Shown here in pieces: positions 1-24,476 of a stretch of 24,476 nucleotides of DNA (the stretch's first letter is position 1; every line of letters starts with the position of its first letter). Below the pieces are notes generated by a model that had not been told where the DNA came from, did not search any database, and saw only the letters and a program-made list of their open reading frames with translations. The position numbers and the translations under genes are program-made. Source of the DNA: a virus; IMG/VR virus record IMGVR_UViG_3300032046_006289, positions 1-24,476 of that record; one strand, given 5' to 3'.

Positions 1-312
1 TTAATATGTCGTTTCTAGGATGCTCTGAGTAACGTCTATCTCGCGGGTTTTGATGCTCGTTGCTTGACGATCTTGAAACTCAGGTCTTGCGGCTGCCAGT
101 ACCTTGTTCATGTTGGTCCATGCCATACGCGGGTAACTATTTATCAAGTCACTCGTCACCGCTATGCGGTCAATGAAACCGTTAACCTTGTCCCAGTCAT
201 GTTCTACCCTGACAGCTCTCATGTCCCTGTCAATGTTCCATGTTCCACTTAAGGTTTTCTTAGCGTGTATATGCAAAAGTTGTCCAGCAAGCAACTCTCG
301 GAGAATTGGCAC
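1..312 (-). CDS. Hypothetical protein, 103 aa, GTG start
   Basis: I do not recognise the family. The frame starts at GTG (310-312) and ends in TAA at 1-3, so its 3' end is complete in the window. The protein is mixed-charge and soluble-looking, with no signal peptide, membrane segment or cysteine motif. It lies beyond the palindrome array that closes the tail operon, so it may belong to a different transcription unit. Its frame stays open upstream, through the array, to a TGA near 535, but that extension has no ATG, GTG or TTG, so GTG at 312 is the first usable start. No clear ribosome binding site precedes it. It could be a small virus-specific protein or the 3' remnant of a longer gene. Confidence 0.5.
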   Translation of the reverse strand: MPILRELLAGQLLHIHAKKTLSGTWNIDRDMRAVRVEHDWDKVNGFIDRIAVTSDLINSYPRMAWTNMNKVLAAARPEFQDRQATSIKTREIDVTQSILETTY

Positions 313-326
313 TCTAATGAAACAGA

Positions 327-543
327 GGGCTTCTAACAGAAATACGCGTGGAAGACCGTATATTCCTGATTGAAGCCCGTTAAACGGGCTTGTACCCGAA
401 ATTCTCGTTGAAGCCCTGTACGCCTCAATTTGGCCTTCAAATCGGTTTCTAGAAGCCCGTTGAGTCTGGGGGTCTTCGCCGAAGCCCGTTTTTTCAGAGG
501 CCTTCGCTGAAGCCCATTTAATTAGAGGCCTTCACTGAAGACC
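327..543. repeat. Degenerate array of short palindromes, partly 28-bp periodic
   Basis: On the plus strand GAAGCCC or GAAGACC begins at 351, 372, 410, 452, 481, 509 and 537. Inverted partners (GGCCTTC, GGTCTTC, GGGCTTC) begin at 327, 432, 471, 499 and 527. The three right-hand units have the form GGYCTTC-NNN-GAAGNCC and start at 471, 499 and 527, exactly 28 bp apart, with an 11-bp linker that varies in sequence. On the minus-strand transcript each unit could fold into a 6-7 bp stem with a 3-nt loop. The 28-bp period is not a multiple of three and the linkers differ, so this is not a protein repeat. The stretch 313-605 holds no other convincing gene. Possible roles are an operator or iteron array, a packaging or partition site, or structured RNA at the end of the late operon. 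Confidence 0.75.
373..391. repeat. Perfect 19-bp palindrome inside the array
   Basis: AAGCCCGTT at 373-381 is followed by a single A at 382 and then its exact reverse complement AACGGGCTT at 383-391. It is the only perfect long inverted repeat in the array. A 1-nt centre cannot form a good RNA loop without opening pairs, so it fits a site for a dimeric DNA-binding protein better than a hairpin. That role is inference. Confidence 0.65.
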
Positions 544-605
544 GTCACGAGTGGCATAGTTGAGGTGGTTTAGGCTACCCTATTTGTTCAAACTTGTGTA
601 GGACC

Positions 606-779
606 CTATGACTCTCTCTTCAGAAAGTCCACGCTGAGAACAAAATGAAATGTGGCAGAGCCCAAGCAAGGAATAGAGAGTAAAGGCATGTTTAGGTCGT
701 AGATGCAGAGTAGGCCCAAACCGTAGAATAGGAAAGCCACGGCAAGAAGGAACGCGCACAACAGTTTCAGACGGTTCAT
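606..779 (-). CDS. Small membrane protein, 57 aa (holin-like or unknown)
   Basis: The ATG at 777-779 overlaps the TGA of the tail-hub gene (776-778) in an ATGA junction, the same coupling seen across this operon, and this supports a real gene. It begins MNRLKLL and has a strongly hydrophobic stretch at about residues 4-27, then a weaker one at about 34-50. It ends with a charged tail (KRES) and TAG at 606-608. A one- or two-pass membrane protein at the end of a tail module could be a holin or another lysis-associated protein, but no family is recognisable at this length. It is the last gene before the palindrome array. Confidence 0.65.
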   Translation of the reverse strand: MNRLKLLCAFLLAVAFLFYGLGLLCIYDLNMPLLSIPCLGSATFHFVLSVDFLKRES

Positions 780-2404
780 TTCACCACTTGGATACCTCTT
801 GCTATTTCCTTCTGAGCATTAAACTTTTGCTGTACTCCATCGCGCATATTTACGGGTGCGGGTGTGCGCGCGTCAGTTGTGTCAACCAGAACCGCGCCGG
901 TTAGAAAACCCTCATCGGTTCTCCGATGTTCAACGTTTACAACGTACCAGTCAGTGTTCACAGTTGTTATTCCCTCCGCTGGAAGGTTCATGTTCAACTT
1001 GTCGCCTATGAGAATGTTGGTGTTTCCAAGGCAAGATATGTCTAGTCGTTTGACTGGGTTTATGCACTGGTACAGAAACGTGTTGCCGCGTTTGGTGCAG
1101 TCACTGTCACTTTTCAGGTTAGTATCTAAATACTCCATCTGTCTGGCTCCATAACTAGCTATGCTTCCAGGGTCAGAAACGGTTGCTAAATAGTGTCTTC
1201 CATAAAAGTAAAGCGCGTCGATCCTGATAGTGATGGTTCCGTTGTTGGCTCCGAGGCAGTACCAACGTATGTTTGTGATGTTGCTCCATGAAGGTGCTCC
1301 CATATCGTTCCAAAGTCCGCTGTCAGGACCCAGTGGCAAGTTGAATTCATACCAAACATCGTCTTGCGTCATTGTTGGTCTTGACGCGGAATTGATGTAG
1401 TAATAGTATTTATTGATGACTGAATTGGCAGACAGTTCCACGCAGATTGAAAGTTCGCCAGCAGGGTTAGGGTTATCCACGATTTTAACCCACATATGTA
1501 GGGTGTCAAAATCGTCTTTGAAGCGGCCAGTGCAGTTGAGCGTACCAAAACCTTGCCAAATATACATGTTTGTAACTGTTGGTATCGTGGATTGCTTGCT
1601 GTTCGATCCGATTTTTGCGTCTGCTTGCCATGAGAGGGTTCCGTCACTAGTCCAAGACCCGCCAGTCTCAGTCCATAAGTCGCCATCCGTAGGTTCTTTC
1701 CTCTGCTCTCCGTAAACGTAGAAGGTATTTTTCACTGGGTCAAGTGGTCGCGTGAGATTGTAACCTAGAATGTTTTTGCCCAATTCTAGGGTTTCCACGC
1801 CAGCAGTCCTTAAGGGTCTAGTGTGCCAAACCAGTTCGTTGTCAATGTTCACATAGAAGTCCTTTTTCACTTGATTTGCGGCATCGTACCAGTAGTCAGA
1901 CACCTTGCGTAAAACGTCGAAATAGGTTTCACAGTCAACCTGCAAAGTCACATCTGTAGCGTCAGCCTGTATTTCTCCAAGTCCTAAACCCAAATCGTTA
2001 GCCAATTCATCAACAATATCGTGCGCGTCAATGGCTGTCCATCTCTTCTGTCGCTTCAGTCGCCTCTTCAAGATTTCACCGATTGACTTACCAGTGAATG
2101 TCCGTACATCTGTCTCGCTGTTGAGAGGTGCGGAGATTTGACTTATTCTGCCTATGAATGTTGGGTCAGTGGCAAGACCCCCAGAATCTTGATAGCCAAA
2201 CCAGATTTTTGTCCAGTCGAAAAGGTCAATGTCTGTGTAGGTGTAGCCTCCGTCATGTTTTGTCGGCAAGGTGAAACTGAAAATGCCCACATCATCAGTT
2301 ATGACTTCTTTAGTGTGAATGTTGAGTGCGTCCGCTGTTATCGTGTGCAAAGCACTGCCCGCGCCTGGCTCCCAAACTTCAATCTTGTAGATTGGAATGG
2401 TCAT
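776..2404 (-). CDS. Tail hub / baseplate protein with inserted jelly-roll-like domain, 542 aa
   Basis: Residues 1-230 look like a tail hub of the phage late-control D / gp27 type: an N-terminal domain that opens with a short beta strand (IYKIEVWEP), a region reporting an oxidised tail coordinate frame (FIGRISQI, FTGKSIGEIL), then a helical part (AHDIVDELANDLGLG) and a strand-rich part. From about 240 to 405 there is a Trp/Tyr/Gly-rich beta-sandwich segment resembling carbohydrate-binding jelly rolls. The hub-like chain then resumes (DISCLGNTNILIGDKL, VNVEHRRTDEGF). The position matches: it follows the gp10-like and tape-measure-slot genes. It would sit at the distal tail end, and the inserted domain may contact host surface glycans (inference). 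The gene starts ATG right after the TAA of the preceding gene. Confidence 0.75.
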   Translation of the reverse strand: MTIPIYKIEVWEPGAGSALHTITADALNIHTKEVITDDVGIFSFTLPTKHDGGYTYTDIDLFDWTKIWFGYQDSGGLATDPTFIGRISQISAPLNSETDVRTFTGKSIGEILKRRLKRQKRWTAIDAHDIVDELANDLGLGLGEIQADATDVTLQVDCETYFDVLRKVSDYWYDAANQVKKDFYVNIDNELVWHTRPLRTAGVETLELGKNILGYNLTRPLDPVKNTFYVYGEQRKEPTDGDLWTETGGSWTSDGTLSWQADAKIGSNSKQSTIPTVTNMYIWQGFGTLNCTGRFKDDFDTLHMWVKIVDNPNPAGELSICVELSANSVINKYYYYINSASRPTMTQDDVWYEFNLPLGPDSGLWNDMGAPSWSNITNIRWYCLGANNGTITIRIDALYFYGRHYLATVSDPGSIASYGARQMEYLDTNLKSDSDCTKRGNTFLYQCINPVKRLDISCLGNTNILIGDKLNMNLPAEGITTVNTDWYVVNVEHRRTDEGFLTGAVLVDTTDARTPAPVNMRDGVQQKFNAQKEIARGIQVVK

Positions 2405-2704
2405 TTAACTTATCTCCGCTATGAACTCGCTGGCTGACAACGCCGTGGCTATGGCAGAAACGCCGAGCATTGCCCACCCGATAGGACCTGAGGCAGCTTC
2501 AAACAAAATCAGGGTCGTGTGAGCTAACCTGATGGTCATGACGAGTTTTTGAAATTTGGCGATTGCAGCATCAACGTTTTCGTCTCCGCATAGTCGCCTC
2601 ATAAGTCCAAGAGAGCGAAACAACAGCGTTTCCAGTTGTCTAGCGCTGCTTAGGGCCCTTTCAACGTTCAGTTCAAGGTTGAAAACTACGGTTTCTTCGC
2701 TCAA
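2405..2704 (-). CDS. Small hydrophobic tail protein in the tape-measure position, 99 aa
   Basis: The start is TTG at 2702-2704, overlapping the TGA of the upstream gp10-like gene (TTGA). Residues 1-65 are predicted amphipathic helix (SARQLETLLFRSLGLMRRL, then AAIAKFQKLV). Residues about 65-97 form a hydrophobic, Gly/Ala-rich segment containing GPIGWAMLGVSA. Helix plus an apolar segment with a GPIGW-type turn recalls pieces of phage tape measure proteins, and the gene stands exactly between a gp10-like protein and the tail hub, where a tape measure normally lies. Tape measures are usually several hundred residues or more, so this would be a very short one. Alternatively it is a tail chaperone-like or membrane protein. 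Function is inferred from context. Confidence 0.6.
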   Translation of the reverse strand: MSEETVVFNLELNVERALSSARQLETLLFRSLGLMRRLCGDENVDAAIAKFQKLVMTIRLAHTTLILFEAASGPIGWAMLGVSAIATALSASEFIAEIS

Positions 2705-3075
2705 GAAGTGACACCTTCGACAACCCGCGCCTTAATCATTTCGGCAATCGTGGCCTTAACCTCATCGAACGCTGGCCTCATATACGGGTACTTAGCCTCA
2801 ACAATAGCAGCGTAGTTCACAAGTCTGCCCGTCTTAGGATTAGTCACATAACCGCCCGACCGTACACGTACTCTGCGCCATGCTTCGCCTTCGCCGCCTC
2901 TCTCAATGCGGATACTGTCACGGAGAGAACCAGTGTCAACTGGCACGTAAATCTGCGCTAAACCCTTCATAAGTTCGGCCTGTTGCAACAGAACCTCAAA
3001 CGCGAACTCCAGCATCTTCTCGGGTAAAACTGCAAGGTCAGTTTTGGCTGTACTAAAATCATATCTTATGCTCAT
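2701..3075 (-). CDS. HK97 gp10-like head-tail / tail completion protein, 124 aa
   Basis: The central motif VPVDTGSLRDSI (about residues 44-55), followed by a basic strand region and NYAAIVEAKYPYMRPAFDE (about 87-105), is the signature of the HK97-gp10 family. These proteins act in head-tail joining or tail completion. Length is typical for the family. The ATG at 3073-3075 lies inside the end of the preceding gene (17-nt overlap), and the 3' end overlaps the next gene by TTGA. It helps fix the boundary between neck and tail genes. Confidence 0.85.
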   Translation of the reverse strand: MSIRYDFSTAKTDLAVLPEKMLEFAFEVLLQQAELMKGLAQIYVPVDTGSLRDSIRIERGGEGEAWRRVRVRSGGYVTNPKTGRLVNYAAIVEAKYPYMRPAFDEVKATIAEMIKARVVEGVTS

Positions 3076-3250
3076 GTTTCTGTAGAACCCCTGCCAGTTT
3101 CTTTATGTATTCCTCGCAGAACTGCAAGAACTCCGCGTAAGTCCATGCAAGATAGTCAGTTTCGCAGATGCCGTTCTGCCTGAAAAACATTTTCAGATCC
3201 GTTGCCCACTCAGGGTCAAGAGTAGCCATTTCTCTAAGTTTCACGCTCAT
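3059..3250 (-). CDS. Hypothetical small protein, 63 aa
   Basis: No family recognised. It is acidic and aromatic-rich, mostly helical, with two cysteines (in NGICE and QFCEE) and no membrane segment. It begins with ATG at 3248-3250 in an ATGA overlap with the TGA of the upstream tail gene, and its own end overlaps the gp10-like gene by 17 nt. The position between a tail protein and a gp10-like protein would fit a tail-assembly chaperone or small connector factor. That is context only. Confidence 0.65.
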   Translation of the reverse strand: MSVKLREMATLDPEWATDLKMFFRQNGICETDYLAWTYAEFLQFCEEYIKKLAGVLQKHEHKI

Positions 3251-4161
3251 GTGATTCCGAACCTTTCTTGACTCGTCTCCACATTCGCAGAACCCAAACG
3301 GTACTCGTGCATGTCCAGTTCGTAACTCAGCAGATTCTCGTCCGTTTTGGCCTGGCTAATCCTCATGCGGTCCACAGTTACTTTCAGGCTTGCAACGTCG
3401 CTCGTGAACCACTGCCACGGGTCGCCGAAGCCGTAATGGAGAATCTGGTAGAACGCTTCTGCGTCGTGTGAGGTCCATCGTCCGTGCCATCCACTGTTAA
3501 TCACTGGAACCCCTGCAGCATCAACGCCTGTGCTGTCAATGTCGCCGTAAACGCGAATCGTCGAGTCGTCGCCGCCTAAGTATTGAGTGGCGTTTCCGAC
3601 TTTGTCCGGGATTTTCAGGTGCTGCAGATTGTTGAAGCCTTCAAGTTCGACGCCACCCGACACGAACGGCCAAGTGAAGACGCCCTGGCACATGAGTGCA
3701 AAATCAAAGTAGACGCTGTAACTTGTGACTCCCCCCGTTAAGGTGTCTGGGTTGTCGTTGGCGTGGAACTGGATATACTCGATAACTCTACCGGGCGTCA
3801 AGGTTATTGTACGTGTTGTCCAAGACGTACTGAAGCCCAAGACCGTTGTGGTGGCGCCGCCGCCTGAAGCTGCCGTGTAAGCAACTACAAACTTGGCCTC
3901 CAAACCGTTGGCATCCACGCTTGTCTTCCAACGGACAACACACTGGGGATAAATAGTGGTGTTGATTGCGCTGGCGGAAACGTCCTTCCAAACATAAAGG
4001 TAGTCGTTGCCTCCCGTGTTGGGTTTGCCACTTAATGTTAATACGTCGCCGTCAGACGTTGCTGAAGGTGTGGTTATTCCCACATGAATCAGTGTCCACC
4101 CCGCGACTGTTTCACAGTCGTGGAGCCAGCCGTGTCCATACGTGATTGTTGGTTTTGTCAA
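3247..4161 (-). CDS. Tail structural protein with N-terminal jelly-roll-like domain, 304 aa
   Basis: The frame is open well upstream, into the previous gene. I place the start at TTG 4159-4161, which overlaps the TGA of the upstream gene (4158-4160) as TTGA and has GAGG about 8 nt upstream. A start at 4314 would force a 157-nt overlap. The N-terminal half (about 1-160) is a Thr/Gly/Trp-rich beta sandwich like carbohydrate-binding domains. The C-terminal half (about 165-304) contains YGFGDPWQWF and a strand-rich segment ending in YELDMHEYRLG, compatible with a tail tube or baseplate domain. It lies between another tail protein and the gp10-like gene. The exact structural role is unknown. Confidence 0.65.
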   Translation of the reverse strand: MTKPTITYGHGWLHDCETVAGWTLIHVGITTPSATSDGDVLTLSGKPNTGGNDYLYVWKDVSASAINTTIYPQCVVRWKTSVDANGLEAKFVVAYTAASGGGATTTVLGFSTSWTTRTITLTPGRVIEYIQFHANDNPDTLTGGVTSYSVYFDFALMCQGVFTWPFVSGGVELEGFNNLQHLKIPDKVGNATQYLGGDDSTIRVYGDIDSTGVDAAGVPVINSGWHGRWTSHDAEAFYQILHYGFGDPWQWFTSDVASLKVTVDRMRISQAKTDENLLSYELDMHEYRLGSANVETSQERFGIT

Positions 4162-4964
4162 GTCAGGTTCCTCTGATACTCCATAACGTCTTCCACGCTG
4201 TACAACGTCGTTGAGCCTAAACTCTGAGTTTTGGGAGTTGCCGTTTCCAAGTTCCGCAAAGAACCGAGCGGATAGGCTTCGACTACTCGGCGGAGTTGGC
4301 GTTCGCCCTGCCACATCAGATTGTCGCCGCTAATGCCCGTTTTGTCGATTGCTTGAACGGTGATGGCTACTTTCTCGTTGTAGCCGTAAGCGTACTTGTC
4401 ACCGCCGATTAATGGTTTGGACGTGCCTTTGCCGATTGAGTAGACTAGGTCGACGCCTTTCGTCACAAAAACCGTTCTTATTGGATATGGAGGGTCTGCC
4501 CAACACACTATATGCGTGGCAGGCGTGCCGTCGTTTTTGAGCAGGCTAATCGGAAGCGACGCGAAGTACGTGTCCAAATAGTCTTTGGTTCTGTGCCGCG
4601 GATCCTCAACCGTGGCTCCCGTGCCGTAGGTGGTTGGCATGTCGTAGTGGATTGGCAGTTTGGTGAGGTTGGACTCGTAGTAAACTAGACTGTCTCCAAA
4701 GTTGTTCGGCGCGACCAGTTCCACTTCGTAATAGTTGCCGAAGCTGTCTTTGACTTCGTCGCCTTCCGTGACTGGGTCAAGGTGGAACCCGCTCACTTCG
4801 TAGTGAGGATAGAACCCCGCTGAAAGCGCGATGCTTCGCATGGCGCGGGGAATGACTGCCATTTCAATCGTTGTTTCCGCGTAGGCTTTGGCATACCATC
4901 CTGTGACTGTGTCGGCTGCGCCGAGCTGCAGTTCCCGTCTGGTAACGCTGAAGTCTAAACCCAT
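4158..4964 (-). CDS. Probable tail or baseplate structural protein, 268 aa
   Basis: No named family recognised. The protein starts MGLDFSVTRRELQLGAAD and has no signal peptide or membrane segment. It is rich in beta strands and aromatic residues. A segment HYEVSGFHLDPVTEGDEV (about residues 53-70) followed by GNYYEVELV reads like the variable-phase or neck proteins that carry an OB-like small barrel. A Gly-rich stretch around residues 175-205 (SIGKGTSKPLIGGDKYAYGYNEKV) is exposed-loop-like. The ATG follows GGA at short spacing, and its TGA overlaps the next gene's TTG. By position it belongs to the tail/neck set. Confidence 0.6.
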   Translation of the reverse strand: MGLDFSVTRRELQLGAADTVTGWYAKAYAETTIEMAVIPRAMRSIALSAGFYPHYEVSGFHLDPVTEGDEVKDSFGNYYEVELVAPNNFGDSLVYYESNLTKLPIHYDMPTTYGTGATVEDPRHRTKDYLDTYFASLPISLLKNDGTPATHIVCWADPPYPIRTVFVTKGVDLVYSIGKGTSKPLIGGDKYAYGYNEKVAITVQAIDKTGISGDNLMWQGERQLRRVVEAYPLGSLRNLETATPKTQSLGSTTLYSVEDVMEYQRNLT

Positions 4965-5024
4965 TCCTTAAGCCTCAAGGTTTGTTTGGGTGTGATGTTT
5001 AATTCCCATCGTTTTTTACGCAAC

Positions 5025-6404
5025 CTAAGTAATGTATGCAGTAACATTGTAAGAAGTGTGGATTTCGACAGATGTGCTAGTTCCGCTTGTCAGAATCGGT
5101 TTGTCGAAAACCCACGAATTTTGTAACATGCCATTGGTGCAGTCTGTGAAGTTTATGCTGCTTCTGACGTTTGTTCCTTGCGTGTTGATTCCAGAGAGTT
5201 GGATGTATTTAGTATGGTAAACGTCAATGTCTGCATAACTATCTGCAGTGTCTGTGCCACTATTGTAAATGTTCAAATTGCTGATGTGAACTGCTTTATA
5301 TTCTAAATATGCAGTACTGATGAAAATGGCTGTTTTACCTGTGTCCGTGATGTATCCACCATTAATGTTGAGTGTTGCCGTTTGAATTATCAAACCGTAG
5401 TCGCCTACTGCCCTCAAATTGATTCCTGTGAAAGTGTTGTAGTCTCCAATGATTACGCTCGCGTTTATCACGGATTTAAACCATAGATTGCTGAAATGGT
5501 TATAGTCTGCTGACGCTTGAATGTAAAGCCCAAGCTGGATTCCGTTATCCTCAATTTCTACGCTGTCCCAGAAAGCGTCATATTGGTACACGCCTGAACC
5601 TGAGCCCAGCCAGATTCCATACGTTAGTGTTGCACTTCCCCAGATGTGGATGCTTGTAAAGTGGCACCCTGAACCGCCTTCGTCCCAACGTATAGCAGCT
5701 GTTGCTACAGCGTTTGTTCCAATGGTTATGGCTTCAAAGTGAGAGTCATGCGCTTTGACAATGTAAAATCCCGTGTCTTTGAACCCGTTAACATAGATGT
5801 TTTCATACCAGTTGTCACATGTGCTCCCCGACTGATAAAACACCATTCCATAGGCGAGGTTGTCAAGCCACACGTTCATGATTTTGTGGTAGTTGCCATC
5901 AAGATATATTCCTGTGCAGTTTGTTCCTGCACTGCTGTTTTGGATGCGCATGTTCTCAATGTGAACATTGTTTATTCCTGCGGAAAGATGGAAAACCGCA
6001 GAGTTTGCCGTAGTCTGTGACAAAATGGTGTTGTCGTCTTCTCCTATGAACCTGTTATAGTCAGACGGATAAATCGGTGTATCCAACGAGTACGTTGCAT
6101 GTCTAAAGAAAATTGTTCCGCCCGTCATGTTTTTGTCGGCGAAGTCGATGACTTTGCTTGCGTTTGTGCTTAGTTCAGTGTCCCAAATGCTCATGTTTCG
6201 GCTCGCGTAAAACGTGGTGTTGTACTGCCAGATTATGTAGCTGGCTTCGCTCCAAGCCTCCAACGGATCCTCCATGCCTTCGGCTTTGATTGAGCCGATC
6301 TGCGGAAAATACTGTTGAACCACCAAGGCGCCTATTGCCGTGCTTATCAGAATCAGGGCGACTATTGCCGCCGCGAATTTCCTGTCCAGATTTACGGTTT
6401 TCAT
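5025..6404 (-). CDS. Membrane-anchored right-handed beta-helix protein, 459 aa
   Basis: The N-terminus is MKTVNLDRK, then a hydrophobic helix at about residues 9-30 (AAAIVALILISTAIGALVV), then VQQYFPQIGSIKAEG. The rest is a long series of short strands with N, G and I/V repeats typical of pectate-lyase-like beta helices (for example VFHLSAGINNVHIENMRI). I count nine N-x-S/T sequons, fitting export to a glycosylating archaeal cell surface. It lies among tail fibre genes, but a membrane anchor is unusual for a virion spike. It may be displayed on the infected cell, for example to modify the surface or to block superinfection, or be matured into the virion. ATG at 6402-6404 follows a GGA-containing leader. 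Confidence 0.7.
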   Translation of the reverse strand: MKTVNLDRKFAAAIVALILISTAIGALVVQQYFPQIGSIKAEGMEDPLEAWSEASYIIWQYNTTFYASRNMSIWDTELSTNASKVIDFADKNMTGGTIFFRHATYSLDTPIYPSDYNRFIGEDDNTILSQTTANSAVFHLSAGINNVHIENMRIQNSSAGTNCTGIYLDGNYHKIMNVWLDNLAYGMVFYQSGSTCDNWYENIYVNGFKDTGFYIVKAHDSHFEAITIGTNAVATAAIRWDEGGSGCHFTSIHIWGSATLTYGIWLGSGSGVYQYDAFWDSVEIEDNGIQLGLYIQASADYNHFSNLWFKSVINASVIIGDYNTFTGINLRAVGDYGLIIQTATLNINGGYITDTGKTAIFISTAYLEYKAVHISNLNIYNSGTDTADSYADIDVYHTKYIQLSGINTQGTNVRSSINFTDCTNGMLQNSWVFDKPILTSGTSTSVEIHTSYNVTAYIT

Positions 6405-6457
6405 TTTACATCGTTTCCTGTCAAAAGATGACTATGAACTGAGAAAAGAGGGGAAAA

Positions 6458-7507
6458 CTAGAGTCTCGCCGCGAAGGTGATTGTACATCCCGCCGTCACC
6501 GCGTGGCGAAACGTGATGTTCGTAGCGTCAGCAGTCCAGCACGGCGAAGGATACGGCTGCGCGGCGTTGATCGAAGCCAAAACAAGCGTGGGAACCCCGC
6601 CGAGACTGTGAGGCGTCACGATTGGACTCCTACCCGAACAGATTCCTGTGCTCCAAGTTCCGCCCAGACCCGCGCCCGTCGCGTCGATACGGATAGTAAC
6701 TTCCTCGTTCCCCGAACTGCCCGTAATAGTGAAGGATATGCCTGTTCCCTCCACAAAGTTAAGTCTGCGCCTAGTATCGATGGTTGCGCCACTGTTCTTC
6801 CGCACTGCAACCCGAGCATTACAAGCCAAAATGTCAGCCGCGAGAAACTGGTCGGTCATGCCCACCACGTGGGTGTGGCTGTCCTTGTGAGGTTTAGGTG
6901 GCTGGTTATCCGCTAGTTCGCCAGACAATCCTGCAACGCTGATTTCGTCTCCGCCGCCATTCTGATGTGTTGCCGCATGTGCCCCAGGCGCCCCTGCTGC
7001 TGACCACTCGATTGTTCCTGTGCCGTTATTCCAAGTGGCAACCTTTCCCGTGTCTGCGGGTAGGGGCATATTTACTGGCTTAGTTTTTATCCATCCAGCG
7101 TTCTGCTCATCAGCCAAAAGACCACTCAAACCCGTGACATCAATCACATCGGTGACGCCGCCGAACTGATGGCTTGCCTTGTGCGTTTTGGGAATGTGAA
7201 GGTTGCTTCCAGTTAAGCCGCTGTGTATGCTTGAGCCAACAAGCGGAGGATTCTCATTGGCGGTAGTCACATAACTTGAAGTGGTAGGCGCGCCTGCGCC
7301 GCCCGTGCTAGGCCAAACCACGTTTGTCGCGCCGTTCCAGTAATAGTATGCGCCTGCAGCCAAGACAAGGCTGATTCTGCCTATCTCATCGGCGCCCCAA
7401 CCTGCCGAAGCCGCAGTCATGTCCGTGTATGTGTCGTATTCTCGGTAGTCAAGAAAGTCGTTGTGCGGAATCTTTTCGGCTGGAATATACTTTTTGTGTC
7501 TTCCCAA
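6458..7507 (-). CDS. Tail fibre protein with His/Gly repeats, 349 aa
   Basis: The start is TTG at 7505-7507; AAGGTG lies 6 nt upstream, across the stop of the preceding gene. The central region carries repeats of the form H-x3-H-x2-GG-x-D-x-I-x-V-x-GLSG-x-LAD-x-Q: KASHQFGGVTDVIDVTGLSG, then AATHQNGGGDEISVAGLSG, and a partial third with PHKDSHTH. This pattern is common in tail fibre shafts of phages and archaeal viruses, where His residues can coordinate metal in a trimer. The C-terminal 130 residues form a beta-rich tip (FVEGTGISFTITGSSGN, then FRHAVTAGCTITFAARL). The tip could be the receptor-binding part (inference). Confidence 0.75.
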   Translation of the reverse strand: MGRHKKYIPAEKIPHNDFLDYREYDTYTDMTAASAGWGADEIGRISLVLAAGAYYYWNGATNVVWPSTGGAGAPTTSSYVTTANENPPLVGSSIHSGLTGSNLHIPKTHKASHQFGGVTDVIDVTGLSGLLADEQNAGWIKTKPVNMPLPADTGKVATWNNGTGTIEWSAAGAPGAHAATHQNGGGDEISVAGLSGELADNQPPKPHKDSHTHVVGMTDQFLAADILACNARVAVRKNSGATIDTRRRLNFVEGTGISFTITGSSGNEEVTIRIDATGAGLGGTWSTGICSGRSPIVTPHSLGGVPTLVLASINAAQPYPSPCWTADATNITFRHAVTAGCTITFAARL

Positions 7508-7510
7508 GGG

Positions 7511-7726
7511 TTACACCTTGCTCAATCTGGCTTTTGCATCTTCAAACAATGGCAGGTACACGGCTTCGCGTTCGTAGCCTTCACAGCCTGAACCTTCCAA
7601 GGACACGACTGGACTGTTTGGAATTGGGACGTTTTTGAGTTGTTCCAGCGCCACATCAAACTTGTCAACAAACACTCCAATGCGGAAGTAGCCGATCCGC
7701 ATGACACCGACTTCTGCAGGATCCAC
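7511..7726 (-). CDS. Hypothetical protein, 71 aa
   Basis: No family recognised. The start is GTG at 7724-7726, with GAGAGTGA upstream. It is a small soluble protein with hydrophobic strand segments (MRIGYFRIGVFVDKF) and one helix at the C-terminus (LFEDAKARLSKV). It sits between the pectate-lyase-like spike and the His-repeat fibre, so it may be a fibre chaperone or a small virion component. It ends in TAA 3 nt before the TTG start of the fibre gene. Confidence 0.55.
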   Translation of the reverse strand: MDPAEVGVMRIGYFRIGVFVDKFDVALEQLKNVPIPNSPVVSLEGSGCEGYEREAVYLPLFEDAKARLSKV

Positions 7727-7739
7727 TTTTGTTCACTCT

Positions 7740-9125
7740 CTAAGCGGGTACATGCCTGATTTCCCAGTAGAAAGTTATCGCGGCAGACGCGTTGCCCTCA
7801 TCCAAACAGTTGACGACGAAAGTGTTTACTGGAGCACGGTTAATCGTGTCTACTTTCAACTCTTCGCCCGTCGCCAAAGCGCCAGCATTGATTATTGTCA
7901 GTACAACGTAGTCGTTTGGTCCGATGAACCGCGCTGTGGGCGTGATGGATGGCGTGCCGATGAGGATAGTTGCTACTCCGCTGTTTCCAACTAGATTGTC
8001 AAACTTGGCCACTGTGGTCGAGTCTATTGTTCCTGCGACTTCACAGTTAGCGTAAGCGTCGGTTGCGCCGTTGTCTATGATGTCTTCCAAATACCCATTT
8101 TCGAAGGTAACATAATGAGTGGTGTTGTCGGCGCTGACGTAACTAGTTCCTGGGGCGACAGTCCACAGGTAGGGTGCATCAAACTTTACGTGGTAACAGT
8201 TGCCCATCAGCAAAACTTTTTCGTTGACGCCTTCAATGTCCAGTTCGGTGATGGTGCTGTAGCGCAGGTCCCAACAGACCATGACGTAGAATTGAGGGTC
8301 CGTCTGCGCGATTGGGTGGTTCACCTGTATCCTTCGCAAGCTAACGAGGTTTGGCCATAACGCGGCTAAAGCATCGTTTTTGTGGATGAAGATGGGGTAG
8401 GGTCCAGCGACGAAGTCAACTGTCAAATCATACTTTAAGTAGAGGTAGAGGTTGTCAAAGATGGTGTTGCCTGGGTTGAAGTTGTCTTTGTTCGCGTAGA
8501 TATTGAGTAGTGGTCCGCCCCACGCCATGATTGCTCGCACGTTGCCATGCAGGAAATTGACGAGTTGGAGTGCGTAGTGGTTTTTGTCGCAGTTCAATAC
8601 CTTGATGTTTTCGATGACGAAATGGGTTAAAGTGTAGGTTTGTGTGGTGTCGGTGGTTATTCCGTGTCCCGTTGTGGCTTGGGTGAACCAGATTCCCAAG
8701 TTGCGGATTTGGATGCCGTGTCGTTGGCCGACTATTTTGATTCCGTCCTTGTCGGCAGTAGTCACTTTTATGACTGAACCGTGCAGGACGGTGGGGGGAT
8801 TGTCGGGGATGCCTGCTGGAATGTCGCTCCAACTGCCTTCGCCTTCAAGGATGATGCCGTCCCTGTCAAGTTCCACGTAACCCTCAAAAATGTTGCCCTT
8901 GAGATGGATTGTTCCGCCTTCCGTTGGCAATGCGTCTACGGCTTGCTGGAACACGGTTGGAAAGTCTGCGTTGCTGTAGTCTGTTCCGCCTGAAACGTTG
9001 CTTTCCGCTCGGTAAGTGGTTCCGTCCAGCCAAAGGGTGTAGGAAGAGGGAATGCTCTCTAATAGTCTGTTCCATTCGGCTTCGCGAATTCTTGTTCCGT
9101 CAGGATATTGTGGCATAACAGTCAC
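7740..9125 (-). CDS. Pectate-lyase-like tail spike, about 461 aa
   Basis: Residues about 50-90 show the classic entry to a pectate-lyase-like beta helix: FPTVFQQAVDALPTEGGTIHLKG followed by repeated short strands (IILEGEG, IKIVGQRHGIQIRNLGI, HFVIENIKVLN). The C-terminal 110 residues look like a separate beta-rich domain. Such spikes bind or cleave host surface polysaccharide. No catalytic residues can be assigned by eye. The start is either GTG at 9123-9125, which overlaps the preceding mini-ORF as GTGA, or ATG at 9114-9116, which has GGTGA 5 nt upstream. The N-terminus (MPQYPDGTRIREAEWNRLL) is a typical virion-attachment peptide. Confidence 0.75.
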   Translation of the reverse strand: MTVMPQYPDGTRIREAEWNRLLESIPSSYTLWLDGTTYRAESNVSGGTDYSNADFPTVFQQAVDALPTEGGTIHLKGNIFEGYVELDRDGIILEGEGSWSDIPAGIPDNPPTVLHGSVIKVTTADKDGIKIVGQRHGIQIRNLGIWFTQATTGHGITTDTTQTYTLTHFVIENIKVLNCDKNHYALQLVNFLHGNVRAIMAWGGPLLNIYANKDNFNPGNTIFDNLYLYLKYDLTVDFVAGPYPIFIHKNDALAALWPNLVSLRRIQVNHPIAQTDPQFYVMVCWDLRYSTITELDIEGVNEKVLLMGNCYHVKFDAPYLWTVAPGTSYVSADNTTHYVTFENGYLEDIIDNGATDAYANCEVAGTIDSTTVAKFDNLVGNSGVATILIGTPSITPTARFIGPNDYVVLTIINAGALATGEELKVDTINRAPVNTFVVNCLDEGNASAAITFYWEIRHVPA

Positions 9126-9163
9126 CAAAAGTAGGAACGCAAGAAAAAAAGGAATAGTTTCAT
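9122..9163 (-). CDS. Mini-ORF, 13 aa, hydrophobic (possible coupling peptide)
   Basis: The peptide is MKLFLFFLRSYFW. Its ATG (9161-9163) overlaps the stop of the previous mini-ORF as ATGA, and its own TGA overlaps the GTG of the spike gene as GTGA. It contains a run of seven T (9144-9150 on the minus strand). It may only relay ribosomes into the spike gene, or the overlaps may be chance. Confidence 0.25.
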   Translation of the reverse strand: MKLFLFFLRSYFW

Positions 9164-9210
9164 GTCGTCTCTAAACTCCTGCCGCGCAACCGCATCAACC
9201 CCTCAATCAT
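9160..9210 (-). CDS. Mini-ORF, 16 aa (possible coupling peptide)
   Basis: The peptide is MIEGLMRLRGRSLETT. Its ATG (9208-9210) overlaps the TGA of the upstream connector gene as ATGA, and its TGA overlaps the ATG of the 13-aa mini-ORF as ATGA. It is too short to judge by composition. The only support is the unbroken chain of 4-nt overlaps. Confidence 0.25.
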   Translation of the reverse strand: MIEGLMRLRGRSLETT

Positions 9211-9608
9211 GTCATGTCGGCGTCGTCCGACGCAACCGCGAACGGCACCCCCACATGACCCTTCAACTTGACAAGAGCCCTCTTGAACAAGTCACTCCAA
9301 AAAGCGTATTGCGGGTCACCAATCAAACTGGAAACGCTGAGGCTGCTTACCGCCGTGTTTGGGCCTCTGTCCAAGTATCCCCGGAGCATCAGTAACGCGC
9401 CTGCTTTTGTTGCGATGATTTCGCCGTCCGAGGCGGTGAGGGTTGCTGCGCCAGCGGCAGGCGTGAAACTGATTGAGGTGCCCGCGTCCAAGTTGATGTA
9501 GTCCGTCGCGTTCTTGATGATGTACTCCATGTTTAAGAGGCTAATGTCTGATACGGTGTAGTTGTTTTCGTCTAGGATTCTCTGCGCGATTAAAGGAACG
9601 GCTGTCAT
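9207..9608 (-). CDS. Virion connector-type protein, 133 aa
   Basis: The N-terminal segment MTAVPLIAQRILDENNY followed by LLNMEYIIKNATDYINLDAG, and a helix LLMLRGYLDRG, then FWSDLFKRALVKLKG, has the length and helix pattern of small head-tail connector (gp6-like) proteins. Similar proteins are common next to tail-spike genes in archaeal and bacterial viruses. I see no catalytic motif. ATG at 9606-9608 follows a short spacer from the W-rich protein. The connector role is inferred from shape and neighbourhood. Confidence 0.55.
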   Translation of the reverse strand: MTAVPLIAQRILDENNYTVSDISLLNMEYIIKNATDYINLDAGTSISFTPAAGAATLTASDGEIIATKAGALLMLRGYLDRGPNTAVSSLSVSSLIGDPQYAFWSDLFKRALVKLKGHVGVPFAVASDDADMT

Positions 9609-9624
9609 GCTGATTCACTTTTCC

Positions 9625-9939
9625 CTAGTTTATTACCATGTAAATTGGCCTGTTCATGTTCAAGTTGAGCAAGACATGCCCGTCCAAACTCGTGTAGACC
9701 CCATTAAGATTAAGGAAGACTTGGCCGTCCAGACTCACCATCAAACTGTCAAGGTTAAGCAGTACCTGACCGTCAGGAGTTATCGCCAAGTTCGTGACGA
9801 ATCGTTGAACTCCGCCAAGGACTGTTGAAGGCACAACCACTGTCGGCACGAAGGTGCCGTATTCGGGCCAGTAGTCTTCCTGCCAATAATTGCTCGGCCA
9901 ATACGTTGTTTGCCAGTGGCCAGGCTTCAGAAGCGCCAC
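9625..9939 (-). CDS. W-rich virion protein with C-terminal triple repeat, 104 aa
   Basis: The start is GTG at 9937-9939, 2 nt after the TAG of the upstream gene. The N-terminus has a tryptophan/tyrosine series (GHWQTTYWPSNYWQEDYWPEYG), a motif seen in small virion proteins encoded beside tail genes. The C-terminal 45 residues hold three near copies of a 15-16 residue unit: DGQVLLNLDSLMVS, DGQVFLNLNGVYTS and DGHVLLNLNMN. The repeats look like stacked short beta strands, perhaps one rung each. Its specific role is unknown. It probably contributes to baseplate or fibre attachment. Confidence 0.6.
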   Translation of the reverse strand: MALLKPGHWQTTYWPSNYWQEDYWPEYGTFVPTVVVPSTVLGGVQRFVTNLAITPDGQVLLNLDSLMVSLDGQVFLNLNGVYTSLDGHVLLNLNMNRPIYMVIN

Positions 9940-9941
9940 GG

Positions 9942-11144
9942 CTAGGCACCGTCATTCGTGATTGCGGTTCTATCGCCATCTGCGGTTACCGTTGCGGTTA
10001 TGCGGAATTTCGTGTCTGCCTGATCTTTGAATTTAATCGTGTTTGTTCCGCCACCCGTGGATTTGCCTGCTAGTGCCGCAAGCATGATGTTTATGGCTTC
10101 TCGATGGGTCATGCCCGCTTCTGTTGTTTCGTCGTGAACCGCGTCCGCGATTGCTCCGAGAGTCAGCGTATCGGTTACGGCTTTGATTGCGGCTACTTCC
10201 GTGTCAACGTATCCGCCTACTGTGCCGATGTTTGCGATTGCGGTTCCAACGTCAGTGTGGACGTCTGCAACGTCGGTGTGAATGTCAGATACCACGGTGT
10301 CGCCTATCGTGTCGAGGCTCGTCTTCATTGTGGCGCTGAAGTCTATGTCTTCCATGGCGGCTACGACGGCTGAACCCACGTTGAGGATTGAGAACCAACT
10401 TGTGTTGTTAGGCGGCGTTGCCCAAGCTGGACGTATCGAGGCTTGGCATGTGGTGCCGTTGTAAGCGTAGCATGCTCTGGCTTGTCCAGCTCCCTGCCCT
10501 CCGCATACCGCGATGATTTGTCCTTTGTAGAAGTCATCTACGCCTGACGCTAGCGCGTCTAGGGTTATTGTGGCTACGCCTCCGCCTGTTGCCTGCGCGA
10601 TGCGGGTAACGATGGACTGGTAAATGTTTCGCAAGTATATCGCTGGCGAATCGGCGACATCGTGTGTTCCTGCGGATATGACTTCGTCCCACACGGAATC
10701 GGCGATTGCTGCTTTGCCATTCGTGATTACGGTGTCGCCTATGGTGTCAAGACTTGTTTTCATGGTTGCGCCAAAATCAATGTTGGCAAGTTCGGCTGTG
10801 GCTACGTCTAGGTAGTCTCCGCCTCCGACAAGAGCGTCAAACACGTTCGCGGCTAAGACGGTGTATTCGTGGAAGACGGGTAGGAATCCTGCTTCGTGAC
10901 ACCACAACTGTAGTCGACCTAGAGTGTCGGTGTCTGTTTCGTCTATAGGACAGTCGTAGATGCCGAGTTCGTCATACGCGCAACTGGAGGCTTCGTTTTT
11001 CTGGATGATGTTTGCTCCATTCTTACTTATTCGTATGTCGGCTTGATGTTCAGTTAATCCTGCTTCGACGCTTTTGCCATCCGTATCGTCAATGAATGGT
11101 CCTATCTTAAGAGTGATTGCAGTTGACTGTTTCAAATATAACAT
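9942..11144 (-). CDS. Tail / baseplate structural protein with internal duplication, 400 aa
   Basis: Residues 1-105 form a beta-sandwich domain (LKIGPFIDDTDGKSVEAGL, ISKNGANIIQKN, GIYDCPIDETDTDTLGRL) that is common at the N-terminus of tail fibre and baseplate proteins. A motif ADSVWDEVISAGT near 148 and a helical, Asp/Thr/Val-rich stretch (IHTDVADVHTDVGTAI, about 288-303) follow, typical of trimeric coiled-coil shafts. IDFGATMKTSLDTIGDTV at about 122 recurs almost unchanged at about 267. The C-terminal 40 residues are a beta-rich tip. ATG at 11142-11144 follows AAGGGA. It probably forms a fibre or baseplate arm. Confidence 0.7.
   Translation of the reverse strand: MLYLKQSTAITLKIGPFIDDTDGKSVEAGLTEHQADIRISKNGANIIQKNEASSCAYDELGIYDCPIDETDTDTLGRLQLWCHEAGFLPVFHEYTVLAANVFDALVGGGDYLDVATAELANIDFGATMKTSLDTIGDTVITNGKAAIADSVWDEVISAGTHDVADSPAIYLRNIYQSIVTRIAQATGGGVATITLDALASGVDDFYKGQIIAVCGGQGAGQARACYAYNGTTCQASIRPAWATPPNNTSWFSILNVGSAVVAAMEDIDFSATMKTSLDTIGDTVVSDIHTDVADVHTDVGTAIANIGTVGGYVDTEVAAIKAVTDTLTLGAIADAVHDETTEAGMTHREAINIMLAALAGKSTGGGTNTIKFKDQADTKFRITATVTADGDRTAITNDGA
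10290..10346. repeat. Internal gene duplication, copy 2 (encodes an IDF-SATMKTSLDTIGD segment)
   Basis: This 57-bp stretch and 10725-10781 encode 17 of 19 identical residues within the same tail gene. The codons differ at many third positions, so the duplication is old or the protein sequence is under selection. Confidence 0.7.
10725..10781. repeat. Internal gene duplication, copy 1 (encodes an IDF-GATMKTSLDTIGD segment)
   Basis: This is the partner of 10290-10346. The two copies are separated by about 145 codons that hold a distinct small domain. That layout suggests the fibre has two similar helical collars flanking a globular insert. Confidence 0.7.
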
Positions 11145-11157
11145 TGTGGTCCCTTGC

Positions 11158-11724
11158 CTAGTCTGCGATGCGGGTTCTGCGGGTCTGGCTGTAATGGTGC
11201 ATGGCGACGGGGATGCTCAAGCCTGCAGGTTCCGTGTAGTCTATTTCAATCCAAACATTGTCAGCCCTTGCTCTCCAAAGCCAACCATTGTCATTCGTGC
11301 ATACTGCATGAAGCTCTGCAACGAACTGTTCAGGAGCGTTGAAATCGTCAGGATCAAAATGAAATACCACACTCTGAACCTGAGAAACACTCCAATCCGT
11401 ACAATCAGAACACGCATAACCTCCCGCGCCATTTGCTGCACTACTCAGAATAGAAGGCCACTCAGCAGGACAATAGATCAACCAATTCAGAGCTGTAGCC
11501 AAATTCGAATTATTTATGAGTTTAGAGTGCATACCGATTGTTACCTTGTTAATCGTTGAGCCTGCAGGAATAGCGAAGCCGAAGCCGCTACAGGTCAGTT
11601 TGTTGTCGCATACTACTATGTCGTTGTGAGCCGCGCAAACTCCATCTTCAACCTTCACTTCATCAGGAGAAGTCCAGACGCCACTATTCACGACTACAGT
11701 GGGATATTTCCTAACAACTACCAT
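11158..11724 (-). CDS. Virion structural protein, 188 aa
   Basis: The N-terminus is MVVVRKYPTVVVNSGVWTSPDEVKVEDG and then a beta-rich core with FGFAIPAGSTINKVTIGM, a pattern found in phage structural proteins where a strand set ends in an 'F-x-IP-x-G-x-x-I-x-x-I' arch. The C-terminal part has WIEIDYTEPAG and a basic tail (SQTRRTRIAD). Several cysteines (AHNDIVVCDNKLTC, GYACSDC) could bridge or bind metal. ATG at 11722-11724 is preceded by GAGG at workable spacing. It is likely a capsid-decorating or tail component. The exact role is not visible. Confidence 0.6.
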   Translation of the reverse strand: MVVVRKYPTVVVNSGVWTSPDEVKVEDGVCAAHNDIVVCDNKLTCSGFGFAIPAGSTINKVTIGMHSKLINNSNLATALNWLIYCPAEWPSILSSAANGAGGYACSDCTDWSVSQVQSVVFHFDPDDFNAPEQFVAELHAVCTNDNGWLWRARADNVWIEIDYTEPAGLSIPVAMHHYSQTRRTRIAD

Positions 11725-11793
11725 GCCTAAACCTCATTAACTCGCATCATCCGCGCTGTAGGTGACTTCCCAATTTACCTGTCATTGCTTGTT

Positions 11794-12093
11794 TCAACTT
11801 CTCGATATTTGGCTCAGGGAACCGTTAGAGTTCCAAGCGAAATCCAGTTTGTACAGTACTTCGCCGTTTTGAATGGCTATTATCTGGTTTAAAGTGCCGT
11901 CAGGGTTCCAATGTAATTCTAAATCGTCAAACCTTTCAGAATCCTGCTTAACAGCCTTCTTCTTCCTGTACTGGTCCAGAATCCACTGCGAATCAGATTT
12001 GACTTCTGGCTCTTCCTCTTGGACGGCTACACCTTTGAGTTCAAGCAAACGTCTGTTTTGCGCGAGTTGTTCTTCAGCCAAACATTTCACCAA
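11794..12093 (-). CDS. Hypothetical protein with two W-x2-[DN]-G repeats, 99 aa
   Basis: The N-terminal half is charged and helical (EEQLAQNRRLLELKG, then YRKKKAVKQDSERF). The C-terminal half has two short repeats, LHWNPDGTLNQI and FAWNSNGSLSQI, about 25 residues apart, like beta-hairpin rungs. I do not recognise a family. The start is ATG at 12091-12093, overlapping the end of the upstream gene by 7 nt. It lies between a Cys-containing protein and a virion structural protein, so a virion or assembly role is plausible but unproven. Confidence 0.55.
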   Translation of the reverse strand: MVKCLAEEQLAQNRRLLELKGVAVQEEEPEVKSDSQWILDQYRKKKAVKQDSERFDDLELHWNPDGTLNQIIAIQNGEVLYKLDFAWNSNGSLSQISRS

Positions 12094-12485
12094 GTCGGAT
12101 AATTAGCGAGGAACTCGCAGAATTCGAGCAGAGGCTTCTCCAACCGATGCACGCGCTGCATGATCTTGTCCAACGCCACAATCGCCATACACCGCAACAT
12201 CGTGAAGTGGCCTCGAGGGTCAATCTTAATCGTGAGCCACATGAGCCTGTAACCCACAACCTTTCTTTCGTTGTTGACGAACACGTACTGCGCTATTTTC
12301 CATGGCAACGTGTAGTCGATCCAGTAGGGCGGCACAGTCCATTTGCCACTGTTTTGGCGTCGCCAACGACAGTAAAGGCACGTGAACCGGAACCGTTCCA
12401 AGTCTGAATATGAGCATAGGATGCCGGCGCACCAGAGTCTGGTGATCCACAGCGTGTTCTTCCGCAGCCAGAGATTAAACAACAT
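12087..12485 (-). CDS. Hypothetical protein with Cys cluster, 132 aa
   Basis: Cysteines at about 19, 24, 36 and 39 (the last pair in FTCLYCRW) could bind zinc. The rest is aromatic and basic (PPYWIDYTLPWKIAQYVFVN), with a helix near the C-terminus (MAIVALDKIMQRVHRLEKPLLEF). I do not recognise the family. It overlaps the upstream gene by 11 nt and the downstream gene by 7 nt, so it is part of the same tightly coupled set. It follows the capsid genes and could be a neck or completion factor. There is no direct evidence for that. Confidence 0.55.
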   Translation of the reverse strand: MLFNLWLRKNTLWITRLWCAGILCSYSDLERFRFTCLYCRWRRQNSGKWTVPPYWIDYTLPWKIAQYVFVNNERKVVGYRLMWLTIKIDPRGHFTMLRCMAIVALDKIMQRVHRLEKPLLEFCEFLANYPTW

Positions 12486-12786
12486 TTGGTTTCAGGACTC
12501 GCTTGGCCTTGGATTTGTCGTCTTGCGGAGGCAAGTCTTCAAGTTTTGGGCCGCCAGTATGCAACGGTTCAGCCATTACGACTTCTGTTTTAGGGGTTTC
12601 AACTGGTGCCTCAGCGATTCTCTGCATAAAGTCTAGGCTAACCTGTCCCTCTGGCACTTCAACGAGGTCTCCTGGAACGTAGGTTATATTGCCTATGCTG
12701 AAATTTGCCACTTTAGCTGTGATTCTGGCTTTCACCAGCTTGTATTTGCCTATGTTCTCGGGTTTCCACCATGCTTCTGACGTCAT
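12475..12786 (-). CDS. Small neck-type protein after the capsid gene, 103 aa
   Basis: I start it at ATG 12784-12786 because GGAGGTGA lies 4 nt upstream, although the frame is open to 12816. The core segment (ITYVPGDLVEVPEGQVSLDFMQRIAEA, about residues 35-61) has the 'pGd-v-e-v-p ... a-l-G-a-e' pattern of small proteins that often follow the major capsid gene. The C-terminal 40 residues are Pro/Lys-rich and probably disordered. It is the first gene after the hairpin that ends the capsid transcript, so it may be transcribed at a lower level than the capsid. Confidence 0.6.
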   Translation of the reverse strand: MTSEAWWKPENIGKYKLVKARITAKVANFSIGNITYVPGDLVEVPEGQVSLDFMQRIAEAPVETPKTEVVMAEPLHTGGPKLEDLPPQDDKSKAKRVLKPNVV

Positions 12787-12790
12787 AGAT

Positions 12791-12798
12791 TCACCTCC
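12791..12798 (-). promoter_or_regulatory. Strong ribosome binding site (GGAGGTGA)
   Basis: GGAGGTGA matches the 3' end of 16S rRNA almost fully and lies 4 nt before ATG 12786. It decides the start of the neck-type gene. It is one of the two best such sites in the window. Confidence 0.8.
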
Positions 12799-12817
12799 AC
12801 CACGCGAATGCCACACT

Positions 12818-12858
12818 AAGAAAAAGGGGGAAAGACAAAGTCGCCGTGAAAGGCGACT
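12818..12858 (-). terminator. Hairpin plus T-rich tract after the major capsid gene
   Basis: On the minus strand AGTCGCC (12858-12852) pairs perfectly with GGCGACT (12845-12839) around a TTTCAC loop, and the stem begins inside the TAG stop of the capsid gene. The RNA then runs U-rich (TTTGTCTTTCCCCCTTTTTC, 12838 downward). This has the form of an intrinsic terminator or attenuator. It would let the capsid protein be made in excess over the neck and tail proteins downstream. Confidence 0.65.
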
Positions 12859-13762
12859 AAGTTAGGGTTAGGTTGGTAATGTCCACGATTGCCTTTGGCC
12901 TCTTGATGACGGGTACGACGGCTTCCCACACTTTGCCCTGATAATTCATTGTTGGCAGTTGGGCTAGGTAGTTTGTGGTGTCTGCTCCTACGAGCAACTC
13001 GAAGTTTCCTGGGCTAGTGTCGATGAGCGTGGCGTGAACTTGGGTGCCTGCGTGGTCATAGTAGAATGGGCTGACGATTATGTTTTCGACTCCGCCGATG
13101 AGGTCGCCGACCATCTGAAGGATCCAGTTGTCAGTCGTGCCGTATGGCACTTCAAACGTTGAGTATGCGGCTGGAGGCACAATCAGCTTGTAGGGTCCGT
13201 AGAACCCGTAGTTTCTGAGGGCTGTTTTGGCGTTTGCTATGTCGCTGAAGGCGTCAGTGTATGGCGCTGCTGCTTGAACCCAGTCGCCGCCTGCCTCCGT
13301 CTGTTTTCCAGTTGCGGTGCCTAAACCTTCGATGCCCATTGCGGGCCATCCAGTGTATTCGCCTGAAAAGATGAGTTTGTCCTCTTCCTCTGCGACTTGT
13401 ATGGCCGCGTTTTCTGCGTGTTGAGTGTTCAAGTCTTCGCCTGAGTCTCTCCGTTTGAGTACGTCTCGCCAGTGCAGAGTATAGTCTTTGCTGATGATGG
13501 GGATGTGCACGTGACCTTCAGTGAGATCTACTTGATCCATGCTTTGCTCTTCGCCTGTCATGCTGATAGTTGCTTGTCCCATGTCGTTTTCGGTGTAGTA
13601 CGTGTATTGAGTGAAGCCTGCGCTTGGCAACTGTCGTATCGGCATCACTGTTCTGCCCTGGAGGCGCGGACGAATCGTTTTGACTATGGCGCTTTCAATC
13701 AGGTTAGTCTCGTAGTCCGTGAGTGTGCCTGTTGCGAGTCCGACTCGTTTCATTGTGTTCAT
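12857..13762 (-). CDS. Major capsid protein, encapsulin-like HK97 fold, 301 aa
   Basis: The sequence pattern matches HK97-fold shell proteins of the encapsulin/Linocin_M18 type: a beta segment ending HVHIPIISKDYTLHWRDVL (about 84-102), then a long alpha-helix with AENAAIQVAEEEDKLIFSGE (about 116-135), then GIEGLG (143-148), then YGFYGPYKLIVPPAAY (about 185-200), a pattern like the encapsulin 'PY-L' segment, and a C-terminal beta part. About 300 aa is normal for both encapsulins and capsids. Its neighbours (portal, protease, scaffold candidate and decoration protein) show this is a viral capsid rather than a cargo nanocompartment. It is expected to assemble into the icosahedral head. Confidence 0.85.
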   Translation of the reverse strand: MNTMKRVGLATGTLTDYETNLIESAIVKTIRPRLQGRTVMPIRQLPSAGFTQYTYYTENDMGQATISMTGEEQSMDQVDLTEGHVHIPIISKDYTLHWRDVLKRRDSGEDLNTQHAENAAIQVAEEEDKLIFSGEYTGWPAMGIEGLGTATGKQTEAGGDWVQAAAPYTDAFSDIANAKTALRNYGFYGPYKLIVPPAAYSTFEVPYGTTDNWILQMVGDLIGGVENIIVSPFYYDHAGTQVHATLIDTSPGNFELLVGADTTNYLAQLPTMNYQGKVWEAVVPVIKRPKAIVDITNLTLT

Positions 13763-13774
13763 GGTTTACTCATC

Positions 13775-14218
13775 CTAAATTTCGAGTAGGACGAGAAGGT
13801 TCGCTTTTGTCATGGCGGCCACTGCTTGCAACGCGATGCCGACTTGTGCGCCCAATGCTATGCCTGCCGCTGTGCCAGCCATAACCATACCCGTGTTCGC
13901 TGGCATAAGGACAGTGCCAATCGTGATTGCGGTTCCGCCTGAATCTGCCGTCATCAACACTATGCATGGTCCGCTTAAGACTCGCGCTTGGTCTGCAGCG
14001 TCGTAACTGTAGGCTCTGAGGTTGCCAGGTTCAACGTCCAAGACGCCGAGGGCTCCTGCTGCTCCCGAAATCATTACTTTGATGTCCCATTCGTTCGTGT
14101 CAGTTGTGACTAGGCGTCCTGGGAAGCAACTGGTGGCCGTTTTGACTTCGTATTCCCGAACCAGCGGTTGTCCAGCGTAGAGGATGCCGTTTGCGGGTTG
14201 AATTAGTCCTTGTGGCAT
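13775..14218 (-). CDS. DUF2190-like capsid decoration protein, 147 aa
   Basis: The protein is Gly/Ala/Val-rich with strand-type repeats (GALGVLDVEPGN, CIVLMTADSGGTAITIG, AGIALGAQVGIALQAVAAM) and starts MPQGLIQPANGILYAGQPLV. This layout and the place just upstream of the capsid gene match DUF2190-type head decoration proteins, which stabilise the shell. ATG at 14216-14218 overlaps or abuts the stop of the scaffold candidate, and GGATGAG precedes the capsid ATG 12 nt after its end. There are no membrane or cysteine features that argue otherwise. Confidence 0.7.
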   Translation of the reverse strand: MPQGLIQPANGILYAGQPLVREYEVKTATSCFPGRLVTTDTNEWDIKVMISGAAGALGVLDVEPGNLRAYSYDAADQARVLSGPCIVLMTADSGGTAITIGTVLMPANTGMVMAGTAAGIALGAQVGIALQAVAAMTKANLLVLLEI

Positions 14219-14631
14219 TAGAAGTCACCTTGCATAGCGAGGATCTGTTCGCGCGTCTTGCCGTAGAGGTCGCCTACTGTGGTTCTGCCTGCTTGGCTGT
14301 CGTTTCCCGCGTGTATGGACTTGTACGTTGCCGCGTCTCCGCCCTTGGTTCTACTCAACGTCACGTCGATCTGCTGCAGCTGCTCAATCGTTAATGGTTC
14401 CAAGTCGGACGCTTTGTAGTCGGTTCGAGCCAAAATCTTCAGTTTCACGTCAGCCTTCAAGTCGTTCTCGATGACGCTTGCCAACTGCACGTTCTGCGCC
14501 TTCAAAGCCTTGTTCTCGTCTGTGAGTTGCACGTTTTCCTTCTGCAACCTGCCATTGTCCAACGTAAGCGAAGCTAACGCTACTTGCACGGTTGAATCTG
14601 TCGCCGTTTCCGTCTTTGGTTTTTCAATCAT
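14218..14631 (-). CDS. Coiled-coil protein, probable scaffold component, 137 aa
   Basis: I choose ATG 14629-14631 (MIEKPKTETATD) over a TTG 9 nt upstream because GAGGAG sits 10 nt before it. Residues about 20-55 form a clear coiled coil (LDNGRLQKENVQLTDENKAL and following). The C-terminal part is polar, with LYGKTREQILAMQGDF at the end. Between a DUF2213 protease and the decoration and capsid genes, a short coiled-coil protein is most simply a scaffold or capsid-assembly factor. It would be made before the shell matures and may be degraded by the protease (inference). Confidence 0.6.
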   Translation of the reverse strand: MIEKPKTETATDSTVQVALASLTLDNGRLQKENVQLTDENKALKAQNVQLASVIENDLKADVKLKILARTDYKASDLEPLTIEQLQQIDVTLSRTKGGDAATYKSIHAGNDSQAGRTTVGDLYGKTREQILAMQGDF

Positions 14632-14764
14632 AATTTTCAATCTCCTCGTTCAAATTGTTGCAGATTTCTTTAGCCACGCCTGCGTTGAGCGTGAACAACC
14701 CACTTGCTACGCCTAGCTTGTTGCCCACTAGGGAAAGCACTCTCCCAGCCCTCTTCGGGGTCAC
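14624..14764 (-). CDS. Small hypothetical protein, 46 aa, GTG start
   Basis: GTG at 14762-14764 begins 7 nt after the protease stop, and the TGA at 14624-14626 overlaps the next gene's ATG by 8 nt, filling a 130-bp gap that otherwise lacks a gene. The peptide is basic and apolar at the N-terminus (VTPKRAGRVLSLVGNKLG) and acidic at the C-terminus (NNLNEEIENYD), suggesting one amphipathic helix. I do not recognise it. Its position fits a short scaffold-type peptide. Confidence 0.45.
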   Translation of the reverse strand: MTPKRAGRVLSLVGNKLGVASGLFTLNAGVAKEICNNLNEEIENYD

Positions 14765-14770
14765 AAGTGA

Positions 14771-15802
14771 CTATAACGGGTGTCTGCGGTCTTGCCTGCG
14801 CTCTTCAATCACGCGTTGTTCCCGCATGGCCAGCAGTCCCTTGCTGCGGTCAATCAACTGTTCAGCCGTCAAGTTTTCAGGCGGCGGAGTTTCTAGTGTT
14901 TTGGCAGGTTCTTCAGGCGGCGTAACTGCCTCTGGCGGCTTGGCAGCTGGCGGCGGCACAACTGTTTCTGGCGCCTTCATTGATGGCGGAACCGCAGGTA
15001 TCAACGCGATCAACTCTTTCTTTCCTGCCACATACGCGTCCCAATAGTCCTTCGCCTGCTGCTCAGTGTAACCTTGAGCTTTACGGTCTTTCAGGAAGTC
15101 TTCCCATTCAGTCGGTTTTGCTGTGCTCAATCCTTTTTCACCTCCCATAACTTGTTGAGCCCCTTCAATACTGCGTTTAATCGTGGCGCAGTAACCTTCA
15201 GGATCGGCCTTGTCCTGGTTTTTGGCTACGCAATCGGCGAAGTCCGCGTATTCTCCGAAAGGATCAAGTGCGATTCGCTTCATCATTGTGTCTACTCCTA
15301 TGCCGCAGTCTGGAAAGCTGCATCTGCCCTTCAGGACGCCTGCCGCTACGTGGTCGATGACGATGTCGCGCATAACATAGTCGTAGTTGCTGCCGTTCCA
15401 AGTGCCCGGAGTCAAGTCAGGCTGATAATAGAAGCCTATGCTCACGTCTTTCAACTTGCCGTTGCGAACGTTATCGAGAAAGTCTGCGGGGCACGTGCTC
15501 TTGTCAAAGTTTAGAACTGCTCTGATTCTGTCACGGTCAAAAAACGGTTTCTCAACGACGCCGTGCATCTGTTTCTGGCTCATTACCACGAGGCTGTCAG
15601 GATGGTCTAGGATGGTGATTTTGGCGTTTCTGGCTGTGTGCGTGGCTTTAAGCAGTTCCATTCTGCTTTTGAATGCTCTTCCGTCAGGGTATTGGTAGAC
15701 GCCTTCTCTTGTTATGACGGCGTTGACTTTTAGGCAGCACCTACTATCCTCAATCACTTGCAAAGAGTCTACTTGCATTTGGTCGTATCCAATCTTCGTC
15801 AT
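14771..15802 (-). CDS. DUF2213-type prohead serine protease with C-terminal scaffold region, 343 aa
   Basis: Residues 1-175 carry the DUF2213 pattern: KITILDHPDS with H67, LKDVSIGFYY with candidate nucleophile S121, and HVAAGVLKGRCSFPDCGIG (151-169). A conserved segment FADCVAKNQDKADPEGYC (188-205) follows. Residues about 255-343 are Pro/Glu/Lys/Ala-rich and low complexity, like the scaffold tails that such proteases release from the prohead. The ATG overlaps the TGA of the methyltransferase upstream as ATGA. It cleaves head proteins during maturation (family knowledge). The exact catalytic set is inferred from pattern, not tested. Confidence 0.8.
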   Translation of the reverse strand: MTKIGYDQMQVDSLQVIEDSRCCLKVNAVITREGVYQYPDGRAFKSRMELLKATHTARNAKITILDHPDSLVVMSQKQMHGVVEKPFFDRDRIRAVLNFDKSTCPADFLDNVRNGKLKDVSIGFYYQPDLTPGTWNGSNYDYVMRDIVIDHVAAGVLKGRCSFPDCGIGVDTMMKRIALDPFGEYADFADCVAKNQDKADPEGYCATIKRSIEGAQQVMGGEKGLSTAKPTEWEDFLKDRKAQGYTEQQAKDYWDAYVAGKKELIALIPAVPPSMKAPETVVPPPAAKPPEAVTPPEEPAKTLETPPPENLTAEQLIDRSKGLLAMREQRVIEERRQDRRHPL

Positions 15803-16269
15803 GATTCAGTCACCTTGAAAAGTTTCAGGACAATATCAAAACTATGAGCATGGCATTCCTTTGTAGTTGTGTAAATGCAACAGTCAACCTGATAATCCGC
15901 TGAATAGAGTTGTTTCAGTTTTCGTTTCAGTCGCCCCTTTGTGTAAAGATGAAAACACGGGTAGGTGGAACCACATCTATGTTTTCTCCATAAGTGGTAG
16001 TACAACCAAGCCTTGTAGCCTGCCACGATGATTGTAGCTCTGCCACCGACTCTCAGTAGCCTAAAGACTTCCTTGAAGGCGACAACATCGTCTGAAATGT
16101 GTTGAATGACTCTTCTAGAGTAGATTTCGTCAACCGTGCCATATGGAAAGAGGTTATGCGTATCTTGCAAGGAGCACACGTAATCAGTTTGCGGGGTAGG
16201 TCTAACGTCTAAACCTATGAAGCCTTGCTGTTTCCTATATCCGCATCCAACGTCTAGTTTGATTGTCAC
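15799..16269 (-). CDS. Class I SAM-dependent methyltransferase, 156 aa
   Basis: The SAM-binding motif I is LDVGCG at residues 5-10, followed by GFIGLDV with acidic D21 for the ribose. RRVIQHISD (52-60) and LLRVGGRATI (71-80) are the post-motif segments of the Methyltransf_11 group. It starts with GTG at 16267-16269, 1 nt after the TAA of the glycosyltransferase, and ends in an ATGA overlap with the protease. It is shorter than free-standing relatives and starts almost at motif I, so it lacks the usual N-terminal cap. The substrate is unknown. With the glycosyltransferase beside it, a sugar or glycan is the best guess. Confidence 0.8.
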   Translation of the reverse strand: MTIKLDVGCGYRKQQGFIGLDVRPTPQTDYVCSLQDTHNLFPYGTVDEIYSRRVIQHISDDVVAFKEVFRLLRVGGRATIIVAGYKAWLYYHLWRKHRCGSTYPCFHLYTKGRLKRKLKQLYSADYQVDCCIYTTTKECHAHSFDIVLKLFKVTES

Positions 16270-16270
16270 C

Positions 16271-17023
16271 TTAAGTTTTGAGTGAAGCCCTTACACTGCA
16301 ATATTCTCTCAGATAGTTCAAGTCTAGCCACTTCAAAGTGTAAAACAAGGCTCTTGGAATGGGCACGTTCTGTTGCACGGCAATTTGCGCCCGCAACTTT
16401 AATGATCTAGGATTGCAGGGTCTTAGATGAAGGCTCGTGCTCCATGAAAAGTACCTGTAACGCAATCCCACCGCGATACACGTTTTGAGGAAAGCGGAGT
16501 CTTCTGCGTCACAATCGACGTGTTGAATATTGTCGTATATGGTCTTTCTGAAACCATAAATGCCTGTCAACATGCTCCTGTGGGCAATTCTGTTTTTCAG
16601 TCTTTCATAATTATATATTACTGTTTCCTTCGTTTTAGCCTTCAGTTTTTCCCATGAAGACCCGAAAAGCGAGTAGTCGTTGCACTTGAAACTGCAAAGA
16701 TCAATACCACTCCAGTCAACCGTGAAGATTCTTGGGTCAACGTAGATGTCGCTTCCGATGCTGTACGCAACGTCTCCCGTTGCCTCTTTGAAGCCGATGG
16801 CGAAAGGTTCGGCGGTAGGCGAGAGCCACTGTTTCTTTTTCAGTTCAATGACCTTCACCTTAAAAGGAAAATTCGTTTCTTCAATGATGTTTAGGCTTCG
16901 GTCTGAACACCTGTCCAACACGAAAATGGCTTCGTACAGTGGAGAATCACGTAGAGCCATGATGCAGTATGGGAGGTATTGCTCCTCGTTATGAACGGCC
17001 ACAACCGCAGACGCTCTGATCAT
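16271..17023 (-). CDS. Family 2 glycosyltransferase, 250 aa
   Basis: I start it at ATG 17021-17023 because it overlaps the upstream TGA as ATGA. The GT-A signature is clear: VVAVHNEEQYLPYC (about 7-20) for nucleotide-sugar binding, VLDRCSDRS (35-43), and SIGSDIYVDPRIF (88-100) with D92 and D96 as candidate metal-binding residues. CDAEDSAFL further on could supply the catalytic acid region. No membrane segment is obvious. It probably adds a sugar to a virion or host surface component. Its place inside the head operon, flanked by methyltransferases, argues for modification of a virion protein or glycan. Confidence 0.85.
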   Translation of the reverse strand: MIRASAVVAVHNEEQYLPYCIMALRDSPLYEAIFVLDRCSDRSLNIIEETNFPFKVKVIELKKKQWLSPTAEPFAIGFKEATGDVAYSIGSDIYVDPRIFTVDWSGIDLCSFKCNDYSLFGSSWEKLKAKTKETVIYNYERLKNRIAHRSMLTGIYGFRKTIYDNIQHVDCDAEDSAFLKTCIAVGLRYRYFSWSTSLHLRPCNPRSLKLRAQIAVQQNVPIPRALFYTLKWLDLNYLREYCSVRASLKT

Positions 17024-17256
17024 GTAAGATGCGTTCTCAAATATTGGTTTGCATCTTCTAAGACTCTGCATACTGCCGAGATGATTTCTGCAGGCACCTT
17101 AACAGGTTCGTGCAGGTCTTTCATGAACTTTGTGTGTCTTACCGTCACAGTCGGATTGCCTACACTAAATTCTGCCCAAACATGTTCAATCCCGTCATTG
17201 TCCAGGCTTACGCTACTTCTCAGTTTTGGATTTTTTTCCGTTTCACCTTGACCCAT
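17020..17256 (-). CDS. Hypothetical protein in the glycosylation cassette, 78 aa
   Basis: ATG at 17254-17256 lies 1 nt after the methyltransferase TAG and has AAGGGGGA upstream. It ends in an ATGA overlap with the glycosyltransferase, so it is coupled on both sides. The protein has a polar N-terminus, a strand region (HVWAEFSVGNPTVTVRHTKF) and a C-terminal helix (EIISAVCRVLEDANQYL). I do not recognise the family. Its function is likely linked to the cassette, but there is no motif to say how. Confidence 0.65.
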   Translation of the reverse strand: MGQGETEKNPKLRSSVSLDNDGIEHVWAEFSVGNPTVTVRHTKFMKDLHEPVKVPAEIISAVCRVLEDANQYLRTHLT

Positions 17257-17257
17257 T

Positions 17258-17908
17258 CTATCCCCCTTTTACGATCCACCAGTCAGGATATGAAATGTGC
17301 AAATGCTGTTTCCCATACTGCGAGGCAAACTCGTTTACGGCTTTGATGACGCCCTTGAAATAGTATGGCACGTAGTCGTGGCCGCCTATCACGCCGTTGG
17401 GCTTTACCAGTGGAAAGTAGTGGTTGATGTCGCTTTTGACGTTCTCGTAACTGTGGTTTCCGTCGATATACACGAAATCCAGCAAGCCGTCAATGTCTGC
17501 CACTGCGTCATCAGAGGTTTTCCTTATGAACGTGGCCTGCGGGAACAGTTCAAGCCTCTCTTTTGCCGTGGCTAAACAATCGCTGAACCTTGAACTTTCT
17601 TTGCCATCCTCAACGTATGGCGTGTAAGGGTCTATCAGAAAGATTTGTTTGATGGGCAGTTCCTGAAGCATGTTGAGGGCGTTCCATCCTTGGGCCACGC
17701 CGATCTCTGCACATATAAGAGCGGGTTTGCCCCTGAAATGGTCTTTATTGAACACTGTCATGGGTCTGGGAATGGTGCCAACGTCCTGAAGCATTTCTGC
17801 AAAGCAGACGTGCTCGGCATATACGCCGCTGGCTATCGTCTTGACTATTTTGTGGCGTAACTTTAGGGTTTTTTGGGCAATAAACTCTTTCATACCTAAC
17901 ACTTCCAT
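17258..17908 (-). CDS. Class I SAM-dependent methyltransferase (Methyltransf_24-like), 216 aa
   Basis: AEIGVAQGWNA (68-78) is the SAM-binding loop, LIDPYTPY has D93, LLDFVYIDGNHSYENVKSD (142-160) is the metal/active-site signature of the Methyltransf_24 / CmcI-like group, and GVIGGHDY (172-179) follows. These enzymes often O-methylate sugars or hydroxyls and use a divalent metal. ATG 17908 is 13 nt inside the MuF-like gene; a second ATG at 17893 is also possible. It is the first gene of the four-gene modification cassette inserted between the MuF and protease genes. Confidence 0.85.
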   Translation of the reverse strand: MEVLGMKEFIAQKTLKLRHKIVKTIASGVYAEHVCFAEMLQDVGTIPRPMTVFNKDHFRGKPALICAEIGVAQGWNALNMLQELPIKQIFLIDPYTPYVEDGKESSRFSDCLATAKERLELFPQATFIRKTSDDAVADIDGLLDFVYIDGNHSYENVKSDINHYFPLVKPNGVIGGHDYVPYYFKGVIKAVNEFASQYGKQHLHISYPDWWIVKGG

Positions 17909-18330
17909 GGGTCGCGCAGAAACCTCAACGCGAAGTTAAGCTGTTCAGGCGTCATCCGTTCCAGCTCGGGCTTTGACGGGTTCCAGAACCGCCGCGTTTC
18001 TAGGCCCAGCGGATGCGTGTGGATCTCTTCCATTCTGCCTGCCCAACGCAAAACGCATCGGCAGTTCGGGTGAACCATTGCCCTTACCGCGTTCACTGCC
18101 ATGTGAGTGTGGTAGGGAAATATCCATGGAACCCAGTCACCCCGATAATCCGAAAGGTCCAGCAGCAGGCACAGTTCACACGTTTTAGGCGAAGAGGTTC
18201 TAGCGTCAAACACCCACCAATCAAACGCTGAATGATGGTAGCCTTCGTGGTCAGCGGCCTTGAGGACTTGCAATAGGCTGACGAGTTTTTGGGACTTCCT
18301 TGATGAGATAATCGTTTCCGCCTCCCACAC
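17896..18330 (-). CDS. MuF-like minor head protein, about 144 aa
   Basis: The motif CELC (C51, C54), an HTH pair near 74-76 and HPNCRCVL (H87, C90, C92) is typical of the Mu F / SPP1 gp7 minor head protein family, normally found just after the portal gene, as here. The protein is short and consists of little more than that domain. The start is GTG at 18328-18330, giving an 80-nt overlap with the portal gene. TTG at 18271-18273 would give a shorter product. The role in other phages is a few copies per head, aiding DNA ejection or assembly. Confidence 0.75.
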   Translation of the reverse strand: MWEAETIISSRKSQKLVSLLQVLKAADHEGYHHSAFDWWVFDARTSSPKTCELCLLLDLSDYRGDWVPWIFPYHTHMAVNAVRAMVHPNCRCVLRWAGRMEEIHTHPLGLETRRFWNPSKPELERMTPEQLNFALRFLRDPWKC

Positions 18331-19570
18331 CGCCTGCTTTGCTCAGCAATTCGTTTCCGCCCTGCTCTTCACTCAGGTCTTTCAGGTCTGGGTCTTGAAG
18401 CTTGCGAATCTCATTGCGTAACATCCAGTTTCCTTTTATTTCCAATGTTTGAGCCTTGACGTATTCGATGTTGGCTTTCTTTTCTTCGTCAAGCTCGAAG
18501 CCGCCCAGCCAATCAAACTTAAAGTCCGCTTCTCCGCCAAGAACAATGTTGATTAGTTCTCTGATTCCGCTTTCGTAGTAGCTCTGCTCGTCACTTACAA
18601 GCCCATAGTATTCCTGCTGGTTCACTTCTGAGCCTGTAAGGGCCCCTGCCTGAACCCCGCGAAGAATAGCAAGCGGTATGCCTGAGCCGGCGCTGATGTT
18701 TTCCATGATGGGCAAATAGTAGTTCATCGGATTCAATGCTACGCTTGCGACTCCCTTGAACTCTATTGTTTGCATTTCGTTGTGCGCGAAGAACGTGCGT
18801 GCAGACAGGTTGGAGAAGTTGCCGTCCTGAACCCAAGCGTCAATATCAGCCTTTTCCGCGCCCGTGAATGTCAAGTCTGGAAATCCGTGGCCAGTTCGGT
18901 ACATGGTTTGGCCCATGCCCCACCTGATGTTCCGCAACGTGACTAGGTCGTCCCACACTGGGTCCAAGTGGCTCAAGCCTCTCCAGTCGTGCTCCAGCAG
19001 GTTCGAAGCAAAATGGATGACTCTTGAATAGTGAATCTTGAGGTAGGTTGCGATGCCAGCCCGCTTAACATGGTAGTATTTGGGCAAGCCGTAGCGCGGG
19101 TCTTCACGGTCTTTCACTTGGTCGACGCGGGCGACCTGCACGGGACTGTAAGCCTTCACCTCGCGAAGCCCCTGAGGATCTGTTGTGGGTTCGGCTAGAG
19201 ACTCAGTTGCGTCTTCGTAGCCTAACGCTAGGATTGCCCAGCCGTAACACCTGTCAAATATGGCCATGCGCGTAAGTTCCCGTTTCGCCTTGACCCGCGT
19301 GAGTTCCTGCTGGACCTGCTTGTCAAACGCTTCATCCTGTTTTTGGCTTTCCCGTCCGACTTTGAACCAGTTGTCAAAAATGTCGTGGGCCACAGTGAAC
19401 ACGATTCTGTGCGCTACGGGTTCGCGGGTAACTGCGAATGTGCGGTCGTCGTCTAGGATTGTGGCGCCGAACTCGCCGCCGCCGCCTGTTCCGCCGAAGG
19501 GGATGGTTATGGCTCTGCCTCTGGGTACGGCAGAAGCAAGTCCGATGCGTTTAAACCCTGTTTCACTCAT
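18251..19570 (-). CDS. Portal protein, DUF1073-like, 439 aa
   Basis: The gene follows TerL and a small zinc-ribbon gene and has the length and layout of a portal: an N-terminal region, a segment AIFDRCYGWAILALGYEDAT (about 110-128), IHYSRVIHFASNLL, a long helical stem with ENISAGSGIPLAILRGVQAG (about 300-320), SEVNQQEYYGLVSDEQSYYE and a polar, acidic C-terminus. These match DUF1073-type portals. Twelve copies would form the DNA gate at one capsid vertex. ATG at 19568-19570 overlaps the end of the zinc-ribbon gene by 8 nt. Its own 3' end overlaps the MuF-like gene by 80 nt. Confidence 0.85.
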   Translation of the reverse strand: MSETGFKRIGLASAVPRGRAITIPFGGTGGGGEFGATILDDDRTFAVTREPVAHRIVFTVAHDIFDNWFKVGRESQKQDEAFDKQVQQELTRVKAKRELTRMAIFDRCYGWAILALGYEDATESLAEPTTDPQGLREVKAYSPVQVARVDQVKDREDPRYGLPKYYHVKRAGIATYLKIHYSRVIHFASNLLEHDWRGLSHLDPVWDDLVTLRNIRWGMGQTMYRTGHGFPDLTFTGAEKADIDAWVQDGNFSNLSARTFFAHNEMQTIEFKGVASVALNPMNYYLPIMENISAGSGIPLAILRGVQAGALTGSEVNQQEYYGLVSDEQSYYESGIRELINIVLGGEADFKFDWLGGFELDEEKKANIEYVKAQTLEIKGNWMLRNEIRKLQDPDLKDLSEEQGGNELLSKAGGVGGGNDYLIKEVPKTRQPIASPQGR

Positions 19571-19859
19571 CTTTGGCTTTTCCTTTGCTGTTTATTCGTC
19601 TAAAATTGAATCCAGTTGAGTTGACGACTCCATTGAAATTGCAGTTGTCACAGATGACAGTTGCATCCCAGCCTTTCGGGCCGCGTATGAAGTCTGCAAG
19701 TTTCAAACCGTTTTGTCCGCACGCCGTGCACGGCTGATGACTAATTAGTTCCTTGAAGCGTTTGGCCTCCGCAAGCGTACCCAACAATGTCAGTTCGTGG
19801 TTTCTGCGTTTCCAACGCGTGAACCAACCGAATATGGAGTCTTCTTTTTTGTCACTCAT
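19563..19859 (-). CDS. Zinc-ribbon protein between terminase and portal genes, 98 aa
   Basis: Cysteine pairs at C44/C47 (PCTACG) and C70/C73 (ICDNCN) form one zinc ribbon. The N-terminus is basic and aromatic (FGWFTRWKRRNHEL), and the C-terminus is basic and polar. No enzymatic motif is present. It overlaps the portal ATG by 8 nt, so it belongs to the packaging and head operon. A DNA- or protein-binding role in packaging is possible, but only context supports it. Confidence 0.65.
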   Translation of the reverse strand: MSDKKEDSIFGWFTRWKRRNHELTLLGTLAEAKRFKELISHQPCTACGQNGLKLADFIRGPKGWDATVICDNCNFNGVVNSTGFNFRRINSKGKAKDE

Positions 19860-19908
19860 TTCGCATCATGTCTTAAGTCTTAACACTTAGCTCCGAGCTC
19901 CAAGCTAT

Positions 19909-19925
19909 GTCGCAAGATATGCGAC
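19909..19925 (-). other. Stem-loop directly after the large terminase gene
   Basis: GTCGCA and TGCGAC pair over 6 bp around a 5-nt loop, and the structure ends right at the TerL stop codon (19926-19928). No T-rich tract follows it, so it looks less like an intrinsic terminator and more like an RNA stability or processing element. The 66-bp spacer 19860-19925 holds nothing else clear. Confidence 0.45.
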
Positions 19926-21233
19926 TCAGCCGAACGTCCAAGCGCGAACGTCACCCTTAACCCGCAACTGCAGAAACGCGCCGCTCACCGCATCAACAAT
20001 GTCGTCGTGCGCTCCCTGCGGAAACCCTTCAAACTCGTCCAGAAACACCCCGTTCCAAGGCGCTTGCTTCAACTTCACGTTGCCAGCTTCTGACGCGCTA
20101 CTCACAGGCACAGCCCTCTCCGCTTTAGGTCCAGTGCTTTTGATTCCCCAGAAACTATAGCCCTGCAGGACTTGTCTTGCATAGTAGTCGATTTGTCCGA
20201 CGCCGCTGCTTCCTGGCTCCTGCTCCATGAACGTTCTTGTTCCTGCAGGGTCGAGCTGTGCGGTTTGTTTTATGAGTGCTTCAACTTGCGGAGGACCCGA
20301 ACGGATCCGCTTAACGTCCAAGACGTAGTATATGCCATTCTGTTCGCCAACTAGGGCGCCTACAGTGTAATCGGGGTCCGTGTTGGGCTTTGGTTCAGTC
20401 GCTGCCATGTCCCAGAACCGCACAAGTTTGAGTTCTGCAGGCGCTTCAGCAACGATTTTGAACCATTCTCTGAGGAAGATGTTGCCGCCGTGCCGCGCCG
20501 TCCAGTCGCCGTCAAGGTACTGCCGCTTCGTGATTGGATCGAGTTCGCTGAGGCTTTCAACGTACGTCTTCTTGTCTAGGCTCGGATTATCTTCTAGGCG
20601 TGCGGAAATGAATATTCTGCCGTATGTTAGGCCTTCAGTCATGAAACGCTGTTTAACCCAGTCATGCCCAACGTTGCCAGGGTTCGATGCGGCTCTCATG
20701 CGCAACGGAATAGGACTACGTTCTAATCGTCTAAGCCTGCTGAAGAGGTAACGGTACTGGCTTTCTAGGAACTGCGTGAGCTCATCGAAGCCTATGAGTT
20801 GGAACTCTGCTGATTGGTAACGGTACTTGTCCTTCTCGTTTTCGAGGTAGCCAAACGTCAGTTTTGCGCCTGAAGGAAAAGTCCAAGTGTGGTTCTCGCC
20901 GTTCCAACGGGCTTCTGTTCCGCTTAGCCACTCGTTTGCTCTGTCCATCAGGGCTTTCGGCAAGGCTAAATCGTTGAATGTTCTGCGAAACAGTATTGCG
21001 CTGTAACCTGGCATGTCCACGTATTGAAGTGCAGCCATAAGTAGGGCATCGCTTTTGCCTCCGCCCGCAGCTCCGCCGTACAATGCTTCTTTGCATCTAA
21101 GCAGTAGGAACTGGGCTTGTTTCGGGTGCGGTTGGTGCGGGATCCACTTGTTTTCTAGCACTGTCAGTTTGAAGTGTTCGGTTAAGTTCTTCAGTAATGA
21201 GTGATTCGTACTGTTGCAGGTTGCTTGTGACAT
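19926..21233 (-). CDS. terL: Terminase large subunit
   Basis: All hallmarks are visible: Walker A GGAAGGGKSD (about 53-62), Walker B LIGFDE (146-151), coupling segment AASNPG (181-186), and a C-terminal RNase-H-like nuclease with D275 (RFWDMA), D306 (YVLDV) and HDDIVDA (409-415). The motor packages DNA into the prohead and the nuclease cuts it. Length (435 aa) is normal. ATG-equivalent start at 21233 overlaps the TerS gene by 137 nt. An internal GTG at 21159-21161 would reduce the overlap and still leave the full ATPase. The start is therefore uncertain. Confidence 0.95.
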   Translation of the reverse strand: MSQATCNSTNHSLLKNLTEHFKLTVLENKWIPHQPHPKQAQFLLLRCKEALYGGAAGGGKSDALLMAALQYVDMPGYSAILFRRTFNDLALPKALMDRANEWLSGTEARWNGENHTWTFPSGAKLTFGYLENEKDKYRYQSAEFQLIGFDELTQFLESQYRYLFSRLRRLERSPIPLRMRAASNPGNVGHDWVKQRFMTEGLTYGRIFISARLEDNPSLDKKTYVESLSELDPITKRQYLDGDWTARHGGNIFLREWFKIVAEAPAELKLVRFWDMAATEPKPNTDPDYTVGALVGEQNGIYYVLDVKRIRSGPPQVEALIKQTAQLDPAGTRTFMEQEPGSSGVGQIDYYARQVLQGYSFWGIKSTGPKAERAVPVSSASEAGNVKLKQAPWNGVFLDEFEGFPQGAHDDIVDAVSGAFLQLRVKGDVRAWTFG

Positions 21234-21546
21234 TTACTTCAACTTTCTGTGATAATTCTATTTGTTCTTTCCTTTCGATTTTACGAGTTAACATTTTTCC
21301 TACGAGTTTGGCGATTTCTTGAAAGGCTAAAACCTTGTCTTCTTTCTTGATGTCGGGGTAAGTTTCTATAAATTCTTCTTTTATCCATATTTCGAATAGG
21401 TCGCTTTCTATCCAACCTTGCATGTCTCGGTCTATCGTTTTGTGTGAACATTTACAGATGTCTGCGATTTGGTCTCGGTTTAGTCCTGAGAATATACCCT
21501 GCTTTATATATGGTAGTCGCTTGAGTGTTTGTCGTGAGAGGGTCAT
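21097..21546 (-). CDS. Small terminase candidate, HTH protein, 149 aa
   Basis: I start it at ATG 21544-21546, which overlaps the TGA of the 30-aa zinc-ribbon gene as ATGA; a TTG at 21582 is also in frame. The N-terminal part (SGLNRDQIADICKCSHKTIDRDMQGW) is a helix-turn-helix of the kind found in TerS proteins that recognise the packaging site. The rest is helical (KIERKEQIELSQKVEVNV) with a Pro-rich tail. It directly precedes terL, the usual order, and overlaps it by 137 nt. Size fits TerS. A transcription factor is the alternative. Confidence 0.7.
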   Translation of the reverse strand: MTLSRQTLKRLPYIKQGIFSGLNRDQIADICKCSHKTIDRDMQGWIESDLFEIWIKEEFIETYPDIKKEDKVLAFQEIAKLVGKMLTRKIERKEQIELSQKVEVNVTSNLQQYESLITEELNRTLQTDSARKQVDPAPTAPETSPVPTA

Positions 21547-21635
21547 TTTAGGGACACTTTTGTTTTTTTGCATTTCCAGCAAGTCTTAAACGTGAACAGG
21601 TTATAGTTTCCGCAGTGCCAACATTTCCAAATCAT
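21543..21635 (-). CDS. Zinc-ribbon micro-protein, 30 aa
   Basis: ATG at 21633-21635 follows GAAGGA at normal spacing, and the TGA overlaps the TerS ATG as ATGA. The whole peptide is a single zinc ribbon: C5, C8 (KCWHCG) and C19, C22 (TCWKCKK), with a basic C-terminus. The four cysteines in a 30-residue frame with a good ribosome site and coupled stop make chance unlikely. It may regulate or assist packaging, or bind nucleic acid. There is no direct evidence for function. Confidence 0.65.
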   Translation of the reverse strand: MIWKCWHCGNYNLFTFKTCWKCKKTKVSLK

Positions 21636-21660
21636 TTAGCAGAGTCCTTCTTTGCCGTGC

Positions 21661-21897
21661 TTAACCAAACCAAATCCATAAGATTGCAAAAGTAAAGATA
21701 GCACCAAAGATTATAGCAACTTGGAGAGATCTTCCACTCCATGCCGATTCAACTACTATGCCTTCTGAACCTGTTTCACGAATATAATTTAATCGACCAC
21801 AATTTCCGCAGAGAAATGGTTCCCCTATTGCGTAGTCAATAAATCTTCGTTGTTGCCTGATTAGATTTTCTGAACCACATCGTGAACATTTATTCAT
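21661..21897 (-). CDS. Zinc-ribbon protein with C-terminal membrane helix, 78 aa
   Basis: Cysteine pairs C4/C7 (CSRCG) and C30/C33 (CGNCG) form a zinc ribbon, and residues about 59-77 (LQVAIIFGAIFTFAILWIW) form one membrane helix at the very C-terminus. The ribbon would face the cytoplasm if tail-anchored. ATG at 21895-21897 overlaps the end of the previous gene by 8 nt. The ribbon-plus-helix layout occurs in many archaeal small proteins. Specific function unknown. Confidence 0.65.
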   Translation of the reverse strand: MNKCSRCGSENLIRQQRRFIDYAIGEPFLCGNCGRLNYIRETGSEGIVVESAWSGRSLQVAIIFGAIFTFAILWIWFG

Positions 21898-22111
21898 TCT
21901 TTTTTACTTCTTCCTTCTTTGCTGTTGTTAACCATTCAATGATGTGCGGAACGTGTTCAGCCGCGTTTTCCAGCGCCTTCTTAACTCGCATGTCCCGCGA
22001 TTGCCTGTTTACCTTGTTGATTTCCAGTTCAAGTTCGCACGCCATCTGAATAAGCTGAGCGAAAGTCAACGTTTTCGGGTTGCCAAAGTTTAGGTGTTTG
22101 AGGCAAGTCAT
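21890..22111 (-). CDS. Hypothetical helical protein, 73 aa
   Basis: The frame is open to 22219, but ATG 22109-22111 lies just after the stop of the upstream zinc protein (22122-22124) and has AGGT upstream, so I use it. The protein (MTCLKHLNFGNPKTLTF then a long helix ending EWLTTAKKEEVKKNE) is charged and helical, with no cysteine pair or membrane segment. I do not recognise it. It could be a small DNA-binding or regulatory protein. Confidence 0.55.
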   Translation of the reverse strand: MTCLKHLNFGNPKTLTFAQLIQMACELELEINKVNRQSRDMRVKKALENAAEHVPHIIEWLTTAKKEEVKKNE

Positions 22112-22121
22112 GGTTTCTGAC

Positions 22122-22337
22122 CTAGTGGAAGAGGCTGTTCCAGCATTCCAAGTGATAATGAACGGTCTTGTAACTTCCCCATCTGCCATTTTTAGTTGCC
22201 CGTGAAATGATGGTGTCACCTATTTCCAGTGGCTTATCACATGTTCTGCAGTTTAAGCTGAAGCCACGGACTGTTAAGGATATGTATAGACCGTGCGAAA
22301 GTTTCAGTTCTTTAGTCATTTTTTGCGCCGCCGACAC
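22122..22337 (-). CDS. Small CxxC...HxxC zinc-finger protein, 71 aa
   Basis: C30/C33 (NCRTCD) and H62/C65 (HYHLEC) form a CxxC-x28-HxxC finger, with a basic middle (ISRATKNGRWGS). This layout is common in small archaeal and archaeal-virus proteins. The start may be GTG 22335-22337 or ATG 22317-22319 (MTKELKLSHG); neither has a strong ribosome site. The stop lies 10 nt before the next gene's ATG. Nucleic-acid binding is the family expectation. The target is unknown. Confidence 0.65.
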   Translation of the reverse strand: MSAAQKMTKELKLSHGLYISLTVRGFSLNCRTCDKPLEIGDTIISRATKNGRWGSYKTVHYHLECWNSLFH

Positions 22338-22388
22338 GCCGAGGCAAATAGGAGAAAGGAGTCATAGAAGATTCTCAGGTGTCGACGT

Positions 22389-22805
22389 TTACGCGTTCCC
22401 GTTCAAACTGAAACTCCAGTCTGGCCATTCGGTTGCTGTCTGCGGGATTGTGAGGTTTAGCCAGCCTTCCACTTCGTAGCCAACGTATAGATATGTGTTG
22501 TTTGCTTGCCACTCAAGAATCCATCCTGAGGGTAGGCCCGTCGTGGTTATTGTTACTGTTAGGTTTTGGTTGCCCGTGTTGACTACTGTCACGTTGCTCT
22601 TGGTTTGGACTGTGCCTTTCTGGCATGTTCCCCAATCTATGGCTGTTCCGTTCGGTTTCAGTGTCCCATCGATGTACATGTCTAGGGTGGCCGTTGCGAT
22701 TTTGCCGTTCTGAGGATAATAGTAGTTCACGACTGTCTGTGCGATGACTGCGCCCGCAAGGAAAGCTATGAGGATCAGACCGACATACTTTACTGCTTTA
22801 TTCGT
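22389..22805 (-). CDS. Exported Ig-like protein, 138 aa, apparent ACG start
   Basis: With ACG 22803-22805 as start, the product begins as a typical anchor: a few basic residues, then a hydrophobic helix (VGLILIAFLAGAVIAQTVV), then NYYYPQNGKIATA. The rest is an Ig-like beta domain (IDWGTCQKG, VVNTGNQNLTVTITT, SGWILEW) with five N-x-S/T sequons, a type common in exported proteins of archaea. No ATG, GTG or TTG occurs between the upstream in-frame TGA and GTG 22730, which would remove the helix. A full GGAGGTG lies 8 nt before the ACG. A -1 frameshift from the overlapping upstream gene is an alternative. Confidence 0.6.
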   Translation of the reverse strand, partial: TNKAVKYVGLILIAFLAGAVIAQTVVNYYYPQNGKIATATLDMYIDGTLKPNGTAIDWGTCQKGTVQTKSNVTVVNTGNQNLTVTITTTGLPSGWILEWQANNTYLYVGYEVEGWLNLTIPQTATEWPDWSFSLNGNA

Positions 22806-23017
22806 TTTGAAAGCACCTCCCTTATAATGTCATCTTTCATTTCCCAGAAAATATTCCATTCTTGCTCTTCATGTTTCTGTTGAATTTCAAGGGGGCAAAT
22901 AAAATTGACAGCAGTATTCTTTGAAAGAAAATCTTTGCAGGCAAATCCATGGCGACAGACAAGTCCACCATCACTGATAAACCATGTATCACAATCGTTT
23001 CCATCTGGACAATTCAT
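22790..23017 (-). CDS. Hypothetical Cys-rich protein, 75 aa
   Basis: Five cysteines (C3, C9, C21, C27, C41) sit in the N-terminal half; the C-terminal half is a charged helix (EEQEWNIFWEMKDDIIREVL). There is no membrane segment. The last part of its frame includes GGAGGTG, which also serves as the ribosome site for the exported Ig-like protein, so the two genes are coupled or overlap by 16 nt. I do not recognise the family. Metal binding is likely from the cysteine spacing. Confidence 0.6.
   Translation of the reverse strand: MNCPDGNDCDTWFISDGGLVCRHGFACKDFLSKNTAVNFICPLEIQQKHEEQEWNIFWEMKDDIIREVLSKRIKQ
22814..22820 (-). promoter_or_regulatory. Ribosome binding site GGAGGTG with no canonical start behind it
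   Basis: GGAGGTG lies 8 nt before the ACG at 22803-22805 and inside the end of the Cys-rich gene. It is as strong as the site before 12786. It supports initiation at or near the ACG, or it could act as a stimulator of frameshifting. Confidence 0.65.
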
Positions 23018-23041
23018 ATTATCATCTACGTTTTGATTACT

Positions 23042-23233
23042 CTATTTTGCTGCGTGTTCAGTCATGTAAATCAGCTTACTCGTCTTGACCAGCTTGAACT
23101 CGTTGCTCGGCCACCCCTGCTTTTTATAATAGAAGAAGAGACCGCACGTGCTGCAGCGCATGATGAGCCAGCCTTTCTTTTCGTCCTTCTCGTACAGCGT
23201 GAGTTCCTTGGCACATTGAGAACAGTTAGTCAT
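23042..23233 (-). CDS. Zinc-ribbon protein, 63 aa
   Basis: C4/C7 (NCSQCAK) and C27/C30 (MRCSTCG) form a zinc ribbon at residues 1-35. The remaining 30 residues are basic and aromatic. ATG at 23231-23233 lies 3 nt downstream of the stop of a 46-aa membrane gene and has GGAGG at short spacing. It is a small DNA- or RNA-binding type protein with no catalytic motif. Function unknown. Confidence 0.7.
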   Translation of the reverse strand: MTNCSQCAKELTLYEKDEKKGWLIMRCSTCGLFFYYKKQGWPSNEFKLVKTSKLIYMTEHAAK

Positions 23234-23236
23234 GGT

Positions 23237-23377
23237 TTAGGCTCCTCCGAGTCCGTGCCAAACCGCAACGAGCATGTCCCAAATGTGGTCTTTCAAAGCG
23301 TAGCCCAAAATGAAGTTGACTGCTCCCCACAAACCGAACCACAACAGGATTTTGCGGATGCCAAAGATTATTTCCAT
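23237..23377 (-). CDS. Membrane micro-protein, 46 aa
   Basis: The protein begins MEIIFGIRKILLWFGLWGAV and is hydrophobic through about residue 25, then ends with a short amphipathic helix (DHIWDMLVAVWHGLGGA). Its ATG overlaps the TAA of the 29-aa gene upstream (TAATG), and a GGAGG in its 3' end serves the downstream zinc-ribbon gene. It is a one-pass membrane protein. A holin or regulator role is possible, but no family can be named. Confidence 0.6.
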   Translation of the reverse strand: MEIIFGIRKILLWFGLWGAVNFILGYALKDHIWDMLVAVWHGLGGA

Positions 23378-23466
23378 TAGCCGTCCTTCTGCTTGGTTCT
23401 TGGCGCCACTAGGATAGGAACCAGAACGGCTAGAAGCAGAAAAGCGAGACCTACAATGTCATTCAT
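23377..23466 (-). CDS. Membrane micro-protein, 29 aa
   Basis: The peptide is a single membrane helix (IVGLAFLLLAVLVPILVA) with a basic tail (PRTKQKDG). ATG 23464-23466 lies 10 nt after the stop of the coiled-coil membrane gene, and the TAA overlaps the next gene's ATG by one base (TAATG). Such short one-helix proteins are often missed in annotation. Support comes from composition and coupling only. Confidence 0.55.
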   Translation of the reverse strand: MNDIVGLAFLLLAVLVPILVAPRTKQKDG

Positions 23467-23476
23467 GTTTTCAGCC

Positions 23477-23977
23477 TCAATGCTTCGCCGTTCCTGTTGG
23501 GAAGGTTGCCTCTATGACTTTGGCTCTTACTGCCAGATTATACTCGTCTTGAAGTCGTTGTGCCTGTTGCTCTGCCGCTGAAAGTTTCGATTGAAGAGCG
23601 GTTATTTCTGTTTTTAGTTGCGCCGTTTCCTGAACCTTTGTGGTCAGCGAATCAACCTGTGTTTGGAGGCTTGTTATTTGGTTGTTCTGCTCTGTCAACG
23701 CGTTTTGGGCTTGACTGATGATGCTGGTTCGCTCTTCGCTTGCCGACGCCTTCAACTGTTCCTGCGCTTTCGAAGCTCCCGACCTCATCGCCAATCCCGT
23801 TACTGCGCTGCCGACGGCTGTCACTACGGCCGTGGTTACGGGGTTCGTCGTGATTGCCTGCGAAACTATGCTGATTCCGCCTGTGACGTAGGGAACGAAG
23901 GGAGAAAGTAGACCTGACAGGTAGAGGCCCGCGCCTGCTGCGGCTGCGGTGAGGGACACTAAGGCTTCTTTAATCAT
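23477..23977 (-). CDS. Membrane protein with coiled-coil domain, 166 aa
   Basis: Residues about 4-26 and 30-62 are hydrophobic, Ala/Gly/Val-rich membrane segments. From about 66 a long coiled coil runs to about 150 (for example LTEQNNQITSLQTQVDSL and LKTEITALQSKLSAAEQQ). ATG overlaps the TGA of the upstream gene as ATGA. The architecture resembles small virus membrane proteins such as holin- or spanin-like factors, but the coiled coil is longer than usual. A role in lysis or in anchoring at the membrane is an inference. Confidence 0.6.
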   Translation of the reverse strand: MIKEALVSLTAAAAGAGLYLSGLLSPFVPYVTGGISIVSQAITTNPVTTAVVTAVGSAVTGLAMRSGASKAQEQLKASASEERTSIISQAQNALTEQNNQITSLQTQVDSLTTKVQETAQLKTEITALQSKLSAAEQQAQRLQDEYNLAVRAKVIEATFPTGTAKH

Positions 23978-24312
23978 GGTTTTACTTCCAAAGGTTCAAG
24001 CACGTTCGAGTCTGAAACCACAAACGACAGGTCCACGCCCAAACTGGTGAGGCTAATATAATCCTTGATGGGGATGAGCACGGTGTGGTTGGCTACGCCT
24101 TCGCGTCGCGCATTGTCTTTCGCTTTGACTATTATAGATATTGCTACGAGCTGTTCGGTTGGAAGCCAACTGTAAACAGCGTTTTTCTTGGCTGGCAGGC
24201 CCTGCAGGTATCTCAAGCTGAAATCGCGCAGCATACCCAAGACTTTTGGGCTTCGTTTGAAGACGTAGCCGTCGCCGTCGGTTAAGCCGTACCAGAAATG
24301 TTCCAACTTCAA
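23974..24312 (-). CDS. Hypothetical protein, 112 aa, TTG start
   Basis: TTG at 24310-24312 overlaps the TGA of the partial upstream gene as TTGA. The protein starts MKLEHFWYGLTDGDGYVF, has an alpha/beta mix with SWLPTEQLVAISIIVKAKD and NHTVLIPIKDYISLTSLG, and no membrane segment. I do not recognise the family. It ends in an ATGA overlap with the coiled-coil membrane gene. Confidence 0.55.
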   Translation of the reverse strand: MKLEHFWYGLTDGDGYVFKRSPKVLGMLRDFSLRYLQGLPAKKNAVYSWLPTEQLVAISIIVKAKDNARREGVANHTVLIPIKDYISLTSLGVDLSFVVSDSNVLEPLEVKP

Positions 24313-24476
24313 GAGGCGAACGTTCCTAGATAGTTTATCAAGTCAACGTAACTCTGAGCCCAATACTGCGGAATCCGCAGGTTAACTTCCATCTCAATCT
24401 TGTCGTGCCCGTCAGGCCACCGTTGCGGCTTGCCCTGACTATCCTTAGCAACCTTCACGTAACTCGGAAAGAACTT
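24309..24476 (-). CDS. C-terminal fragment of a gene cut by the window edge
   Basis: The last 55 residues of a frame that enters from the right edge are visible. They begin KFFPSYVKVAKDSQGKPQRW and end LINYLGTFAS before TGA 24309-24311. The strand and the TTGA overlap with the next gene show it is part of the same operon. No family can be named from this piece. Confidence 0.6.
   Translation of the reverse strand, partial: KFFPSYVKVAKDSQGKPQRWPDGHDKIEMEVNLRIPQYWAQSYVDLINYLGTFAS

Follow-up and report, generated by a model that had tools for sequence, protein, structure and literature searches.

The integron attC core reads GTTRRRY / RYYYAAC (R' and R''). Both attC sites and attC clusters occur in phages (PMC9892861), and homeologous recombination has been described (PMC2327257). 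REP sequences are imperfect extragenic palindromes of 20 to 40 bp that are present in >100 copies per genome, fall into two super-families by a GTAG or CGTC tag at one end, and have an associated tyrosine (Y1) transposase (PMC2817692, PMC3733652). The locus described here is nearest to REP/BIME clusters in form and to the attC sites of phages in situation. It is an array of short palindromic words. The IMG/VR virus record that carries it, hereafter called the window, is complete, 24,476 bp long, and classed as linear. With moderate confidence, we read the array as a noncoding cluster of palindromic half-sites under constraint, bounding an exchangeable tail cassette on its right-hand side and acting as a recombination-prone seam in viruses that are probably those of archaea.

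Palindromic words and units in the window

Twelve exact GGNCTTC/GAAGNCC words lie within positions 327 to 543, whereas 2,000 dinucleotide-preserving shuffles of the same 230 bp yielded 0.24 on average and never more than 4. GAAGNCC starts at 351, 372, 410, 452, 481, 509, and 537 and GGNCTTC at 327, 432, 471, 499, and 527, while GGGCTTG at 386 is a one-off version of the latter word; elsewhere in the window, no 220-bp stretch outside the array holds more than two words. These positions bear out a sequence-only reading of this DNA, which had listed seven words of the GAAGNCC type and five inverted partners and had placed GGYCTTC-NNN-GAAGNCC units at 471, 499, and 527, at a spacing that is indeed exactly 28 bp. 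TRF likewise reports a period of 28 across 452 to 545. The words do sit within the 327 to 543 given by that reading, but word positions together with alignment to a second virus contig, G001 (IMG/VR IMGVR_UViG_3300031952_000034, 44.2 kb; array locus L004), give better bounds of ∼323 to 545, with a left (outer) edge that opens with CAGAGG at ∼323 and a right (inner) edge that closes with GAAGACCGT.

The array, its units, and the blocks discussed below are given without strand. Three short units of 17 bp occupy 471 to 487 (GGTCTTCGCCGAAGCCC), 499 to 515 (GGCCTTCGCTGAAGCCC), and 527 to 543 (GGCCTTCACTGAAGACC; G001 counterpart, L004 3787 to 3803). A second unit type, GGGCTT-N6-GAAAT-N7-GAAGNCC, is 31 bp long and is found at 327 to 357, where it ends in GAAGACC, and at 386 to 416, where it ends in GAAGCCC (G001 counterpart, L004 3816 to 3846). 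An intermediate unit (GGCCTTC-N13-GAAGCCC) at 432 to 458 falls inside a block that is missing from G001, and a single GAAGCCC word stands on the plus strand at 372 to 378. All of these units are placed between a 57-amino-acid (aa) open reading frame (ORF) and the 3′ stump of a gene that we call tail B. Among tandem units within the window, the words are 86 to 93% identical and the remainder 29 to 64%. The linkers, which had been described as diverged, thus vary more than the words but are not random (GTTTTTTCAGA / ATTTAATTAGA). A CRISPR or mini-CRISPR array, with its near-identical repeats and its unique, similarly long spacers, was considered and rejected, as the tandem units are 57 to 79% identical, the linkers are 11 bp long, and the array has no Rfam match.

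Words and linkers compared between two viruses

The G001 contig has ends that overlap by 304 bp at 96.7% identity, so that it probably represents a circular genome whose assembly drew on mixed strains. The tail gene of G001 is a near-copy of that in the window (98% protein identity). Its late genes lie on one strand, ending at the tail gene, and its early genes lie on the other, so that the two blocks converge at the array; in GC skew, only this gene strand switch is visible there. The G001 array is orthologous to that of the window and collinear with it from CAGAGG (323) to GAAGACCGT (545), minus two blocks: 42 bp at 417 to 458, a word-to-word indel, and 56 bp at 481 to 536, comprising two 28-bp units. 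When window positions 386 to 416, 459 to 480, and 537 to 545 are joined, 52 of 63 match G001. This collinear alignment with two block indels led us to reject a description of the two arrays as unit shuffled and nonalignable. The 28-bp spacing, which had been expected to persist in relatives, is not kept, as G001 lacks both blocks.

Fixed word positions differ between window and G001 at 2 of 42 sites. Linkers differ at 19 of 74, the spacer that separates the array from the final tail-cassette gene at 15 of 54, and the free base in the middle of each word at 4 of 7. By Fisher's test, P is about 0.005 for words versus linkers and about 0.003 for words versus spacer, values that are optimistic because the words themselves serve as anchors for the alignment, which biases it in their favor, and because the blocks were picked after inspection. 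Since the words differ less than either linkers or spacer, they appear to be constrained, a conclusion supported by one genome pair; the contrast among tandem units within the window points the same way. The prediction that words would persist while linkers changed thus held in the single array-bearing relative. What is kept seems not to be RNA pairing, as had been one suggestion under the proposed selection on palindromes: the central base of a word pairs with its partner in one of nine units, and no compensatory change was seen among the word differences between window and G001, so that conservation of sequence rather than of pairing probably fits best.

Truncated genes at the outer edge

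The window extends for 312 bp on the far side of the array, and these positions (1 to 312, minus strand) encode a stump with 44 to 48% identity to the C-terminal ∼100 aa of full-length tail B proteins, which form the end of the late operon in virus records G003 (609 aa) and G002 (537 aa). The first aligned residue is at ∼306, close by the array edge at 323 to 327. This match to the last ∼100 aa of tail B in both genomes rules out ORF 1 to 312 as an independent gene. It is the stump left by replacement of most of tail B with tail cassette A, with the right-hand join at the array. The array does not therefore lie, as the sequence-only reading had it, between the late operon and a gene of unknown role; it is flanked by one tail gene and by what remains of the 3′ end of a second. 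The stump retains its stop codon and has no proper start. Its frame stays open on the minus strand through ∼313 to 530, nearly the whole array, with no common start codon and probably by chance; the G001 array is likewise open in one frame.

This edge of the array in G001 adjoins a different gene of opposite strand, a winged-helix-like gene without a Pfam match that lacks its last ∼130 aa (L004 3760 to 4515, minus strand). Homologues L102 to L104 extend ∼130 aa beyond the motif PLHAPVW, and in G001 homology stops at the F codon of PLHKPVF, ending at L004 3916, ∼2 bp from the start of array alignability. The reading frame continues for ∼50 codons through the array, giving a fused C terminus. 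CC-GTTT is common to the G001 join and the intact gene (TTGCATGCGCCTGTTTGG versus TTGCATAAGCCCGTTTTT), and the join sequence (AAGCCCGTTTTTT) also occurs inside the array, as would be expected of a microhomology join. Because neither truncated neighbor can be the ancestral continuation, we infer that at least two separate joins probably took place within ∼15 bp of the outer edge of the array, drawing on two cases from metagenomic contigs, which can be chimeric. The two joins are not at the identical base and lie up to ∼15 bp apart.

The exchanged tail cassette and its relatives

The cassette that ends at the array spans 572 to 3862 (minus strand) and shares 94.7% DNA identity with G001 (96.6% across 572 to 3690). 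Its exchangeable genes encode proteins of 57, 542, 99, 124, and 63 aa, including tail protein A (776 to 2404, minus strand; YQBQ-like, phrog_400) and, as the last intact gene, the 57-aa ORF (606 to 779, minus strand), which is of membrane type by its sequence and has similar small counterparts after the tail gene in L125 and L131. The terminase, portal, and capsid region of the window instead resembles G002 and G003 (69 to 76% DNA identity). The array is absent from five tail-gene relatives (31 to 54% protein identity) that have the same convergent layout, which places it with the exchanged cassette rather than with the entire virus group. Among 66 terminase relatives together with the tail relatives, it was found only in G001, and we therefore rejected it as a general trait of the group; besides G001, three pattern scans of IMG/VR returned chance matches only. 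Given truncated neighbors on the far side and tail relatives without the array, we conclude that a recently exchanged tail cassette has its right edge at the array.

Other regions of these genomes were noted in passing. The right end of the window (24309 to 24474) falls within a gene encoding a weakly double-GTPase-like (DO-GTPase2) protein and is 97.6% identical in DNA to G001 (L075 15344 to 16348), and two methyltransferase-like genes and a family-2 glycosyltransferase gene lie among the structural genes at 15799 to 17908 (minus strand). The sister virus G003 carries a 24-bp tandem repeat of 16 copies with 86% matches (L082 3064 to 3452), whose words are unrelated to those of the array.

Probable hosts

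The closest cultured terminases are those of psiM2/psiM100 of Methanothermobacter (∼49%), and contigs in Chloroflexota bins carry terminases at up to 66 to 69%. A virus contig with a capsid gene encodes a TFIIB-repeat protein (L102 2061 to 2495; PF00382, E = 1.7e−11) as well as a complete homologue of the gene that is cut short in G001. The position of this TFIIB-repeat protein beside a relative of that gene argues for archaeal hosts, and the viruses with the array probably infect archaea. Thermoproteota/Bathyarchaeia as the likelier host group is a guess; head-tailed viruses of Bathyarchaeia have been described (PMC10848311). None of 393 genomes in the phylum of a Methanosarcinales archaeon and none of 400 in the phylum of a Dehalococcoidales genome has the tandem pattern; neither phylum is the likelier host group. 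On a Methanosarcinales contig, a putative TnpB-like gene directly follows the terminase (L095 8542 to 9891).

A proposed recombination-prone boundary and its alternatives

In the reading that we favor, the repeated, hairpin-capable words would supply short homology and a point of breakage or fork stalling. The cassette would be joined illegitimately at the array end while its other end recombines in shared genes. Between the two viruses, array units have come and gone as word-to-word blocks, and in each genome the outer edge of the array is joined to unrelated DNA through a truncated gene. That the array causes the seam as well as marking it is a further step, which we infer. A passive hotspot would not need constrained words, and the constraint suggests that something reads them: on the one hand a recombinase or an endonuclease acting on hairpins, on the other a protein with a regulatory or partition role.

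The second of these options leads to the main rival, a lineage-specific protein-binding cluster at the end of the late cassette (an operator, transcription block, or partition-like site) in which a dimer reads GGNCTTC half-sites and the location at a seam is secondary. We regard this as possible but on balance rather unlikely. It would account for words that are better kept than linkers or spacer while their central base is free, and for the 10-bp separation of half-sites within short units, but half-site spacing varies across the array (10, 20, and 24 bp). Convergence of late and early gene blocks at the G001 array would suit such a site, but the five relatives of the same convergent layout do without it. 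Comparison with ParB/parS is similarly divided: G001 encodes a weakly ParB-like protein at L075 9671 to 10993, but L125 and L130 have a similarly placed protein of like size (HTH containing in L125) and no array. Candidate solitary sites elsewhere in the window and in 40 kb of G001 are limited to chance-level matches with two mismatches. The roles in late-operon control, packaging, or partition that the sequence-only reading had proposed find no support: the array is absent at the same tail-end junction in five more distant relatives, relatives with a similarly placed candidate ParB-like or HTH gene lack it, good solitary sites were not found, and terminator signals do not exceed shuffles.

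Returning to recombination, a more specific possibility is that the words are recognized by a recombinase or by an endonuclease that acts on single strands (hairpins), and that the array is a dedicated terminus on the right of a mobile cassette of tail genes in viruses of archaea. We consider this stronger version unlikely; G001 encodes one tyrosine recombinase, at L075 12825 to 13661, ∼9 kb from the array.

It is quite doubtful that the units are a host palindromic repeat family of the REP/MITE kind picked up by the virus, with word conservation reflecting unit mobility. Their size (17 to 32 bp), imperfect palindromes, and unpaired central position are in keeping with this origin, and their clustering at gene ends and turnover in blocks resemble REP clusters, but there is one array per virus genome. 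Moreover, a search of the window, G001, G002, G003, and three other virus records for the Y1 transposase family PF01797 found nothing, and neither GTAG nor CGTC tags were seen at unit ends when flanks were read by eye. The tandem pattern is also absent from the 393 and 400 genomes of the two phyla above, neither being the likelier host group, and from IMG/VR apart from G001 and one chance match. Least probable, and in our view very unlikely, is an RNA element that closes the late transcript at its 3′ end, with hairpins for stability or termination: the late-sense strand of the window array folds better than shuffles (z = −3.8) and on the opposite strand a single hairpin precedes GTTTTTT, but folding is weak in G001 (z = −1.5 and −0.45), central stem positions rarely pair and show no compensatory change, and the late-sense hairpins lack a T-tract. 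An intrinsic terminator array was rejected as well, with GC hairpin and U-tract sites and terminator-like signals not above shuffles in the window or L004.

Comparison with known systems

Movement of tail modules between viruses bears on the hosts that they can use, and the junction sequences are seldom caught in recognizable form. In the present case, two genomes show one boundary beside different neighbors, each with a truncated gene on the far side and with constrained palindromes in between. Should an enzyme read the words, tail exchange in this lineage would be site directed; otherwise, the locus would be a clear case of a palindrome array as a recombination hotspot.

Like REP/BIME clusters (PMC2817692, PMC3733652), the array consists of short imperfect palindromes clustered in noncoding DNA at gene ends, with duplication and loss of blocks, and its units of 17 to 32 bp with a mostly unpaired central position compare with the 20- to 40-bp imperfect palindromes of REP. 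Unlike REP/BIME, with >100 copies, there is one array in the window and one in G001, and it sits in a virus. With phage attC sites (PMC9892861) it has in common that its inverted repeats are imperfect and close an exchangeable viral gene block whose neighbors differ between genomes. Unlike attC sites, its units are 17 to 32 bp long and packed without cassettes; by eye, the attC core GTTRRRY / RYYYAAC does not recur in the units, and GTTAAAC occurs once (379 to 385). A dedicated tail-swapping site of the kind proposed above would work like integron attC or shufflon sites while being unrelated to them. Finally, as in the illegitimate or homeologous module-boundary joins of mosaic phages, the join falls at the edge of a functional block and the neighboring gene on the far side is truncated. 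Unlike those joins, however, the boundary in both genomes is marked by a multicopy, sequence-constrained palindrome array.
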